A stretch of 64,000 nt of DNA from Aliarcobacter cryaerophilus (GTDB lineage: Bacteria > Campylobacterota > Campylobacteria > Campylobacterales > Arcobacteraceae), in contig NZ_CP060694.1 of NCBI RefSeq assembly GCF_014352935.1, positions 1,860,001-1,924,000 on the forward strand, in the 5' to 3' direction. Both the position numbers and the translations under genes were made by a program. Positions 1-64,000 of this stretch are shown here, piece after piece. The number at the start of each line of letters is the position of its first letter. The stretch's first letter is position 1. Below the pieces are notes generated by a model that was not told where the DNA came from, searched no databases, and was given only the letters and a program-made list of their open reading frames with translations.

Positions 1-159
1 CAAGGTACAGGAATTGGTCTATATATGTCAAAGATTTTGGTGGATAATAATCTAAAAGGTACTATTTTTGTAGAAAACTATAAATTCTTATATAACAATA
101 TAGATTATAAAGGTGCAAAATTTAATATTTTGTTACCTATTAACCTTGATAATAAGTAG
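1..159 (+). CDS. Sensor histidine kinase, C-terminal fragment (5' end outside window)
   Basis: The reading frame is open from the first base and ends at TAG 157-159, giving 52 residues. It begins QGTGIGLYMSKILVDN, the G2 box of the ATP-binding (HATPase_c) domain of histidine kinases, followed by the usual short beta-strand tail (GTIFVEN, GAKFNILLP). The same G2 wording (GSGIGLYMSKVIIEN) occurs in the complete kinase at 35487-36908, so this is probably a kinase of the same PAS/HQWRQPLN type. The sensor region and start lie upstream of the window, so the signal cannot be judged. It converges on metH and shares a hairpin terminator with it. Confidence 0.85.
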   Translation, partial: QGTGIGLYMSKILVDNNLKGTIFVENYKFLYNNIDYKGAKFNILLPINLDNK

Positions 160-186
160 ATTTAAGAAGTAAACTTCTTAAATCTA
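157..186. terminator. Bidirectional hairpin terminator between kinase and metH
   Basis: A perfect 14-bp inverted repeat, TAGATTTAAGAAGT / ACTTCTTAAATCTA, with a 2-nt centre overlaps the stop codons of both converging genes. It serves both strands, although neither side carries a long T tract. Confidence 0.6.
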
Positions 187-3100
187 AACATTATAATAGT
201 TTGCCTCTTTGTTGTGAACAACAATTGCACAAGTAGTTTGCTCAGGGTGCATTTGGAATGTTTCACTAAGTTCTATTCCATATTTTTCAGGATTAAGTAG
301 ATCAAAAATATCTCTATTTTGTGATAATTCAGGACAAGCTGCATAGCCTGGAGAGTATCTACAACCAACATACTGTTTCATTTGAACATCACTTAATTTA
401 TGCCCCTCTTTAGGAACAATATCCCAATCAAGTCTTATTTGCTTATGTAAAACCTCAGCTAAAGCTTCAGCTAGTTCAACTCCAAGACCGTGAATTTGAT
501 AATATTTTGTAAACTCTCCACGATCATAAAACTCCCTTTCATAATCACTTATTTTAAGTCCAGCACTTGCAAGTGTAAATCCTACAACATCTAATCTATC
601 ATTTGCAAAAAAGTCAGCTATACATCTAAAAGGTTTTCTTTTTTGTCTTGGAAACTCCATCACTTTTATAGCTTCACTTAAAGGTGGAACATTTTTTGCC
701 TCTTCAAGATTATTGTAAATATATTTTTTATCAAAAATATATAGCTTATTGTCATGAGATATACAAGGATAATACTCATATATAGCAATTGGTTCAAATA
801 TATTTTTTGAAATAAGTTCATCTTTTAAAGAGTAATAAAGTGGTTCAACAACATCTTTTTCATACTTCATAAATGCTTCAGGTGTCTGTTTTCCTCTTTT
901 ATATCCCCATCTTTGTCTAAATAAAACTCTGTGATTTATCCAAGAAAATATCAACTCTTTATCTAACTCATCTCCAGTTTTTGCAACTTTATTCCAATAT
1001 GGAGGAACTATAAACTCTCTTTTTGGCATAGAGATCTCTTCATAAGGAGGAATTATAACCTCCTCTTTTTCAACTCTATCGCTTGTATCAATTTTTTCAA
1101 TTAAATCAGCAGCTAGTTTTGTATCAAGCTCTCCACCTTTTTCAATTCTTTGCATAGATACAACACCATCAAAAGCATCTCTACAATAAAAAATAGCTCC
1201 ATCATAAATTGGTCTACAATAATCATCAACAAAGTTTTTAGTTAAAGCAGCACCACCAAGCATAACTGGAATTTTTATTCCAAGTCTTTGCATCTCTTCA
1301 AGATTCTCTTTCATTACAGCTGTACTTTTTACAAGTAGTCCACTCATTCCAATAGCATCGGCGTTGTGCTCTTTGGCAGCTTCTAAAAATTGATTTAAAT
1401 CAGCTTTTATTCCAATATTTACTACTTTAAATCCATTGTTACTTAAAATAATATCAACTAGATTTTTACCAACATCGTGAACATCACCTTTAACTGTACC
1501 AATTACAACAGTAGTTTCAGTACTTTTTTCTTGTTTTGGTAAATATGGATTTAAAGCATCAACAGTAGCTTTCATAGTTTCCGCACTTTGAAGTACAAAT
1601 GGAAGTTGCATTTGACCACTTCCAAATAGCTCTCCAATTATTTTCATTCCATCAATTAGCCACTCATTTACAATTAATTCAGGAGCTATAGTATCTTTTA
1701 GCTCTAAAACTAAAGGAATCATCCTCTCTTTGTCACCATCTAATAAAAGTTTTTTAACTTTTTCAATAGGTTCCATTTTTTGATACTCTTCATCACTTTG
1801 TTCATCTTGAGATTCAACATTTGAAAAGTGTTCTATAAATTTAAATAATGGGTCACCATTTTCTTGGTTATTAAATATTAGATCATCACAAGCTTTTTTA
1901 TCTTCAGGGCTTATTTTATTTAGTGGAACAATATGCTTAACATTTACAATAGCAGTTGTAAGTCCTGCTTTTACACAGTGATCTAAATATATTGAGTTTA
2001 AATAAATTCTTGCATTTTGAGATAAACCAAATGAGATATTAGAAAGTCCCAAAGTTGTTCCAACTTCGCTATGAAGAAGTTGGAATTCTCTAATAGCTTC
2101 CATAGTCTCAATTCCAGCTGTTCTATACTCATCATCACCCGAACCAATAGTAAATGTAAGCATATCAAAAACTAAATCAGCTGGATCAAATCCATGTCTA
2201 TTTACACATAAATCAAAAATTCGTTCTGCAACTTCTAGTTTTCTCTGTTTTGTTTTTGCCATTCCAATCTCATCAATCACAAGGCAAACAAGTGCTGCTC
2301 CAAATCTTTTTGCTAATTTACAAACTTCATCAAACTTCTCTTCGCCATCTTCAAGATTAACTGAGTTTATAATACATCTTCCACCTATTTGTTTTAAAGC
2401 AGCTTCTAGTGCTTTTATTTGAGTAGAGTCAGGCATTAGCGGAAGTGAAATTTTTTGAGAGTATAAAGATACAACTTTATCCATATCGCCAGTTTCATCA
2501 CGACCTGCAAAACCAACACTCACATCAATTACATGAGCCCCTGCACGAACTTGTTGTTGAGCAACACTTAAAGTTCCTTCATAATCATTTGCTTTTAAAA
2601 GTTCTCTAAAAGCTTTACTTCCAGTTGCATTACTTCTCTCACCAATAAGTAGTGGTGCTGGTTCTTGTTTTAGAGGAACAACATTAAATAGTGAAGCAAG
2701 TGAAGCTTTTAAAAATCCACTAGGTTTTTTTGGAACAACACCTTTAACTGCATCACTTAAAGTTTTTATATGTTCAGGTGTAGTTCCACAACATCCACCT
2801 AAAAATGCAACACCATTAATATTTAAAAACTCTTTTTGTAAAGCTGTAAACTCATCTGGACCCATAGGATAAAAAGTTTTTCCACCTTTGTTTTGAGGAA
2901 GCCCAGCATTTGCATGAACTGAGATTGGAAATTTTGATACTTCACTTAAAGCTTTTACATGTTTTTGAACTTGAATTGGTCCAGTTCCACAGTTAAAACC
3001 TAAAGATAAGATATTAAATGGTTTTAAAATAGCTGCAATTGTTAAAGCATCTGTTCCAATTAACATTGTTCCATTTAACTCAATTGTAACGGAAACCATA

Positions 3101-3657
3101 ATTGGAATATTTGGAGCTGTATCATTTAGTGCATGAAGTGCGGCTTTTATTTGAAGTGGATCTTGGCAAGTTTCAAGTAAAAAAACATCAGTTCCTCCAT
3201 CAACTAAACCAGAAGCCATAGTTTTATAACCTTCATACATACTATCATAAGTAATATGTCCTAAAGATGGCAGTTTCGTTCCAGGTCCAATAGATGCTAA
3301 AACAAATTTTGGATCCTCTTTTGTGCTATATTTTTCACAAATCTTTTTAGCACTTATAGCTGCTAGCTTTGATAACTCATAACTTAAATGACCTATTTCA
3401 TACTCATCTAAAACCCAAGGCATACTTCCAAATGTATTTGTGCTAATAAAATTTGCACCAGCAAGTGCGTAGTTTTCATAAATTGTCTCTAAAATATGAG
3501 GAGCTGTAAGATTTAAAAGCTCATTGCACCCTTCTAAATCTTTATTTTCATATTGCCAAAATTTACTCTCTATATCAACTGCTTGAAGCTGTGTTCCCAT
3601 AGCTCCATCAATTATTAAAACTCTCTCTTTTATTAAATCTTCTATTTTTTCTTGCAT
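184..3657 (-). CDS. metH: B12-dependent methionine synthase
   Basis: Cobalamin-dependent methionine synthase transfers the methyl group of 5-methyl-tetrahydrofolate to homocysteine in the cytoplasm. All four modules are visible in the 1157 residues. The homocysteine/zinc module has GFNCG near residue 222 and GGCCGTTPEH near 287. The folate module starts at LIGERSNATGSKAF near 340. The cobalamin module has DVHDVGKN near 726, whose His is the cobalt ligand. The C-terminal reactivation domain ends with YVGCRYSPGYAACPEL. Length is close to the E. coli enzyme (about 1227 residues). The gene stands alone on the minus strand, ending in the shared hairpin at 157-186. No SAM or cobalamin riboswitch is visible in the 47-nt gap upstream. 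Confidence 0.97.
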   Translation of the reverse strand: MQEKIEDLIKERVLIIDGAMGTQLQAVDIESKFWQYENKDLEGCNELLNLTAPHILETIYENYALAGANFISTNTFGSMPWVLDEYEIGHLSYELSKLAAISAKKICEKYSTKEDPKFVLASIGPGTKLPSLGHITYDSMYEGYKTMASGLVDGGTDVFLLETCQDPLQIKAALHALNDTAPNIPIMVSVTIELNGTMLIGTDALTIAAILKPFNILSLGFNCGTGPIQVQKHVKALSEVSKFPISVHANAGLPQNKGGKTFYPMGPDEFTALQKEFLNINGVAFLGGCCGTTPEHIKTLSDAVKGVVPKKPSGFLKASLASLFNVVPLKQEPAPLLIGERSNATGSKAFRELLKANDYEGTLSVAQQQVRAGAHVIDVSVGFAGRDETGDMDKVVSLYSQKISLPLMPDSTQIKALEAALKQIGGRCIINSVNLEDGEEKFDEVCKLAKRFGAALVCLVIDEIGMAKTKQRKLEVAERIFDLCVNRHGFDPADLVFDMLTFTIGSGDDEYRTAGIETMEAIREFQLLHSEVGTTLGLSNISFGLSQNARIYLNSIYLDHCVKAGLTTAIVNVKHIVPLNKISPEDKKACDDLIFNNQENGDPLFKFIEHFSNVESQDEQSDEEYQKMEPIEKVKKLLLDGDKERMIPLVLELKDTIAPELIVNEWLIDGMKIIGELFGSGQMQLPFVLQSAETMKATVDALNPYLPKQEKSTETTVVIGTVKGDVHDVGKNLVDIILSNNGFKVVNIGIKADLNQFLEAAKEHNADAIGMSGLLVKSTAVMKENLEEMQRLGIKIPVMLGGAALTKNFVDDYCRPIYDGAIFYCRDAFDGVVSMQRIEKGGELDTKLAADLIEKIDTSDRVEKEEVIIPPYEEISMPKREFIVPPYWNKVAKTGDELDKELIFSWINHRVLFRQRWGYKRGKQTPEAFMKYEKDVVEPLYYSLKDELISKNIFEPIAIYEYYPCISHDNKLYIFDKKYIYNNLEEAKNVPPLSEAIKVMEFPRQKRKPFRCIADFFANDRLDVVGFTLASAGLKISDYEREFYDRGEFTKYYQIHGLGVELAEALAEVLHKQIRLDWDIVPKEGHKLSDVQMKQYVGCRYSPGYAACPELSQNRDIFDLLNPEKYGIELSETFQMHPEQTTCAIVVHNKEANYYNV

Positions 3658-3704
3658 ATCATCTTCTTATATTTATTTAAAGTTTATATTATATTTTAAA
3701 ATTG

Positions 3705-4289
3705 CTAAAAAGCTTGAATTAAAGCGTTACTACAATTTGTTTTTAAATTATCGATTAAGGTAATATAATATTTTTTATCAATTTTTGTAATATAAAATAT
3801 AGTGTTATTTGTAGCAATAACTTCATAGCTAATATTTTTAACTTTTTGTGTAAACTCTTTTTCTTCTTTGGTTTTATCATTTAGAAAATTATCTAAATAG
3901 TTAGTTTTTGGTTCAAAAATAAAAACTCCATCTTTATTCCAGCCATAAAAAGCATCATTGTAAGGACTACAATTAAATGAAACTTCAATATTTTGTATAT
4001 CAAAACTCTCTATGTAAGTATCAATCTCATCTATTTGATATTTTTTTACTATTTGTGGTTTATTTTCAAGCTCATTTAAATTTACTTCAAAATATCCATA
4101 ATTTTTATTGATATATATCTCATTTAGATTTTTCAAATCATTTGTTTGTACTAAATACAATATATAACGAACATGGCTCAAAAGTTCTTCATCTATTGGC
4201 TCTTTTTTTATTGGTTCCAATCTATTTTGATTTACTGCACAAGAGCTAAAGAGTAATAATATAAAAATTAGTATTATGTTTTTTATCAT
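3705..4289 (-). CDS. Putative lipoprotein, unknown function
   Basis: The product has 194 residues. The N-terminus is a lipoprotein signal: positively charged MIKN, a hydrophobic stretch and the lipobox FSSC with the acylated Cys near residue 17. The remainder is hydrophilic, rich in Asn and Lys, with a central YGWNKDGVFIFEPKTNY segment and two further Cys; I do not recognise a domain. It lies 47 nt upstream of metH on the same strand and diverges from ilvE. Neither neighbour suggests a function. It is likely attached to the inner or outer membrane. Confidence 0.8.
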   Translation of the reverse strand: MIKNIILIFILLLFSSCAVNQNRLEPIKKEPIDEELLSHVRYILYLVQTNDLKNLNEIYINKNYGYFEVNLNELENKPQIVKKYQIDEIDTYIESFDIQNIEVSFNCSPYNDAFYGWNKDGVFIFEPKTNYLDNFLNDKTKEEKEFTQKVKNISYEVIATNNTIFYITKIDKKYYITLIDNLKTNCSNALIQAF

Positions 4290-4400
4290 TTTATTTCCAA
4301 TATATTTTACTAATAGTACATTTTTTCATCTTAGAACTTATTTTAATTATCTTTTTGATAATATTGTTGATTAAAATCTAATTTTAGGATAATAAAAGCA

Positions 4401-5321
4401 ATGACTGAATCAAAATATATATGGATGGATGGAGAGTTTACTCCTTGGAATGAAGCAAAAGTACACGTTTTAAGCCACACTTTACACTATGGAAATGGTG
4501 CAATTGAAGGTACAAAAGCATATAAAACTGTTGATGGAAGATGTGCGATATTTAAACTAAATGAACACACTCAAAGACTTTTAAACTCATCAAAAATGAC
4601 ATTAATGAATGTTCCATTTACTCTTGAAGAGTTAAATAAAGCTCAAGTAGAGTTACTACAAAAAAATGAACTAACAAATGGTGCATATATAAGACCACTT
4701 GTATATTTAGGGTATGGAGTTATGGGACTTTATCATAAAGATGCTCCAGTAAAAGTATCTATTTCAGCTTGGGAATGGGGTGCTTATTTAGGAGAAGAGG
4801 GTCTTAAAAAAGGTGTTAGAGTAAAAATTTCATCTTTTACAAGAACTCCAAATACTTCTGGTATGGGAAAAGCAAAATCAGTTGCAAACTATATGAATTC
4901 TCAAATGGCAAAATATGAAGCTGTTGAAGCTGGATATGATGAAGCACTTTTAAGAGATGACCAAGGTTATATTGCAGAAGCATCAGGTGCATGTTTCTTT
5001 ATTGTTAAAGATGGAAAATTAATATCTCCACCAAATGACAACTCTTTAGAGTCAATTACTCAAGCAACTGCAATTGATTTAGCAAAAGATATGGGAATTG
5101 AGGTTGTTAGAAGAAGAATAACTAGAGAAGAGATTTATGTAGCTGATGAAGCTTTCTTTACAGGAACAGCAGCTGAGATTACTCCAATTAGAGAAGTTGA
5201 TGCGAGAGTTATTGGAGCTGGAAGTAGAGGTCCTATTACAGAAAAGATTCAATCTGCATATTTTGATGTAGTAACTGGAAAAAATCCAAAATATACGAAG
5301 TATTTAACATATATTAACTAA
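4401..5321 (+). CDS. ilvE: Branched-chain amino acid aminotransferase
   Basis: Class IV PLP aminotransferase that interconverts Leu, Ile and Val with their 2-oxo acids using glutamate/2-oxoglutarate. The 306-residue product has the IlvE pattern: MDGEFTPWNEAKVHVLSHTL at the N-terminus, HYGNGAIEGTKAY, the PLP-Lys segment SGMGKAKSVANYMNS, EASGACFFIVK and FFTGTAAEITPI. Length is normal (about 300-310). The ATG at 4401 has a TAGGA element about 13 nt upstream. It is followed 42 nt later by the SPFH gene on the same strand. Confidence 0.97.
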   Translation: MTESKYIWMDGEFTPWNEAKVHVLSHTLHYGNGAIEGTKAYKTVDGRCAIFKLNEHTQRLLNSSKMTLMNVPFTLEELNKAQVELLQKNELTNGAYIRPLVYLGYGVMGLYHKDAPVKVSISAWEWGAYLGEEGLKKGVRVKISSFTRTPNTSGMGKAKSVANYMNSQMAKYEAVEAGYDEALLRDDQGYIAEASGACFFIVKDGKLISPPNDNSLESITQATAIDLAKDMGIEVVRRRITREEIYVADEAFFTGTAAEITPIREVDARVIGAGSRGPITEKIQSAYFDVVTGKNPKYTKYLTYIN

Positions 5322-5363
5322 TTTTAAATATTATATTAGATTAAAAAAAATATAAGGAAGATT

Positions 5364-6440
5364 ATGCCAATAGATAACGACTATTTTAAGAACAGACAAC
5401 AAGGGAATAAACCAAGTGGTGGTGGAGGTGGAAATTTTCAACCACCATTTGAAACTCCAGAATTTTTCAAAAATTTTGGTAAAAAAGCAGGTATGCTCTA
5501 CCTTGTAATTATACTAATTGGTGCACTATTTTTGTTTAAACCATTTGTTATTATTGAATCAGGACAAGTTGGTATTAAAGCAACAACAGGAAAATATGAT
5601 AAAGAGCCTTTAAATCCAGGATTCCATTTTTATATTCCTGTAATTCAAAGGGTTATTGTTGTTGATACAAAAGTTAGACTTTTAACATATATGAACACTC
5701 AAAGTATTGGTTCTTTTGATCAAAGTATCAAAAATAACCCTGCAATAAATGTTTTAGATTCAAGAGGTTTACCAATCTCTATTGAATTAACAGTTCAATA
5801 CAATATTATTGCAAGTGGAGTTCCTGAAACAATTGCAATTTGGGGACCATCTTGGGAAGATAAAATTGTAAATCAAGTTGTTGGAGAGGTTGCAAGAAGT
5901 GTTCTTGGTGGATACAATGCTGAAGTTCTTCCTATGAAAAGAAATGAAGTTGCTGAAAGTCTTGATAGATTAATAAAAGAGAAAGTTGCTGAAAGATCTA
6001 AGCAAGCAGTTGTAGTTGAATCTGTTCAGTTAAAAGAGATTGTTCTTCCTGAAAAAATTAAAGAGCAAATAGAAAAAGTTCAAATTGCAAATCAAGAAGC
6101 CGAAAGAGTAAGATACGAAGTTCAAAGAGCTAAACAAGAGGCTGAAAAAAGAGCGGCACTTGCAACTGGAGAAGCTGAAGCTAAAAGAATTGAAGCTCAA
6201 GGTAGAGCTGATGCTGTAGCTATTGAAGCAAAAGCACAATCTGCTGCAAATAAAGTTATTGCTGAATCTTTAACATCTAATCTTCTTCAAATGCAACAAA
6301 TTGAAGTTCAAGGAAAATTCAACGAAGCTTTAAGAGAGAACAAAGATGCAAAGATTTTCTTAACACCAGGTGGTTCAACTCCTAATATTTGGGTTGATAC
6401 AAAAGATAAAAATAGAGATACTGTAGTTAATCAAAAATAG
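5364..6440 (+). CDS. SPFH/prohibitin-family membrane protein
   Basis: The 358-residue product starts with a Gly-rich cytoplasmic tail (PSGGGGGNFQPP), then one transmembrane segment near residues 43-60 (GMLYLVIILIGALFLFKP). The SPFH/Band-7 domain follows (ESGQVGIKATTGKYDKEPLNPG), then a long Ala/Glu-rich coiled coil near 235-300 (EAERVRYEVQRAKQEAEKRA). This is the architecture of prohibitin and HflK/HflC-type scaffolds, which form large membrane rings and often modulate membrane proteases. The C-terminal FLTPGGSTPNIWV is typical of epsilonproteobacterial prohibitin homologues. It is preceded by AAGGAAG. The exact partner cannot be told from the sequence. Confidence 0.9.
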   Translation: MPIDNDYFKNRQQGNKPSGGGGGNFQPPFETPEFFKNFGKKAGMLYLVIILIGALFLFKPFVIIESGQVGIKATTGKYDKEPLNPGFHFYIPVIQRVIVVDTKVRLLTYMNTQSIGSFDQSIKNNPAINVLDSRGLPISIELTVQYNIIASGVPETIAIWGPSWEDKIVNQVVGEVARSVLGGYNAEVLPMKRNEVAESLDRLIKEKVAERSKQAVVVESVQLKEIVLPEKIKEQIEKVQIANQEAERVRYEVQRAKQEAEKRAALATGEAEAKRIEAQGRADAVAIEAKAQSAANKVIAESLTSNLLQMQQIEVQGKFNEALRENKDAKIFLTPGGSTPNIWVDTKDKNRDTVVNQK

Positions 6441-6466
6441 TATGTAAATTTTAAAAGAGGTGGAGA

Positions 6467-6733
6467 ATGAGAATAGTAGCTTTAATTTTATTATTACTAT
6501 TTTCTAGTAACCACCTTTTTGCTGATTCAATAGAATCTGTTCTTAAAATAAAACCTCCAATAAAATATAATCAAAACCAAAAATATGACAAAATCAAAAA
6601 GTATGGTGACAATCAAAGTGATGGTGATAGCAAAAAATATGACTTTGGAATTGACATTGGTATAGATAAAGAGCTTATGACAATAGATAGGTTAAAAATT
6701 GATGTTGAAACAAAATTTAAAGGTATTAATTAG
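6467..6733 (+). CDS. Small exported protein, unknown function
   Basis: The product has 88 residues. The first 20 residues form a Sec signal peptide (MRIVALILLLLFSSNHLFA) with a likely cleavage after LFA. The mature part is short and charged, with a Gln/Asn/Lys/Asp-rich middle (NQNQKYDKIKKYGDNQSDGD) and no recognisable domain. A clear AGAGGTGGAG ribosome site precedes the ATG. Its TAG is directly abutted by the ATG of hisIE (zero spacing), so the two are probably translated from the same message, although no functional link is evident. Confidence 0.75.
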   Translation: MRIVALILLLLFSSNHLFADSIESVLKIKPPIKYNQNQKYDKIKKYGDNQSDGDSKKYDFGIDIGIDKELMTIDRLKIDVETKFKGIN

Positions 6734-7414
6734 ATGAAAAATATAGAAAAGATAGATTGGGCAAAAATGACAGATTTAATACCTGTTATAACTCAAGATA
6801 GTAGTTCAAATGAAGTTTTAATGCTAGGATATACAAACAAAGAAGCTTTAGAAATTACACTAAAAACTGGATATGCACACTACTTTAGTAGAAGTAAGCA
6901 AAGAATTTGGAAAAAAGGTGAAAGCTCAAATCACACTCAAAAAATAGTAAATATTTTCCTTGATTGCGATAACGACACTCTATTATTTAAAGTTGTTCAA
7001 GAAGGAGTTGCTTGTCATACAGGAAGAAAATCTTGTTTTTTTACAAATCTAGAAAATAGTGAAGTTGTTGAAGATGTAAAAGTTGATTTATCAAAAACAT
7101 ATAGCGTAATAGATAATTTATACCACACTATACAAAAACGAAAAAATGAAGATATTACAAAATCTTACACTGCAAAACTTTTAAATGGTAGCCAAAACTC
7201 TATGCTTAAAAAAATTGTAGAAGAAGCTGGAGAGTTTTGTTTTGCAATAAAAGATAAAAATGAAGATGAAGCAATATACGAAGCAGCCGATATTACATAT
7301 CATGTTTTAGTAGCTCTTGCAAGTCTTAATATAAATCCTGATAGAGTAAAACAAGAGTTAGCAAGAAGATTTGAAATTTCGGGGATAGAAGAAAAAAACT
7401 CAAGAAACAGATAA
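6734..7414 (+). CDS. hisI: Bifunctional phosphoribosyl-AMP cyclohydrolase / phosphoribosyl-ATP pyrophosphatase
   Basis: HisIE fusion of 226 residues catalysing steps 2 and 3 of histidine biosynthesis. The N-terminal HisI half (about 1-115) has the zinc/magnesium site DCDNDTLLFKVVQ and GVACHTGRKSCF. The C-terminal HisE half (about 130-226) has the MazG-like helix pattern KIVEEAGEFCFAIKDKNEDE and EAADITYHVLVAL. Length matches other HisIE proteins. Its ATG abuts the stop of the upstream small exported protein, suggesting coupled translation. No other his gene is adjacent except hisZ, about 19 kb away. Confidence 0.95.
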   Translation: MKNIEKIDWAKMTDLIPVITQDSSSNEVLMLGYTNKEALEITLKTGYAHYFSRSKQRIWKKGESSNHTQKIVNIFLDCDNDTLLFKVVQEGVACHTGRKSCFFTNLENSEVVEDVKVDLSKTYSVIDNLYHTIQKRKNEDITKSYTAKLLNGSQNSMLKKIVEEAGEFCFAIKDKNEDEAIYEAADITYHVLVALASLNINPDRVKQELARRFEISGIEEKNSRNR

Positions 7415-7464
7415 AAATTATTAATATTTCTTATACAACTAAGTTGCATTTAATAATTGCTTGT

Positions 7465-7470
7465 TATAAT
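7465..7470 (+). promoter_or_regulatory. -10 box (TATAAT) for the zinc-ribbon gene
   Basis: A consensus TATAAT in the context TTGTTATAATGC lies 31 nt upstream of the ATG at 7502. It is followed by a short leader with AAAAAAGGAG. No -35 hexamer is obvious, as is usual for Campylobacterota sigma-70 promoters. Confidence 0.55.
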
Positions 7471-7501
7471 GCTCGCAACAAAAACTAAAAAAGGAGTTTA
7501 A

Positions 7502-7759
7502 ATGACAAATAGCTGTCAACACTGCTCTAAGAAAATACCAATTTCAAAAGTTTTTTGCTCTCCAGCTTGTAAAGAGAACTATTTTCAAAAAATTGCAATA
7601 TCAGTTCCAAAACCTTTTGTAAAAAAATTATACTTTTTTTGTACAGAAGAGGAGAAAAGCTATGAAATCAAAACTTTTGCTAAAAGACACAATTGGCATG
7701 AAGAGTTAGTAATAGAAAAAGTAGAAGAATTATTCCAAGAGTATTATAAGTGTGGATAA
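7502..7759 (+). CDS. Small zinc-ribbon protein
   Basis: The 85-residue protein has an N-terminal four-Cys ribbon, CQHC near residues 5-8 and CSPAC near 19-23, separated by KKIPISKVF. This is the pattern of DUF2116-like zinc ribbons (CxxC..IP....FCS..C). The C-terminal half is a predicted helical segment (TFAKRHNWHEELVIEKVEEL) ending in Cys-Gly. It has its own promoter (7465), a strong AAAAAAGGAG site and a terminator (7785). The role is unknown; zinc and nucleic acid or protein binding are inference from the ribbon. Confidence 0.75.
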   Translation: MTNSCQHCSKKIPISKVFCSPACKENYFQKIAISVPKPFVKKLYFFCTEEEKSYEIKTFAKRHNWHEELVIEKVEELFQEYYKCG

Positions 7760-7784
7760 ATAGAAATTTAATTCTATTTAAATT

Positions 7785-7819
7785 AAAAGGAGAAGTTTTT
7801 ATAACTTCTCCTTTTTTTT
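7785..7819 (+). terminator. Rho-independent terminator
   Basis: A perfect 13-bp stem AAAAGGAGAAGTT / AACTTCTCCTTTT with a 5-nt loop is followed by a T8 run. It lies 26 nt after the zinc-ribbon gene and can also stop minus-strand transcription from mrp, whose stop is at 7851. Confidence 0.85.
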
Positions 7820-7850
7820 ATATAAAATTTTTAGGTTTAAAGACTATTTT

Positions 7851-9017
7851 TTAGTGGCAACCACATCCAGAGCCACAACCACCACTTTTTTTAGCTTCAT
7901 GTTCAGCTTTTATTTTTTTACCTTCAGTAGAACATGCACTAACCCCAGCTGGCATAATTGGCTGAATAGCTTCATTTGAAACTTCACCTTGATTTTCAAG
8001 CATAGATATAAGTTTACTTGCAGCCATCATATATCTTTTTGCACTTATTGATTCAGGTTCAAAATAAACTATTGGTTTTCCACTATCCCCACCAACTCTA
8101 ATAGCAGGTTCAATTGGAAGATGAGCTAAAACTTGAGTATTGTACTGTTTAGCTAACTCATCACATGTTCCTGTTCCAAAAATATCAGATTCTGTGTTAC
8201 ATGATGGGCATATAAATCCACTCATATTTTCAACTATTCCAGCAACTGGAATATGAAGCTTAGAGAACATATCTAAAGATCTTCTACTATCATCTAAAGC
8301 TACATGTTGAGGAGTTGTTACATTTATTCCAGCACTTACAGGAACGCTTTGAGCAAGAGTTAATTGTGCATCTCCTGTTCCTGGAGGCATATCAATAAAT
8401 AAAATATCTAACTCTTCCCATAAAATATCTCTTAAAAGCTGTTGGATTGCCTTCATAATCATAGCACCTCTCCAAATAACAGCCTCTCCCTCTTTCATTA
8501 AAATTCCCATAGACATAATATCTACGCCATAAGCATTTAAAGGTTTTGCTTTATTTCCTATTACTTCAACCTCTTTTCCATTTACTCCCATCATTCTTGG
8601 AATATTTGGTCCATAAATATCAGCATCTAAAATACCAACTTTTTTACCTTGCATAGCTGCTGCAATTGCAAGATTTACAGTTGTAGTTGATTTTCCAACT
8701 CCACCTTTACCAGAGCTTACCATTACAATATCTTTTATTTGTGGTGCGATGTTTTGACCACTTACGCTATTGCTTTTTTGTTGTTCCTCTTTTGGTTTAT
8801 TAAAAACTAAATTAATATTTAAATTTGGAAGAGCTTTTGGAATCTCTCTTCTTAACTCATCTTCAACCTCTTTTGCTGTTGAAGTAATATCTAATAGTAT
8901 TGTGCAAGAGTTTGCATCTAATTTAATATCTTTTACAAATCCAAAATCAATAATTGATTTTGAAAAACCTGGGTATTTAACACTTTGTAAAGCTTTTTTA
9001 ATATCTTCTATACTCAT
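7851..9017 (-). CDS. mrp: Mrp/NBP35-family Fe-S cluster carrier ATPase
   Basis: P-loop ATPase (ApbC/Mrp) that carries Fe-S clusters to target proteins in the cytoplasm. The 388 residues hold an N-terminal MIP18-like domain (about 1-80) and a deviant Walker A, SSGKGGVGKSTTTVNLA, near 103-110. The Mrp signature IDMPPGTGDAQLTLAQ follows, and then the cluster-binding CPSC pair in SGFICPSCNTESDIFG. The start is the ATG at 9017 (MSIEDIKKAL), preceded by AAAAAAGGATTAAAA; an in-frame upstream start at 9044 would fall inside the leader. The tail ends GGCGSGCGCH, an unusual Cys-rich extension. The 5' leader (9018-9173) is a structured element also found upstream of the DJ-1/PfpI gene at 46583. Mrp neighbours ispDF and HP1021 in Campylobacter too. 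Confidence 0.95.
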   Translation of the reverse strand: MSIEDIKKALQSVKYPGFSKSIIDFGFVKDIKLDANSCTILLDITSTAKEVEDELRREIPKALPNLNINLVFNKPKEEQQKSNSVSGQNIAPQIKDIVMVSSGKGGVGKSTTTVNLAIAAAMQGKKVGILDADIYGPNIPRMMGVNGKEVEVIGNKAKPLNAYGVDIMSMGILMKEGEAVIWRGAMIMKAIQQLLRDILWEELDILFIDMPPGTGDAQLTLAQSVPVSAGINVTTPQHVALDDSRRSLDMFSKLHIPVAGIVENMSGFICPSCNTESDIFGTGTCDELAKQYNTQVLAHLPIEPAIRVGGDSGKPIVYFEPESISAKRYMMAASKLISMLENQGEVSNEAIQPIMPAGVSACSTEGKKIKAEHEAKKSGGCGSGCGCH

Positions 9018-9173
9018 TTTTAATCCTTTTTTATAGGTTCCCATATAAAAAAGGAACCATCTAATATAAACTACTTTTTAACGGAATTTATAAAAAATTC
9101 CCAAAAGTAGCAAAATTCTAAAGGGCTTCGAGAACGAAGCCTTATATCATAGGTTCCCATACAAAAAAGAACC
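9018..9173 (-). ncRNA. Structured 5' leader of mrp; candidate cis-regulatory RNA, copy A
   Basis: Read on the minus strand, four hairpins precede mrp. hpA is at 9152-9173 (GGTTC/GAACC). hpB is at 9124-9141 (GGCTTCG-TTCT-CGAAGCC). hpC is at 9071-9110, with outer CTACTTTT/AAAAGTAG and inner GGAATTT/AAATTCC stems. hpD is at 9036-9058 (GGTTCC/GGAACC). The ribosome site AAAAAAGGA (9024-9032) is perfectly complementary over 9 nt to TCCTTTTTT (9047-9055) inside hpD, so hpD folding and ribosome-site sequestration are mutually exclusive. hpB to hpD and the ribosome site recur upstream of the gene at 46583, with paired base changes that keep the stems. This is not a class I recognise; a ligand or protein effector is inference. 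Confidence 0.6.
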
Positions 9174-9193
9174 TCCTCATAAATCGAGAAGTT

Positions 9194-9199
9194 ATTATA
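9194..9199 (-). promoter_or_regulatory. -10 box (TATAAT) for the mrp leader
   Basis: Minus-strand TATAAT in the context AATATAATAACTTC lies about 20 nt upstream of hpA and gives a leader of about 170 nt. The matching AATATAATAAACTTC is found at the same relative place before the copy B leader (46437), so promoter and leader appear to have been duplicated together. Confidence 0.55.
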
Positions 9200-9227
9200 T
9201 TTTAATTAGGATAATTTTTGTCTTAAA

Positions 9228-10589
9228 TTATCCTACCATATTATCTATTGCTTCACCATGTTCTTTTACAATTTTTTGAGTTATCTTGTATGAACAAAAT
9301 TTTGGTCCACACATTGAGCAAAACTCTGCTTCTTTAAATACATCTTGAGGCAAAGTTTCATCGTGATACTCTCTTGCTCTATCTGGGTCTAAACAAAGTT
9401 CAAACTGTCTATTCCAATCAAAAGCATATCTTGCATCACTCATCTCATCATCAATATCTCTTGCACCTTTTCTTCCTCTTGCTATATCGGCACTATGAGC
9501 TGCAATTTTATATGCAATAATTCCATTTCTAACATCTTCAGCATTTGGTAATCCTAAATGCTCTTTTGGAGTAACATAACAAAGCATTGATGCTCCATGC
9601 CAACCACCAACAGCAGCACCAATTGCACTAGAAATATGATCGTACCCAGCAGCAATATCAGTTGTAAGAGGTCCTAAAATATAAAAAGGAGCTTCATGAC
9701 AATACTCTTTTTCTATCTTCATATTTCGCTCAATTTGATTTAAAGGCACATGGCCAGGTCCTTCAATCATAACTTGTACATCTTTTTCCCAAGCTCTTAA
9801 AGTCAAATCTCCAAGAACTTTTAGCTCTCTTAGTTGTGCTTCATCAGATGCATCAGCTAAACATCCTGGTCTTAAACTATCACCCAAAGATAAAGATACA
9901 TCATACTTTCTACAAATATCTAATATTTTATCAAAAGCTGTATTAAATGGATTCTCTTTATGATAGTGCATCATCCATGCAGCCATCAAACTTCCACCTC
10001 TTGAAACTATTCCCATCTTTCTTTTTGCAATATGAGGCATAAACTCAAGTAAAAATCCAGCATGAATTGTGAAATAAGAAACACCTTGTTGCGCTTGTCT
10101 TTCAATTACTTCAAGCATTTTTTCAATACTTAAATCCTCTATTTTATCTTTTACATCATGTAAAATTTGATAAATAGGAACTGTACCAATTGGAACTGTA
10201 GAGTGAGCTATAACAGCCTTTCTAATCATATCCAAATCTCCACCTGTACTTAAATCCATAATAGTATCAGCACCATACTTTAAACAAACATCAACTTTCT
10301 CAATCTCTTTGCTAGCATCACTTGCTAGTGCTGAACTTCCAATATTTGCATTTATTTTACAAGAACTTGCAATTCCAATAGCCATAGGAATTTGATTTGT
10401 ATGATTTACATTTGCAGGAATTATAAGTCGTCCACGTGCAATTTCACTTCTTATAAATTCAGCATCAAGATTTTCAACTTTTGCAACATACTCCATATGA
10501 GGAGTAATAATGCCTTGTTTTGCATAATACATTTGAGTTCTTACTTTATCGTTTTTATGTTCTTCTAACCATTTTTGTATATTTTGCAT
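9228..10589 (-). CDS. thiC: Phosphomethylpyrimidine synthase (thiamine biosynthesis)
   Basis: ThiC is a radical-SAM enzyme converting aminoimidazole ribotide to HMP-phosphate, the pyrimidine half of thiamine. The 453-residue product has the family core ([42 protein letters not shown]) and the C-terminal cluster motif CSMCGPKFC near residues 424-432. The start is the ATG at about 10589 ([10 protein letters not shown]), which follows TTAGGAGCAAAA. A TTG 18 codons upstream would lie at the foot of the riboswitch terminator and is rejected. Expression is controlled by the TPP riboswitch at 10722-10796 and the terminator at 10641-10674. Confidence 0.96.
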
Positions 10590-10640
10590 TTTTGCTCCTA
10601 AATTAATATTATTTTCTTTATTGCTAAGACAAATTTTGAG

Positions 10641-10674
10641 CAAAAAAAAAGTACTCTCCGAAGAAAGTACTTTT
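10641..10674 (-). terminator. thiC: Riboswitch-controlled terminator upstream of thiC
   Basis: On the minus strand the stem AGTACTTTC / GAGAGTACT closes a TTCG tetraloop and is followed by nine T's, a textbook intrinsic terminator. It sits between the TPP aptamer (10722-10796) and the thiC ribosome site, so TPP binding probably stops transcription before thiC. Confidence 0.85.
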
Positions 10675-10721
10675 TATTAAATTTTATCCATTTTAAACTA
10701 TGAAATTTAATTTTTAAATTT

Positions 10722-10796
10722 ACTTCCTACGCTGGTCTTAACCATCAGGTTCAAAGGGTCAGGTTTTACCTTCTCAACGCCAAAGCGTCCCCCCGC
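10722..10796 (-). promoter_or_regulatory. TPP riboswitch (THI element)
   Basis: The minus strand reads GCGGGGGGACGC, then GTTGAGAAGG, ACCCTTTGAACCTGAT and GGTTAAGACCAGCGTAGGAAG. These are the conserved TPP aptamer blocks: P2/J with TGAGA, ACCCTTTGAACCTGAT and the closing CGTAGGAA. It sits about 130 nt upstream of thiC and is followed by an intrinsic terminator, so it most likely acts by transcription attenuation when thiamine pyrophosphate is plentiful. Confidence 0.95.
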
Positions 10797-10808
10797 AATA
10801 AAAAAACT

Positions 10809-10814
10809 ATTCTA
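10809..10814 (-). promoter_or_regulatory. Probable -10 box for the thiC riboswitch transcript
   Basis: Minus-strand TGCTAGAAT (extended -10, TAGAAT) lies about 12 nt upstream of the aptamer's first G. No clear -35. The remainder of the gap up to the HDOD gene (10936) holds only AT-rich DNA and that gene's own upstream region. Confidence 0.4.
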
Positions 10815-10935
10815 GCATAAAGAATGATTAAAAACATATTAATTCTCTTTTAAAGCTCAATTATCCCTTAGTAGATATAATATAAGTTACAATTTTATAT
10901 AATGATTTTTATTTCATATTAGGTTTTTAGGAAAA

Positions 10936-11754
10936 ATGATAAAAAATTTTGCAAAATATATACAAAACTTACCAACTTTACCAGAAATCATAATAGATTT
11001 AGATAGTTTTAGAAAATCAAAAAATAGAAATTTTAAACAACTTGCTATGATTATAAAAAAAGATAAGAGTCTTCATTTAGATATTTTAAAAGTTATGGAT
11101 TTTCAAATATTTGATTTTTTGAATAAACCAAAAAATATACATAATTTTATTTTAATTACTAGTTTAGAGTTTGTTTGTGCATTAGCAACATCTTTATCTT
11201 TTTGTAGAAATATAAAAACAAATCTATTTTCATATGCTGCCACTTTTGATGATTTTTTATATTCAAATACTCTTTCAATGCTAATTGTTGAAATGTGGTT
11301 AAAAAAGAGTGATAAAAAGTTAAAAGATGAACTTCTTATTCCAGCATTTTTACAAGATCTGGCAAAACCTTTTATCTCTCAAGCAATAAGTGAAAATAAA
11401 CTAACCGAACAGTTCTTAAATGAAATAAAAAACTCAAATATGAGTAAAGCTGAAGAGAAATTTATAGGATTTAATTCTCAAAGAATAAGCTCTACTATAC
11501 TTAAAAATTGGGGTTTAAGTCACAATATTATATTTCCAATTTTATTTTCAAAAGATTTAAAAAATTGTCCAGATGAATTTAGACTAAAAGCTCTTATTTT
11601 GAATATTGTTAGCATTGTTTCAAATTTAAGAGAGCCTCTATTAGATTCAAATATAAAAAAAGCAATTAATGAAATTGAGTTATTTGGGTTAAATAGCGAT
11701 ACATTTTTAAGTACAATAAGTAACATAAATGATAATATAAAGAGCAATTCTTAA
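10936..11754 (+). CDS. HDOD-domain protein
   Basis: The 272-residue product opens with the HDOD signature spacing (KYIQNLPTLPEIIIDLDSF), followed by a helical HD-fold without the metal-binding HD pair. HDOD proteins are signalling-output domains linked to regulatory networks and do not hydrolyse nucleotides as HD-GYP proteins do. Here the domain fills almost the whole chain, with no receiver or GGDEF partner. It is followed 58 nt later by ispDF on the same strand. The specific function cannot be inferred. Confidence 0.7.
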   Translation: MIKNFAKYIQNLPTLPEIIIDLDSFRKSKNRNFKQLAMIIKKDKSLHLDILKVMDFQIFDFLNKPKNIHNFILITSLEFVCALATSLSFCRNIKTNLFSYAATFDDFLYSNTLSMLIVEMWLKKSDKKLKDELLIPAFLQDLAKPFISQAISENKLTEQFLNEIKNSNMSKAEEKFIGFNSQRISSTILKNWGLSHNIIFPILFSKDLKNCPDEFRLKALILNIVSIVSNLREPLLDSNIKKAINEIELFGLNSDTFLSTISNINDNIKSNS

Positions 11755-11812
11755 AAGTATTATAAGTAACATTTAGCTACTATATGTAACTTTTTTACTC
11801 AAAGGTTTATAA

Positions 11813-12934
11813 TTGAAAGATATTACTTTAGTTGTTTTATGTGCTGGAAACTCTACAAGATTTGATAATTTATGTAAAAAACAGTGGATTAGGATTGACA
11901 ATGAACCTCTGTGGTTAAATGTTACAAATAGATTAACTTCTTTTTCTAATTTTTCAAAAACTATTGTCGTTTCACATAAAGATGAGTTAAGCTACATGAA
12001 AAACTTTAGTGATGATTTTATTTATGTTGAAGGTGGAGATACAAGACAAAATTCTATAAAAAATGCTTTAGAATTTGTTGATACACCTTATGTAATGATA
12101 AGCGATGTTGCACGTGCTTGTATTAGCAAAAATATTATCTCTGATTTAATCCAAAATAAAAACAAAGCCTCTTGTATAGTTCCAATTTTAGATGTAAGTG
12201 ATACTGTTATATTTGAAAAAAATACTATTAATAGAGAAAATGTAAAACTTATTCAAACTCCTCAGTTATCAAATAGCGATATTCTAAGAAAAGCAATTTC
12301 AAAAGATATTGAATTTACAGATGAAAGTAGTGCTATAAAAAATATAGGTGAAGATATATTTTATATAAAAGGTGATATCGCTAGTAAAAAACTAACTTTT
12401 TTTGAAGATATTTCACAAATTCCATGTCTAAAAGCTCCAGCTAAAACACAATTTGTTGGAATTGGATATGATATTCATAGCTTTGAAGATAAAAAAGAGA
12501 TGTTTTTAGGTGGTGTAAAATTGCCATATAATTATGGATTTAAAGCTCACAGTGATGGCGATGTTTTAATCCACTCTTTAATTGATGCCCTTTTAGGTGC
12601 TATTGGTGGTGGTGATATTGGAGAGTTTTTTCCAGATACTGATGATAAATTTAAAGGAATCGACTCAAAAATACTTTTAAAAAAAATTATAAGTTTTGTA
12701 AATAATGTTGGATATGAGCTTGTAAACATTGATATTACAATAATTGCTCAAAAACCAAAAATAAATCCTCATAAAAATGAGATAAAAAGTAGTTTATCAA
12801 AACTTTTAAATCTTCCAAAGCAATTTATAAATATCAAAGCATCAACAGCTGAAAAATTAGGTGCTGTTGGAAGAGAAGAAGGAGTAGTTGTACAAGCTAT
12901 GACAAATTTAAGATATTACGATTGGACTAAATAA
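11813..12934 (+). CDS. ispDF: Bifunctional IspD/IspF (MEP isoprenoid pathway)
   Basis: A 373-residue fusion. IspD (about 1-205) makes CDP-methylerythritol: VVLCAGNSTRFDN nucleotide loop, KKQW, ISDVARACI. IspF (about 212-373) makes MEcPP: GIGYDIHSFED with the zinc ligands, AHSDGDVLIHSLIDALLGA, DIGEFFPDTD and KASTAEKLGAVGR. Translation begins at TTG 11813 with AAAGG upstream; no in-frame ATG gives the full IspD loop. The fusion and its neighbour HP1021-like regulator are typical of Campylobacterota. It overlaps an operon with the next two genes (1-2 nt gaps). Confidence 0.95.
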   Translation: MKDITLVVLCAGNSTRFDNLCKKQWIRIDNEPLWLNVTNRLTSFSNFSKTIVVSHKDELSYMKNFSDDFIYVEGGDTRQNSIKNALEFVDTPYVMISDVARACISKNIISDLIQNKNKASCIVPILDVSDTVIFEKNTINRENVKLIQTPQLSNSDILRKAISKDIEFTDESSAIKNIGEDIFYIKGDIASKKLTFFEDISQIPCLKAPAKTQFVGIGYDIHSFEDKKEMFLGGVKLPYNYGFKAHSDGDVLIHSLIDALLGAIGGGDIGEFFPDTDDKFKGIDSKILLKKIISFVNNVGYELVNIDITIIAQKPKINPHKNEIKSSLSKLLNLPKQFINIKASTAEKLGAVGREEGVVVQAMTNLRYYDWTK

Positions 12935-12935
12935 A

Positions 12936-13826
12936 ATGAATATACTAATAATTGAAAATGAAGTTTATCTAGCACAGAAAGTTGTTTCAAGACTTCTTGA
13001 TGATGGTCATAACTGTGATTTTGTAGAAAATGTAAATCTTGAAAATTTAACAAAAGAGTATGATATTGTACTCCTTTCAACATCAATATCAAGCTCTATC
13101 GTAAAAGGTGTTATTAAAAAATATGGTCAAAATTCAATAATACTTCTTTTAGTATCTTATATTTCAGATGAAACTGTAACAAACCCTATTAAGGATGGAG
13201 CAAAAGATTATATTATGAAGCCATTTTTAATGGATGAATTAGTTAGAAAGATTTATCACTATAAAGAGTGTAGAGCTATAAGAAGAGAGCTTAAAGTATT
13301 AAAAGATTATTTCGAATTTACTATGAGTGATATTGATATAAAAGATGTATTAGTTCCATTTTCGTTCCCCTTATTAATAGAGACAAATTTTCAAAGCTAT
13401 GCTGATAAACTTGTTTTTGAAATCGCAAAAAAAGTAGATTTACCAATAAAATTTATCTCCTTATCTTCAGCAAATTGGCAAAAACAGATAACAAATCAAT
13501 TTGAAAGAACTATTATTTACCTTACTGATTATCATACTTTAAAAAGAAATGTAAAAGATCAACTAATAAAACAGATTTTAGATAAAAAATGTGTAATTTG
13601 TTCTTTAGAAAGCGATGATGAATTTACTCACAAAAAAGTAGTTTTTAATAGTAAAAATAAATCTTTAGATCATAGTCAAATTATGTCAATAAACGATTAT
13701 ATAAAAACTATAGTAATAAATCATCAAAATAGATACCCTGATACAGAACTTTCAAAAAGGTTAGGAATATCTAGAAAATCTCTTTGGGAAAAGAGAAAAA
13801 AACTCGAAATTGATAAAAAGAAGTAA
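12936..13826 (+). CDS. HP1021/Cj1608-type atypical response regulator
   Basis: The 296-residue protein has a receiver-like N-terminus (MNILIIENEVYLAQ, KPFLMDELVRKIY) and a C-terminal Fis-type helix-turn-helix (LSKRLGISRKSLWEKRKKL). The phosphoacceptor Asp is absent: the strand that should end in Asp reads IVLLSTSIS (Ser near 48). That, the length (HP1021 is about 298) and the position right after ispDF identify it as the HP1021/Cj1608 orphan regulator, known in H. pylori to bind oriC and to respond to redox. Four Cys are present (HNCDF, KECRA, CVICS), candidates for redox sensing. It is translated one base after ispDF. Confidence 0.88.
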   Translation: MNILIIENEVYLAQKVVSRLLDDGHNCDFVENVNLENLTKEYDIVLLSTSISSSIVKGVIKKYGQNSIILLLVSYISDETVTNPIKDGAKDYIMKPFLMDELVRKIYHYKECRAIRRELKVLKDYFEFTMSDIDIKDVLVPFSFPLLIETNFQSYADKLVFEIAKKVDLPIKFISLSSANWQKQITNQFERTIIYLTDYHTLKRNVKDQLIKQILDKKCVICSLESDDEFTHKKVVFNSKNKSLDHSQIMSINDYIKTIVINHQNRYPDTELSKRLGISRKSLWEKRKKLEIDKKK

Positions 13827-13828
13827 CT

Positions 13829-14305
13829 ATGAATTTTAGAAAATTTTTTTTAACTGTAGGATTTAGTGGATTAAGTCCAAAAGCACCTGGAACTGTTGGA
13901 AGTTTTGTATCTTTAATTTTAGGAGTTATTTTACTTGAGTTTTTACACACATCTTCTCTGTTTCTACTATCTATTTTAATAACTATAATAGCTATAAAAC
14001 AAATAGATCTTTATGAAAAAGAGATTGGTACTCACGATAGTAGTGAAATTGTAATAGATGAATTAGCTGGTATGTGGATAGCTTTAGCTATTTGTGGAAT
14101 AAATAGTGAAAATGTTTTCATTTTAGCTCCTCTTGCTTTTATATTTTTTAGAATCTTTGATATTTGGAAACCATCTATTATTGGAAAAATTGATAGGGAA
14201 GTAAAAGGTGGATTAGGAGTAATGGGCGATGATGTTGTTGCTGGAATTTTTGCTGGAATTTGTACAGCTGGAGTTTGGCAACTAATTGAAAAATTTGTTA
14301 TTTAG
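13829..14305 (+). CDS. pgpA: Phosphatidylglycerophosphatase A
   Basis: A 158-residue membrane protein that dephosphorylates phosphatidylglycerol-phosphate. The PgpA signature is present: FSGLSPKAPGTVGSFVS at the start, DSSEIVIDELAGMWIAL in the middle, and KPSIIGKIDREVKGGLGVMGDD with the conserved acidic residues. Three to four hydrophobic segments surround these. It follows the HP1021-like gene by 2 nt, completing an ispDF-HP1021-pgpA operon. Confidence 0.93.
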   Translation: MNFRKFFLTVGFSGLSPKAPGTVGSFVSLILGVILLEFLHTSSLFLLSILITIIAIKQIDLYEKEIGTHDSSEIVIDELAGMWIALAICGINSENVFILAPLAFIFFRIFDIWKPSIIGKIDREVKGGLGVMGDDVVAGIFAGICTAGVWQLIEKFVI

Positions 14306-14330
14306 AAAAATATAATTTGTAGATTAAAAC

Positions 14331-14350
14331 AAAAAGGGCTTTTATAGCCC
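14331..14350 (-). terminator. Terminator of rpsT-prfA
   Basis: On the minus strand GGGCTATAAAAGCCC is followed by TTTTTGTTTT; the stem includes the last codons of prfA. It ends the rpsT-prfA transcript against convergent pgpA. Confidence 0.6.
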
Positions 14351-15409
14351 ATTTGCTTCGATAAGTCTTGATTGATGATCAGCAATAAGAGGATCAATTA
14401 CCTCATCAAACAGACCATCTTGAAGAATATAGTCAAGTCGATATAAAGTTAGATTTATTCTGTGGTCACTTAGACGATTTTGTGGGAAATTATAAGTTCT
14501 AATTCTTCCACTTCTATCTCCAGTTCCTACTTGCTCTTTTCTATTTGCACCCTCAGCTTCCATCTTTTTTTCCATCTCAATTTCAAAAAGTTTAGCTTTT
14601 AGAACTTTCATAGCTCTCTCTTTATTTTTATGCTGAGATTTTTGATCTTGATTTGTTACAACAATACCAGATGGAATATGAGTAATTCTTACAGCAGAAT
14701 CAGTAGTATTCACAGATTGTCCACCATTTCCACTTGCACGCATTACATCGATCTTTAAATCGCTTTCGTTAATCTCAACTTCAACATCATCAACCTCTGG
14801 CATAACAGCAACTGTAATAGCAGATGTGTGAACTCTTCCTTGAGACTCTGTTGCAGGAACTCTTTGAACTCTGTGAGTTCCACCTTCAAATTTTAGCTTA
14901 GAATAAACGTGGTCACCTTTTACGAGTATTACAATCTCTTTATAACCACCAGCTTCACTATCACTTGAACTCATAATTTCAACTTTCCAGTTATTGTTTT
15001 CTGCATATCGCAAATAACCACGAAACAAATCTCCAACAAAAAGTGCAGCTTCATCTCCACCTGTTCCAGCCCTAAGCTCCAAATATATATTTCTATCATC
15101 ATTTGGGTCTTTTGGAATCATAAGAAGTTTTATCTCATCTTCCAAAATAGGTTTTTTCTGCTCAAGCTCTTTTAACTCTTCTTTTGCTAAATCACCCAGC
15201 TCAGAATCATCAAGCATACTTCTGTTCTCTTCAATATCTTCAAGAACTTTTATGTACTCTTTTGCTTTTCTAACAATTGGTTCTATACTTGATTGCTCTT
15301 TTGACAGAGTTGTCATTCTTTTTATATCACTAGTTATGTCAGGAGACATCAATAAATTTGTAATCTCCTCTGATCTAGTAATAAAAGGTTGGAGTTTGTC
15401 TTTTAGCAT
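14342..15409 (-). CDS. prfA: Peptide chain release factor 1
   Basis: The 355-residue RF1 reads UAA and UAG. The catalytic GGQ lies in [17 protein letters not shown] near residues 228-232, and the stop-recognition region [15 protein letters not shown] contains the PxT motif typical of RF1 (PAT). Length is normal. It follows rpsT after 3 nt in a two-gene operon, the arrangement seen in Campylobacter. Confidence 0.97.
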
Positions 15410-15412
15410 AAA

Positions 15413-15673
15413 TTATATAGAATTAACTTTTAGTTGAAGTCTGCTTACTTTTCTAGAAGCTGTACCTTTTGCTAAAATACCTTTTGAAACGCAGTGGTGG
15501 AAGTATTTATTTGCAACTTTCATAGCAACTACTGCTTTTTCTTTATCAGCACTTTCTACTGCTGCAATAACATCTTTAGTGATGTTTTTAATTCTTGTTT
15601 TGTAAAATCTATTTCTTATAGTTTTTACTAATGTTTGTCTAGCTCTCTTCTCAGAAGATTTATGATTTGCCAT
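15413..15673 (-). CDS. rpsT: 30S ribosomal protein S20
   Basis: The 86-residue basic protein matches S20: [52 protein letters not shown]. It binds 16S rRNA in the small subunit. An AAAGAGG ribosome site lies 9 nt upstream. The upstream gap, divergent from glmM, contains the palindrome GGATAG-AATA-CTATCC at 15703-15718. Confidence 0.97.
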
Positions 15674-15756
15674 TTTATTTAACCTCTTTATAAATTTTTA
15701 AAGGATAGAATACTATCCAAAATAACTTAAATAGAGTTTAATTTTAGGAAGATTTA

Positions 15757-17091
15757 ATGAAACTATTTGGAACAGACGGAGTTAGAGGAAAGGCTGGAGA
15801 GTTTTTAGATGTTATTACAGTTATAAAATTAGCGCAAGCAGCTGGAATTTATTTTAGGAAACACTCAACAACAAATAAAATTCTTGTAGGTAAAGATACA
15901 AGAAGAAGTGGGTATATGATTGAAAATGCACTTGTTAGTGGATTAACTTCTGTTGGTTACAATGTAATTCAAATAGGACCTATGCCAACACCTGCTATTG
16001 CATACCTTACAGAAAGTATGAGATGTGATGCTGGAATTATGATTAGCGCTTCTCATAATCCGTTTGAAGATAATGGAATAAAATTTTTCGATAATCATGG
16101 TAACAAGCTTAGTGTTGAAAGTGAAAAAGATATTGAGAAAATTTTTAATGATGATGATTTACTACAACAAAATCAAGCTGTTGAAAAAGAGATTGGTTCT
16201 TCAAAAAGAATCGATGATGTTATTGGAAGATACATTGTAGTTATAAAATCTTCTTTTCCAAAAGATTTAACTCTAAAAGGATTAAGAATTGTCCTTGATT
16301 GTGCAAATGGTGCTGCTTATAAAGTTGCTCCTACAATTTTGGAAGAGTTAGGCGCTGATGTAATTACAATAAATAATAAACCAAATGGTTTTAATATTAA
16401 CGATAATTGTGGAGCTATGCATCCTGAAAATGTTTCAAATTTAGTTCGTGAATATAGAGCAGATATTGGTCTTGCACTTGATGGAGATGCTGATAGATTG
16501 GTTGTTATTGATGAAAATGGAAATATTGTTGATGGTGACAATCTTTTAGGAGCTTTAAGTGTATATCTAAAAGAGGAAAACCTTTTAGAAGGAGATGCTT
16601 GTGTTGCTACAGTTATGTCAAATAAAGCATTAGAAGATTATTTAGAAAAACATAAAATCAAACTTTTAAGAAGTGATGTTGGTGATAAATATGTACTTGA
16701 AGTTATGAAAAAAAATGGTGTTAATTTTGGTGGTGAGCAAAGTGGACATATCATATTTTCAGATGCTGCAAAAACAGGAGATGGTTTAGCTTCAGCACTT
16801 CAAGTTTTAGCGTTGATAATAAAATCAAAGAAAAAAGCAAGTGTTGCTTTAAATCCATTTAGTTTATATCCTCAAATATTAGAAAATTTAAAAGTTAGTG
16901 AAAAAATACCATTAAAAGATATAAAAGGTTTAGATGAGATTTTAAAACCAATTAGAGAAAAAGGTATAAGAGATTTGATAAGATATTCAGGAACTGAAAA
17001 TAAAATTAGACTTTTACTTGAAGGTAAAAATAAAAAAGATGTTGAATCATCTATGAAAACTTTAGTAGATTTTTTCAAAAAAACACTATAA
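15757..17091 (+). CDS. glmM: Phosphoglucosamine mutase
   Basis: Converts glucosamine-6-phosphate to glucosamine-1-phosphate for cell-wall UDP-GlcNAc. The 444 residues contain [17 protein letters not shown], the phosphoserine loop [16 protein letters not shown] (Ser99), the metal loop LDGDADR and the sugar loop [12 protein letters not shown]. The C-terminal phosphate-binding loop is [15 protein letters not shown]. Length is typical. It is followed 14 nt later by lspA. Confidence 0.97.
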
Positions 17092-17105
17092 AGATAGGAA
17101 ATAAT

Positions 17106-17564
17106 TTGAAAAAAGAGTTAAAAATTGCATTGTTTATTTTTGCAACTATTTTTATTATTGATCAAGTTGTAAAATTTGGTTTTGCCTCTTTAGGATGGGG
17201 AGCTACTGGAAGCTTTATGAATCTAGAGCTTGCATATAATTATGGCGTAGCATTTTCTATGCTAGAATTTTTGGCTGGATATTTAAAATATATACAACTT
17301 TCTATAGTAGTTTTAGGAACTATTTATCTTATTAAAAATAGAGATGTTTTTTATAAATACTATATTCCTATTGCACTTTTATACGCTGGTGGTTTATCAA
17401 ATATTTTAGATAGATTTACTTATGGTGCGGTTGTAGATTATTTTGCTTGGCACTATATGTTTGAGTTTGCAATATTTAATTTTGCTGATGTTATGATAGA
17501 TTTAGCGGTTGTTATAATTATAGTTATGCAAATAAAAGAGAGCAGAAAACAAAAAGTGGAGTAA
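17106..17564 (+). CDS. lspA: Lipoprotein signal peptidase (signal peptidase II)
   Basis: The 152-residue inner-membrane aspartic protease removes signal peptides from prolipoproteins. It has four hydrophobic segments and the two catalytic Asp motifs: GLSNILDRFTYGAVVDYFAW and FNFADVMIDLAVV. The start codon is TTG at 17106 (TTGAAAAAAGAG) with GATAGGA upstream. It forms an operon with glmM and ends inside its own terminator. Confidence 0.95.
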   Translation: MKKELKIALFIFATIFIIDQVVKFGFASLGWGATGSFMNLELAYNYGVAFSMLEFLAGYLKYIQLSIVVLGTIYLIKNRDVFYKYYIPIALLYAGGLSNILDRFTYGAVVDYFAWHYMFEFAIFNFADVMIDLAVVIIIVMQIKESRKQKVE

Positions 17565-17575
17565 TCCACTTTTTT
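17551..17575. terminator. Terminator between lspA and argD
   Basis: AAAAAGTGGA / TCCACTTTTT stem with GTAA loop, containing the lspA stop codon. T-rich on the plus strand and, by symmetry, on the minus strand, so it serves both converging genes. Confidence 0.7.
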
Positions 17576-18764
17576 ATGATTTTATCTTAGTTATAGCTTT
17601 TTGAAGTCTTATAAATCCTTCATCTATTTCACTTTTAGAGATTGTTAGTGCTGGTAAAAATCTTAAAGTATTATTTCCTGATTTAAGAACCATAACTCCA
17701 AATTCAAAAGCACTTTTTATTAAGCTTGCTAAAGTATCAGCATCTTTTACTCTTAATCCTCTCATAAGACCTAATCCAACATGAGTTATAAAAATATCTC
17801 TATTTGCTTCAAAAATATCATTTAATTTTTTTGTAAAATATATAATAGTTTCATCCAAAGTTCCGCTATCTTTTAAATTTTCTAAAATATCCAAAACTTC
17901 TAAAGCAGCTGCGGTTACCAAATAGTTACCACCAAAAGTACTTCCATGGTCACCAGCTGTCCAAATATCTTTATGTTTAGTCATAACAGCTCCCATAGGA
18001 ACACCGCCTCCTATACCTTTTGCCAAAGTTATAATATCTGGCTCTATATCATATAAATTTGAAGCTAAAAACTCTCCAGTTCTAAATACTCCTGTTTGAA
18101 CTTCATCAATTATTAATAAAATATCATTTTCTTTTAGGAATTTTGCCAACTCTTTAATTTTTTCTTTATCAAATGGAAAAACTCCACCCTCACCTTGCAC
18201 AAGCTCTATCATAACAGCAACTGTTTCATCATCGATTGCATTATAAACATCATCTATCGCATTAAATGAAAATCCATCTGGGTATGGAGCAAACTTACTT
18301 TGATGAAAAGAGCTTTGACCTGTAGCTTTTACAGTTGTGATTGTTCTTCCATGAAAAGAGTTTTCCAAAGTTATAATTTTATATCTTTTTTTCTCAAAAT
18401 TTAACTCTCCATAAGTTCTTGCTATTTTTATAGCTCCTTCGTTTGCTTCAGCTCCACTATTTGAAAAAAAAGTTCTTACATCGTATCCACTAAGCTCTTT
18501 TATTTTTTTAGCCAAAAGTGCTTGAGGTTCTATTGCATACAAATTTGAAGTATGAGTAAGATTTGAAACTTGTTCAAAAATTCTTTTTGCAACTCTAGCA
18601 TTTCCATGTCCTACACTTGTAACTCCAATACCTGAAGTAAAATCTATATAATCTTTGTTTTCATCATCATAAAGTGTTGCATTTACACCTTTTTTGAAGT
18701 TTACATAATTTCTTGCATATGTATGAAGTACATAATCTTTATCTAATTTTTCTATATCTTTCAT
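17574..18764 (-). CDS. argD: Acetylornithine aminotransferase
   Basis: Class III PLP aminotransferase of arginine biosynthesis, 396 residues. Visible motifs are FTSGIGVTSVGHGN, FFSNSGAEANEGAIK, the PLP-ring segment LLIIDEVQTGVFRTGEF, the Schiff-base Lys in TLAKGIGGGVPMGAV, and GSTFGGNYLVTAAA. Length is normal. It lies 60 nt downstream of the cti gene on the same strand but shares no obvious pathway. Confidence 0.94.
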   Translation of the reverse strand: MKDIEKLDKDYVLHTYARNYVNFKKGVNATLYDDENKDYIDFTSGIGVTSVGHGNARVAKRIFEQVSNLTHTSNLYAIEPQALLAKKIKELSGYDVRTFFSNSGAEANEGAIKIARTYGELNFEKKRYKIITLENSFHGRTITTVKATGQSSFHQSKFAPYPDGFSFNAIDDVYNAIDDETVAVMIELVQGEGGVFPFDKEKIKELAKFLKENDILLIIDEVQTGVFRTGEFLASNLYDIEPDIITLAKGIGGGVPMGAVMTKHKDIWTAGDHGSTFGGNYLVTAAALEVLDILENLKDSGTLDETIIYFTKKLNDIFEANRDIFITHVGLGLMRGLRVKDADTLASLIKSAFEFGVMVLKSGNNTLRFLPALTISKSEIDEGFIRLQKAITKIKS

Positions 18765-18824
18765 TACTTTTCCTGATCAATCAATAATTTTTTATGAATT
18801 ATAACTATAAATCTTTAAATCTTA

Positions 18825-21161
18825 CTAGTTATCACCATTTATAGTTGCTGAATAATATCTATTTAAATCAAACAATCCATACTCCAAAGGGTTTGATTTT
18901 TTAAACTCATTATCAAACCAATCAAAGTGTTCCCAGAAATTTGGATTTGCTCTATTTATTGTGTAATCTCTAATATACTCTTTTAATTTTATTTTATTTT
19001 CATAATTTTTTATAGTATTAAAAAAATCTAAAATTTGATTTTGTTTTAATACTATAAACATACTAGGATAAGAGCTTACAAATCCTTCAACAAAATCTAT
19101 ATCATCTTTTGTTGGGTCAAGTCTTGACTCTTCATTAAACATCAAAGCTACATTATCATGCCATCTATTTACAACCATTGAATAGATAAGATTTTCACCA
19201 TTATCCATAATAATTCTTATTAAAATAGCATTTGCATCTCTATCGGTAAAATGCTTTGTTATTTTTGTGCTACCAGGTGCTGCTAGTGATTTAAAACTCT
19301 CTTCAATCTCCTCTTTTGTATTATAACTATCTCTTAAAGGAGTCGGTTTATATGCTTTTTCTAGAAAATTAATTTTATCTCTTTTTGTTTTTGTATAATC
19401 AAGTACCATATTTGAAAATTCATATTTATAATCGTTTGAATAGTATTTTATTCCTGTTTCATTTTTTGATGGAGAATAAACTGTAAGATATTTTGCTAAC
19501 CAACCAACATACCAAGAGTTAAAATAATCCATTCTACTTTTTTGTGGCAAAAACTCCAAAAAGTTATTTTCACCTTCAACTCTTAATCTATCCATATGTG
19601 TTCTTACTAACAACTGATGCGCAGTATTACCAAATACATCAAAACCAGCAACTAAAGAGTAATATAACCTTTCTAAAAGAGGAAAATCTATAACCCAAAG
19701 AGTTTTTGGAACGCTTCCTACTGCTCCATATTGAAGAGAGGCTGTATCAAAATGTCTATAAACAGTCAATACTGAGTCATTGTGATTTGGATTATTACTC
19801 TTTCTAATATGCTCTAGCTTCATTCCATCTGGATAATATTTTTTATAAATTTTTGCTCTATCTTCTTGATATTTTTTTGTCTCTTTTTCATGTCCAAGAT
19901 TTTTAAAAGTTTCAAATAATCCTGGATCTTCTCCTAGTTGATTTGGAATTTTAAGATATTCAAAATTATCTTTCAAAAAGTTTTTATCTATTACACTAAC
20001 ATCATATTTTGGATCCATAAACATTACCCAAAAGTGGTCTTGTATTACATTTAATGCAACTTGTCCTTTGCAAACAGGACCTTTTATAAATGAATTTATA
20101 AAAAAATATATATCATTTAGTAAAAACTCATATCTACTTTTTGCTGGAATTTGTTCAAATACTGCTAATGCATTTGGAGCAGAATGTTCATTATAAGATA
20201 TTAAATAAGGTCCTTCCTCCCAATTTGGTTTTATAAAAGTATCCTTATAAAATCTTAATTTTTCATCGTTAAACTTAACAACCATATGAGTTTTATGAAC
20301 AATTGTGCCTTCAACTTTTTGTAATCTATAATAAAACTTCTCCTTAATTTCATCATAAGGAAATCTTGTAGGAATTATTTTTGCTTCAGTTCCAGATGGA
20401 GTACTAGATCGGATTATTTGGAAAAAGTTTTTACTGTTATCATCAAAAGATATATGAGCCAAAAAGAGATGCTCATAAATATATCTTGCTGTAACTTGAT
20501 TTTTTATACTTTTATCATTAAAAAAATCTTCATATTTTTTTATTTGGGCTTTTTCAAAGTCATTTATAGTATCTTTTGGAGTGTCATCTATTGCTCCATT
20601 ATCAAGCCAAGTCATTATAGTATTGTATTCATTTTTTGATAAGCCTGGAAAACCATAAGGCATTGCTTTGTGTGGATTTACTTCAAGATAATCTTCTAGC
20701 TCTTCTTTGTTTTTTACACAAGATAACTTATCTGTTTCAGGAGAATATTTACCTTCTAATTTAGGATTTCTATCTTTTTCAAAAAGATACTGCATCATAA
20801 TAGAAGAATTTGTATCTTCCATCTTATCAGTCATAGAAAAAAAACCTTTATCTCTCCAATCTTTAGTATTTAAAGCATCAACAAATAACCTAGTTGGATT
20901 TACAGATTTTATTCTTGTATCATAAACTAAATCTTTTGAAGCACCTCTATCAAGACCTGAAAAAGAACCTAAATTTAGCTGACATGGAGAGTTATAACAA
21001 GAGTGACAAGATACACATCTATTATCTAAAATTGGTTTTATATCTTTTGTGAAAGATATATCTTTGTTAACTCTATCAAAACTTACTGGGTCAAGCGGTT
21101 TACTCGAACATCCAAAAAATAAAAATGAAAAAATTAATACTATAAAGAGTTGAAGCTTCAT
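18825..21161 (-). CDS. cti: Fatty acid cis/trans isomerase (Cti), lipoprotein heme enzyme
   Basis: Cti is a c-type heme protein that converts cis- to trans-unsaturated fatty acids in membrane lipids as a response to solvents or heat. The 778-residue chain begins with a lipoprotein signal (FFGC, Cys18). The heme site CVSCHSC at about 49-55 follows, then the Cti-typical continuation NLGSFSGLDRGASK. The later region (MPYGFPGLSKNEYNTIMTWL, YGAVGSVPKTLWVIDFPL) matches the family. Length is near the Pseudomonas enzyme (about 760). The acylation signal suggests membrane anchoring rather than the free periplasmic form. Confidence 0.88.
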   Translation of the reverse strand: MKLQLFIVLIFSFLFFGCSSKPLDPVSFDRVNKDISFTKDIKPILDNRCVSCHSCYNSPCQLNLGSFSGLDRGASKDLVYDTRIKSVNPTRLFVDALNTKDWRDKGFFSMTDKMEDTNSSIMMQYLFEKDRNPKLEGKYSPETDKLSCVKNKEELEDYLEVNPHKAMPYGFPGLSKNEYNTIMTWLDNGAIDDTPKDTINDFEKAQIKKYEDFFNDKSIKNQVTARYIYEHLFLAHISFDDNSKNFFQIIRSSTPSGTEAKIIPTRFPYDEIKEKFYYRLQKVEGTIVHKTHMVVKFNDEKLRFYKDTFIKPNWEEGPYLISYNEHSAPNALAVFEQIPAKSRYEFLLNDIYFFINSFIKGPVCKGQVALNVIQDHFWVMFMDPKYDVSVIDKNFLKDNFEYLKIPNQLGEDPGLFETFKNLGHEKETKKYQEDRAKIYKKYYPDGMKLEHIRKSNNPNHNDSVLTVYRHFDTASLQYGAVGSVPKTLWVIDFPLLERLYYSLVAGFDVFGNTAHQLLVRTHMDRLRVEGENNFLEFLPQKSRMDYFNSWYVGWLAKYLTVYSPSKNETGIKYYSNDYKYEFSNMVLDYTKTKRDKINFLEKAYKPTPLRDSYNTKEEIEESFKSLAAPGSTKITKHFTDRDANAILIRIIMDNGENLIYSMVVNRWHDNVALMFNEESRLDPTKDDIDFVEGFVSSYPSMFIVLKQNQILDFFNTIKNYENKIKLKEYIRDYTINRANPNFWEHFDWFDNEFKKSNPLEYGLFDLNRYYSATINGDN

Positions 21162-21260
21162 AAAATTTTCCTTGTTATCTTAAAAATTTTTAGATTATAC
21201 AAGAAGTTTATTTTTAAAGTGCTTTTTGCTAGAATTCGAAACTAAAATCAAAGGAAAAAA

Positions 21261-22145
21261 ATGAGACACCTAATTCGTACTTCGGACTTTACAAAAGAAG
21301 AGATACTCAAAATTTTTGATGATGCTAGAGAGTTTAAGAATAATAAATTTAGCAAACTCTTAGAGGGTAAAATCATTGTTACACTATTTTTTGAAAACTC
21401 AACAAGAACAAGAAGCTCTTTTGAAATAGCTGCAAAAAGATTAGGAGCTGAAGTTGTAAATCTTGATGTTGGTACCTCTTCACAAAAAAAAGGTGAAACA
21501 ATGTACGATACTGTTTCAAATATAAATGCTATGAACCCTGATGCTATAATTATTAGACATAGTGTTCACGGTCTTCCAGAGAGTTTGATAGGTTATGTTG
21601 ATTGCCCTATAATAAATGCAGGTGATGGAAGACACTCACATCCAACTCAAGCTTTTTTAGACCTTTTTACAATTAATGAATATTTTGGTGGAAAAACTGA
21701 AGGTAAAAAAATAGCAATTGTTGGAGATGTTAGAAATTCAAGGGTTGCTGGAAGTAATAGAAGATTACTTCCTAGATTTGGAATAGATGTAAATTTAGTA
21801 GCTCCTGATTGTTTTAAATATGAAGGTGATGAGTTTAAACAGTTTGATACAATTCAAGAAATAATAGATGATATGGATATTGTTATGAGTTTAAGAAGTC
21901 AACTTGAACGTCACAATATCACATATTTTGAATCACTTCAAGAGTATGCAAAAGATTTTTGCATTACAAGTGAATTAATGGAAAGAAAAGAGTTTTTACT
22001 TCTTCATCCAGGTCCAGTTAATAGAAATATTGATATTACTGATGAAGTTTTAAAACATCCAAGATGTAAAGTTTTAGAGCAAGTAACAAACGGAGTTGCT
22101 ATTAGAGCTGCTATATTAAAAAAATTAATCCTAGAGGATAGATAA
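21261..22145 (+). CDS. pyrB: Aspartate carbamoyltransferase catalytic subunit
   Basis: Makes carbamoyl-aspartate, the first committed step of pyrimidine synthesis. The 294 residues show the carbamoyl-phosphate site FENSTRTRSSFE, IIRHSVHGLPESL, the HPTQAFLDLFT loop and LLHPGPVNRNIDI. Length is slightly short but normal for Campylobacterota. Its TAA is directly followed by the probable AUA start of pabB, with the ribosome site for pabB inside the last pyrB codons. Confidence 0.96.
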   Translation: MRHLIRTSDFTKEEILKIFDDAREFKNNKFSKLLEGKIIVTLFFENSTRTRSSFEIAAKRLGAEVVNLDVGTSSQKKGETMYDTVSNINAMNPDAIIIRHSVHGLPESLIGYVDCPIINAGDGRHSHPTQAFLDLFTINEYFGGKTEGKKIAIVGDVRNSRVAGSNRRLLPRFGIDVNLVAPDCFKYEGDEFKQFDTIQEIIDDMDIVMSLRSQLERHNITYFESLQEYAKDFCITSELMERKEFLLLHPGPVNRNIDITDEVLKHPRCKVLEQVTNGVAIRAAILKKLILEDR

Positions 22146-23102
22146 ATAGTTACTAACTTTCAAGATATTCTAAATAAATCTGGCTCTTTAAAAGAGCCTT
22201 TTTTATTTTTAATCTCATATGATTTAAAAAAAACTTATATAGAAAAACTTCAAAATCTCTCACAAAATATAAAATTTGAAATAGATAGTAAAAATAAAAA
22301 AAATATAAAAGATTACAGTTTAAAAAAATATCCAATTAGTTTTGTTGAGTACGAAAAAAAGTTTGATTTAATTCAAGATGAGATAAAAAAGGGGAATAGC
22401 TATTTACTAAATTTAACTGCGCAAACAAAAATAGATACAAACCTAACTTTAGATGATATTTATGAAGCATCAAGCTCTTTATTAAAATTAAGAGTAAAGT
22501 TTGATGATTTAGATTTTGTTTGCTTTAGCCCAGAAAAATTTATAGATATAAAAGATAATAAAATCTATACATATCCTATGAAAGGAACTATTGATTCAAA
22601 TTTTGATGATGCAAAAAATATTTTACTAAATAATAAAAAAGAGTTAGCAGAACACACTATGGTTGTTGATTTGCTAAGAAATGATTTAGGAAAAGTTGCT
22701 AATAATATAAAAGTTGAAGAGTTTAGAAAATTTAGTAAAATAGTTACAAAAGATAGAGAACTTTTTCAAACAAGCTCAATTATTTCTGGAGATTTACAAA
22801 ATAATTGGCAAGAAAAAATAGGAGATATTTTATCAAATATTCTTCCTGCTGGAAGTATCACAGGTACTCCAAAAAAATCTACAATAGAAATTTTAAAAAA
22901 TATTGAAAACTATGATAGAGGATTTTATAGTGGAATTTTTGGTATTTTTGATGGTATAAATCTTCAAAGTTTTGTGCTAATTAGATTTATCGAAAATATA
23001 AATAATGAACTTTTTTATAAAAGTGGCGGTGGGATTACAAGTGATAGTACTGCAAAAGAAGAGTATGAAGAACTTTTAAATAAAGTTTATCTACCATTTT
23101 AA
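22146..23102 (+). CDS. pabB: Aminodeoxychorismate synthase component I, probable AUA start
   Basis: PabB makes 4-amino-4-deoxychorismate for folate. The frame is open from the base after the pyrB stop to TAA 23100-23102, about 318 residues. Conserved chorismate-enzyme motifs occur well before the first ATG (22578): EIKKGNSYLLNLT and FCFSPEKFI-like DFVCFSPEKF. After it come MKGTIDS, HTMVVDLLRNDLGKV and LPAGSITGTPKKSTIEIL. There is no ATG, GTG or TTG in frame before 22578, so the start must be non-canonical. ATA at 22146 has GAGGA at 22134-22138 with ideal 7-nt spacing; ATT at 22167 is the alternative. It could also be an ATG lost to mutation or a sequence error. Confidence 0.82.
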   Translation: MVTNFQDILNKSGSLKEPFLFLISYDLKKTYIEKLQNLSQNIKFEIDSKNKKNIKDYSLKKYPISFVEYEKKFDLIQDEIKKGNSYLLNLTAQTKIDTNLTLDDIYEASSSLLKLRVKFDDLDFVCFSPEKFIDIKDNKIYTYPMKGTIDSNFDDAKNILLNNKKELAEHTMVVDLLRNDLGKVANNIKVEEFRKFSKIVTKDRELFQTSSIISGDLQNNWQEKIGDILSNILPAGSITGTPKKSTIEILKNIENYDRGFYSGIFGIFDGINLQSFVLIRFIENINNELFYKSGGGITSDSTAKEEYEELLNKVYLPF

Positions 23103-23111
23103 AGGAAATAT

Positions 23112-23672
23112 ATGTTTTTTGAAACAATAAAATGTGAAGATTGTGAGATTTTTAATTTAGAGTATCATCAAAAAAGAGTTGCAAAAACTATCGGAAAGAA
23201 TTTTGATTTACAAGAGTATATAAATCCACCAACAAATGAGCTACTAAGATGTAAGATAGTTTACAACAAAGATGAAATTTTAAGTGTAGATTATTTTCCA
23301 TATAAAATACGAGATATAAAAAGCTTTAAAATAGTAGTTGATAACAGTTTAGATTACTCAAAAAAATACCTAAATAGAGATAAACTTGATAAGTTATTTT
23401 TAAAAAAAGATAGTTGTGATGAGATAATTATTCTTAAAAATGGAGTAGTTACGGATACAACAATTGCAAATATAGCTATATTTTATGATGGAGTTTGGAT
23501 TACTTCAAAAAATTGTTTGTTAGAAGGAACTTCAAGAGCAAGGCTAATAGAAAAAAAAGAGATATTTGTAAAAGATATAACTCTGGATATGTTAAAAAAA
23601 GCTTCAAAAATAGCTCTTATGAATGCTATGATTGATTTTTATGAGATAAAGGATTTTAGAATAGAGTATTAA
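23112..23672 (+). CDS. pabC: Aminotransferase class IV, probable aminodeoxychorismate lyase
   Basis: The 186-residue product resembles class IV PLP enzymes: MFFETIKCEDCEIFNLEYHQ at the start, the Lys segment KKYLNRDKLDKLF, DEIIILKNGVVTDTTIANI and LLEGTSRARLIE. Following pabB by 9 nt, it is most simply 4-amino-4-deoxychorismate lyase (PabC), giving p-aminobenzoate. It is shorter than free-standing PabC proteins (about 270), losing part of the N-terminal lobe, as in the C-terminal half of PabBC fusions. AAAGGAAA precedes the ATG. Substrate assignment rests on context. Confidence 0.8.
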   Translation: MFFETIKCEDCEIFNLEYHQKRVAKTIGKNFDLQEYINPPTNELLRCKIVYNKDEILSVDYFPYKIRDIKSFKIVVDNSLDYSKKYLNRDKLDKLFLKKDSCDEIIILKNGVVTDTTIANIAIFYDGVWITSKNCLLEGTSRARLIEKKEIFVKDITLDMLKKASKIALMNAMIDFYEIKDFRIEY

Positions 23673-23693
23673 AAAATTAAATTATTTTTATTA

Positions 23694-23718
23694 CTGAGGC
23701 AAAGCCTCAGATATTTTT
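23694..23718. terminator. Terminator between pabC and carA
   Basis: CTGAGGC-AAA-GCCTCAG, a perfect 7-bp stem, is followed by ATATTTTT on the plus strand. It ends pyrB-pabB-pabC and lies just beyond the carA stop on the other strand. Confidence 0.7.
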
Positions 23719-23722
23719 AACT

Positions 23723-24820
23723 CTATTTTACCATTTGCGAAAACTCTTGGCAAATACTAGAATTTGAAACTGGAGAGAATTCACTACTTAATTCATTTTT
23801 ATTTTTATATTTTAAAGCTACAGCACTGTCATTAAAAACTTTAATATGAGTTACATCTGCAATGTTTTTAATATCTTCACTTATTTTAAAATCACCATTA
23901 ATACCACAAATTTCTACTGTTTTTTCACCTCTAATAGGATGGCTTCCATACTTTATAGATTTAATCTTATCTACTTTTACACCACTTGCAAGTGCTAGTA
24001 AATAATGTCCTAGTCCAACTGCAAGAATTGGAATATTTGCGTCTATTAATTTTTTTATTTCAGCTATTTCATCAGTTAAAATGTTTGGATTTCCAGCTCC
24101 ACTACTTAGAACTACTCCACCTATTTTACCTGCTTTAAAATTATTAATTATATCATCTGCTTTTGTAGAAGCAGGAACTACTTCAACTTCAAATCCTAAC
24201 TCAACAAGCTCATTTAAAAATGATTTTTTAACTCCATAATCAATTACTTGAACTCTTTTATCACTCATTTGAGCTTTATTATACTCTCCTGTTTCATGAT
24301 TCCAAACACCTGATTTATGAATATAAGCCTCTTTAGTTGAAATATCTTTTACAAAATTGATTTCATCATATTTTTTTGCTTCATTTAATTTTTTTGCTAG
24401 TTCATCTTTAGAAGAGATTTGTGTAGATGCAATCATCATCATACTTCCCTCTTCTCTTACAATTTTTGTCAAGAATCTTGTATCAATATCACAAATTCCA
24501 ATAACATTTTGTTCTACTAAAAAATCTTTTAGACTCATTTCTGCTCTATAATTTGAGTAAGCATCATGATAATTTCTCACAATTATACCTTTTGCATGAG
24601 CTTTTGAACTTTCCATATCAACTCTATTTGCACCCGTATTTCCTATCTCTACAGCTGTAAAATTGATAAATAAACCATTATTTGAAGGGTCCGTAATAAT
24701 CTCTTGTTGTCCAAATGTTGAGTTATTATAAACCAGTTTTCCAACAGCAGTTGTATCTGCACCAAAAGAGTTTGCCTCTAAAAATATTCCGTTTTCTAAA
24801 TAAATATATACTTTTTGCAT
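23723..24820 (-). CDS. carA: CarA-family carbamoyl-phosphate synthase small subunit with lost glutaminase residues
   Basis: The chain of 365 residues has the CarA layout: an N-terminal CPSase domain (QQEIITDPSNNG, GICDIDTRFLTKIVREEGSM) and a C-terminal amidotransferase-like domain (VQVIDYGVKKSFLNELVELG, GGVVLSSGAGNP). The catalytic elbow, normally GICLGHQLL, reads AVGLGHYLLALASG, with Gly at about 269 where the Cys nucleophile belongs. The GHPEASPGP segment with catalytic His and Glu is replaced by EFSPVSNSS. It is therefore unlikely to hydrolyse glutamine. The start is ATG 24820, whose A overlaps the DUF507 TGA (TGATG); a TTG lies one codon upstream. It is last in the chain from 28582. A second carA may exist elsewhere. 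Confidence 0.85.
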   Translation of the reverse strand: MQKVYIYLENGIFLEANSFGADTTAVGKLVYNNSTFGQQEIITDPSNNGLFINFTAVEIGNTGANRVDMESSKAHAKGIIVRNYHDAYSNYRAEMSLKDFLVEQNVIGICDIDTRFLTKIVREEGSMMMIASTQISSKDELAKKLNEAKKYDEINFVKDISTKEAYIHKSGVWNHETGEYNKAQMSDKRVQVIDYGVKKSFLNELVELGFEVEVVPASTKADDIINNFKAGKIGGVVLSSGAGNPNILTDEIAEIKKLIDANIPILAVGLGHYLLALASGVKVDKIKSIKYGSHPIRGEKTVEICGINGDFKISEDIKNIADVTHIKVFNDSAVALKYKNKNELSSEFSPVSNSSICQEFSQMVK

Positions 24821-25371
24821 CAAATTAATCCTCTTTTTATTAACTCTTCTTCATAAAGTCTATGATAAACCAAATCATAGTCCTCTGTACCTGGAATTAG
24901 CTTTCTTTTATAGTTTTTAAGCTTAGCTAATACTTCACCATCTGCTTTTTCAAACCCTTTAATGAAATCATCCAAAGAACCAAATATCACATTTTTTATT
25001 TGGTTATCTGAACAAGTAAAATGTATATAATCCTCCTCCCATAGATAATCTAATATTTTGTGAGCAATATCAGAAAATCTATCTTCATTGTTTAAGATAA
25101 CTCCAAAATCATTTGCAAGTCTTTTTTTTGTCATCCAGAAAAGTTGTCTTCTATCAGCATTTAGATACTCTATCTCTTCTGTTTGAGAATCTAAAATCTC
25201 TTCTACTTTCTCATCTAAAGATTGCTCTTTTAGAATATCTTCATCTAAAATTCTTTCAACTTGCTCTTCTATACTGGCTTTATCTTTTCTTGCCTCTATA
25301 AAATCACAAGTTATTAAATCTCTTGTAATTCTTCTTGAAAGGTATGTAGTTTGGTGTAGCTTTAATCTCAT
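24820..25371 (-). CDS. DUF507 family protein
   Basis: The 183-residue protein matches the DUF507 family, with MRLKLHQTTYLSRRITRDL at the start, a Glu-rich middle (EEQVERILDEDILKEQ), and a repeat of the same fold (RRQLFWMTKKRLANDFGV). It is charged and helical with no catalytic motif. Its function is unknown. It sits one base downstream of purA and overlaps carA (TGATG), an arrangement also known in Campylobacter, so it is cotranslated with carA. Confidence 0.85.
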   Translation of the reverse strand: MRLKLHQTTYLSRRITRDLITCDFIEARKDKASIEEQVERILDEDILKEQSLDEKVEEILDSQTEEIEYLNADRRQLFWMTKKRLANDFGVILNNEDRFSDIAHKILDYLWEEDYIHFTCSDNQIKNVIFGSLDDFIKGFEKADGEVLAKLKNYKRKLIPGTEDYDLVYHRLYEEELIKRGLI

Positions 25372-25372
25372 T

Positions 25373-27470
<2,098 letters not shown>

Positions 27471-27475
27471 TAAAA

Positions 27476-28582
27476 CTATATCCCTTTAAACATATTTTGG
27501 GCAAATACTCTATTTGCAGTTCCATCAAATTTTCTAATATTTAAATCATCCATAACTAGTTCAATAGCATTTACAGCCCAAGAAGCTTCAAAATCTTCTA
27601 CTAACCCCATATGATTAATTCTAAAAATTTTCCCAGCTAAATGATCTTGTCCACCCGCAATATCAACATTATATTTTGTTTTTAAAAGCTTTCTAATCTC
27701 ATTTGATTGTTCTGTATAAACCGTTGTCATAGCATTTGCTGGAGTTTTTGGATATATTTCGAATCCTATTGCTTTTAATGCTTCTTGAGTTGCTTTTGCT
27801 CTTAAAGCTGTTTTACTATATAAATTATCAAATCCTACTTTTTTTAATTCAACTAAAATAGCTTCCAATCCCATAATTAATGTAGTTGCTGCTGTCCAAG
27901 CCGTTGTATTTTTTCTTTGATTTTTTAACTCAGTTGCAAGATTGAAATAATATCCAGCTGATTTTTCTTCTATTTTTTCAATTGCTTTTTGTGATAATCC
28001 AATCATTGCAAGACCTGGAGGAAGCATAAATGCTTTTTGACTTCCAGTAATAAGTGCATCAATATTAGTAACATCTATTTTTTCAACACCTAAAGCTGTA
28101 ATTCCATCCGCTACAACTATTATTTCTGGATTAATTTTTTTAACTTCTTTTGCTATTTCTTCAACCGGATGTCTTAATCCTCCAGCACTTTCACATATTT
28201 GAATAAATATAGCATCGATATTTGAATCATTTTTGATTGTATTTACAATATCTTCAACGCTAACAGCAGTATTCCACTCATTTTTTATTTCACTATAATC
28301 TATATTAAACGCTTTACAGATTTTTCCAAATCTCTCTCCAAATTTTCCAGAATTAACTGTAAGTGCTTTTTTTCTAGTAAAATTAGTTACACAAGCCTCC
28401 ATAGCTCCTGTTCCACTTGAAGCTAGCATTAAAACTTCTGGCATATTATAAATTTCTATTAAAAGATTTCTAGTTCTCTCAAAAATTGCTTCAAACTCTT
28501 TTGTTCTATGATGTATTGTAATATCGCTCATAGCTTTTCTTGCAAATTCTGGTACAGGAGTTGGTCCTGGTGTTAATAACAT
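27476..28582 (-). CDS. Class V PLP aminotransferase (alanine-glyoxylate/serine-pyruvate type)
   Basis: The 368-residue product begins LLTPGPTPVPEFARKAM with the HHRTKEFE segment typical of the alanine-glyoxylate/serine-pyruvate aminotransferase family. The PLP Lys is in ALITGSQKAFMLPPGLAM, and LASSGTGAMEACVTNF binds the cofactor phosphate. Substrates cannot be fixed from sequence; similar proteins act on serine, alanine and glyoxylate. It heads the minus-strand chain leading to hisZ, purA, DUF507 and carA, with its own ATAAGGATAATTAAT leader. Confidence 0.88.
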   Translation of the reverse strand: MLLTPGPTPVPEFARKAMSDITIHHRTKEFEAIFERTRNLLIEIYNMPEVLMLASSGTGAMEACVTNFTRKKALTVNSGKFGERFGKICKAFNIDYSEIKNEWNTAVSVEDIVNTIKNDSNIDAIFIQICESAGGLRHPVEEIAKEVKKINPEIIVVADGITALGVEKIDVTNIDALITGSQKAFMLPPGLAMIGLSQKAIEKIEEKSAGYYFNLATELKNQRKNTTAWTAATTLIMGLEAILVELKKVGFDNLYSKTALRAKATQEALKAIGFEIYPKTPANAMTTVYTEQSNEIRKLLKTKYNVDIAGGQDHLAGKIFRINHMGLVEDFEASWAVNAIELVMDDLNIRKFDGTANRVFAQNMFKGI

Positions 28583-28678
28583 ATTAATTATCCTTATTAT
28601 AAATATTTCATATTTCAGTAAAACGGAATATTTTAGCTAAAAAAAGATTATTAAATGGTTAAAATATGTTTTATTAGA

Positions 28679-28684
28679 TATAAT
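28679..28684 (+). promoter_or_regulatory. -10 box (TATAAT) for the first YceI gene
   Basis: TATAAT in TTAGATATAATTGC lies 28 nt upstream of the ATG at 28712, with ATAAGGTAAAAA as the ribosome site. It diverges from the class V aminotransferase. Confidence 0.5.
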
Positions 28685-28711
28685 TGCACGATTAATTTTA
28701 TAAGGTAAAAA

Positions 28712-29302
28712 ATGAAAGCAACAAAAATCTTATTATCAATACTATTATTAACTCCTTTTCTTTATGCAAAAGAGTTTGTCGTAAATAGTAAAAACTCAAA
28801 AGCAAATTTTCAACTAACATACCAAAAAACAAATATAGTTGATGGAAGCTTTCAAGATATTAGTGGATTGATAATTTTTGATGAAAAAGAAAATATAATA
28901 AAATCAATAAAAGGTTCTGTGGATACAGACTCAGTATCAACACAAAATGGTGAATTAACATCTTTAATAATAAGTGAAAAAATCTTAAATAGCAAAAAAT
29001 ACCCAGAGATTGAGTTTAAAGCAGAAAAAATAAGTGATGATAAAGTTTTTGGTGATATAACAATAAATGGTGTAAAAAGAAGTGTCGAATTTGATATTGA
29101 AAATAGTGGCATCTTTCTTGATAAGCTTTATGTGACAATGAGTACAACTTTAAAAAGAAGTTCTTTTGATCTGTTTTGGGATGTTTTAGAAAATTTTGGA
29201 AGTAGTGCTGTATCAAATGATATTAAAGTTAGTATAAATATTGAAGCAACTTTACAAAATGATTTAATTTTTCAACATATAAAAGAGAAAACAAAAAAAT
29301 AG
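28712..29302 (+). CDS. YceI-family periplasmic protein (first copy)
   Basis: A Sec signal peptide (MKATKILLSILLLTPFLYA) precedes a YceI lipocalin-like beta barrel: FVVNSKNSKANFQLTYQKT, KYPEIEFKAEKISDDKVFGD and ITINGVKRSVEFDIE. YceI proteins bind isoprenoid or amphiphilic molecules such as polyprenyl quinone precursors in the periplasm. The second copy at 29814 is closer to the family consensus; this one carries an extra 15-residue tail (LIFQHIKEKTKK). It lies just upstream of a MarR repressor whose promoter separates it from the following genes. Confidence 0.88.
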   Translation: MKATKILLSILLLTPFLYAKEFVVNSKNSKANFQLTYQKTNIVDGSFQDISGLIIFDEKENIIKSIKGSVDTDSVSTQNGELTSLIISEKILNSKKYPEIEFKAEKISDDKVFGDITINGVKRSVEFDIENSGIFLDKLYVTMSTTLKRSSFDLFWDVLENFGSSAVSNDIKVSINIEATLQNDLIFQHIKEKTKK

Positions 29303-29304
29303 TA

Positions 29305-29334
29305 TTGACTTTTAATACTAATTAGTAATATACT
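29305..29334 (+). promoter_or_regulatory. Promoter with palindromic operator for the MarR operon
   Basis: TTGACT (29305-29310) and TATACT (29329-29334) are 18 nt apart. The spacer holds the perfect palindrome TACTAATTAGTA at 29316-29327. The operator position, 25 nt before the MarR gene, suggests autorepression by that MarR protein. Confidence 0.6.
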
Positions 29335-29352
29335 TTCACCTAAGGAGTCTTT

Positions 29353-29811
29353 ATGAAAGAAAAAAGTTTAAAATCTTATGGTGAAAAAACTGATAAATCA
29401 ATGAAAACAGTTATGAGGCTCTTAAGAGTTGCTCACATTTTAAATAACAAGACTGAACTTTTTTTATCAAAACATACTCTTACATTTAATCAATTTAAAG
29501 TTTTAGAAGTTCTATACCACAAAGGCGATTTAAATATAAGTTCAATTACAAAACTTATCATGGGAACTCCTGGAAATACAACTGTTGTTGTTAAAAATTT
29601 AAATAGAGATGGACTAATTGAGTCAAAAAAAGACCCAAACGACAATAGATCTTCAATTTTATCAATAACTTCAAAAGGAAGTTTGATAATGCAAGAGATT
29701 TTTCCAAATCATGCAAAAAATCTAAGTGAGTTTTTAGATATTTTAGATGATTATGAATTAAAAACTTTATATGATTTATTAAATAAAATTTACAAAGAAA
29801 AAAAGGATTAA
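29353..29811 (+). CDS. MarR-family transcriptional regulator
   Basis: The 152-residue winged-helix protein has the MarR core: NQFKVLEVLYHKGDLNISSITKLIM, then TPGNTTVVVKNLNRDGLI and the wing DPNDNRSSILSITSKG. MarR proteins usually repress stress or catabolic genes and release DNA on binding phenolics or on oxidation; no Cys is present here, so a ligand is more likely than thiol sensing. It is followed 2 nt later by a YceI gene and then by a dioxygenase and a pirin, which may be its regulon. AAGGAG precedes the ATG. Confidence 0.9.
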   Translation: MKEKSLKSYGEKTDKSMKTVMRLLRVAHILNNKTELFLSKHTLTFNQFKVLEVLYHKGDLNISSITKLIMGTPGNTTVVVKNLNRDGLIESKKDPNDNRSSILSITSKGSLIMQEIFPNHAKNLSEFLDILDDYELKTLYDLLNKIYKEKKD

Positions 29812-29813
29812 AA

Positions 29814-30365
29814 ATGAAAAAGATTACTTTAGGATTATTAAGTATATTTACAGCAAGCTCGTTATTTGCTGGAACTTATAGTGTAGATACATCACATTCA
29901 ACTGCTGGTTTTTCAGTAAAACATATGATGGTTTCAAATGTTGTTGGAAAAATAAAAGATATATCTGGGACTTATGAATATGATGAAAAAGCAAATACTT
30001 TATTAAGTGTTCAAGGTGAATTAAATGTTGCTTCTATTGATACAGCTGATGAAAAAAGAGATGCTCATCTAAAAGCTGATGATATTTTAGATGTTGCAAA
30101 ATTCCCAAAAATAAGTTTTAAATCTACAAAAGTAGAAAAAGATGCAGTTTATGGCGATTTAACTATAAAAGGTATTACAAAAAATATTAAATTAAATCTT
30201 GAAAATGGTGGTTCACTAGGTAAAAAATCAGGTTTTTCACTAACTGGGAAAATAAATAGAAGTGAATTTGGTGTAACTTGGAATAAAATTTTAGAAACAG
30301 GTGGAGTTGCTGTTAGTGATGAAGTAAAATTAAATATTGATATTGAAGGAAATTTGACTAATTAA
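29814..30365 (+). CDS. YceI-family periplasmic protein (second copy)
   Basis: The 183-residue protein has a signal peptide ending SSLFA and a full YceI barrel: GTYSVDTSHSTAGFSVKHMM, DEKRDAHLKADDILDVAKFP, VYGDLTIKGITKNI and GFSLTGKINRSEFGVTWNK. It is 2 nt after the MarR gene, thus in the same operon. A hairpin (ATTTGACTA/TAGTCAAAT, 30352-30377) spans its stop codon and leads directly into the next gene. Confidence 0.92.
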   Translation: MKKITLGLLSIFTASSLFAGTYSVDTSHSTAGFSVKHMMVSNVVGKIKDISGTYEYDEKANTLLSVQGELNVASIDTADEKRDAHLKADDILDVAKFPKISFKSTKVEKDAVYGDLTIKGITKNIKLNLENGGSLGKKSGFSLTGKINRSEFGVTWNKILETGGVAVSDEVKLNIDIEGNLTN

Positions 30366-30383
30366 TTTTAGTCAAATAATATT

Positions 30384-31154
30384 ATGAATCCATCTTTATT
30401 TATCTCTCATGGAGCACCTAATATTATTTTTAGTGATTTAAAATCAAAAAAAAGTATTCAAAATATTAAAAAGATTTTGAATACTCCAAAATATATTATT
30501 ATAGTATCAGCACACTATGTAACAAAAAATTTAAAAGTTATAAATCCTATTGCAAATAGTTTAATGTATGATTTTTATGGTTTTGAAAAAGAGTTGTATG
30601 AGTTTAAATACAATATAAAAAGTGATATAAATTTAACAAATAATCTAATAGAAAAATTAAAAAATCAAGGTATTGATATAAGTATAGATGAAAACCGAAC
30701 TAGTTATGACCACGGAGTTTGGAGTGTTTTATCTTTAATATATGAAAAACTTGAAATTCCAGTAATTCAACTTAGTATTCCAATATCTTATAAAATTCCT
30801 GAACTTTTAAACTTAGGTGAAAAATTAAAAATATTTAAAGATGAAGCTTTACTTATTTTTAGTGGTGGAGTTACTCACAATTTAAATGAGATGGGATATG
30901 GAAATACTAAAACTTATGCAAAAGAGTTTAATGATACTATTAAAAATATTATAGAAAATGCAAATGTTGAAGAGCTAAAAAACATAAGTAAAGATAAGAA
31001 TTTTTATAAAAATCATCCAACAACAGAACATTTTATCCCTTTACTTTTAGCTTTTGGAAGTGCTTTTAATAAAAAAGGTGAGTCATTTAATAGTGAGATA
31101 TTATATTCAAATATCTCAATGAGAAGTTTTATTTTTGATGAAAAAGAGGTGTAA
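30384..31154 (+). CDS. DODA-type extradiol dioxygenase (LigB/YgiD family)
   Basis: The 256-residue protein matches YgiD/DODA-type class III extradiol ring-cleavage dioxygenases: LFISHGAPNIIF with the first iron His, VSAHYVT with the second, TSYDHGVWSVLSLIY and FSGGVTHNLNEMGYG with later active-site residues. The family opens catechol-type rings (for example DOPA). No clear ribosome site precedes the ATG; a hairpin ends 6 nt upstream, so translation may depend on the YceI gene before it. It lies 1 nt before the pirin gene. Confidence 0.87.
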   Translation: MNPSLFISHGAPNIIFSDLKSKKSIQNIKKILNTPKYIIIVSAHYVTKNLKVINPIANSLMYDFYGFEKELYEFKYNIKSDINLTNNLIEKLKNQGIDISIDENRTSYDHGVWSVLSLIYEKLEIPVIQLSIPISYKIPELLNLGEKLKIFKDEALLIFSGGVTHNLNEMGYGNTKTYAKEFNDTIKNIIENANVEELKNISKDKNFYKNHPTTEHFIPLLLAFGSAFNKKGESFNSEILYSNISMRSFIFDEKEV

Positions 31155-31155
31155 A

Positions 31156-31848
31156 ATGTTAAAAAAATTACCAAAAGAGAATATGGGAAAATCAAATTTA
31201 GGTTGGTTACAAAGTCGTTTCCACTTTAGTTTTGCAGAGTATAGAAATCCAAAAAATATTAACTTTGGAGTTTTAAGAGTTTTAAATGATGATTTAGTTG
31301 AAGCAAAAACTGGCTTTGAGATGCATCCTCATGAAAATATGGAGATTATTTCATATATAGTTGATGGTGAAATTACTCATAAAGACTCTATGGGAAATAG
31401 TGAAACTTTAAAAAGAGGTGAAGTTCAATACTTAAGTGCTGGTGATGGTATATTTCATAGTGAAAAAAATGAGAGTGATAAGATTTTAAGACTTCTACAA
31501 ATTTGGGTTTTCCCACCACAAAAAGGACTTCCACGACTTTATGGTTCAAAAAGATATACAAAAGAGCAAAGAGATAATAAACTTTTAAATATTGTATCTG
31601 GACAAGATGGTAATAGTGATATAAAAATATATCAAGATGTAAATATTTATGTTAGTGAATTTGATAAACCACTTGAATATGAGATTAAAGAGAATAGACA
31701 AATCTATTTTGTACAAATTGAAGGAAGTTCAACTGTAAATGGAGTCGCATTGGATTTTGGCGATGCTATGGAGATTACAAATGAAGATAAAATAGTAATA
31801 AATCCTATTTCAAAAAGCCATATTTTATTTATAGAAATGAAAAAATAA
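31156..31848 (+). CDS. Pirin-family cupin protein
   Basis: The 230-residue product has the pirin N-terminal cupin: RFHFSFAEYRNPKNINFG, metal-ligand motif MHPHENMEIISYIVDGE, and HKDSMGN. Downstream are AGDGIFHSEKN and QIWVFPPQKGLPRLYG. Bacterial pirins of this kind often oxidise flavonoids such as quercetin and may act on redox-cycling phenols. The start is ATG 31156, with AAAGAGGTG immediately upstream inside the end of the dioxygenase gene; an in-frame ATG at 31135 lacks such a site. It forms one unit with MarR, YceI and the dioxygenase. Confidence 0.9.
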   Translation: MLKKLPKENMGKSNLGWLQSRFHFSFAEYRNPKNINFGVLRVLNDDLVEAKTGFEMHPHENMEIISYIVDGEITHKDSMGNSETLKRGEVQYLSAGDGIFHSEKNESDKILRLLQIWVFPPQKGLPRLYGSKRYTKEQRDNKLLNIVSGQDGNSDIKIYQDVNIYVSEFDKPLEYEIKENRQIYFVQIEGSSTVNGVALDFGDAMEITNEDKIVINPISKSHILFIEMKK

Positions 31849-31904
31849 TATATTTTTTACTATACTTCAATAAAATTTTGCATTTTATATAGAAAGAAGT
31901 AAAA

Positions 31905-32096
31905 ATGGATCCGAAAAAAAGGTTTGATGTAAAAGTAGGTTTAAAAGTAAATATTGTATTAAAAGCAGATCAAAGAACAGGTAAACTAACTCAAGGAGTT
32001 GTAAAAGATATTTTAACAAATTCACCAACTCATCCACATGGAATAAAAGTAAGATTACAAAATGGAGATGTTGGTCGTGTTCAGCAAATACTTTAA
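31905..32096 (+). CDS. YwbE-family protein (DUF2196)
   Basis: The 63-residue protein is the YwbE family: KVGLKVNIVLKADQRTGKLT, GVVKDILTNSPTHPHGIKVR, GDVGRVQQI. The family has an unknown role. It lies 16 nt upstream of the GAPDH-like gene and shares its strand. AGAAAGAAGTAAAA precedes the ATG. Confidence 0.9.
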   Translation: MDPKKRFDVKVGLKVNIVLKADQRTGKLTQGVVKDILTNSPTHPHGIKVRLQNGDVGRVQQIL

Positions 32097-32111
32097 AAAA
32101 AAGATTAAATT

Positions 32112-33149
32112 ATGAGTATAAAAATTGTTTTAAATGGAGCTGGTAGAATTGGTAAATCGATTTTAAAACAGCTTTTAAATGACGAGAATTTTGAAATTGT
32201 AGCAATCAATGAGATAAATCCATCAATTGAAAATATAGTTTACTCTATAAACTATGATTCAACTTATGGAAAATTAAATGATAAATTTAAAGTTATAGAG
32301 AACAGTTTTATACAAAATCAAAAATCAAAAATCAAAATTACAAACTACAAAGATATATCAGAGTTAAATTTAGATGGAGTTGATATTTTAATTGATGCAA
32401 GTGGTCAAAAAACTGATTTAAATAAATTAAGAAATTTAAAAGTAGATAAAATAATTTTAACTCATCCTCAAAAAGATGCTGATATTAATATAGTTTTGGG
32501 TGTAAATGAAGAAAAAATCGATTTAAAAAATCATAAAATAATATCTACAAGTTCTTGTAATGCAACAGCGCTTCTTCCTGCTTTAAAAATAATAGATGAT
32601 ACAAAAGAGATTATTTGTGGAGATATTGTAACTATTCATCCGCTTTTAAATCATCAAAGAGTTTTAGATGGAAGCTTCGTTCAAAGTGCTACTAGAGATG
32701 TTGATTTAAATTTTGAGTTTGGAAGAAGTTCAACTCAAAATATAATTCCAAGTCAAACAACTACTATAAAAGCTTGCTCTTATGTTCTAGAAAAATTTAA
32801 TTCAAATTTAATAAGCTCAAACTCTCTTAGAGTTCCAACAGATACTGTTGGAGTTATAAATGTAACACTTTTTACAAAAGAGATTTCAAGCAAAGATGAG
32901 ATAAAAAATCTTTTTTTAGAGTTTGAAAGAAATCAAAAATTTCCAATTGTTTTAAACAATTTTGAAGCACTTGTTTCAAGTGATTTTAAAAAAGAGAAGT
33001 TTACAACTATAATTGATCATAGATTTTTGGAAGTTAAACAAAATATGATAAAACTACTTTTATGGTATGACAATGAGTGGGGATATGCCTCTAAAGTTGT
33101 TGAGATTTTAGATTTTTATAGGAAAAAATATTCTCAAGAGAAATCTTGA
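32112..33149 (+). CDS. Glyceraldehyde-3-phosphate dehydrogenase-like oxidoreductase
   Basis: The 345-residue chain has the GAPDH fold: NAD loop IVLNGAGRIGKSILKQL, YSINYDSTYGKLNDKF, THPQKDADINIVLGVN and WYDNEWGYASKVVEILDF. The nucleophile is kept at Cys149, but the canonical SCTTNCLAP reads SCNATALLP, replacing Thr150 with Asn and losing the second Cys. The His loop TIHPLLNHQRVLDGSF is present. The phosphate site is therefore remodelled. It could be a divergent GAPDH, an erythrose-4-phosphate dehydrogenase or an enzyme of another substrate. A terminator hairpin for the opposite strand lies in its last codons. Confidence 0.75.
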   Translation: MSIKIVLNGAGRIGKSILKQLLNDENFEIVAINEINPSIENIVYSINYDSTYGKLNDKFKVIENSFIQNQKSKIKITNYKDISELNLDGVDILIDASGQKTDLNKLRNLKVDKIILTHPQKDADINIVLGVNEEKIDLKNHKIISTSSCNATALLPALKIIDDTKEIICGDIVTIHPLLNHQRVLDGSFVQSATRDVDLNFEFGRSSTQNIIPSQTTTIKACSYVLEKFNSNLISSNSLRVPTDTVGVINVTLFTKEISSKDEIKNLFLEFERNQKFPIVLNNFEALVSSDFKKEKFTTIIDHRFLEVKQNMIKLLLWYDNEWGYASKVVEILDFYRKKYSQEKS

Positions 33150-33154
33150 GAATA
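33123..33154 (-). terminator. Terminator of the flavoprotein-DUF1641 operon
   Basis: On the minus strand TATTCTCAAGA-TTTC-TCTTGAGAATA is followed by TTTTTT. It lies in the 3' end of the convergent GAPDH-like gene, directly after the DUF1641 stop. Confidence 0.7.
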
Positions 33155-33160
33155 AAAAAT

Positions 33161-33514
33161 TTAAAGTTGTTTTCCGATTCCTTTTGTAAGATTAAGCATA
33201 AAACTTAATCCTTTTAAAGTCTCTTCATCTCTCATAAGTTTTAATAAACCCAAAAGTGATTGCTTGTTGTTTTTAGCATTTTCTCTTTTTGCATATCTAA
33301 CTGCATTATCCATGATAAATCCAGCTGTTGCTAGATTATCAACTGTACCAATCATTTTTTCAACCATTGGTTGAGTTGTCATTTCAATATTATCAGATAC
33401 AACAGCCAAAAGGTCAATAAGATTATCAATTCTTCCTGTTTGAACCAACATAGTCATTTTGTCTTCTAACTCTTGCATCTCTTTAGTTTTTAGAACTTCT
33501 ACTTTATTACTCAT
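33161..33514 (-). CDS. DUF1641 protein
   Basis: The 117-residue helical protein matches the DUF1641 family: LVQTGRIDNLIDLLAVVSDNI, ATAGFIMDNAVRYAKREN and LLKLMRDEETLKGLSFML. DUF1641 genes are commonly found beside sulfide:quinone oxidoreductase-like flavoproteins, as here (9 nt downstream of one). It is not an enzyme by any visible motif and probably acts as a partner or regulator of that flavoprotein; that role is inference. Confidence 0.85.
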   Translation of the reverse strand: MSNKVEVLKTKEMQELEDKMTMLVQTGRIDNLIDLLAVVSDNIEMTTQPMVEKMIGTVDNLATAGFIMDNAVRYAKRENAKNNKQSLLGLLKLMRDEETLKGLSFMLNLTKGIGKQL

Positions 33515-33523
33515 AATTTTCTC

Positions 33524-34714
33524 CTATATCATTCCACGAGCAGCAGCCCAATAGATACCTTTGTTAAACCCTTTTCTTACAAAACTTCCTAGTTTACTAC
33601 AAGGAGTAGGTTTTACATCTTCATTATAATCATACCAAAGTGGCATTCCACAAGATAATCCCATTTGAGCAATAGCAATAACTAAACCATCATAGCTCTC
33701 TGTCGTGTAACCATGTCTTAATTCTGAAGCAATATTATCAGCTACTACATCTGTTTGGTTGTGAATTGTTCCACCAGCTTTTGAAACAGGTAAATCAACA
33801 GTATCTCCTAAAGTATATATATTATTTTGACCAATTACCTTTAGTGTTTTTCTATCAGTAGGTAGCCATCCTTCATTATCTAAAGCTTGAGATAGCCCAG
33901 AATTTCTTATAAATTCAACAGCAACAAATGGTGGAGTTGACATTAATATATCAAACTCAATCTCTTCACCCTCTTTTGAATATGCTATTTTTTTATCTGC
34001 ATCTACTTTATTTAGGGTAAATCCTGTTTTATGTTTAATTCCAGCACCATCAAAAATTGAAGGTAAGACCTTAGAAGTTGGTTCTTGTAAAAATAGTCCA
34101 TTTGTTACAGCTTGTGCTTCTGTTGGATATGTATAAACTATCTCTACATTATCTCTTATTCCTCTTTCTACTAAGAAATCGTGCAACATAATTGTTGTTT
34201 CAACTGGAGCAATACCACATTGGTGTGGAATGTTTGGAGTTTTTGGGAAGTTTACAGTAATTAAAACTCTTCCTTTTTCTAATTTATGAAATTTCTTAGC
34301 AAGTTTCATAGCACCTTCATATGTATAGAAAATGTCTCCACCTTCTGCTAAGCCTGGAATTCTTTCAGGTGCAGCTTCACAACCTGTTGCTAAAACTAAA
34401 AAATCATAATCAAATTTTTTACCACTTTTGACTTTTATAAAATTGTTTTTTGTATCAATTTCAACTGCTTCTTCAACTTCAAATTTTATTTCACTCATAA
34501 GAAGAGATCTTTGCTCTCTTACAAACTCATATCCTTCTGATTTTCCAAAAGCAACATACATGGCTCCTGGTCGATAATAGTGATTTTTTGAATTAGATAT
34601 AAGAGTAATTTCTACCTCATTTTTATCTATTTCAGGCATTAACTTCTTCGCAAGGTTATTTGCAGTCATTGTTCCTGCCGTCCCCCCACCAACTATAAGA
34701 ATTTTTTTCTTCAT
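33524..34714 (-). CDS. Sulfide:quinone oxidoreductase-like flavoprotein
   Basis: The 396-residue FAD disulfide-reductase-fold protein has the first FAD loop KKILIVGGGTAGTMTANNLA, the second segment FLVLATGCEAAPERIPGL, the redox-region IPHQCGIAPVE and IYTLGDTVDLPVSKAGGTIHNQ. It also has a late Cys pair region GLSCGMPLWYD and TPCSKLGSF. This resembles SQR, which oxidises sulfide and feeds quinones at the membrane, though NAD(P)H-type activity is not excluded. The start is ATG 34714, after TAGGAGGAATAAG; an in-frame start 17 codons upstream has no such site. It is cotranscribed with DUF1641 and sits next to a two-component system. Confidence 0.82.
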   Translation of the reverse strand: MKKKILIVGGGTAGTMTANNLAKKLMPEIDKNEVEITLISNSKNHYYRPGAMYVAFGKSEGYEFVREQRSLLMSEIKFEVEEAVEIDTKNNFIKVKSGKKFDYDFLVLATGCEAAPERIPGLAEGGDIFYTYEGAMKLAKKFHKLEKGRVLITVNFPKTPNIPHQCGIAPVETTIMLHDFLVERGIRDNVEIVYTYPTEAQAVTNGLFLQEPTSKVLPSIFDGAGIKHKTGFTLNKVDADKKIAYSKEGEEIEFDILMSTPPFVAVEFIRNSGLSQALDNEGWLPTDRKTLKVIGQNNIYTLGDTVDLPVSKAGGTIHNQTDVVADNIASELRHGYTTESYDGLVIAIAQMGLSCGMPLWYDYNEDVKPTPCSKLGSFVRKGFNKGIYWAAARGMI

Positions 34715-34801
34715 CTTATTCCTCCTATATATTAGATAGAAGAAAACAATAACAAATGTAAGCAAAATTTGTATAAATTATTCATAAGTTTTGTATAAGT
34801 T

Positions 34802-35485
34802 TTAAAGATTATTTATCTTATATCCTATTCCTTTTATATTGTTTATAATATTAGGATAAGTCTTTTTTCTTAAGTTTGCAACAACCATTCTAATAGCATC
34901 AGCGCTTACTGATTCTTGCCAAACACTATTTTCAAGTTGCTCAATGCTTACTACACTATTTTTATTATTTATAAGATACTCTAAAAGAAGCATCTCTTTT
35001 TTTGTAAGACTTATTTCTAAATTATTTTTGCTTATACTTTTTTGTTTATAATCATATAAAAACTCTTCTCCTAGAGATATTTTTTTATCTTTTAAGTTTT
35101 GTTTTGTTAGTTTAGAGGATACGGCAACTAATAACTCATCAATATCTATTGGTTTTTTGAAATAAAAATGGACATCTGTTTCAATTACTCTATTCATATA
35201 TTCAGGACTATTAAATGCTGTCATAACTGCTCTTATTGTACTATTTTTTATTAGTGCAATTTTTTGTAGAAGATGCAAACCATCAACATATGGCATCTCA
35301 ATATCAGAAATAACTACATCAAAAGATTTATTATTAAAAATTTCAAGAGCTTGCATTGCATCTTCTGCTGTATAAACTTCTTTAAAATATATTGCTAGAA
35401 TTCTACTTAACCATTTTAATGTACTTATATCATCTTCAACAATTAAAATAGATAGATTTTGTAGCTTTTTATGAATATTTTCCAT
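34802..35485 (-). CDS. OmpR-type response regulator
   Basis: The 227-residue protein has a receiver (LSILIVEDDISTLKWL; phosphoacceptor in VVISDIEMPYVDG) and a C-terminal winged-helix DNA-binding domain (LTKKEMLLLEYLINN, SADAIRMVVANLRKK, NIKGIGYKI). It pairs with the histidine kinase at 35487, whose stop is 1 nt from its ATG. It lies 87 nt upstream of the SQR-like gene, a likely target, but no binding site can be confirmed. Confidence 0.93.
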   Translation of the reverse strand: MENIHKKLQNLSILIVEDDISTLKWLSRILAIYFKEVYTAEDAMQALEIFNNKSFDVVISDIEMPYVDGLHLLQKIALIKNSTIRAVMTAFNSPEYMNRVIETDVHFYFKKPIDIDELLVAVSSKLTKQNLKDKKISLGEEFLYDYKQKSISKNNLEISLTKKEMLLLEYLINNKNSVVSIEQLENSVWQESVSADAIRMVVANLRKKTYPNIINNIKGIGYKINNL

Positions 35486-35486
35486 A

Positions 35487-36908
35487 TTATTCCTTTGCTA
35501 ACATAATAGTAAATTTTGCACCATCTTTAATATTTCTTACTTTTAATATACCATTCATATGATTTTCTATTATCACTTTTGACATATAAAGCCCTATTCC
35601 GCTACCTTTCTCTTTTGTAGAGAAATATGGGTCAAATATTTTTGGCATATCCTCTTTTTTTACACCTTCTGCATTGTCAATCACATCTATTTGTATATTG
35701 TTATTAATATCTTTTATCTCAATTTTTATCTTTCCATCAACTATGTTTTTTGAAACAATTTGCATCATAGCATTGTGAATTAGATTTAAAATTACTTGCC
35801 TAAACTCATTTGAAAAACCAAAAATTTCAAAGTTCTTTATATCTTTTTTCTCTATCTCTATTTTTATATTGTGATTATTTAGTTGAACTAATATTAATCT
35901 TATAGCATCTTCTATACTAATTAATATATCAAATTGTTCTTTGTCTTTATTAATTCTAAAAAATGTACTAAAATCATCTATTGTTTGTGACATATAGTTT
36001 ATTTTGTTCATAATATCTGATTCTATCTCTTGTAAAAGAGTATTATCTATATTTTTTTGTGAAGATATATGTCTTAAACTTTGAACAATAATTCCCAAAC
36101 TATTTAGTGGTTGTCTCCATTGATGTGCAATAGAATCTATCATTTCACCCATTGCTGCTAATCTTGATTGATGACACATTATCTCATATTGTTTTGTTCT
36201 TTTTGAAACTTCAAGCTCTATTTGCTTCTCTAATTTATCTTGATATTCAATTTCATCTGTAATATCAGAAGTTATCATAACTATCTCATCACGACTTTCT
36301 AAATAAGATAAGGACATACTTGCATTTATTCTTTGTCCTGATTTTGTAATACAAATTTTCTTGAATTTTTCAATACTTCCATATTGTATAGCTTTTTCAA
36401 CAGCTGTTTGAGAAGGAGCTGAGTATTCAGGAGAAGATAGTGAAATACAAGATTCTTTATAGAGCTCTTCCATACTATATTCCATCATATTTTGGAAGAA
36501 TTTATTTGCATATAAAAACATTCCATTTCTATCTAAAATAGATATCCCATTTGCAGCTAGGTCAAAAACAGCTTGGAGTTCTTCTTTTTTTGATCTTAGC
36601 TCTTTTAAAGATTTTTCTAACCTTGATTGAACTTTACAATAAAGTGTTATATCGTAAAAATAGTAAGTATTTTTTTCAAAATATATCTCATATTTTCTTT
36701 TTTTCCATTTTATATAAAATGTTTTTTTATTTTCTTGTTTAGCTTTTGTAAGTTTTTTGTAGTTTTTCTTATTAAAAATATCTTTTAATTTTTGTCCAGA
36801 TTCAATATTTTGGGTTTTCTTATTTCCAAAAGTTTCTAAAACTAAATCTTTTTTAACTTTTAAAATAAAAAATTTTGTTCTATTTTTTAAAATATTTTCT
36901 TGTTTCAT
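35487..36908 (-). CDS. PAS-domain sensor histidine kinase
   Basis: The 473-residue protein has an N-terminal variable segment, a coiled coil (RLEKSLKELRSKKEELQAVF near 150) and a PAS domain (AANGISILDRNGMFLYANKFF, near 165-270). The kinase core follows: His box MIDSIAHQWRQPLNSLGI, N-box NEFRQVILNLIHNAMMQ, and G2 box GSGIGLYMSKVIIENHMNG. No transmembrane segment is apparent, so it probably senses a cytoplasmic cue. The HQWRQPLN type is common in Arcobacter. It forms a pair with the response regulator downstream. Confidence 0.93.
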   Translation of the reverse strand: MKQENILKNRTKFFILKVKKDLVLETFGNKKTQNIESGQKLKDIFNKKNYKKLTKAKQENKKTFYIKWKKRKYEIYFEKNTYYFYDITLYCKVQSRLEKSLKELRSKKEELQAVFDLAANGISILDRNGMFLYANKFFQNMMEYSMEELYKESCISLSSPEYSAPSQTAVEKAIQYGSIEKFKKICITKSGQRINASMSLSYLESRDEIVMITSDITDEIEYQDKLEKQIELEVSKRTKQYEIMCHQSRLAAMGEMIDSIAHQWRQPLNSLGIIVQSLRHISSQKNIDNTLLQEIESDIMNKINYMSQTIDDFSTFFRINKDKEQFDILISIEDAIRLILVQLNNHNIKIEIEKKDIKNFEIFGFSNEFRQVILNLIHNAMMQIVSKNIVDGKIKIEIKDINNNIQIDVIDNAEGVKKEDMPKIFDPYFSTKEKGSGIGLYMSKVIIENHMNGILKVRNIKDGAKFTIMLAKE

Positions 36909-36920
36909 AAAGCTATAAGT

Positions 36921-36947
36921 GATAGATAGAGTTTAATTCTATCTATC
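36921..36947. terminator. Hairpin between purM and the kinase gene
   Basis: GATAGATAGA-GTTTAAT-TCTATCTATC, a perfect 10-bp stem, overlaps the end of purM and precedes the kinase. There is no T tract on either side, so termination is uncertain; it may instead attenuate read-through from purM. Confidence 0.35.
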
Positions 36948-37938
36948 TAAACTCTACTTTTCTTTCACCTGATTTTAGTTCACCAATTACATAACCATCA
37001 GTTGAAGCTAAAATAGAGTCAACATTTGAAGGATTTACTACAAGAATCATTCCAACACCCATATTAAATGTTCTATACATCTCTTCAAGCTCTACATGTT
37101 TACTCATAAATTCAAATATTGGTAAAACTTTGATTTTACTTCTATTTACAACAGCAGTTAAATTTTCTGGTAAAACTCTTGGAAGATTTTCAGTAATTCC
37201 ACCACCAGTGATGTGTGCTAATGCATTTATTTTATCTTTGTTGGCTTTAAACTCTTTTACATAAATTCTTGTAGGTTCAAGTAAAACATCTTTTAATTTT
37301 TTACCTTGAAAATCATCCTCTAAACTCATACCAAGTTTTTCTAAAAGAAGTTTTCGCACAAGTGAAAATCCATTTGAGTGAACTCCTGAACTTGGAAGCG
37401 CAATTAAAACATCTCCAGCACTTACTCTTTCAACTCTATCAAGCTCATCTTTTTCAGCTATTCCTACACAAAAACCAGCTAAATCAAAATCACCCTCTTT
37501 ATACATACCTGGCATCTCAGCTGTTTCTCCACCAATTAGTGCACACTCGCTTCTAATACAACCTTGCGCAATTCCTTTTACAACTTGAGTTGCTTCTTCA
37601 ACTTCAAGTTTTGCAGTTGCATAATAATCAAGGAAAAATAGTGGCTCTCCAAAGTTACAAAGCAGATCATTTGTACACATAGCAACTAAATCAATACCAA
37701 CAGTGTCAAATTTTTTTGCATCAATTGCTAATTTTAATTTTGTTCCAACACCATCTGTTCCAGCTAAAATAACAGGCTTTTTGTAACCACTTGGAAGTTC
37801 AAAAGCACCAGCGAAAGAGCCAATTCCTCCAAGAACTCCAGGAATCATTGTAGATTTTACATAAGGTTTGATATTTTCTACAAACTGATTTCCTGCATCA
37901 ATATCAACTCCTGCATCTTTGTAACTAACTGTTGCCAT
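36943..37938 (-). CDS. purM: Phosphoribosylformylglycinamidine cyclo-ligase
   Basis: AIR synthetase of purine biosynthesis, 331 residues. It begins YKDAGVDIDAGNQFVENIKPYVK and has the family motifs AGTDGVGTKLKLA, ALIGGETAEMPGMY, LPSSGVHSNGFSLVRKLL, HITGGGITENLPRVLP and FNMGVGMILVV. Length is typical. It is read on the minus strand, away from the speE-like gene upstream. Confidence 0.97.
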   Translation of the reverse strand: MATVSYKDAGVDIDAGNQFVENIKPYVKSTMIPGVLGGIGSFAGAFELPSGYKKPVILAGTDGVGTKLKLAIDAKKFDTVGIDLVAMCTNDLLCNFGEPLFFLDYYATAKLEVEEATQVVKGIAQGCIRSECALIGGETAEMPGMYKEGDFDLAGFCVGIAEKDELDRVERVSAGDVLIALPSSGVHSNGFSLVRKLLLEKLGMSLEDDFQGKKLKDVLLEPTRIYVKEFKANKDKINALAHITGGGITENLPRVLPENLTAVVNRSKIKVLPIFEFMSKHVELEEMYRTFNMGVGMILVVNPSNVDSILASTDGYVIGELKSGERKVEFR

Positions 37939-38034
37939 TTTTTACCTTTTTTCGTAATATTCTCAAATCTTAAGATTTATTAAAAATTTTTCGGTATTAT
38001 AGCAGACTATTTATAAATTTTAAGGAATTGAAAA

Positions 38035-38583
38035 ATGAAAGATAATATTACATTTAGTGAAATGATGGTACATATACCACTTTGCACACATAAACATGCT
38101 AAAGATATTTTAGTAGTATCTCAAGAAAATAGTGATTTAATAAATGAGCTTGATAGACATAAAAAAGAGTCTAATTACAAATTTATTGAACTAAACGATT
38201 TAGAAAAAATTGAAAACAAATCTTACGATATAGTAATTTTACCAAATACAAAACTAGATATAAAAATTGTAGGAAAGCTTTTTGATATTTTAAAAGATGA
38301 TGGGCTTATTGCATTTTCTTCAAAAGTTTTTTCAAGAGATGATAATAGATTAATTGATGATTTAAAACTAGTAGGTGAAAAATTCTGGATAGCAATGCCT
38401 TACAGATTTGGACACCAAGCTTCAATAATTGCTTCAAAAAAATATCACCCAACGGCTGATTTAAATCTTCAAAGAGCAGATTTTCTTGATGATTTAGAGT
38501 ATTATTCAAGTGAAATTCATATAGCTTCTTTTGTTTTTCCAGCAAAACAACATAAAGATTTAACAGGTATTGCAAAAAGATAG
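38035..38583 (+). CDS. Spermidine synthase-like protein, truncated family member
   Basis: The 182-residue product resembles the C-terminal part of SpeE-type aminopropyltransferases: FSEMMVHIPLCTHKHAKDILVV, YDIVILPNTKL and the late motif HIASFVFPAKQHKDL. It lacks the SAM-type GGGDG loop, being about 80 residues short of SpeE proteins. It precedes coaE, as speE does in H. pylori, supporting the family call. Without the cosubstrate loop, catalysis is doubtful; it may be an evolved or inactive version. Confidence 0.65.
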   Translation: MKDNITFSEMMVHIPLCTHKHAKDILVVSQENSDLINELDRHKKESNYKFIELNDLEKIENKSYDIVILPNTKLDIKIVGKLFDILKDDGLIAFSSKVFSRDDNRLIDDLKLVGEKFWIAMPYRFGHQASIIASKKYHPTADLNLQRADFLDDLEYYSSEIHIASFVFPAKQHKDLTGIAKR

Positions 38584-38584
38584 T

Positions 38585-39187
38585 ATGAAACAAAAAAAAG
38601 AAGATAGTTTTAAAAATGCAATTGCACTTACAGGAGGAATTGCAACTGGTAAAAGTACAGTTTGCAACCTTCTAAAACTTCATGGTTTTTTAATAATAGA
38701 TGCTGATAAAATAGCTCATAAACTATTAGATGAAAATAGTCAAAAAATAGAAGAACTTTTTGGAAAACAATATGTTGAAAATGGAAAAGTTTTAAGAAAA
38801 GAGTTGGGTAAAATAATATTTTCTAATGAAGAGAATAAACTAAAACTTGAAGCACTACTTCATCCACTAATTTTTCAGAAAATCGAAAAAGAGGCAAAAC
38901 TCTTTGAAGAACAAAATAAACCTTATATTGTTGATATTCCTCTATTTTTTGAAAAGATGCACTACCCTATTTCTAAATCAATTGTTATTTATACTCCAAA
39001 AGATTTGCAAATAAAAAGATTGCAAAATAGAGATAATATAAGCAAAGAAGAAGCTATGTTGAAAATTTCAAATCAGATGGATATTGAAGAGAAAAAAAGC
39101 TTGGGTACATATATAATAGATAACTCAAAAGATTTAAAACATCTTCAAAATGAAGTAGAAAATTTGATATCAAAGGTTTTAAATTAG
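38585..39187 (+). CDS. coaE: Dephospho-CoA kinase
   Basis: Last enzyme of coenzyme A synthesis, 200 residues. The P-loop is ALTGGIATGKSTVCNLL; DADKIAHKLL and YIVDIPLFFEKM follow, then IKRLQNRDNISKEEA (lid) and YIIDNSKDLKHL. The start is ATG 38585, just after the speE-like stop; a TTG at 38570 in frame overlaps the previous gene and is less likely. It ends in a strong hairpin terminator. Confidence 0.95.
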   Translation: MKQKKEDSFKNAIALTGGIATGKSTVCNLLKLHGFLIIDADKIAHKLLDENSQKIEELFGKQYVENGKVLRKELGKIIFSNEENKLKLEALLHPLIFQKIEKEAKLFEEQNKPYIVDIPLFFEKMHYPISKSIVIYTPKDLQIKRLQNRDNISKEEAMLKISNQMDIEEKKSLGTYIIDNSKDLKHLQNEVENLISKVLN

Positions 39188-39212
39188 CTCCTTTACTTAG
39201 GAGCTAATTTTT
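39181..39212. terminator. Terminator between coaE and thioredoxin-like gene
   Basis: AAATTAGCTCC / GGAGCTAATTT, perfect 11-bp stem with an 8-nt loop, followed by TTTTT on the plus strand. It also ends the minus-strand gene at 39211. Confidence 0.8.
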
Positions 39213-40227
39213 ACTCTGCTACATTTATATCTATGCCTTGTTTTAAAAGTTCATCTTGTCTAACTCTTAAATAATCCAAGTAAGTTTTTGGATACTGTAT
39301 ATAGTGTTTCCCACTAACATATCTTAAAACCTCTTTGAAGTGAAAAGGGAAAAGTAAAGCATCTATTGTTGAGATTAACTTTTTATCATCATAAAGCAAA
39401 ACAGCTGGTCTATAATCTAAATTTATTTTCTCAACCAAAGATTTTGCTGTAGTTTTTTCACCTGTTGGTAAAATTAACTCTTTTGTACTATTTGCATCAA
39501 CTCTAATAACTGTAAATTTTGAAAACTCATCAATTACATCTTTATTTGTTAGAATTTTATTGTGAAAATGGTCACATTGAATACAACTTTTATCTTCAAA
39601 AACAATTGCAACAGGAGTTTTTATTTTAGATAAATCATTTAAATCTTTAAACATTTTATTTGGTATAAAAGCATATGTATCTTTTTTATCTAACTTACTT
39701 AAGTATGATGTGAAATCCATTTTTTCATAAGATTTTGTCTGTATAAAATCCAAAATATATTGAAAATCTTTACTATTTCTATATCCATTTACTCTAGCTA
39801 CTATCTCTTTATTTGAATTAAAAATAAGAAGTGTTGGACTATATTGAATTTTTAATTTTTCTGTTAAATCTTTTTCAGTTAAGACATCTCCATCAACCCA
39901 AGTTAATTCACGACTTCCTTTAACATTTAGTTCAATAACATCAAAATTATTTTTGATAAATTGGCTAGTTTTGTTATCTTCTTCAAAACTCTCTTTTAGC
40001 ATTTTTGAACAATAAGGACAACCTTCAAAATCCAAAAATATCATAAAATGCTTATTCTTTTCAGTAGCTTCTTCAATATCTTCACTTATATCTAAAAAAC
40101 TATCCTTAAACCAACTAGGTACTTCATGATTTGAAGAACCAATAACTTTCCCCTCTTTTGCGTTTAAAGTTGTAGCAAAAAATATTGCAACAAAAATTAA
40201 AAATAAACGTCTAAATATAAACTTCAT
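39211..40227 (-). CDS. Exported tandem thioredoxin-fold protein
   Basis: The 338-residue product has a signal peptide (FIFRRLFLIFVAIFFATTLNA) and two thioredoxin-like domains. The first has the active-site motif GCPYCSKM (FLDFEGCPYC), the second SCIQCDHFH. Each is followed by the cis-Pro-type segment (YSPTLLIFN, YRPAVLLYDD). It probably works in the periplasm on disulfides or in thiol transfer, similar to SoxW-type proteins. The start is ATG 40227 after TATAGGAGAGATT; the ORF could extend 13 codons upstream without a ribosome site. A Fur-like palindrome lies just upstream (40250-40277). Confidence 0.85.
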   Translation of the reverse strand: MKFIFRRLFLIFVAIFFATTLNAKEGKVIGSSNHEVPSWFKDSFLDISEDIEEATEKNKHFMIFLDFEGCPYCSKMLKESFEEDNKTSQFIKNNFDVIELNVKGSRELTWVDGDVLTEKDLTEKLKIQYSPTLLIFNSNKEIVARVNGYRNSKDFQYILDFIQTKSYEKMDFTSYLSKLDKKDTYAFIPNKMFKDLNDLSKIKTPVAIVFEDKSCIQCDHFHNKILTNKDVIDEFSKFTVIRVDANSTKELILPTGEKTTAKSLVEKINLDYRPAVLLYDDKKLISTIDALLFPFHFKEVLRYVSGKHYIQYPKTYLDYLRVRQDELLKQGIDINVAE

Positions 40228-40249
40228 AATCTCTCCTATATTTAAAATA

Positions 40250-40277
40250 ATAATGATTCTATTCAAATTATCATTAT
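40250..40277. promoter_or_regulatory. Fur-box-like inverted repeat
   Basis: ATAATGAT and ATCATTAT face each other across 12 nt, in a gap of 208 nt between the thioredoxin-like gene and ccoG. The half-sites look like the GATAATGAT unit of Fur boxes, though the spacing is longer than the classic 19-mer. AT-rich chance is a real alternative. Confidence 0.3.
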
Positions 40278-40435
40278 AAAAAGCTATAAATTTGAATTCT
40301 TTAATCTAAAAATGATAGAATTCTTCTTATAAAATAAAATTTACTATAAATATAATTTAATCTTATGATAAATGTCTATAAGAATAAATTGTGTTTATAT
40401 AAAATCTTAATATTTTTTATGTAAAAGGATTTAAA

Positions 40436-41821
40436 ATGAGCGAAAAAAATGAGTTTGTAAAAAAAACTTCTTATCGTAAAAAGAGATATTTTGTTTATGC
40501 AATTGTTTCAATAATATCATTAGTGATGCCATTTATTCAAGTAAATGGAAATCAATTATTCTTATTATCTTTTGATAAAAAACAGTTTCATCTTATGGGA
40601 ACTGCTTTTGATATGCAAGAGTTATACTTAATGCCATTTTTATTGATGTTGCTATTTATAGGAATTTTTGCAATAACTTCAATTGGTGGTAGAGCTTGGT
40701 GTGGTTGGGCATGTCCTCAGACAATTTTTAGAGTAATTTATAGAGATTTAATTGAATCAACACTTTTAAAACTTAGAAGAATAAAAAATAAACAAAAAGA
40801 TATTGATTTAAGTAAAAATGGAAATAAAATCAAAAAATTTATTGGTGTAATTTTATGGTCTATTTTATCTTTAGTTGCAGCATCAAACTTTATGTGGTAT
40901 TTTGTTCCTCCTCAAGACTTTTTTGCTTATATTCAAGACCCACTTGAACATATGTTTTTAATAGGAATTGTTTTAAGTATAGCTGCATTTTTAATCTATG
41001 ATGTAATTATTTTAAAAGAAGATTTCTGTGTATATATCTGTCCTTATTCAAGGGTTCAATCTGTTTTATATGATAATAATACTTATCAAGCAATCTACTC
41101 TACAAAAAGAGGTGGAAAAATATATGATGAAAATAAAGAAAAAGTTGTTTGGAAAATAAAAGATTTACCAGACCCTGCAAATGAGTGTACTGCTTGTGAA
41201 GCTTGTGTTACTGTTTGCCCTACTCATATTGATATTAGAAAAGGTTTACAACTAGAGTGTATAAACTGTCTTGAGTGTGTAGATGCTTGTACAACAGTTA
41301 TGGGAAAACTTGGAAAACCATCTTTAGTTCAATGGTCAAGTACAAATACTATAGTTGAAAATAAACCAACAAAACTTCTTAGAAAAACAACAATTATGTA
41401 TTTCATCTCTCTTACTATCACTTTTGCTCTACTTTTTGCTATGAGTGGAGAAAAAGAGTATATGCTTTTAAATGTTAATAAAGATACAGAACTTTATAAG
41501 ATAAAAGATGGAAATGTTGTATCAAATAACTATTTATTACTTTTCCAAAATACTGAGTCAAAAACTCTAACTTACGAATTAGAAATAGTAGATAATCCAG
41601 ATATAAAAATCACAAGATTTGAACCATTTACTCTAAGTCCTGGAAAAATGGCAAAAAAAGTTGTGATACTTGAAACAGATAAACTTTTAGTAGATAATAA
41701 TCTAAAAGATACTCCAATTACAGTAACTATTAAGGCTTATGCTAAAGAGGATCCAGAAAAAGTAAAAGTATTTAGAAAAGCTACTTTCTTCTTCCCTAGA
41801 TCTGATAAACTTCAAAAATAA
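40436..41821 (+). CDS. ccoG: Cytochrome c oxidase accessory protein CcoG
   Basis: Membrane iron-sulfur protein needed for cbb3 oxidase assembly (copper delivery/reduction). The 461 residues show five hydrophobic segments, GRAWCGWACPQTIFRVIYRD, CVYICPYSRVQS, and a ferredoxin-type region CTACEACVTVCPTHIDIRKG with CINCLECVDAC. The C-terminus is a periplasmic immunoglobulin-like domain (IgG-like KITRFEPFTLSPGKM). Length is normal. It is alone on its strand, ending in a strong terminator. Confidence 0.94.
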   Translation: MSEKNEFVKKTSYRKKRYFVYAIVSIISLVMPFIQVNGNQLFLLSFDKKQFHLMGTAFDMQELYLMPFLLMLLFIGIFAITSIGGRAWCGWACPQTIFRVIYRDLIESTLLKLRRIKNKQKDIDLSKNGNKIKKFIGVILWSILSLVAASNFMWYFVPPQDFFAYIQDPLEHMFLIGIVLSIAAFLIYDVIILKEDFCVYICPYSRVQSVLYDNNTYQAIYSTKRGGKIYDENKEKVVWKIKDLPDPANECTACEACVTVCPTHIDIRKGLQLECINCLECVDACTTVMGKLGKPSLVQWSSTNTIVENKPTKLLRKTTIMYFISLTITFALLFAMSGEKEYMLLNVNKDTELYKIKDGNVVSNNYLLLFQNTESKTLTYELEIVDNPDIKITRFEPFTLSPGKMAKKVVILETDKLLVDNNLKDTPITVTIKAYAKEDPEKVKVFRKATFFFPRSDKLQK

Positions 41822-41851
41822 ATATAGAGTGCAATAGCACTCTATATTTTT
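41821..41851 (+). terminator. Terminator after ccoG
   Basis: AATATAGAGTGC-AATA-GCACTCTATATT, perfect 12-bp stem followed by a T run, starting at the last base of the ccoG stop. Confidence 0.85.
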
Positions 41852-41931
41852 AAATATCTTCTTAATTAAAATTTAGATAAAATCACAGCTTATATATTTT
41901 AAAAATTCAATAATATTTACGGAGTATTTTA

Positions 41932-43548
41932 ATGACAAAATTCATTTTTGTAACAGGTGGAGTTTTAAGTTCTTTAGGAAAAGGAATTACATCGGCTTCA
42001 ATTGCTACAATATTAAAACAATCTGGATTTAAAGTAAGTATGTTAAAAATTGATCCTTACTTAAATGTAGATCCAGGAACTATGAGCCCTTTAGAACATG
42101 GAGAAGTTTTTGTAACAGCTGATGGAGCTGAAACTGACCTTGATTTAGGAAACTATGAAAGATTTATAGATAGAACTTTAACAAAAATAAATAGTTTTAC
42201 AACTGGTCAAGTTTATCAAAGTGTTATAAAAAGGGAGAGAGAAGGTGGTTATCTTGGAAAAACTATTCAAGTAATTCCTCATGTTGTTGATGAGATAAAA
42301 AATAGAATTTTTGCTGCTGCTGAAGGAAATGAATTTTTAATTATTGAAATTGGTGGAACTGTTGGAGATATAGAGAGTCTTCCATTCCTAGAAGCTATTC
42401 GTTCTATTAGACACGAACTTCCAAAATCAAACACTATGAATATTCATGTAAGTTTAGTTCCATATATTAAAGCAGCTGGTGAGCTTAAAACAAAACCAAC
42501 TCAACACTCTGTTCAAGAGTTAAGAAGAATTGGTATAACTCCTCATATGTTAGTTTGTAGAACAGAAAAAGAGCTTCCAAAAGCTCTAAAAGACAAATTA
42601 GCACTATCTTGTGACATTGATAGAAATGCTGTTATTGAAGCTGGTGATGCGCAATCTATTTATCAAATGCCTTTACATTTTATAAAAGATGGTATTTTAA
42701 CTCCTCTTCAAGAACATTTTAATATTAAAATAAAACCAAATATGGAGAAATGGGACACTTTAGTAAAAAATATTTTAGTTCCGCAAGATGAAGTTACTAT
42801 TGGCTTTGTTGGAAAATATCTTGATTTAAAAGAGTCTTACAAATCTTTAACTGAAGCTTTAATTCATGCAGGTGCTCACCTAAATACAAAAATAAATATT
42901 CACTGGTGTGATAGTGAAAGAATTGAAGATTTAGGAGCTTATGAAGTTATTGGGAATGTAGATGCTATCTTAGTTGCAGGTGGTTTTGGAGCAAGAGGCG
43001 TTAAAGGAAAACTTGAAGCTATTAAATATGCAAGAGAAAATAATATAACTTTCTTAGGAATTTGTCTAGGAATGCAACTTGCAATTATTGAGTTTGCTAG
43101 AAATGTTTTAGGAATTGAAGATGCAAACTCTATTGAATTTGATAGTGAAACAAAAAATCCTCTAATATATTTAATTGATAAATTTATTGATCAAAGCGGA
43201 AATAAACAACTAAGAACTAGTAAATCACCTCTTGGTGGAACTATGAGATTAGGAGAGTATCCTTTTGAACCACTAAAAGGTTCAAAACTACAAAAAGCAT
43301 ATGGAAATAATAAAGAGTATTTTGAAAGACATAGACATAGATATGAAGCAAATCCAAAATATAAAGAGGCTTTAGAAAAAGCTGGAATGATTATTTGCGG
43401 TGAATCAAATGGACTTATTGAAGCAGTTGAACTACAAGACCATCCTTGGTTTGTAGGTGTTCAATTTCATCCTGAATTTACATCTCATTTAGAGACACCA
43501 AATCCTATAATTTTGGATTTTGTAAGAAAAGCTAACTCTCCTAAATAA
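41932..43548 (+). CDS. pyrG: CTP synthase
   Basis: Makes CTP from UTP with glutamine as ammonia donor. The 538 residues have the synthetase P-loop [37 protein letters not shown], and a glutaminase domain with nucleophile elbow [15 protein letters not shown] and the His/Glu segment QFHPEFTSH. All catalytic residues are intact, unlike the CarA-type protein in this window. Its stop overlaps the recJ start by 1 nt. Confidence 0.97.
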
Positions 43549-45113
43549 TGTCGAAAATCACAAAGGATAGACTTTTTGAAATCTTAAATGCAAGGCATTT
43601 GAATAATCCATATTCAAAACTTGCATCTATACCATCTTTTAATAACTTCAAAGATATTAATATCGCTACAAAAAGAGTAAAACAAGCTATTTTGAGTGGT
43701 GAAAAAATAACTATTGTTGGAGATTATGATGTAGATGGTATTGTATCTACGACTATTATGTTAGATTTTTTTAACTCTTTGGGTATAAAAGTTGATTATA
43801 TTATTCCAAATAGATTTGAGCATGGTTATGGTTTATCTGTTAAAATTGTTGATATGATTGATAGTGGTTTAGTAATTACTGTTGATAATGGAATAACTGC
43901 ATATGAAGCATCTTTAAAACTAAAAGAGAAGAATATTGATTTAATAATCACAGACCACCATACAGTTGGAGATAAAGTTCCAATAGCACTTGCAATTATT
44001 AACCCAAAACAAAATGATTGTAATTTTGAATTTAAAGAGATTTGTGGAGCTCAAGTTGCTTGGTATTTTTGTGCTGCAATAAAAAATGAGATGAACTATG
44101 ATATAAATATGAGTTCATATTTAGACCTTTTATGTTTAGCAATAATTGCAGATATTATGCCTATGACAAGCCTTAATTACACTATGGTAAGACAAGGATT
44201 AAAAAAGATAAAAAACTCTTCTAGAGAAGCTTTTAAACTTTTAAATTCTCACTTAAAAAAAGATATTTTAGTTTCTGATGATATTGGATTTACAATTGCT
44301 CCAAAACTAAATAGTGCTGGTAGAATGGATGATGCAACCATTGCATTAAAATTTTTATTATCAAAAGACCAATCTAGTGCATATGAGAGTTTAGCTGTTT
44401 TAGATGAATTGAATAGTTACAGAAAAACTATTCAAGAGAGAATTTCTAATGAAGCAGAGCAAAAATCAAATAAAGAGGATAGAGCTGTTATTGTTTGGGC
44501 TGAAGATTGGCATGAAGGAATTATTGGTATTGTTGCTTCAAAACTCTCAAATAGTTATAAAAAACCTGCTTTTATATTTTCAATCCAAAATGGTATTGCA
44601 AAAGGTAGTGCAAGAGCGAATTCAAATATAAATTTATATGATTTAATATCTAAAGCTTCACATCTTCTTTTAGGTTTTGGTGGACATAAAAATGCTGCTG
44701 GTCTATCTTTATTGGAAGAAAATCTACCTAAATTTAAAGAAATAATAAATAAAGAACTAGAAAAATCAGATGATATATTGCACAATGAGTTTATAACTTT
44801 GGGTGAACTTGATGTTAGTAGTGTAGATTTGGAGTTTATATCTATTATTGAAAGTTTTGAACCTTATGGACTTGAAAATGATAGACCATTTTTTAAAGTT
44901 TCAAATGCAAATCTTATAAAATCAGAACTAATAGGTAAAGATAAAAATCATCTAAAATTAACTTTAAGTAGTGATGGATTTGTTTTTGAAGCTTTGAAGT
45001 TTTTTAACTCAAATACAAATTTAAATAATAGATTGGATTTGATAATATCAATTTCAAAAAATGAGTTTAGAGGAGTAGTTACTCCAACTTTTTTAATTCA
45101 AGATTTTTTATAA
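43548..45113 (+). CDS. recJ: Single-strand-specific exonuclease RecJ
   Basis: The 521-residue DHH nuclease digests single-stranded DNA 5'-3' in recombination and mismatch repair. Motifs are VGDYDVDGIVSTTIML (motif I), VITVDNGITAYEA, TDHHTVGDKVPIAL (DHH), and the DHHA1-domain GFGGHKNAAGLSL. The OB region follows. Its start overlaps the pyrG stop (TAATG). It ends just before the convergent FlgO-type gene with a 6-nt overlap. Confidence 0.94.
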   Translation: MSKITKDRLFEILNARHLNNPYSKLASIPSFNNFKDINIATKRVKQAILSGEKITIVGDYDVDGIVSTTIMLDFFNSLGIKVDYIIPNRFEHGYGLSVKIVDMIDSGLVITVDNGITAYEASLKLKEKNIDLIITDHHTVGDKVPIALAIINPKQNDCNFEFKEICGAQVAWYFCAAIKNEMNYDINMSSYLDLLCLAIIADIMPMTSLNYTMVRQGLKKIKNSSREAFKLLNSHLKKDILVSDDIGFTIAPKLNSAGRMDDATIALKFLLSKDQSSAYESLAVLDELNSYRKTIQERISNEAEQKSNKEDRAVIVWAEDWHEGIIGIVASKLSNSYKKPAFIFSIQNGIAKGSARANSNINLYDLISKASHLLLGFGGHKNAAGLSLLEENLPKFKEIINKELEKSDDILHNEFITLGELDVSSVDLEFISIIESFEPYGLENDRPFFKVSNANLIKSELIGKDKNHLKLTLSSDGFVFEALKFFNSNTNLNNRLDLIISISKNEFRGVVTPTFLIQDFL

Positions 45114-45707
45114 GACCATAGGTCTTCTAATACTATTTCTAAATTCCATATCTCGATTTTGAGATATTCCCTCAAGATCTAATATTTCACTATCTAAATC
45201 TGTTCTAGCAAAAGATGAACTAAGTATATTTCCACTATTTATATCTATTAATTTTATAAAAAGATTTAAGCTTTTATTAGAAATAGAGTAAGTTCCAACA
45301 ACTGCATATCTTGATTTTACATTATCACTTAAAATTCTATTTTTTTCTCTAGTTAAAAGATTAAACCCAGATGGTCCAAATTCAAACTCTTTTCCTAGTT
45401 CTATCTCTTTTACAATAACATCTAAAGATGATAATCTATCTTTTAAAAGATTTGATAGTAAAAAACCAAGTTGAGATCTATTTTTTAAATTATCAAGATT
45501 TACAAAATCTGATACCAAAACAACCTCATCATAAGCTACATTTTTCTTAATCTTCATAGCTGATTTTTTTACCATATCGTTTAACATTGAATCAAAATTT
45601 GTATTTTTTGAAATTGGGTCTTTATATGCTCCACAAGAGCTTAAAAAAAGTGTTAAGAGCATTAAAGATAGATAAAATCTAAATACTCTTAATTTTTTTA
45701 AAATCAT
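45108..45707 (-). CDS. FlgO-domain lipoprotein (second of a pair)
   Basis: The 199-residue lipoprotein (LSSC lipobox, Cys near 25) has the FlgO fold: DEVVLVSDFVNLDNLKNRSQLGFLLSNLLKDRL and a RYAVVGTYSISNKSLNLFIKLIDINSG. FlgO-domain proteins are outer-membrane proteins linked to the flagellum or surface in Vibrio. Its neighbour at 45712 shares the same pattern, so the two are paralogues. It overlaps recJ by 6 nt. A flagellar role is inferred only from family. Confidence 0.78.
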   Translation of the reverse strand: MILKKLRVFRFYLSLMLLTLFLSSCGAYKDPISKNTNFDSMLNDMVKKSAMKIKKNVAYDEVVLVSDFVNLDNLKNRSQLGFLLSNLLKDRLSSLDVIVKEIELGKEFEFGPSGFNLLTREKNRILSDNVKSRYAVVGTYSISNKSLNLFIKLIDINSGNILSSSFARTDLDSEILDLEGISQNRDMEFRNSIRRPMVL

Positions 45708-45711
45708 AAAA

Positions 45712-46350
45712 CTACTTCTCTTTTACAATTTTTATAGTTCTCATAGGGGGACAATCTCCAAACATTGTACAATCATGAGCTAATCCATGAACATAAGTAG
45801 CTCTTGCACTTGTTATTACTTTTCCAGTTATATTATCAATAACTCTTGCATTTAAAATAACTTTTCCATTTTGTCTTGAGTAAGTACCAACAACAACATA
45901 AGTGCTAGGAACCTCTTTTTTTAGCTCATGTGGTTTTCTACTTAAAAAATACTCACCTTTATCATTCACAGAAATAGCCATTTGACCTCTAAACTCAATT
46001 AGATTAAATCCTCTATTTGATAACTCATCAATCATACTTTCACCAACAACTCTTCCAAACTCTGAAGTTGTTTTGAATTGATCTAATCTTACAAAAGAAG
46101 TTACAATTAATGGCTTACTAGTATCAAGTTTTTTATTTACCATCATCTGTGTTGCAAGAGATGATATAGTTGCTTCTAAACTATTTTGAACTGTAATATT
46201 TTCTTGTTTATAGTTCGCAACATTCATACCAGCTTTCATCTGATTTACCTTATCTGATTCAGTTTGTACCTCTTTGTTTTTTTGAGTACATCCTGCAAGA
46301 ATAGTTATAAAACATACAAAAATAGCAAATTTTAAAATCTGTTTAGACAT
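45712..46350 (-). CDS. FlgO-domain lipoprotein (first of a pair)
   Basis: The 212-residue product carries a lipobox (LAGC) and the FlgO pattern: KPLIVTSFVRLDQFKTTSEFGRVVGESMIDEL, GFNLIEFRGQMAISVNDKGEYF, STYVVVGTYSRQNGKVILNARVIDNITGK. It is 4 nt upstream of its paralogue and transcribed away from the DJ-1/PfpI gene. The C-terminal CTMFGDCPPMRTIKIVKEK is unusual. Confidence 0.8.
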   Translation of the reverse strand: MSKQILKFAIFVCFITILAGCTQKNKEVQTESDKVNQMKAGMNVANYKQENITVQNSLEATISSLATQMMVNKKLDTSKPLIVTSFVRLDQFKTTSEFGRVVGESMIDELSNRGFNLIEFRGQMAISVNDKGEYFLSRKPHELKKEVPSTYVVVGTYSRQNGKVILNARVIDNITGKVITSARATYVHGLAHDCTMFGDCPPMRTIKIVKEK

Positions 46351-46436
46351 TTACAATCCCCTTTTTAAATTCTTAAGATTTTATTTAAAATTTACTTATA
46401 TATCCTTTATAAAAGCTTATATAAACCAAATTTCAA

Positions 46437-46442
46437 TATAAT
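46437..46442 (+). promoter_or_regulatory. -10 box (TATAAT) for the DJ-1/PfpI leader
   Basis: TATAAT in AATATAATAAACTTC lies about 20 nt upstream of the first hairpin. The flanking bases match the mrp promoter (9194) over AATATAATAA and CTTC. Its leader of about 130 nt holds the conserved structured element. Confidence 0.55.
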
Positions 46443-46462
46443 AAACTTCAATTTTGAGTTAA

Positions 46463-46582
46463 GCTTCATTCTTGAAGCCCTTTAGGATTTGCTACTTTAA
46501 CAATTTTCTATAAATTGTGTTAAAAGTAGTTAAAAAATATTAGTTCCTTTTTAAATAGGAACTATTTAAAAAAGGATAATTT
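46463..46582 (+). ncRNA. Structured 5' leader of DJ-1/PfpI gene; candidate cis-regulatory RNA, copy B
   Basis: Three hairpins in the same order as before mrp: hpB 46463-46478 (GCTTCA-TTCT-TGAAGC), hpC 46492-46529 (CTACTTT...AAAGTAG with inner ACAATTT/AAATTGT) and hpD 46542-46563 (AGTTCC/GGAACT). Then comes AAAAAAGGA at 46568-46576 just before ATG 46583. TCCTTTTT (46545-46552) in hpD is complementary to the ribosome site over 8 nt. Against copy A, stem bases change in pairs (CG to TA at the hpB loop base; GG/CC to AC/GT in hpC; GC to AT in hpD) while loop and linker bases such as GAAGCCCTTTAG and GCTACTTT are kept. hpA of copy A is absent here. Confidence 0.6.
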
Positions 46583-47125
46583 ATGGCAAAAATTTTAGTT
46601 CCAATAGCAAATGGATTTGAAGAGATAGAGGCAATTTCAGTTATTGATATTTGCAGAAGAGCCGGAATAGAAGTTGTGACTGCTGGAGTTGAAGATAAAG
46701 TTTTAATTGGTGCTCATAATATAAAAATTGAGATGGATAAGAAAATTGATGAAGTAAAATCAAGTGATTTTGATATGATAGTTCTTCCAGGTGGTCTTCC
46801 AAATGCTTTTACTTTGGCTGAAGATAAAGACGTTCAAAGACTTTTAAAAGAGTTTGAAGAGAAAAACAAAAAAATTGGAGCTATTTGTGCAGCGCCTTAT
46901 GCACTTCACAAAGCAGGAGTTTTAAATCAAAACTATACTTGCTATCCAAGTTTTGAAAAAAAGATAAAAGATACTGGCTACCATGATGATAAAAATGTGG
47001 TTACTGATAATAATGTAATCACATCAAGAGGACCAGCAACTGCTATTGATTTTGCACTTGAAATTGTAAAAACTTTAAAAGGTAATGATATTTATCACCA
47101 AATTAAAACAGGTCTTCTAGCATAA
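46583..47125 (+). CDS. DJ-1/PfpI-family protein (ThiJ-like)
   Basis: The 180-residue cytoplasmic protein matches DJ-1/ThiJ: MAKILVPIANGFEEIEAISV with the Glu, VLPGGLPNAFTLAED, and the nucleophile elbow GAICAAPYALHKAG (Cys102). It has YPSFEKKIKDTGY and ITSRGPATAIDFALEIV. Such proteins protect against carbonyl or oxidative damage (deglycase or related chemistry debated). It is under the structured leader at 46463-46582, also shared with mrp, and ends in a strong terminator. Confidence 0.93.
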   Translation: MAKILVPIANGFEEIEAISVIDICRRAGIEVVTAGVEDKVLIGAHNIKIEMDKKIDEVKSSDFDMIVLPGGLPNAFTLAEDKDVQRLLKEFEEKNKKIGAICAAPYALHKAGVLNQNYTCYPSFEKKIKDTGYHDDKNVVTDNNVITSRGPATAIDFALEIVKTLKGNDIYHQIKTGLLA

Positions 47126-47160
47126 GTTTGTAAGCCTTTATTTAAGGCTTACAAACTTTT
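47124..47160 (+). terminator. Terminator after DJ-1/PfpI gene
   Basis: AAGTTTGTAAGCCTT-TATTT-AAGGCTTACAAACTT, perfect 15-bp stem with T run (TTTT), starting at the stop codon. Confidence 0.85.
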
Positions 47161-47227
47161 AATTACTTCAAAAACAAATTTTAGATAGAATCTTTAGTTA
47201 AAAAATAAAATAGAAGATTTATAAAAT

Positions 47228-50200
47228 ATGTCACAAATACCACAATTTACACATTTACACTTACATACAGAATATTCACTACTTGATGGTGCAAATAAAA
47301 TAAAACCTCTTGCAAAAAAACTAAAAGAGTTTGGCATGAAAAGTGTTGCTATGACTGACCATGGAAATATGTTTGGAGCAATAGACTTTTATAATGCAAT
47401 GAAAAATGAAGGGATAAAACCAATCATTGGAATGGAAGCATATATTCACAATAGCGAAGATTTAGGAGATAAAACAAATAGACAAAGATTTCACTTATGC
47501 TTATATGCAAAAGATGAGATAGGTTATAAAAATCTTATGTATCTTAGTTCTCAAGCCTATATAAATGGGTTTTACTACTATCCTAGAATAAATAAAGAAC
47601 TTCTAAGAAACCATTCTGAAGGTCTTGTTTGTAGTGCTGCTTGTTTACAAGGAGAGGTAAACTGGCATCTAAATACTCAAAATGAACGAAATGTTAAAAA
47701 TGGTGCAAAAGGTTATGAAGAGGCAAAAAAAATAGCACTTGAATACAAAGAGATATTTGGTGATGATTTTTATTTAGAAATTATGAGGCACGGTATTGGT
47801 GATCAACTTTTTGTTGATGACCAGATTTTAAGAATCTCTGCTGAAACTGGAATAAAAGTAGTTGCAACAAATGATACTCACTATTTAGAACAAAAAGATG
47901 CCGATGCTCATGAAGCATTTATGTGTATTGCTATGAATAAACTCTATGATGATCCAAATAGATTAAGACATAGTGTTCATGAGTTTTACTTAAAATCTCA
48001 AGAACAAATTTATAAGCTCTATGCAGATATTCCTGAAGCTATAGAAGCTACTCAAGAAATAGCTGACAAATGTAATCTTACAATCAAGCTAGGAAATCCA
48101 ACTCCACCAAACTTTAAATTTACAAGAGATAAATTAAAAGAATTAAATATAGATATTCCTGAACCACAAAATGAGTACTCTTTAGAAAATGATAAGGTTT
48201 TATTTGCATTTGAGTGCAGAAAAGGTTTAGAAGATAGATTAAAACTAGTTCCACAAAATAAACATCAAGAGTATAAAGATAGATTAGAAACAGAAATCGA
48301 AATAATTAATAATATGAAATTCCCAGGATATATGTTAATCGTTTGGGATTTTGTGAAAGTTGCAAAAGATATGCAAATTCCTGTAGGTCCAGGAAGAGGA
48401 TCGGCTGCTGGAAGTTTAGTTGCATATAGTCTTAAAATTACGGATATTGACCCTATTCCTTATGGATTACTTTTTGAGCGATTTTTAAATCCAGAGCGGG
48501 TAAGTATGCCCGATATTGATATGGACTTTTGCCAAAGCCGTCGTGGTGAAATTATCGATTATGTTGTAAATCAATATGGACGAGCAAACGTTGCACAAAT
48601 TATAACTTTTGGTAAACTTTTGGCAAAAGGAGTTATACGAGATGTTGCAAGAGTTTTAGATATGCCTTATGCAAAAGCTGATGCTATGGCAAAACTAATT
48701 CCAGATGAGTTAGGAATAGATTTAAAAAACTCTTGGGAGAAAGAGCCAAAAATCAAAGAACTTTGCGAAACAGATCCCCTTGCAGCTAGAGTTTGGGAAT
48801 ATGCTCTTGCTTTAGAGGGATTAAATAGAAATGCTGGAACTCATGCAGCTGGAGTGGTTATCTCAAATGAACCACTTTGGAATAAAACTCCACTTTTTAA
48901 ACCAAGCGGGCTTGATACCCTTGCAACTCAATACAATGGAAAATATATTGAAGATGTAGACTTAATTAAATTCGACTTTCTTGGACTTAAAACCCTCACA
49001 GTTATTGATGAAGCTTTAAAACTAATAGAACAAAGACATGGTAGAAAAATAGATTTTGCAACTATTGATGTAAATGATAAAGGTGTTTATGATTTAATCC
49101 AAACAGGAGATACTTTAGGACTATTTCAAATAGAATCTGATGGTATGCAAGATTTATGTAAAAGATTAAAACCATCAAATTTTGAGGATATTGTAGCCGT
49201 TCTTGCACTTTATAGACCAGGACCTATGGAATCTGGAATGCTAAATGACTTTATAGAGAGAAAACACGGGCGTGCAAAAATTGATTACTTCCATGATGAA
49301 CTAGAAATTGCACTAAAACCTATTTTAGAAAATACTTATGGAGTTATTGTTTATCAAGAGCAAGTTATGCAAATTGTTCAAAGTGTTGGAGGTTTTTCGC
49401 TTGGAGGAGCCGATTTAGTAAGACGAGCAATGGGTAAAAAAATCAAAGAGGAGATGGATAAGCTAAAAGGTCAATTTGCTTCTGGTGCAGAGCAAAAAGG
49501 ATTTACAAAAGCCTATGCAGAGGAACTTTTTGATTTGATTGTAAAATTTGCTGGATATGGATTTAATAAATCTCACTCAGCAGCTTATGCTTTAATAACA
49601 TTCTATACATCATACTTAAAATGTTACTATCCAGCAGAATTTATGGCTGCTTTACTAACTTTGGAAAAAGATAATACAGATAAAGTTGTAAGATATGTTG
49701 ATGAAGTAAAAAGATTAGGACTTGAGCTGTTTGCTCCTGATATAAATAAATCTGATTTAGTATTTTCAGCAAGAGTTGTAGATAATAGAGAAGTTGTTAT
49801 GTTTGGAATGGGCGCAATTAAAGGTGCTGGAGATGTTGCTATAAACTCAATATTAAATGCAAGAGAAGATGGAGATTTTAAAAATCTATCAGACTTTGTA
49901 TCAAGAATAGATGCTAGTAAAGTTAATAAAAGAGTTATAGAATCTTTAGCAAAAGCAGGAGTTTTTGATAGTTTTGGATACTCAAGAAATGCACTTCTAA
50001 GTCAAATAGAAAAAATAGTTGATGGCGCTTCAAAAGCTTCAAATGCAAAAAAAATGTCATCTGGTTCTTTGTTTGGAGATAGTACAGAGCTTACAAATAT
50101 AGAAATTGAACTTGATAATTTGCCTGAATATTCAAAAAAAGAGATTTTAGAACTTGAAAAAGCGAGTCTTGGTTTTTATGTTTCAGGTCATCCTCTTGAT

Positions 50201-50791
50201 GAATACAAAGATAAAATAGAAAAGATAAACTACACTTTATCTTCACAAATAGATGAAATAGCAGATGGTAGCCAGATTTTAATTGTTGGAAAAATTGAAA
50301 CAATATCTGAGAAAATATCAAAAAAAGGTTCTAAATTTGGAATTGTATCAATTTTGGATTTTCATGGAACTGTTGAATTTATGCTTTTTGAAGATAAATT
50401 AAAAGAACTTCAAGAGAATTTTGATTTAAATGAACCAATAGCTTTTAAAGTTAGAATCTCAAAAAATGACCAATTTACAAGAATGAGTGTTTTAAAAATA
50501 GAGACTATTTTTGATGCCCAAAAAGAGAAAATAAAAATTAAGGCAAAAGAGATAGAAGAGCCAACTTTGACTGTAGCTCTTCCATTTTCAGAAGATGAAA
50601 ACTCTATTTATAGTTTATTTGATTTAATAATAAATAATCAAGGAAAAAGAGAGCTAAAGATAATAATAAAATCCAAATTAGCAGACCTAGAGCTTGAAAG
50701 TGGTATAAAAGTATCAAATGCTGTTGAAAAACTAATTCACAATATAAAAGGAGCATATATAATAGATGATGAAAATTCTATTAACAAATGA
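47228..50791 (+). CDS. dnaE: DNA polymerase III alpha subunit
   Basis: Replicative polymerase, 1187 residues. N-terminal PHP domain: HLHTEYSLLDGANK, TDHGNMFGA. The polymerase palm has GPGRGSAAGSLVAYSL and the catalytic PDIDMDFCQSRRGEI. The fingers carry FQIESDGMQDLCKRLKP and the region YRPGPMESGML; helix-hairpin-helix and OB segments follow (ILIVGKIETISEKISKKG). Length is typical. surE starts inside its last codons (26-nt overlap). Confidence 0.97.
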   Translation: MSQIPQFTHLHLHTEYSLLDGANKIKPLAKKLKEFGMKSVAMTDHGNMFGAIDFYNAMKNEGIKPIIGMEAYIHNSEDLGDKTNRQRFHLCLYAKDEIGYKNLMYLSSQAYINGFYYYPRINKELLRNHSEGLVCSAACLQGEVNWHLNTQNERNVKNGAKGYEEAKKIALEYKEIFGDDFYLEIMRHGIGDQLFVDDQILRISAETGIKVVATNDTHYLEQKDADAHEAFMCIAMNKLYDDPNRLRHSVHEFYLKSQEQIYKLYADIPEAIEATQEIADKCNLTIKLGNPTPPNFKFTRDKLKELNIDIPEPQNEYSLENDKVLFAFECRKGLEDRLKLVPQNKHQEYKDRLETEIEIINNMKFPGYMLIVWDFVKVAKDMQIPVGPGRGSAAGSLVAYSLKITDIDPIPYGLLFERFLNPERVSMPDIDMDFCQSRRGEIIDYVVNQYGRANVAQIITFGKLLAKGVIRDVARVLDMPYAKADAMAKLIPDELGIDLKNSWEKEPKIKELCETDPLAARVWEYALALEGLNRNAGTHAAGVVISNEPLWNKTPLFKPSGLDTLATQYNGKYIEDVDLIKFDFLGLKTLTVIDEALKLIEQRHGRKIDFATIDVNDKGVYDLIQTGDTLGLFQIESDGMQDLCKRLKPSNFEDIVAVLALYRPGPMESGMLNDFIERKHGRAKIDYFHDELEIALKPILENTYGVIVYQEQVMQIVQSVGGFSLGGADLVRRAMGKKIKEEMDKLKGQFASGAEQKGFTKAYAEELFDLIVKFAGYGFNKSHSAAYALITFYTSYLKCYYPAEFMAALLTLEKDNTDKVVRYVDEVKRLGLELFAPDINKSDLVFSARVVDNREVVMFGMGAIKGAGDVAINSILNAREDGDFKNLSDFVSRIDASKVNKRVIESLAKAGVFDSFGYSRNALLSQIEKIVDGASKASNAKKMSSGSLFGDSTELTNIEIELDNLPEYSKKEILELEKASLGFYVSGHPLDEYKDKIEKINYTLSSQIDEIADGSQILIVGKIETISEKISKKGSKFGIVSILDFHGTVEFMLFEDKLKELQENFDLNEPIAFKVRISKNDQFTRMSVLKIETIFDAQKEKIKIKAKEIEEPTLTVALPFSEDENSIYSLFDLIINNQGKRELKIIIKSKLADLELESGIKVSNAVEKLIHNIKGAYIIDDENSINK

Positions 50792-51554
50792 TGATGGATA
50801 TGATGCCGTAGGACTTAAAGCTTTAATAAAAGCTTTAACACCAATAGCAAAAGTAATGGTAGTAGCACCTGCAAAAAATAAATCTGCATGTGGTCACTCT
50901 TTAACTTTAGATAAGCCATTACGACTTATAAGCGTTGATGATGAATACTATAAAATAGATGATGCAACACCAACAGATTGTATATACTTATCTTTAGGTC
51001 ACCTTTTTAAAAATGGTTACCGACCTGATTTAGTAATAAGCGGTATAAATATTGGTGCAAATATGGGAGAAGATATCACATATAGTGGAACAGCAAGTGC
51101 TGCAATGGAGGCTGTAATTCATGGAGTTCCAGCAATTGCCATATCTCAAGTTTGTAAAGATATGTGCAGAAGTATTGTTGTTGATTGGGATTTTGAGCTA
51201 GCTTGTAAGGTAATTTTAGATCTTATAGCTAGAATAAAAAATGGCTCTTTCCCACTAGCTGAAAGAAAGTTTTTAAATGTTAATATTCCACCTTTAAAAG
51301 TAAAAGATTGCAAAGGTGTAAAAATCACAAAAGCTGGATATAGAGAGTATGGAAATGATGCACATAGACATACAAATCCAAGAGGTGAAGAGTATTATTG
51401 GATAGGACTTCATCCATTAAGATGGAAACCTAGTCTTGATAGTTCTTGTGACTTTGAAGCTATAAAAGATGGCTATGTATCAATCAGTCCAATAATGCTA
51501 GATATGACATCTCATAGCGATATCAAAAATTTGGAAAATTGGCTAGAAAAATAA
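50766..51554 (+). CDS. surE: 5'/3'-nucleotidase SurE
   Basis: Metal-dependent nucleotidase for 5'- and 3'-nucleotides, 262 residues. Motifs: MKILLTNDDGYDAVGLKALI, ATPTDCIYLSL, ISGINIGANMGEDITYSGTASAAMEA, FLNVNIPP, and the late TDREAI-like YVSISPIMLD. The start at 50766 gives MMK; an equally valid ATG is one codon later. AAGGAG at 50748-50753 lies in dnaE, and the 26-nt overlap suggests coupled translation. Confidence 0.95.
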   Translation: MMKILLTNDDGYDAVGLKALIKALTPIAKVMVVAPAKNKSACGHSLTLDKPLRLISVDDEYYKIDDATPTDCIYLSLGHLFKNGYRPDLVISGINIGANMGEDITYSGTASAAMEAVIHGVPAIAISQVCKDMCRSIVVDWDFELACKVILDLIARIKNGSFPLAERKFLNVNIPPLKVKDCKGVKITKAGYREYGNDAHRHTNPRGEEYYWIGLHPLRWKPSLDSSCDFEAIKDGYVSISPIMLDMTSHSDIKNLENWLEK

Positions 51555-51586
51555 AAAACAAAAATTAAACAAAGGAAAGTCAAACT

Positions 51587-51850
51587 ATGAATTTCACAAA
51601 TTCAATTACAAAACATATAACAAAACTTGTAGGAACTCTAAAAAGTGAAGATGAACTTCAAGAAGTATTAAAAAGAAAATTTACAAAAAGAGAGTACAAA
51701 ACTTTCATAGCTTTTGAAGAGGGTAAAAATATAGATGAAATAAAAACTATTTTAAAAGAAGAAGATACAAAAGAGGTAGAAAAAATCTACCAAACTGCTA
51801 TTAAAAAGTTAAATCAAGAGATTTTTAAAAGGGAGTTAGTAGATTTATAA
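51587..51850 (+). CDS. Small helical protein, unknown function
   Basis: The 87-residue product is wholly helical and basic. The segment FTKREYKTFIAFEEGKNIDEI to the KIYQTAIKKL end resembles the helix-turn-helix of sigma-factor region 4 or related DNA-binding domains. I do not recognise the family, so DNA binding is a guess. It has AAAGGAAAG upstream, is 32 nt after surE and faces the DUF493 gene. Confidence 0.6.
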   Translation: MNFTNSITKHITKLVGTLKSEDELQEVLKRKFTKREYKTFIAFEEGKNIDEIKTILKEEDTKEVEKIYQTAIKKLNQEIFKRELVDL

Positions 51851-51854
51851 AAAT

Positions 51855-52118
51855 CTACAACACCATTTTTATATCACTGTGCTCACCTAATAGTCTAAAA
51901 ATCTCAGTTCTATCATCATCATTGTGTACTAGCATCTCCAAACTATAACTTTTGAATTTACCTTTTGAACTAGTTTTTGATGGTTTTAAGTTATGTTCTC
52001 GTTCAAAAATAACCTCTTTTACACATTTTTTAATATTACAAGTTTCCAAAACAACAAGTTTGTATTCCCAACTACAAGGGTAGTTTAACTCTAATTTTTT
52101 ATCACTTAAATCTATCAT
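51855..52118 (-). CDS. DUF493 (YbeD-like) protein
   Basis: The 87-residue product has the DUF493/YbeD pattern: [13 protein letters not shown] (E. coli YbeD has FPCDFPIKVIG-type residues) and [15 protein letters not shown] followed by an alpha/beta tail. The family is a small ferredoxin-like fold with an unknown role. Its start overlaps the moaC stop by 4 nt. Confidence 0.8.
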
Positions 52119-52585
52119 CTTTTAAAATCTCCACTTTTTCCACCGCTTTTACTTTCAAGCTGAATATCTGAAATTATCATACTTTTATCAATAGCCTTTA
52201 CCATATCATAAATTGTAAGAAGTCCAACACTAACACCTGTTAAAGCTTCCATCTCAACACCTGTTTGCCCATTTAATTTTGCTGTAACAAAAAGTTTAAA
52301 ACTATTTGTTTGTGGTAACTCTTCTATATCACAATTAATTCCACTCAAAAGTAAAGGATGGCACATAGGTATTAATTCGCTTGTCTTTTTTGTCCCCATA
52401 ATTGCCGCTATTACGGCTGTTTGCAAAACTGGACCTTTTTTAACAACATTTCCAATAATTGCATCATAAGCCTCTTTACTCATAGTAATCTTTCCACTTG
52501 CAACTGCAATTCTATGTGTCTCATTTTTTCCTGAAACATCTACCATTTTTGGTCTATTATTATCATCAATATGTGTTAAATTCAT
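52115..52585 (-). CDS. moaC: Cyclic pyranopterin monophosphate synthase
   Basis: Second step of molybdenum cofactor synthesis, 156 residues. Motifs: [37 protein letters not shown] and [29 protein letters not shown], with the catalytic Lys/Asp. Length normal. It overlaps the DUF493 gene by 4 nt (ATGA), so the two are cotranslated. No other moa gene is nearby. Confidence 0.96.
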
Positions 52586-52699
52586 AATATATTCCTTAAT
52601 ATTTAAAAAAATTATTCTATTCTAATATAGATTAAATAGGAATTAAGTTTATTTAATTATAATCCAAGCTCAAATTTAAAAAGAAAGTGGGTGATTTTA

Positions 52700-52912
52700 G
52701 TGCCAGGCATTAAAGTTAGAGATAATGAATCTTTTGACGAAGCGTATAGAAGATTTAAAAAGCAATGTGATAGAAACCTTATAGTTACAGAAACAAGAGC
52801 TAGAAGATATTTTGAACCAATGACTGAAATCAGAAAAAAACAAAAAATTTCTGCTAGAAAGAAAATGCTTAAAAAATTATATATGCTTAGAAGATACGAA
52901 TCTAGATTATAA
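52700..52912 (+). CDS. rpsU: 30S ribosomal protein S21
   Basis: The 70-residue product matches epsilonproteobacterial S21: [40 protein letters not shown] and [13 protein letters not shown]. The start is GTG 52700, chosen because the family begins at MPGIKV. A GTG three codons upstream would add three non-conserved residues. GGGTGAT lies about 5 nt upstream. It is followed by a terminator. Confidence 0.95.
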
Positions 52913-52931
52913 GATTTATTATTTTCCAAGT

Positions 52932-52964
52932 AAAAGCCCAGTTCCTAGGAATTGGGCTTTTTTT
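52932..52964 (+). terminator. Terminator after rpsU
   Basis: AAAAGCCCAGTTCC / GGAATTGGGCTTTT stem (one G-U pair) followed by T7. It also stops minus-strand zupT transcription (stop at 52967). Confidence 0.85.
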
Positions 52965-52966
52965 AT

Positions 52967-53812
52967 TTAGATTAACTTAAACAACACTAGACTAATAGCC
53001 ATAACAAACATTCCCAAAGAAATCCCAACTATTGTTGTGTGAGCATTTCCATAGACTCTTGAAGCTGGTAAAAGCTCATCAAAAGAGATATAAACCATAA
53101 TTCCAGCAACAATTCCAAAAACAATTGCCAAAGTAGCATCTCCCATAAAAGGAAGAAGCAAGAAAAATCCAACAACAGCACCAAGAGGTTCAGCTAGTCC
53201 TGAAAGTGTTGCATACCAAAATGCTTTTTTCTTCTCTCCAGTTGCGTGATAGATTGGTAAAGATACTGCCATTCCTTCTGGAATATTGTGAATAGCTATT
53301 GCAAATGCAATTGTAATACCAACTGTTGGGTTTTCTAAAGCTGAAACAAATGTAGCAAAACCTTCTGGAAAGTTGTGAATTGCTATTGCGATTGCTGTGA
53401 AAATTCCTGTTCTTCTTAGCTTTGAATTTCTTATTAGTGATGATTTTGTATCTGGTTTTAACTCTTGAAGCTGATTGTCGCTTTTTGGTTCGTGTGGATT
53501 TAAATCTTCTGGAATTACTTTATCTATGAAGGCTGTTAAAATTATTCCTATAAAAAAGCAAATTATTGTTAAAAATTCTCCTGTAATAGGATTTTCATAA
53601 AGATTGGTAAAAGATTCTCTTGATTTAACTAAAATCTCCATAAAAGATACATAAATCATAACTCCAGCTGAAAACCCCATACCAATTGATAAAATAAAGT
53701 AGTTATCTTTTTTTGAGAAAAATGCCAAAATAGCACCAATAGATGTAGCAAATCCTGCGAAAAAAGTTAGCATTGCAGCAAAAAGAAAGGTTTCAAGTGA
53801 GATGTCTTGCAT
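52967..53812 (-). CDS. zupT: ZIP-family zinc transporter
   Basis: The 281-residue inner-membrane protein has about eight hydrophobic segments and the ZIP signatures AIAIHNFPEGFATFVSAL and AIAIHNIPEGMAVSLPIY, the metal-transport His/Glu pairs. A variable His-poor loop (ITPVIPEDLNPHEPKSDN region) separates early and late helices. ZupT takes up zinc, iron and other divalent metals. A TATAAT promoter lies at 53845-53850. The broken toxin gene lies beyond it. Confidence 0.92.
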   Translation of the reverse strand: MQDISLETFLFAAMLTFFAGFATSIGAILAFFSKKDNYFILSIGMGFSAGVMIYVSFMEILVKSRESFTNLYENPITGEFLTIICFFIGIILTAFIDKVIPEDLNPHEPKSDNQLQELKPDTKSSLIRNSKLRRTGIFTAIAIAIHNFPEGFATFVSALENPTVGITIAFAIAIHNIPEGMAVSLPIYHATGEKKKAFWYATLSGLAEPLGAVVGFFLLLPFMGDATLAIVFGIVAGIMVYISFDELLPASRVYGNAHTTIVGISLGMFVMAISLVLFKLI

Positions 53813-53844
53813 AAATTACCTATGATTTATTTTTTAAAATTTGG

Positions 53845-53850
53845 ATTATA
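53845..53850 (-). promoter_or_regulatory. zupT: -10 box (TATAAT) for zupT
   Basis: Minus-strand ATATGATATAATCC, extended -10 and TATAAT, 33 nt upstream of the zupT ATG. The same ATATGATATAATC core recurs in the promoters at 54397 and 55975. Confidence 0.5.
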
Positions 53851-53856
53851 TCATAT

Positions 53857-54131
53857 TTAAAATAGGTTATTTTTATATTTATTTATACCAATAATTATAA
53901 TTTCATTTTTACTTTCATAAATTTTATAAGGGATTACATACCCCCATAAATATTAAATCTCTGATGTTATCATCACTAAAATATATTGATTTTCTACACT
54001 TAAAAGGCATATTTGCTAAGTTATCTATTTGATTATTTAAATTGTTTGGCTCTACCAAAACTATCTTTAGCAATAAACTCTAAAATAGATTGAAGTTTTA
54101 AAATATATTTTTCATCTCTGATTATTGTCAT
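53857..54131 (-). pseudogene. Broken RelE/ParE-type toxin gene
   Basis: The minus-strand reading starts at ATG 54131 and begins MTIIRDEKYILKLQSILEF, a RelE/ParE-type N-terminus, but stops after 32 residues. A different frame then continues without interruption as NNLNNQIDNLANMPFKCRKS and IYFSDDNIRDLIFMG. At a run of five G (plus-strand CCCCC 53941-53945) the sense shifts again into YVIPYKIYESKNEIIIIGIN, ending at TAA 53857-53859. Joined, these give a toxin of about 90 residues of the usual length and motif order, so two frameshifts have inactivated it. It overlaps the antitoxin gene upstream (54112-54369). Confidence 0.8.
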
Positions 54132-54369
54132 ATTTTTGCTCTAATTTTTTCATAAAATCGTTCATCTCTTTTTGATATGCGTCTTGCGTAAAAAGTTTTG
54201 TTTTATTACTCTCAATATCTTCTAAACATTGGTTAAAATATAGTTTAGATTGCTCAAAATCATTATCTTTTATTTCAAGGTTTTTTATCATTCCATTTTT
54301 TAAGTTTTTAATAATAGTCATAAATGTTTCAAAATTTTTTTCATCTATTTGCAGTTGTATAGTTTTCAT
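54112..54369 (-). CDS. Antitoxin of a degraded toxin-antitoxin pair
   Basis: The 85-residue product (MKTIQLQIDEKNFETFMTII start; Lys/Asp/Glu-rich with FMKKLEQKYDNNQR tail) overlaps the start of the broken toxin by 20 nt in the order antitoxin-toxin. This, with the N-terminal beta strand and short helical C-terminus, fits a RelB/Phd-class antitoxin. It is intact although its toxin is broken. Its promoter and leader are nearly identical to those of the second antitoxin (55711). Confidence 0.75.
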   Translation of the reverse strand: MKTIQLQIDEKNFETFMTIIKNLKNGMIKNLEIKDNDFEQSKLYFNQCLEDIESNKTKLFTQDAYQKEMNDFMKKLEQKYDNNQR

Positions 54370-54382
54370 AAAAAATCCTTTT

Positions 54383-54418
54383 AAATTAAGTTGCTGATTA
54401 TATCATATTTGATTTTTA
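54383..54418 (-). repeat. Promoter-leader repeat, copy 1 (contains TATAAT at 54397-54402)
   Basis: A 36-nt block, on the minus strand TAAAAATCAAATATGA, TATAATCAGCAACTTAATTT, is identical to copy 2 at 55961-55996. It contains an extended -10 (TGATATAAT) and lies just upstream of the antitoxin ATG, with AAAAGGA following. It overlaps the stop codon of the RhuM gene. Confidence 0.75.
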
Positions 54419-55273
54419 CACTTTAAGCTTATTGAAAATATCATCTACATTTAAAGAGTTCAAACTCATCTTTGAAAAGGCAAACCATTTTTTACCCAAA
54501 TCTTTCAAACTAGCTCCCAAATGATAAATATCTTTTTTATCGATAATCAAAAATCTATCGTGGCTAGATTTAAAAGTTTTTAGAGAAATATTTTTATATT
54601 GTTTTGAATATTTTTCAAAATCTAGTTTTAGCTGTTTTGAAATTGTTGAAGTATAGATTGTGAAATTTATATTTGGATATTTAGAAAAAAGAGTAAAAAC
54701 TGTATCATCAATATAGTTATCTATCAAAACTATTTCACTCTTTGCAAGTTTTATTAAATCATTTACAAAACTGTAAGAATCGTAAATTTGTCCATCAAAA
54801 AAGATGTTTTGATTAAATTCCAAAGAGTTGTTTTTTATTTTTGATTTTATAAATTGCATATCATTTTCAAGTGCAAAAAGCCTTTGTTCTGTAATTTTGT
54901 GATTATTTATCGCATATCCATTTTGAATATAGTTTTTTAACACAGATGTTGCCCATTGTCTGAATTTTATTGCTTTAACGGAGTTTGTTCTGTATCCAAC
55001 AGATAAAACAATATCCAAATTATAATGCTCAATATTTCTTACAATATTTCTATTACCTTCTTTTTGAACTATTTCCAAAATGGAAACAGTTGAAAACTCA
55101 TTTAACTCATTATCTTTATAAATATTTTTAATATGCTTTGAAATAGCAGGAATTTTTACTCCAAAAACTTCAGCTATTTGCTTTTGTGTTAGCCAAATTG
55201 TTTCACTATCAACCGAAACTTTAAGTTCTAGTTCACCATCATTGTAAACCACTAAATTTGATAAATCTTGCAT
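54416..55273 (-). CDS. RhuM-family protein with phospholipase-D-like C-terminus
   Basis: The 285-residue product has an N-terminal RhuM (virulence RhuM) domain: ETIWLTQKQIAEVFGV, ISKHIKNIYKDNELN, NLDIVLSVGYRTNS, with a DNA-binding-like helix-turn-helix. The C-terminal part contains HDRFLIIDKKDIYHLGASLKDLG, a phospholipase-D-like active-site segment (HxxxxxxD rather than full HKD). The first half matches RhuM proteins from many bacteria and phages; the second half suggests nucleic-acid or nucleotide chemistry. The function is unknown. It lies between two toxin-antitoxin modules. Confidence 0.72.
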   Translation of the reverse strand: MQDLSNLVVYNDGELELKVSVDSETIWLTQKQIAEVFGVKIPAISKHIKNIYKDNELNEFSTVSILEIVQKEGNRNIVRNIEHYNLDIVLSVGYRTNSVKAIKFRQWATSVLKNYIQNGYAINNHKITEQRLFALENDMQFIKSKIKNNSLEFNQNIFFDGQIYDSYSFVNDLIKLAKSEIVLIDNYIDDTVFTLFSKYPNINFTIYTSTISKQLKLDFEKYSKQYKNISLKTFKSSHDRFLIIDKKDIYHLGASLKDLGKKWFAFSKMSLNSLNVDDIFNKLKV

Positions 55274-55355
55274 TTTGTTTCCTCTTTCTTGAAGATTTTT
55301 TAAATCTTAGCAAAAGAGAGTAAAAAGAGAAAGGAATATTACAATTTGTAATTAA

Positions 55356-55383
55356 ATTTGATTTTTATATTTTAAAGATTTTT
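55356..55383. repeat. Direct repeat flanking the toxin-antitoxin pair, copy 1
   Basis: ATTTGATTTTTATATT, TTAAAGATTTTT recurs at 55985-56011 with one A missing. Both copies are in the same orientation, on either side of the 55421-55944 pair, about 630 nt apart. Confidence 0.6.
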
Positions 55384-55407
55384 GTAGTTAAAGTTTACTA
55401 CAAAAAA
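55378..55407 (-). terminator. Probable terminator after the toxin gene
   Basis: TTTTTGTAGT and ACTACAAAAA form a 10-bp stem with an 8-nt loop downstream of the toxin (minus strand). The flanking T run is incomplete. Confidence 0.45.
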
Positions 55408-55420
55408 TACTAACAATTTT

Positions 55421-55714
55421 TTATCGCTTTCTTTTCAAGAAATAATCTGGTTTTTTTCTAAGATGCATTACAGCTAAGATAATTATTTCATCATTTTTTA
55501 TATAATAAATCACACCAAATGGGAATCTATTTGTCAAGCTTCTTCTTAAATCATCAGTTAAAATTTGCCAAGCATTTGGGAAGTTTATTATCCTTTGTAT
55601 AGTTTTATAAACTTCATTTGCAAACTCTAAACCTAAGCCGACTTTAAACTCTTCATAATAATCTATATAGCTATTTAACTCTATTTCTGCTTCAAAATGA
55701 AAAGAGTATTTCAT
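55421..55714 (-). CDS. RelE/ParE-family toxin
   Basis: The 97-residue protein is a type II toxin of the RelE/ParE superfamily: MKYSFHFEAEIELNSYIDYY, GLGLEFANEVYKTIQRI, NFPNAWQILTDDLRRSLTNR, FPFGVIYYIKNDEIIILAVM and HLRKKPDYFLKR. The pattern AWxxL...RR..LxxFPF.V.Y is the ParE-type. RelE members cut mRNA on ribosomes and ParE members poison gyrase; this one cannot be assigned further. Its ATG overlaps the antitoxin stop by 4 nt (ATGA). Confidence 0.88.
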   Translation of the reverse strand: MKYSFHFEAEIELNSYIDYYEEFKVGLGLEFANEVYKTIQRIINFPNAWQILTDDLRRSLTNRFPFGVIYYIKNDEIIILAVMHLRKKPDYFLKRKR

Positions 55715-55944
55715 TTATCAAACTTTTTAGCAATTTTTCTAAAAACTTCATCTCCATTTATAAGCTCTGTTTGATTTAATTCAATTTGATTTTTTCGCTC
55801 TTTTGCCTCTTTTATCCATAAATCAGTTATTGTTTTATCTGTTGGATTTAAGCTAGATAATATTTTATCAACAATTTTTGTTTTTATATCTATTGGTAAA
55901 AGTTCTACTTCATCTAATAGTTGTTTTTGATTTAATGCCAACAT
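55711..55944 (-). CDS. Antitoxin of the RelE/ParE pair
   Basis: The 77-residue protein has the addiction-module antitoxin layout: LLDEVELLPIDIKTKIVDKILSSL followed by the DPT-like LNPTDKTITDLWIKEAKERK and a C-terminal helix. It overlaps the toxin gene by 4 nt. The ATG is preceded by AAAAAAGGATTTAAA and the 36-nt promoter block shared with the other antitoxin (55961-55996). Likely autorepressor. Confidence 0.85.
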   Translation of the reverse strand: MLALNQKQLLDEVELLPIDIKTKIVDKILSSLNPTDKTITDLWIKEAKERKNQIELNQTELINGDEVFRKIAKKFDK

Positions 55945-55960
55945 TTTAAATCCTTTTTTA

Positions 55961-55996
55961 AATTAAGTTGCTGATTATATCATATTTGATTTTTAT
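55961..55996 (-). repeat. Promoter-leader repeat, copy 2 (contains TATAAT at 55975-55980)
   Basis: The same 36 nt as at 54383-54418. It holds an extended -10 with TATAAT and is followed by the antitoxin ribosome site. Only the downstream T run (TTTTTT against TTTT) differs. The rest of the gap to 56227 has a short open frame (56018-56077) and AT-rich DNA with the palindrome AAAATAGCTATTTT at 56153-56166, otherwise nothing clear. Confidence 0.75.
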
Positions 55997-56011
55997 ATTT
56001 TAAGATTTTTC
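55985..56011. repeat. Direct repeat flanking the toxin-antitoxin pair, copy 2
   Basis: Matches 55356-55383 with one A fewer. It overlaps the end of the 36-nt promoter block. Confidence 0.6.
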
Positions 56012-56017
56012 AAATAG

Positions 56018-56077
56018 CTATTTTCTAGCTTCAAATCCTTTTGTGTCGTTTGCTAAAAACTTTTCAAGATGATTCAT
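56018..56077 (-). pseudogene. Short open frame, possible gene remnant
   Basis: ATG 56077 with AAAAGAAAAACAAA upstream gives MNHLEKFLANDTKGFEARK and then TAG. Real-looking codon choice and start context suggest the 5' end of a decayed gene, but length is too short to name it. Confidence 0.25.
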
Positions 56078-56227
56078 TTTGTTTTTCTTTTTTATATTTT
56101 ATAGATAATTTGTTTTTTTAATAAAATAAAATATTTATATAAAATGCCCATAAAATAGCTATTTTAATAAATTTGTTTTCTTTTATAAGCAAAATTTGTT
56201 TTTTATTTGCCAATAAAATAAACCCAT

Positions 56228-56968
56228 TTAAAAGTTCAGTATTTTTTCAAGTATTAACTTTTGTTCAATAGTTTTTGCTTGAAAAATATCTATTTTAGTT
56301 TTTTGTTTTCTTTCTATTTCTTTGATAATTGGCTTTATAATATTAAATTCTTTAAATCTTAAACCAAAAGAAATAGAAACTATTTGTAATCCAATAATAT
56401 TTTTTTGAAATGCTTCATTTTTATCAAATGTATAATTTATTTTTTCTTTTTCTCCATAATGTAACAATCTAACTTCTTGCTCATATTCCCAATCTTCAGA
56501 TTTAATTCTCCAATAGTCCATAATACTTTTAAAAATATCTTTTTCTGGAATATTTGTATCTTTATATAAAACTTTTTCTTTTCCAATATAATTTGGAAGA
56601 TATAAAAATTTATAACCTATACAAATACCTGTATGCTCTTTTGCATAATGCGACCACATCAACTTATTATCATTAATTTTAGATAAAGAACAAGTTTTAA
56701 ATCTTTCTTTATTTATTTCTAAATTTTCAAATTGTTTTTCTAAAGATAAAGATGCTACATCAAAAGGGTCATTTAGTTTATTTGGACTAGCAAAATAAAG
56801 ATAATTTTCGGTTAAACTAGATAATGAATTTATAGAAAAATTCTGATATTTATATAAGATTTGTTCAAAAAACATTAAAATAGTATCTCTTTGGTATGAA
56901 TTATAAGAAATAAAATTTAACATACTTTCATCAAATAATTTATTTTTATCTTTAGAATTTATATCCAT
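56228..56968 (-). CDS. DUF2971 domain, C-terminal half of a frameshifted TPR-DUF2971 gene
   Basis: The 246 residues from ATG 56968 contain DUF2971: NYLYFASPNKLNDPFD, TCSLSKINDNKLMWSHYAKE, GICIGYKFLYLPNYIG and SEDWEYEQEVRLLHYGE. The frame stays open upstream of that ATG to about 57181, coding a TPR (ENPNYHLSLGDIYFKSKN, AKKCYEKSIELS) with no start codon, and joins the gene at 57163-58563 at an A6 run (57182-57187). It is therefore most likely the 3' part of one gene of about 777 codons. DUF2971 proteins are unexplained and frequent in bacterial defence loci. Confidence 0.82.
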   Translation of the reverse strand: MDINSKDKNKLFDESMLNFISYNSYQRDTILMFFEQILYKYQNFSINSLSSLTENYLYFASPNKLNDPFDVASLSLEKQFENLEINKERFKTCSLSKINDNKLMWSHYAKEHTGICIGYKFLYLPNYIGKEKVLYKDTNIPEKDIFKSIMDYWRIKSEDWEYEQEVRLLHYGEKEKINYTFDKNEAFQKNIIGLQIVSISFGLRFKEFNIIKPIIKEIERKQKTKIDIFQAKTIEQKLILEKILNF

Positions 56969-57162
56969 TTTTACTAAACTTAATTCAGCTTGTCCATTAA
57001 GATTTAAAAAATATTTTTTTGATAATTCAATAGATTTCTCATAACACTTTTTTGCTTCTGTAAAGTTTTTACTCTTAAAATATATATCTCCTAGAGATAA
57101 ATGATAATTTGGATTTTCAGGTTCTTTTTCTAATCTATTTTTATAAATTTTAATTTCTTTAT

Positions 57163-58563
57163 TTATAGAAATACTATCATCAAAAAAGACAAGTAATATA
57201 ATTCTTTGTCTTCTGTTAGTTTAAAATTGAGTTTTTTAATTTCTTTATATAAAAATTTGTGTATTTTTATATATTTATTGTATATAAATTTTTTATATTG
57301 CTCTATCTTCTTTGAATATTTTTCTTTATACTCAATATTCAATTTTTCTCCATATTTTTCAAAGCTCTGATACTCAGAAAAATATTTATAATTTAAAGTA
57401 AAAAAACTACCTTTTAATTCAAAATTATTATCATTTAAAATATCTAAATAAATCTTTTCTAGCTTATCTATCACTAGATGATAATAAATTGAAATTAGTA
57501 TTACATAAATGTCTTTTTTTAATTGCATAAAGTATTCTATTTTATTCAAAATATTTAATAATATTTTCAAGCTTTTTTCATATTCTTTTTCTATATATAA
57601 TATTTTTGCTTCATAGAAATCAAATAATTCTTCATTTCCAAGATACTTTTTTATTTCAATCTTATCTCTTATTCTATCAAAAACTTTAAATTTAAAAAGT
57701 TTATCAAAATCATCTCCCACTCTTGAAGGATTAGATTTAAAATATGCTTCTATTGCTTTTTCTTTTTCTCCTATTTTTTCGTAGGCTTGTCCCAAAATAA
57801 AATAGTCTTTTTTATTTTCATTTTCTAAATTTACTATAAAATTTATTAGTTCGTCATATTTTTCTAACTCATAGCATGTTTTTACATATGAATTAAAATA
57901 GGGATATTCTTTTTCTGCTGGATTACTCTTATAGTATTCATATAATTTTGAGAAATTGTATGAATAAAGATTAAGATAAAACTCTAATTTTGTATTTGAA
58001 ATATTATATTTATTAAAAATAACTTTTATAATAGATTTATATTGTTTAATATTTTTTAAGTTTCTCAGTTGGTTATAAATGAAATTTTCAACCATTTCTT
58101 TGTTCAATTCATTTTCCAATAAAAATAAAAAACAATCTTTTATCATTTCATTTTCAAATAAAAGATAAAACTTTGCTTCAAGATTATTTATATTTTCTTC
58201 TAAAGCATTATTTAACAATTTTATAGATTTGTCTTTTTTACCAAACCATGTAAAATGTTCAAATGTCCTAAAATTTTTTTCTAAAAAAAGATACAGTTTT
58301 AAATAAGTATTAGATTTATTATTTTCTTTATTAATTTTATTAAAATATAAAATCTTATTTTCTACATATTCATCTAAATTTTTATATTGATAATGTCTTG
58401 CTACCCATTCCATAAAATCATATGTAAAATAATATATCATACAAATTTCTTCTAGCTCTCCAAATTTATTTTCAAGACCTTTTATAAGTTTTACTGCTAT
58501 ATAGAAATTTGATTTATAAAGTTCATCTACTATTAGTTTTAAATCATCATTTGAAATAGTCAA
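57163..58563 (-). CDS. TPR-rich protein, N-terminal part of a frameshifted TPR-DUF2971 gene
   Basis: The 466-residue product consists of helical tetratricopeptide-like repeats: YFILGQAYEKIGEKEKAIEA near 255, FYEAKILYIEKEYEKSLKIL. It starts at ATG 58563 only 2 nt from the restriction enzyme gene. Its end is abnormal: at TCTTTTTTGATGAT (sense) it reads FLMIVFL and stops, whereas one added T would continue as FFDDSISINKEI into a further TPR and the DUF2971 domain. The two pieces are probably one gene; the last seven residues are frameshift product. Role unknown; TPRs mediate protein contacts. Confidence 0.8.
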   Translation of the reverse strand: MTISNDDLKLIVDELYKSNFYIAVKLIKGLENKFGELEEICMIYYFTYDFMEWVARHYQYKNLDEYVENKILYFNKINKENNKSNTYLKLYLFLEKNFRTFEHFTWFGKKDKSIKLLNNALEENINNLEAKFYLLFENEMIKDCFLFLLENELNKEMVENFIYNQLRNLKNIKQYKSIIKVIFNKYNISNTKLEFYLNLYSYNFSKLYEYYKSNPAEKEYPYFNSYVKTCYELEKYDELINFIVNLENENKKDYFILGQAYEKIGEKEKAIEAYFKSNPSRVGDDFDKLFKFKVFDRIRDKIEIKKYLGNEELFDFYEAKILYIEKEYEKSLKILLNILNKIEYFMQLKKDIYVILISIYYHLVIDKLEKIYLDILNDNNFELKGSFFTLNYKYFSEYQSFEKYGEKLNIEYKEKYSKKIEQYKKFIYNKYIKIHKFLYKEIKKLNFKLTEDKELYYLSFLMIVFL

Positions 58564-58565
58564 TA

Positions 58566-61505
58566 CTAATTACCATCCACAATTTTAATCTCATCAGGAG
58601 TTAAATCATAGAGTTTATAAACCATTTGGTCGATTGTTTTTTCATTTGTTGAACAGATGTTTTCTAAATTTTCAAGCTCTTTTTTAAGTGCGATTTCTCT
58701 ATCAAAGTTGTTATTTTTTATAGCTTCATCTAAAAGAGGTTTATAATCTTTTATTTTTTGTTTAGCTTCCAAAATCTCATCTACAAGTTTTATAAATGGT
58801 TTTTGTGATTCTTCATCTATTTTTGGGATTGGTATTTCTTCAACTTTAAATTTTTTAAACTCCCAACCAGTTGCAAGTCTAATTCCATCAAACTTATAGT
58901 AATAAAAACAAAGTTTTGAATTAAGTAGTGCTAAGATATATTTTAAACTTTCTCCAGTTAATAAAAAGCCTTTATCGTTTATATAAATTTCTGAACTAGA
59001 ATATAAGAAATTATTAGCATTAGACATTCCAGCCCAAAATATTTTATTTTTTTTAAAATCATCAGAATATCCACTTCCATATCTGCTCATTGCATACCAA
59101 GGATATTTATTATCTTTTACTTCAGGTCTTTTTGATAATTCATTTTTAAACTTTTCTAAATGTTCTTTGATAATTGGATATTCCTCTATTACAAAATTCC
59201 AAGGTATATATATTAAATATAAATTAACAAAATTATATTCATATCTTTTTATATCTCTACCTCTTAATATAGGTTTTATAATTTCTGCACTTTTGGGCTC
59301 TTTTTTTATTAATTCATTTTTTATGGCTTCATCTATAATAAATGCTTCATTACAACCTGTTGTAATACCTCTATAAATATTTATATCCCACTCTTTTAGA
59401 GGAATACCTATTTTTTCTATTTTTTGTTTTATTGCTAGTTCTTTTGGATTTGAGAAGCTAAAGCTAGTTTTTGTTAAATCACTTTGTTTCATATCATAGC
59501 TATTAATTAAATCTGCATCTACAACTTTAAAAGAGTTATTATCTGATTTTGTTTTTTGAAATATTGTAATTGCACTATCAACTGTTGCATCTTCAAATAT
59601 TTTTACACCATTAAAATCTGCTATTTGCAAGATTGTTGTATTTTGTAAAATATACTCTCTTAAATTTTCTCCATATTTTGCACGAAAGAATTTATTACTA
59701 CAAATAAAGCCTTTTAAACCATTTGGTTTTAACATATTTAAAGCTAATTCATAAAAATATACATATAAATCAGCTGTTCCATTTGCTACTTTATAGATTT
59801 TACTCAAAGCTTCTTTTTGCTCTTTTATTGCTTCTTGTCTTACATAAGGTGGATTTCCAATAACTACATCAAAACTATTTTCACTAAATGGCATCTCTAA
59901 AAGTGAGTTTGCACAAACTATCTTGTCTGCTAGTTTTGTAAGTGGTCTTCCTCTTTTTGCAGTTCGTAGCCACAAACTTAGCTTTGCTATCTCCACAGCA
60001 TCTTCATTTATATCCACTCCATAAAGATTGTGTTCAAGGATTTCTTCTTCTACCATATATGAAGCAAACAAATCTCCCATCAAAGCCAAATCATTTTGAA
60101 GATTTTTATGTTCAGATATTAAGTATTCCAAAGCTTGATTTAGAAATGCTCCACTTCCACAAGCTGGGTCTAGGATTTTTAGATTTAGAAGCCAGTTTTT
60201 ATACTCTTGCAGGTTATCTTTTGTTTGTTGCTCTTGTTTTGTTAGTTTTTTTGGGTTTGATGGGATTAAAATCCCATTTCCGATTAAGAGTTCTTCTCTT
60301 TTCTCACTACACATTTTACCTAGAGTATTTTCTACTATATATCTTGTGATATATTCAGGTGTATAAAATACACCATCTTTTTTTCTTTTTGATTTTGTTT
60401 TATCAAAATCAATATTTTCTATATTTGCTTGAAGCTCTTCAAGGTCTGTTAAACTCTGCTCAAAAATATGTCCCAAAATATTTACAGATATTTCACTTGC
60501 AAAATCGTAGTTTGAAAGTATCTGTACATTTTCATCTAAAATAAAATCATCGATAATCAAACTATCAAGAAGCTCATCAGTTGCAAAAAGTCCACCGTTG
60601 TATTGAGGAATTTGTAGTTTATCGTTTCCTTTGTTTATAGCTTCAAAGTAGAATTTATAAATATCATATAAAGAGTAGTTTGTAAACTTTTGATTTATAA
60701 ACTCCTCTCTAATCTCTTTTATCATATTTGTTCTAAGCAAATCTCTATCTTCTGCAAACAAAATAAAAATAATACGGTCGCATAGTTTTTGTGTTAAGCG
60801 AAGAAGTGTTTGTTGGTTTAAAGCTTCACCATTTAATAAAGATGAGGCTAAAGCCTCATTTCCAAGATTGTTTTTTACAAGATTTTCAAAAAGAGCAGTT
60901 CTAAAGTTTGAGAAATCTTTATATAGTTTTTTTGAAATATCTTGCTCAAAACTGTTTGTTTTCTCTTTTAGTTTTAAAGGTACATCATCTTTTATACTCT
61001 CATAAGAGATTAAAAGATGAAGCTTTTTAAACTCTTCATAATTTAGAGTAAAAAGATTAAACTTCTCATAAGCTGTCTTTTTATCTACATAAAATCTTAG
61101 CTCATCGAAATTTGAGATTATTATATATTTTGAGTTTGAGTGCGAAGCGTGATAGTTAAATGCTTGAGTCTCTATTTTGTCAAGATTTTTTGTATCTTGT
61201 CCTTTTAGCTCAATTACTCCTACAACTTTATCATCTACATAAATCACTCCATCTGCTTTTTTGCCATCTGTTTCGTTTTTCTTTTCTCTCTCAAGATTAA
61301 AAGATTTTGGATTTGTCATATCAAGAGTATAGCCTAAGCAGTTTTCAAAAATATCTACCAAAAAACCATCTTGATACTTCTCCTCTTTTACTGTTTTTAT
61401 ATATTCAACTTTTTCTAAAAACTTTTGAAATGAAGCCCAACGAAGTGCAACTTTACTTTCATCTTGTTTTACACTATTTATTATTGACTTTTGAAACATT
61501 GACAT
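58566..61505 (-). CDS. Type IIG restriction-modification enzyme (Eco57I-like)
   Basis: The 979-residue single-chain enzyme has an N-terminal nuclease-like region (ADGVIYVDDKVVGVIELKG; PD-(D/E)XK-type ELK near 98-101). The gamma-class N6-adenine methyltransferase core has motif I LDPACGSGAFLNQALEYL near 446 and motif IV IGNPPYVRQEAIKEQKEAL near 551. A TaqI/Eco57I-like C-terminal recognition domain ends the chain (FKKFKVEEIPIPKIDEES). Such proteins cut and methylate in one polypeptide and need no separate subunits. It is followed 2 nt downstream by the TPR gene, so the two probably share a transcript. IS21 sits about 100 nt upstream. Confidence 0.9.
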   Translation of the reverse strand: MSMFQKSIINSVKQDESKVALRWASFQKFLEKVEYIKTVKEEKYQDGFLVDIFENCLGYTLDMTNPKSFNLEREKKNETDGKKADGVIYVDDKVVGVIELKGQDTKNLDKIETQAFNYHASHSNSKYIIISNFDELRFYVDKKTAYEKFNLFTLNYEEFKKLHLLISYESIKDDVPLKLKEKTNSFEQDISKKLYKDFSNFRTALFENLVKNNLGNEALASSLLNGEALNQQTLLRLTQKLCDRIIFILFAEDRDLLRTNMIKEIREEFINQKFTNYSLYDIYKFYFEAINKGNDKLQIPQYNGGLFATDELLDSLIIDDFILDENVQILSNYDFASEISVNILGHIFEQSLTDLEELQANIENIDFDKTKSKRKKDGVFYTPEYITRYIVENTLGKMCSEKREELLIGNGILIPSNPKKLTKQEQQTKDNLQEYKNWLLNLKILDPACGSGAFLNQALEYLISEHKNLQNDLALMGDLFASYMVEEEILEHNLYGVDINEDAVEIAKLSLWLRTAKRGRPLTKLADKIVCANSLLEMPFSENSFDVVIGNPPYVRQEAIKEQKEALSKIYKVANGTADLYVYFYELALNMLKPNGLKGFICSNKFFRAKYGENLREYILQNTTILQIADFNGVKIFEDATVDSAITIFQKTKSDNNSFKVVDADLINSYDMKQSDLTKTSFSFSNPKELAIKQKIEKIGIPLKEWDINIYRGITTGCNEAFIIDEAIKNELIKKEPKSAEIIKPILRGRDIKRYEYNFVNLYLIYIPWNFVIEEYPIIKEHLEKFKNELSKRPEVKDNKYPWYAMSRYGSGYSDDFKKNKIFWAGMSNANNFLYSSSEIYINDKGFLLTGESLKYILALLNSKLCFYYYKFDGIRLATGWEFKKFKVEEIPIPKIDEESQKPFIKLVDEILEAKQKIKDYKPLLDEAIKNNNFDREIALKKELENLENICSTNEKTIDQMVYKLYDLTPDEIKIVDGN

Positions 61506-61706
61506 AAAAAGAAACCTTGTGTGATTTTATTAAGCTTAAATGTTACCATTTTTTTTGAAAAAGAAGATAAAAATAGAAATATTAAAAATTAATAAATGAT
61601 TGAATGCTCCAGCCGATTTATTCGGACAGTCTGCCGGAGTGATTCGGACAGTTTTAAAGTAGAAATTTTCTAAGTGTAAAATTATAACATAAGTGTCCGA
61701 ATGTTT

Positions 61707-62453
61707 TTAAATTTTGTTGATTTTTGATCTTAATTTTCGCATAGATTCTCCTTCTAATTCAATTCTATGGGATGAGTGAATTATCCTATCTAAAATAGCA
61801 TCAGCAACTGTGTCATTATTTAAATAGTTATACCAACTTGAAACAGGTAATTGAGAAGTAATTATTGTTGAATTTAATTCGGTTCTATCTTCAATTATTT
61901 CAAATAAATTTGTTGCATCATCAGTTGTAATAGTTGAAGTTCCAAAGTCATCTAAAATTAGCAATTCAAACCTAGAGTATTTTTTTAATAAATTTGTATA
62001 TGTTCCAGTTGCTCTTGAAATTTTTATCTCTTCAAGTAAAGTTGGAACCCTTGTATAATAAACTCTAAATCCATCTATTATTGCTCTATTGCCTAATGCT
62101 TGTGAAATATATGATTTTCCAGTACCCGTTTTACCCGTAATTATTATATTTTGATGATTTCTAATAAAGTTCATATTTGCTAAATCTTTTATTACTGATA
62201 TATCAATTTTCCTTTTAATAGAGTAATCTATATCTTCTATTGCTGCTTGTTTATCTTTAATTTTTGAGAGTTTTAAATTCATTGATATTTTTTTGTTATG
62301 TAAAAATATCTCTTGAGATTCTAATAAGTTATATAATCTCTCTTCGAAGCTGAGTTTATTGTAACTTATATCCTCTATTTGTCTTAAATATGCCTGTTTT
62401 AATCCATCATATCTTAAATCATTTATTTTATTTATTATTGTAGTTTGGTTCAT
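61707..62453 (-). CDS. istB: IS21 helper ATPase IstB
   Basis: The 248-residue AAA+ protein has Walker A GKTGTGKSYISQALGNRA near 107, Walker B LLILDDFGTSTITTDDA, and the ILDRIIHSSHRIELEGESMR end typical of IstB. It stimulates strand transfer by the IstA transposase and helps target choice. It follows istA by 24 nt. The final residues (KLRSKINKI) are close to the left end of the element. Confidence 0.95.
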   Translation of the reverse strand: MNQTTIINKINDLRYDGLKQAYLRQIEDISYNKLSFEERLYNLLESQEIFLHNKKISMNLKLSKIKDKQAAIEDIDYSIKRKIDISVIKDLANMNFIRNHQNIIITGKTGTGKSYISQALGNRAIIDGFRVYYTRVPTLLEEIKISRATGTYTNLLKKYSRFELLILDDFGTSTITTDDATNLFEIIEDRTELNSTIITSQLPVSSWYNYLNNDTVADAILDRIIHSSHRIELEGESMRKLRSKINKI

Positions 62454-62477
62454 TTTTTGCCTTTTTATTTTAGATTT

Positions 62478-64000
62478 TTATTTATAATAATCGGATCCAC
62501 GAATATTTTCATGGTTATTAAATAGTGTTGATGTTGTAGTATTAGCAACAACTAAGTATAGTTTTTTTGATAAAATTGATTCTATTGATTTAACACTTTT
62601 TGCATCAATTTTTATTGCATATGATAGTGCTAAATTTAACTCAATTTTTCCATATATTTTTGCTAAAGACAATATTGCAATTATCGTTCTATATGCTTTT
62701 ACAGGGTATGGAGCTTCAGATAATCTTTTTTCAACAAACTCTTTAGTTTCATTTCCAATATTTTCACCCCAAGATATTAATCTTTGAGGATTCATCTTTT
62801 CACTTTGATACTGATGATTTAAAGGCATATGCTCTTTTATTGTTGAAGAATCATTTATTTTATATAATCTTGGATGAGTAGCAACTATTTTCGATTTATG
62901 ATATATTTCAACTAATGTAGTTGAATATTTTATCTCTACTCTCTCTTTTAGATATTTAAATGGTACTGAGTAATAACATTTTAAAAGTTCAACATGATAA
63001 TCTATATTTACAGTCGCAATTTTTAACTCTTTATAGATAAATCTATTTATTGGTAATTGTTGTAAATATGATTTTTCAAGTTCTATAAATAGTTCTGATC
63101 TACTTTTACCTATTTTTTTAATAATTTTATTATTATAAATATCAAGTAGTGGATTTATTGCTTGATTTATTTCATCAATATTAAAAAAGCTTCTATTTCT
63201 AAATCTTGCTATTATCCATCTTTGAATTGCTTGTACACCTTGTTCTACTTTTGCTTTATCTTGTGGTTTATATGGACGTGCTGCTTCTATTGCATAGTTA
63301 TAATGTCTTGAAAGTTCTGCATAATTTTCATTAAACACTATGCCATTCTTATTATTTGAAATAATTGCACTTTTTAGATTATCAGGAACAATTACTTTAG
63401 GAACACCTTCATAAAAATTAAATGCTTCTACATGAGATTTTATAAAATCTTCAACTTTTTGAGAAGAAGTTGCATGAACAAAGGTATATCCACTTAATCC
63501 TAGTACACTTACAAATATTTGTGCTTTTTCAACTTCACCTGTTTTTAAATTTATTACAGGAACAGTTAATCCACTATAATCTACGAACATTTTTTCACCA
63601 GCAACATATGTTTGTCTCATTGTAGGATTTAATTTTCTTTTATATTTATAGTAATACTCTTTAAATTGGCTACAACCATATCCATCTGGATGCATCTCTT
63701 TATACTCTTGCCACAACAGTTCAAAGGTTACACCTTTTTTTGTTATCTCTTTATGAATATATTCAACATCTGGTATTGGTCTTGATTTATAGCTTTTTGG
63801 TAAGGATTTTTCAGGAAATAGAATTTGACTAATTTCATCATCATCAAGATTAAGAAATTCATCAATTTTTTTATCTATTATTTCAAATCTTTTACAATAA
63901 TCCCCAACAGTTGATGAAGGTACATTTAAAGCTCTACTAATTTGACGGTACGATATATTGGTAATAAACTTTAATCTCAATATATCTTTTATTTTTTTCA
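62478..64000 (-). CDS. istA: IS21 transposase IstA, start at window edge
   Basis: IstA cuts and joins the element ends. The frame contains an N-terminal helix-turn-helix (ISYRQISRALNVPSSTVGDY) and the DDE integrase core: MFVDYSGLTVPVI (first Asp), IVPDNLKSAI (second Asp) and KAKVEQGVQAIQRWI (Glu). Length is about 507, normal for IS21. The frame is open to base 64000; the last complete codons read KKIKDI and the incomplete codon ends in TG, so the real start codon begins at 64001. The nearest complete start codon (TTG 63980) would cut the N-terminus, so I extend to the edge. Confidence 0.93.
   Translation of the reverse strand, partial: KKIKDILRLKFITNISYRQISRALNVPSSTVGDYCKRFEIIDKKIDEFLNLDDDEISQILFPEKSLPKSYKSRPIPDVEYIHKEITKKGVTFELLWQEYKEMHPDGYGCSQFKEYYYKYKRKLNPTMRQTYVAGEKMFVDYSGLTVPVINLKTGEVEKAQIFVSVLGLSGYTFVHATSSQKVEDFIKSHVEAFNFYEGVPKVIVPDNLKSAIISNNKNGIVFNENYAELSRHYNYAIEAARPYKPQDKAKVEQGVQAIQRWIIARFRNRSFFNIDEINQAINPLLDIYNNKIIKKIGKSRSELFIELEKSYLQQLPINRFIYKELKIATVNIDYHVELLKCYYSVPFKYLKERVEIKYSTTLVEIYHKSKIVATHPRLYKINDSSTIKEHMPLNHQYQSEKMNPQRLISWGENIGNETKEFVEKRLSEAPYPVKAYRTIIAILSLAKIYGKIELNLALSYAIKIDAKSVKSIESILSKKLYLVVANTTTSTLFNNHENIRGSDYYK

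Follow-up and report, generated by a model that had tools for sequence, protein, structure and literature searches.

Carbamoyl phosphate from CarAB feeds arginine and pyrimidines, and glutamine has been named as the donor for all bacterial CPSases (PMC6245113). The window studied here, a 64,000-nucleotide stretch of the Aliarcobacter cryaerophilus genome (NZ_CP060694.1, positions 1,860,001 to 1,924,000), contains a carA gene whose product appeared to lack the residues with which glutamine is hydrolyzed. The question raised by this locus is where such an enzyme would obtain its nitrogen. The original prediction, made from the letters of the window, offered two answers: either CarB uses free ammonia with CarA retained as a scaffold, or a second intact carA exists and the copy in the window has taken on a new role.

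Glutaminase residues and fold of CarA

The carA reading frame (23723-24820, minus strand, 365 residues) is real and in frame. Its ATG at 24820 shares the sequence TGATG with the stop codon of a DUF507 gene (24820-25371, minus strand; open reading frame and Pfam match), and purA (25373-26623, minus strand; open reading frame and neighbourhood comparison) is the upstream neighbour. The order purA-DUF507-carA is identical in all members of the genus and family examined, including species with an intact CarA, and the coupling of carA to DUF507 had been correctly described as usual. Between the window and intact congeners, DUF507 is 80-87% identical and CarA approximately 52%.

Residue calls were made from an alignment of the window CarA with E. 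coli CarA and 49 relatives, and E. coli numbering is used throughout. The alignment bore out the predicted absence of the entire triad: Cys269 in the nucleophile elbow is Gly (codon GGA, 24014-24016, minus strand), His353 is Ser and Glu355 is Val. Also as predicted, SSGAGNP stands in place of the canonical SNGPGDP (24086-24106, minus strand; NGPGD to SGAGN) and the GHPE segment is gone, with EFSPVSNS replacing HHPEASPGPHES (23759-23782, minus strand). In addition, Gln273 is Tyr and the ASPGPHD loop has lost six residues, including Gly359, Pro360 and His361. Since nothing is left of the nucleophile, base or acid, and the glutamine pocket is partly lost, this CarA should be unable to cleave glutamine. 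A triad relocated elsewhere in the fold was also sought, and none is visible in the 13 degenerate CarA proteins described below; their sole invariant Cys, C110, is invariant in intact Campylobacterota CarA as well and has no nucleophile context. The pyrG product in the same window retains its glutaminase residues (GICLG elbow and HPE motif), in agreement with what had been claimed for it.

The expectation that the CPSase domain and the glutaminase scaffold are kept was likewise confirmed. Pfam matches place the N-terminal CPSase small-chain domain at 24434-24802 (minus strand; E 9.7e-38) and the degenerate class-I glutamine amidotransferase (GATase) domain at 23918-24247 (minus strand; E 2.3e-18). 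CarA passes NCBIfam NF009475 (248.6 bits, cut-off 221), and automatic annotation may for that reason still label it as carA; it falls below the cut-off of the glutamine-hydrolyzing model TIGR01368 (271.3 vs 307.35 bits). Of the features of a TIGR01368-type CarA it has the CPSase small-chain domain, the class-I GATase fold and a partner CarB, with Gly, Ser and Val at the positions of the Cys-His-Glu triad. An AF2 model based on a 51-sequence alignment has a mean pLDDT of 90 and a TM score of 0.91 to E. coli CarA and about 0.8 to human CPS1; an earlier model from the 13 clade sequences alone had a poor N-domain, which the deeper alignment resolved. The nucleophile elbow is kept in the model, with strand 265-268 followed by helix 270-278, and the nucleophile itself is gone.

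Distribution and selection

Exactly one CarA is encoded in 30 of the 31 genomes of the genus, and among these 30 the protein is degenerate in 13 and intact in 17. When scored with a profile of the degenerate form, the 13 reach 653-726 bits and the 17 reach 483-497. Gly at 269 and the same deletion are found in all 13 degenerate proteins, and Cys, His and Glu are kept in all 17 intact ones. In a species-level genome collection the triad is missing from only 4 of 80 CarA loci, namely those of Arcobacter cryaerophilus gv. crypticus (whose CarA is 92% identical to that of the window), Aliarcobacter vitoriensis, Arcobacter vandammei and an uncultured Aliarcobacter. In a CarB tree the 13 species with a degenerate CarA form one clade (SH-aLRT 100), and a single origin of the lesion therefore suffices.

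A base-calling error can be ruled out because the same lesion recurs in 12 other genomes of the genus, at 61-94% protein identity. We also rejected the possibility that carA is a pseudogene, given these 12 further genomes and a dN/dS near 0.1. There is no frameshift or stop in the carA of the 13 species and, in close pairs of the degenerate clade, dN/dS is 0.08-0.17 with both domains constrained; by these sequence measures, the degenerate carA is maintained by purifying selection. On deeper pairs the glutaminase domain appears looser (dN/dS of 0.36 in the degenerate clade vs 0.07 in intact relatives), possibly in part because of dS saturation. Within the clade, the CPSase small-chain domain has a mean identity of 77%, compared with 66.5% in the GATase domain.

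Search for substitutes

The second of the two predicted answers did not hold. A profile search of the complete genome for a second CPSase small chain gave none, there being one match only, and each CarA-bearing genome of the genus has one such match as well. The genome search for carB, which had been proposed alongside, yielded one full-length gene (1443 bits); carA and carB are separate genes lying approximately 0.6 Mb apart.

Seven class-I amidotransferase domains are present in the genome: those of CarA, TrpG/PabA, two HisH proteins, PurQ and PyrG, and a match at 964271. TrpG/PabA, both HisH and PurQ were assigned by profile, and the match at 964271 is read as GuaA on the size of its frame (523 residues). 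All seven are assigned to their own enzymes, which leaves the complete genome with no spare class-I glutaminase domain, and none of them is fused to or adjoins carB. The two hisH copies are located at G000:C1:1252673-1253257 and 1481996-1482583.

Carbamate kinase gave no match over the cut-off in the source genome or in 35 relatives. The enzymes that consume carbamoyl phosphate are both encoded: PyrB (aspartate carbamoyltransferase; 21261-22145, plus strand, NCBIfam profile match) in the window and an ornithine carbamoyltransferase. With its users present and no other source of carbamoyl phosphate, CarB is presumably working and, as the glutaminase of CarA is gone, it must obtain nitrogen in another way. 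The only other donor that the enzyme is known to accept is free ammonia (PMC6245113).

CarB in the degenerate clade and in lineages without CarA

The CarB catalytic and tunnel-gate residues that we checked are invariant in the degenerate clade. We defined a conserved CarB position as one shared by 90% or more of a reference set of 44 CarBs from CarA-bearing genomes, that of E. coli among them, and found 18 such positions altered in the clade. By domain, the counts (and shares of conserved sites) are carboxyphosphate 13 (5.5%), oligomerisation 4 (10.0%), carbamoyl-phosphate 1 (1.1%) and allosteric 0 (0.0%). CarA contacts the carboxyphosphate and oligomerisation domains of CarB (PMC6245113), and 17 of the 18 altered positions fall in these two. 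In the CarB of intact congeners about 0.1% of conserved sites are altered in every domain, a value that is lowered because the congeners belong to the reference set. Relative rates, for which other genera of the family served as the outside reference, are free of this bias: the clade diverged 1.88-fold as much as its intact sister group in the carboxyphosphate domain, and 1.08-1.13-fold as much in the other domains. The changes include Q262A, D278N, T279S and A323S; Tyr261 and Arg265 are retained. Position 262 is close to Arg265, which is reported from tunnel-perforation work to be a tunnel-wall residue.

In a phylum-wide search 372 of 397 genomes scored over the CarA cut-off, and some of those under it encode a full CarB and no CarA. 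We trusted only two CarA-less groups, g44 and g70, which include complete or near-complete genomes. The genus g44, probably Helicobacter-like by family placement, comprises five genomes without CarA alongside five with CarA. In the CarB of the former, 15.7% of conserved sites are altered in the carboxyphosphate domain and 31% in the oligomerisation domain; the corresponding values for the latter are 0.9% and 2.0%. CarA-less g44 CarB is altered at 65 positions, and these include 12 of the 18 Aliarcobacter sites (Fisher p = 9e-9); for the carboxyphosphate domain alone the figure is 8 of 13 (p = 4.5e-5). The p-values are a guide rather than exact, since the test assumes independent sites and the five g44 sequences are related by descent. 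The CarA-bearing congeners in g44 share none of the 18. Identical replacements, A323S and I352V, each occur in four of the five CarA-less g44 CarBs and in 0 of 44 CarA-bearing CarBs. In CarA-less CarB, Tyr261 and Arg265 are lost partly or wholly; the interface residues of Aliarcobacter CarB are less altered than this and adaptation to ammonia is therefore not proven. It is likely that the CarB of CarA-less g44 and g70 genomes is a stand-alone, ammonia-using enzyme.

General divergence was considered as the cause of the shared CarB changes and rejected, as L190, a divergent CarB whose genome does have a CarA match, showed no significant overlap (p = 0.15; 0.72 for the N-domain). We also rejected the idea that all CarA-less genomes represent independent losses: the CarB of five fragmented genomes lacks significant N-domain overlap with the Aliarcobacter sites, and because of this we read the missing CarA in these five as, probably, an assembly gap.

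Several other CarB genes deserve mention. Full-length CarB without a CarA match occurs in the complete or near-complete genomes G193, G216 and G245 (g44) and G372 and G378 (g70), at loci L202, L196, L201, L198 and L199, respectively, and the g70 CarB is strongly divergent. Two further genomes, G125 and G300 (carB loci L193 and L192), have weak CarA matches (about 1e-44 to 1e-46), and their CarB has 10-11 conserved sites altered in the N-domain and none in the carbamoyl-phosphate domain; these may represent a second, independent degenerate CarA, the gene for which was not located in the 200 kb of G125 and 600 kb of G300 scanned. In G050 (C1:32496-35375) the CarB match ends at profile position 941 within an open frame of 1817 residues, which suggests that CarB is fused to another protein or carries an insertion, for example an intein.

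Discussion

We consider it quite probable, on the strength of these genomic comparisons, that CPS in the Aliarcobacter clade now takes its nitrogen from free ammonia instead of glutamine, with CarA serving as a structural pseudo-glutaminase. This was the first of the two predicted answers and it fits all of the evidence; we infer ammonia use and a scaffold role for CarA from the following: (i) CarB is intact; (ii) its changes lie in the CarA-contacting domains; (iii) there is no other source of carbamoyl phosphate and (iv) CarA is under selection. In such an enzyme CarA would stay bound to CarB and support its ammonia-dependent reaction, hence the selection on carA, and its remaining role would be to keep CarB in a competent shape. 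The deletion of residues 359-361 probably opens the tunnel wall, in which case ammonia could enter from solvent near the subunit interface and would meet carboxyphosphate in the first ATP-grasp domain of CarB; the carbamate would then proceed through the almost unchanged second half of the protein. With rather less assurance, we lean towards the view that CPS in Campylobacterota exchanged glutamine for ammonia on more than one occasion, and that the same CarB positions were altered in parallel. In Aliarcobacter the glutaminase would have been killed and the subunit kept; in the Helicobacter-like lineage CarA would have been discarded, at least once.

Besides the lesser alteration of the CarB interface and the looser glutaminase domain, the distribution of urease speaks against the ammonia reading. 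Urease might have supplied the ammonia, but this was rejected because its distribution is the opposite of that expected (missing from 10 of 10 degenerate genomes tested and present in most intact ones). Specifically, urease alpha is present in 11 of 13 intact congeners and, in this respect, gene content differs sharply between glutaminase-dead and intact species.

It is conceivable, but in our judgement unlikely, that CarB is self-sufficient with ammonia and that CarA is a slowly decaying remnant without a role, at a step before the loss seen in the CarA-less Helicobacter-like lineage. The faster evolution of the glutaminase domain on deeper pairs fits slow decay of CarA as well, and related lineages do have a full CarB and no CarA. 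What speaks against a remnant is that 13 species have accumulated neither a frameshift nor a stop in carA, that dN/dS is about 0.1 in recent pairs for both CarA domains, that gene order and the TGATG overlap are maintained, and that the interface residues Tyr261 and Arg265 are kept in CarB when they are lost in CarA-less CarB. We see less reason still to suppose that CarA now does something that has nothing to do with CarB, such as sensing a metabolite or acting together with DUF507. A GATase fold retained without catalysis and tight coupling to DUF507 would suit such a role, but the coupling is not new, because intact species have the same DUF507-carA order, and the alteration of CarB in its CarA-contacting domains and the degradation of the glutamine-binding loop of CarA both argue against it.

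Slightly less probable again is a scenario in which another glutaminase subunit feeds ammonia to CarB in place of CarA. Class-I amidotransferase modules are swappable in principle and the genome has two HisH copies; against this, all seven class-I domains are accounted for and none is fused to or adjoins carB, in a search that covered class-I domains. Residual glutaminase activity of CarA through substitute residues is the least probable of the alternatives, to the point of being nearly negligible: the elbow fold is preserved in the model and H294 and C110 are conserved, but the elbow lacks a nucleophile in 13 of 13 sequences, and C110 and H294 are not replacements because intact enzymes conserve both.

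Set against E. coli CarAB, the ammonia-using CarAB that we propose has the same subunits, fold (by the TM score above), CarB catalytic residues and gene identity, and differs in that CarA is without Cys269, His353, Glu355 and tunnel residues 359-361 and misses the TIGR01368 cut-off. The E. coli CarA mutants C269S (structure 1c30) and G359F (1m6v) are laboratory changes at the same positions, whereas the Aliarcobacter loss is natural, multiple and clade-wide and is accompanied by CarB changes. A tunnel-blocked CPS reportedly loses glutamine use and keeps ammonia use, going by the title of Huang and Raushel 2000 (cited in PMC4655335); the tunnel-blocked enzyme is presumably G359F.

CPS1-like pseudo-glutaminases are already known, in vertebrates. 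Human CPS1 has an inactive glutaminase-like region, uses ammonia only and has its catalytic Cys replaced by Ser294; its ammonia uptake is thought to bypass the dead glutaminase, and every CPS type except CPS1 uses glutamine (PMC4655335). The degenerate CarA resembles vertebrate CPS I in that a glutaminase-like region is retained but inactive, with the catalytic Cys replaced. Unlike the bacterial enzyme, however, CPS1 has both halves in one fused polypeptide, requires N-acetylglutamate and serves the urea cycle, and its reported defect is a Cys-to-Ser change, whereas the degenerate CarA is missing the entire triad together with some of the tunnel wall. The bacterial pseudo-glutaminase is of independent origin and belongs to an enzyme of two separate subunits. 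A glutamine CPS has also moved towards ammonia independently in Alcolapia fish (PMC7657897); unlike the degenerate CarA, the fish CPS III keeps the triad, and it lacks one glutamine-binding residue. In the open-access literature that we searched, we found no earlier account of a bacterial clade whose CarA lacks the triad.

If the ammonia reading is correct, CarAB of this clade would be a bacterial counterpart of the step from CPS III to CPS I, and glutamine could no longer be called the donor of every bacterial CPSase. It would also mirror, in bacteria, how the vertebrate urea-cycle enzyme arose, the CarA-less lineage being a possible later stage. Bacterial CPS is the textbook ammonia-channelling enzyme, and the clade offers naturally evolved mutants that would be useful for studying ammonia entry, subunit signalling and the question of a leaky tunnel. 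Automatic annotation likely calls the degenerate proteins ordinary carA and, as a result, metabolic models may misassign the glutamine cost in species of the clade.

Finally, the gene that follows pyrB in the window is unusual in its start. This gene, pabB (22146-23102, plus strand), begins directly after the pyrB stop and in the same frame; its first ATG, GTG or TTG lies only at about residue 145 and its opening codons are ATA/ATT-like. The same pyrB-pabB arrangement is found in two relatives (L038 and L039), and translation of pabB possibly relies on a rare start codon or on read-through of the stop.
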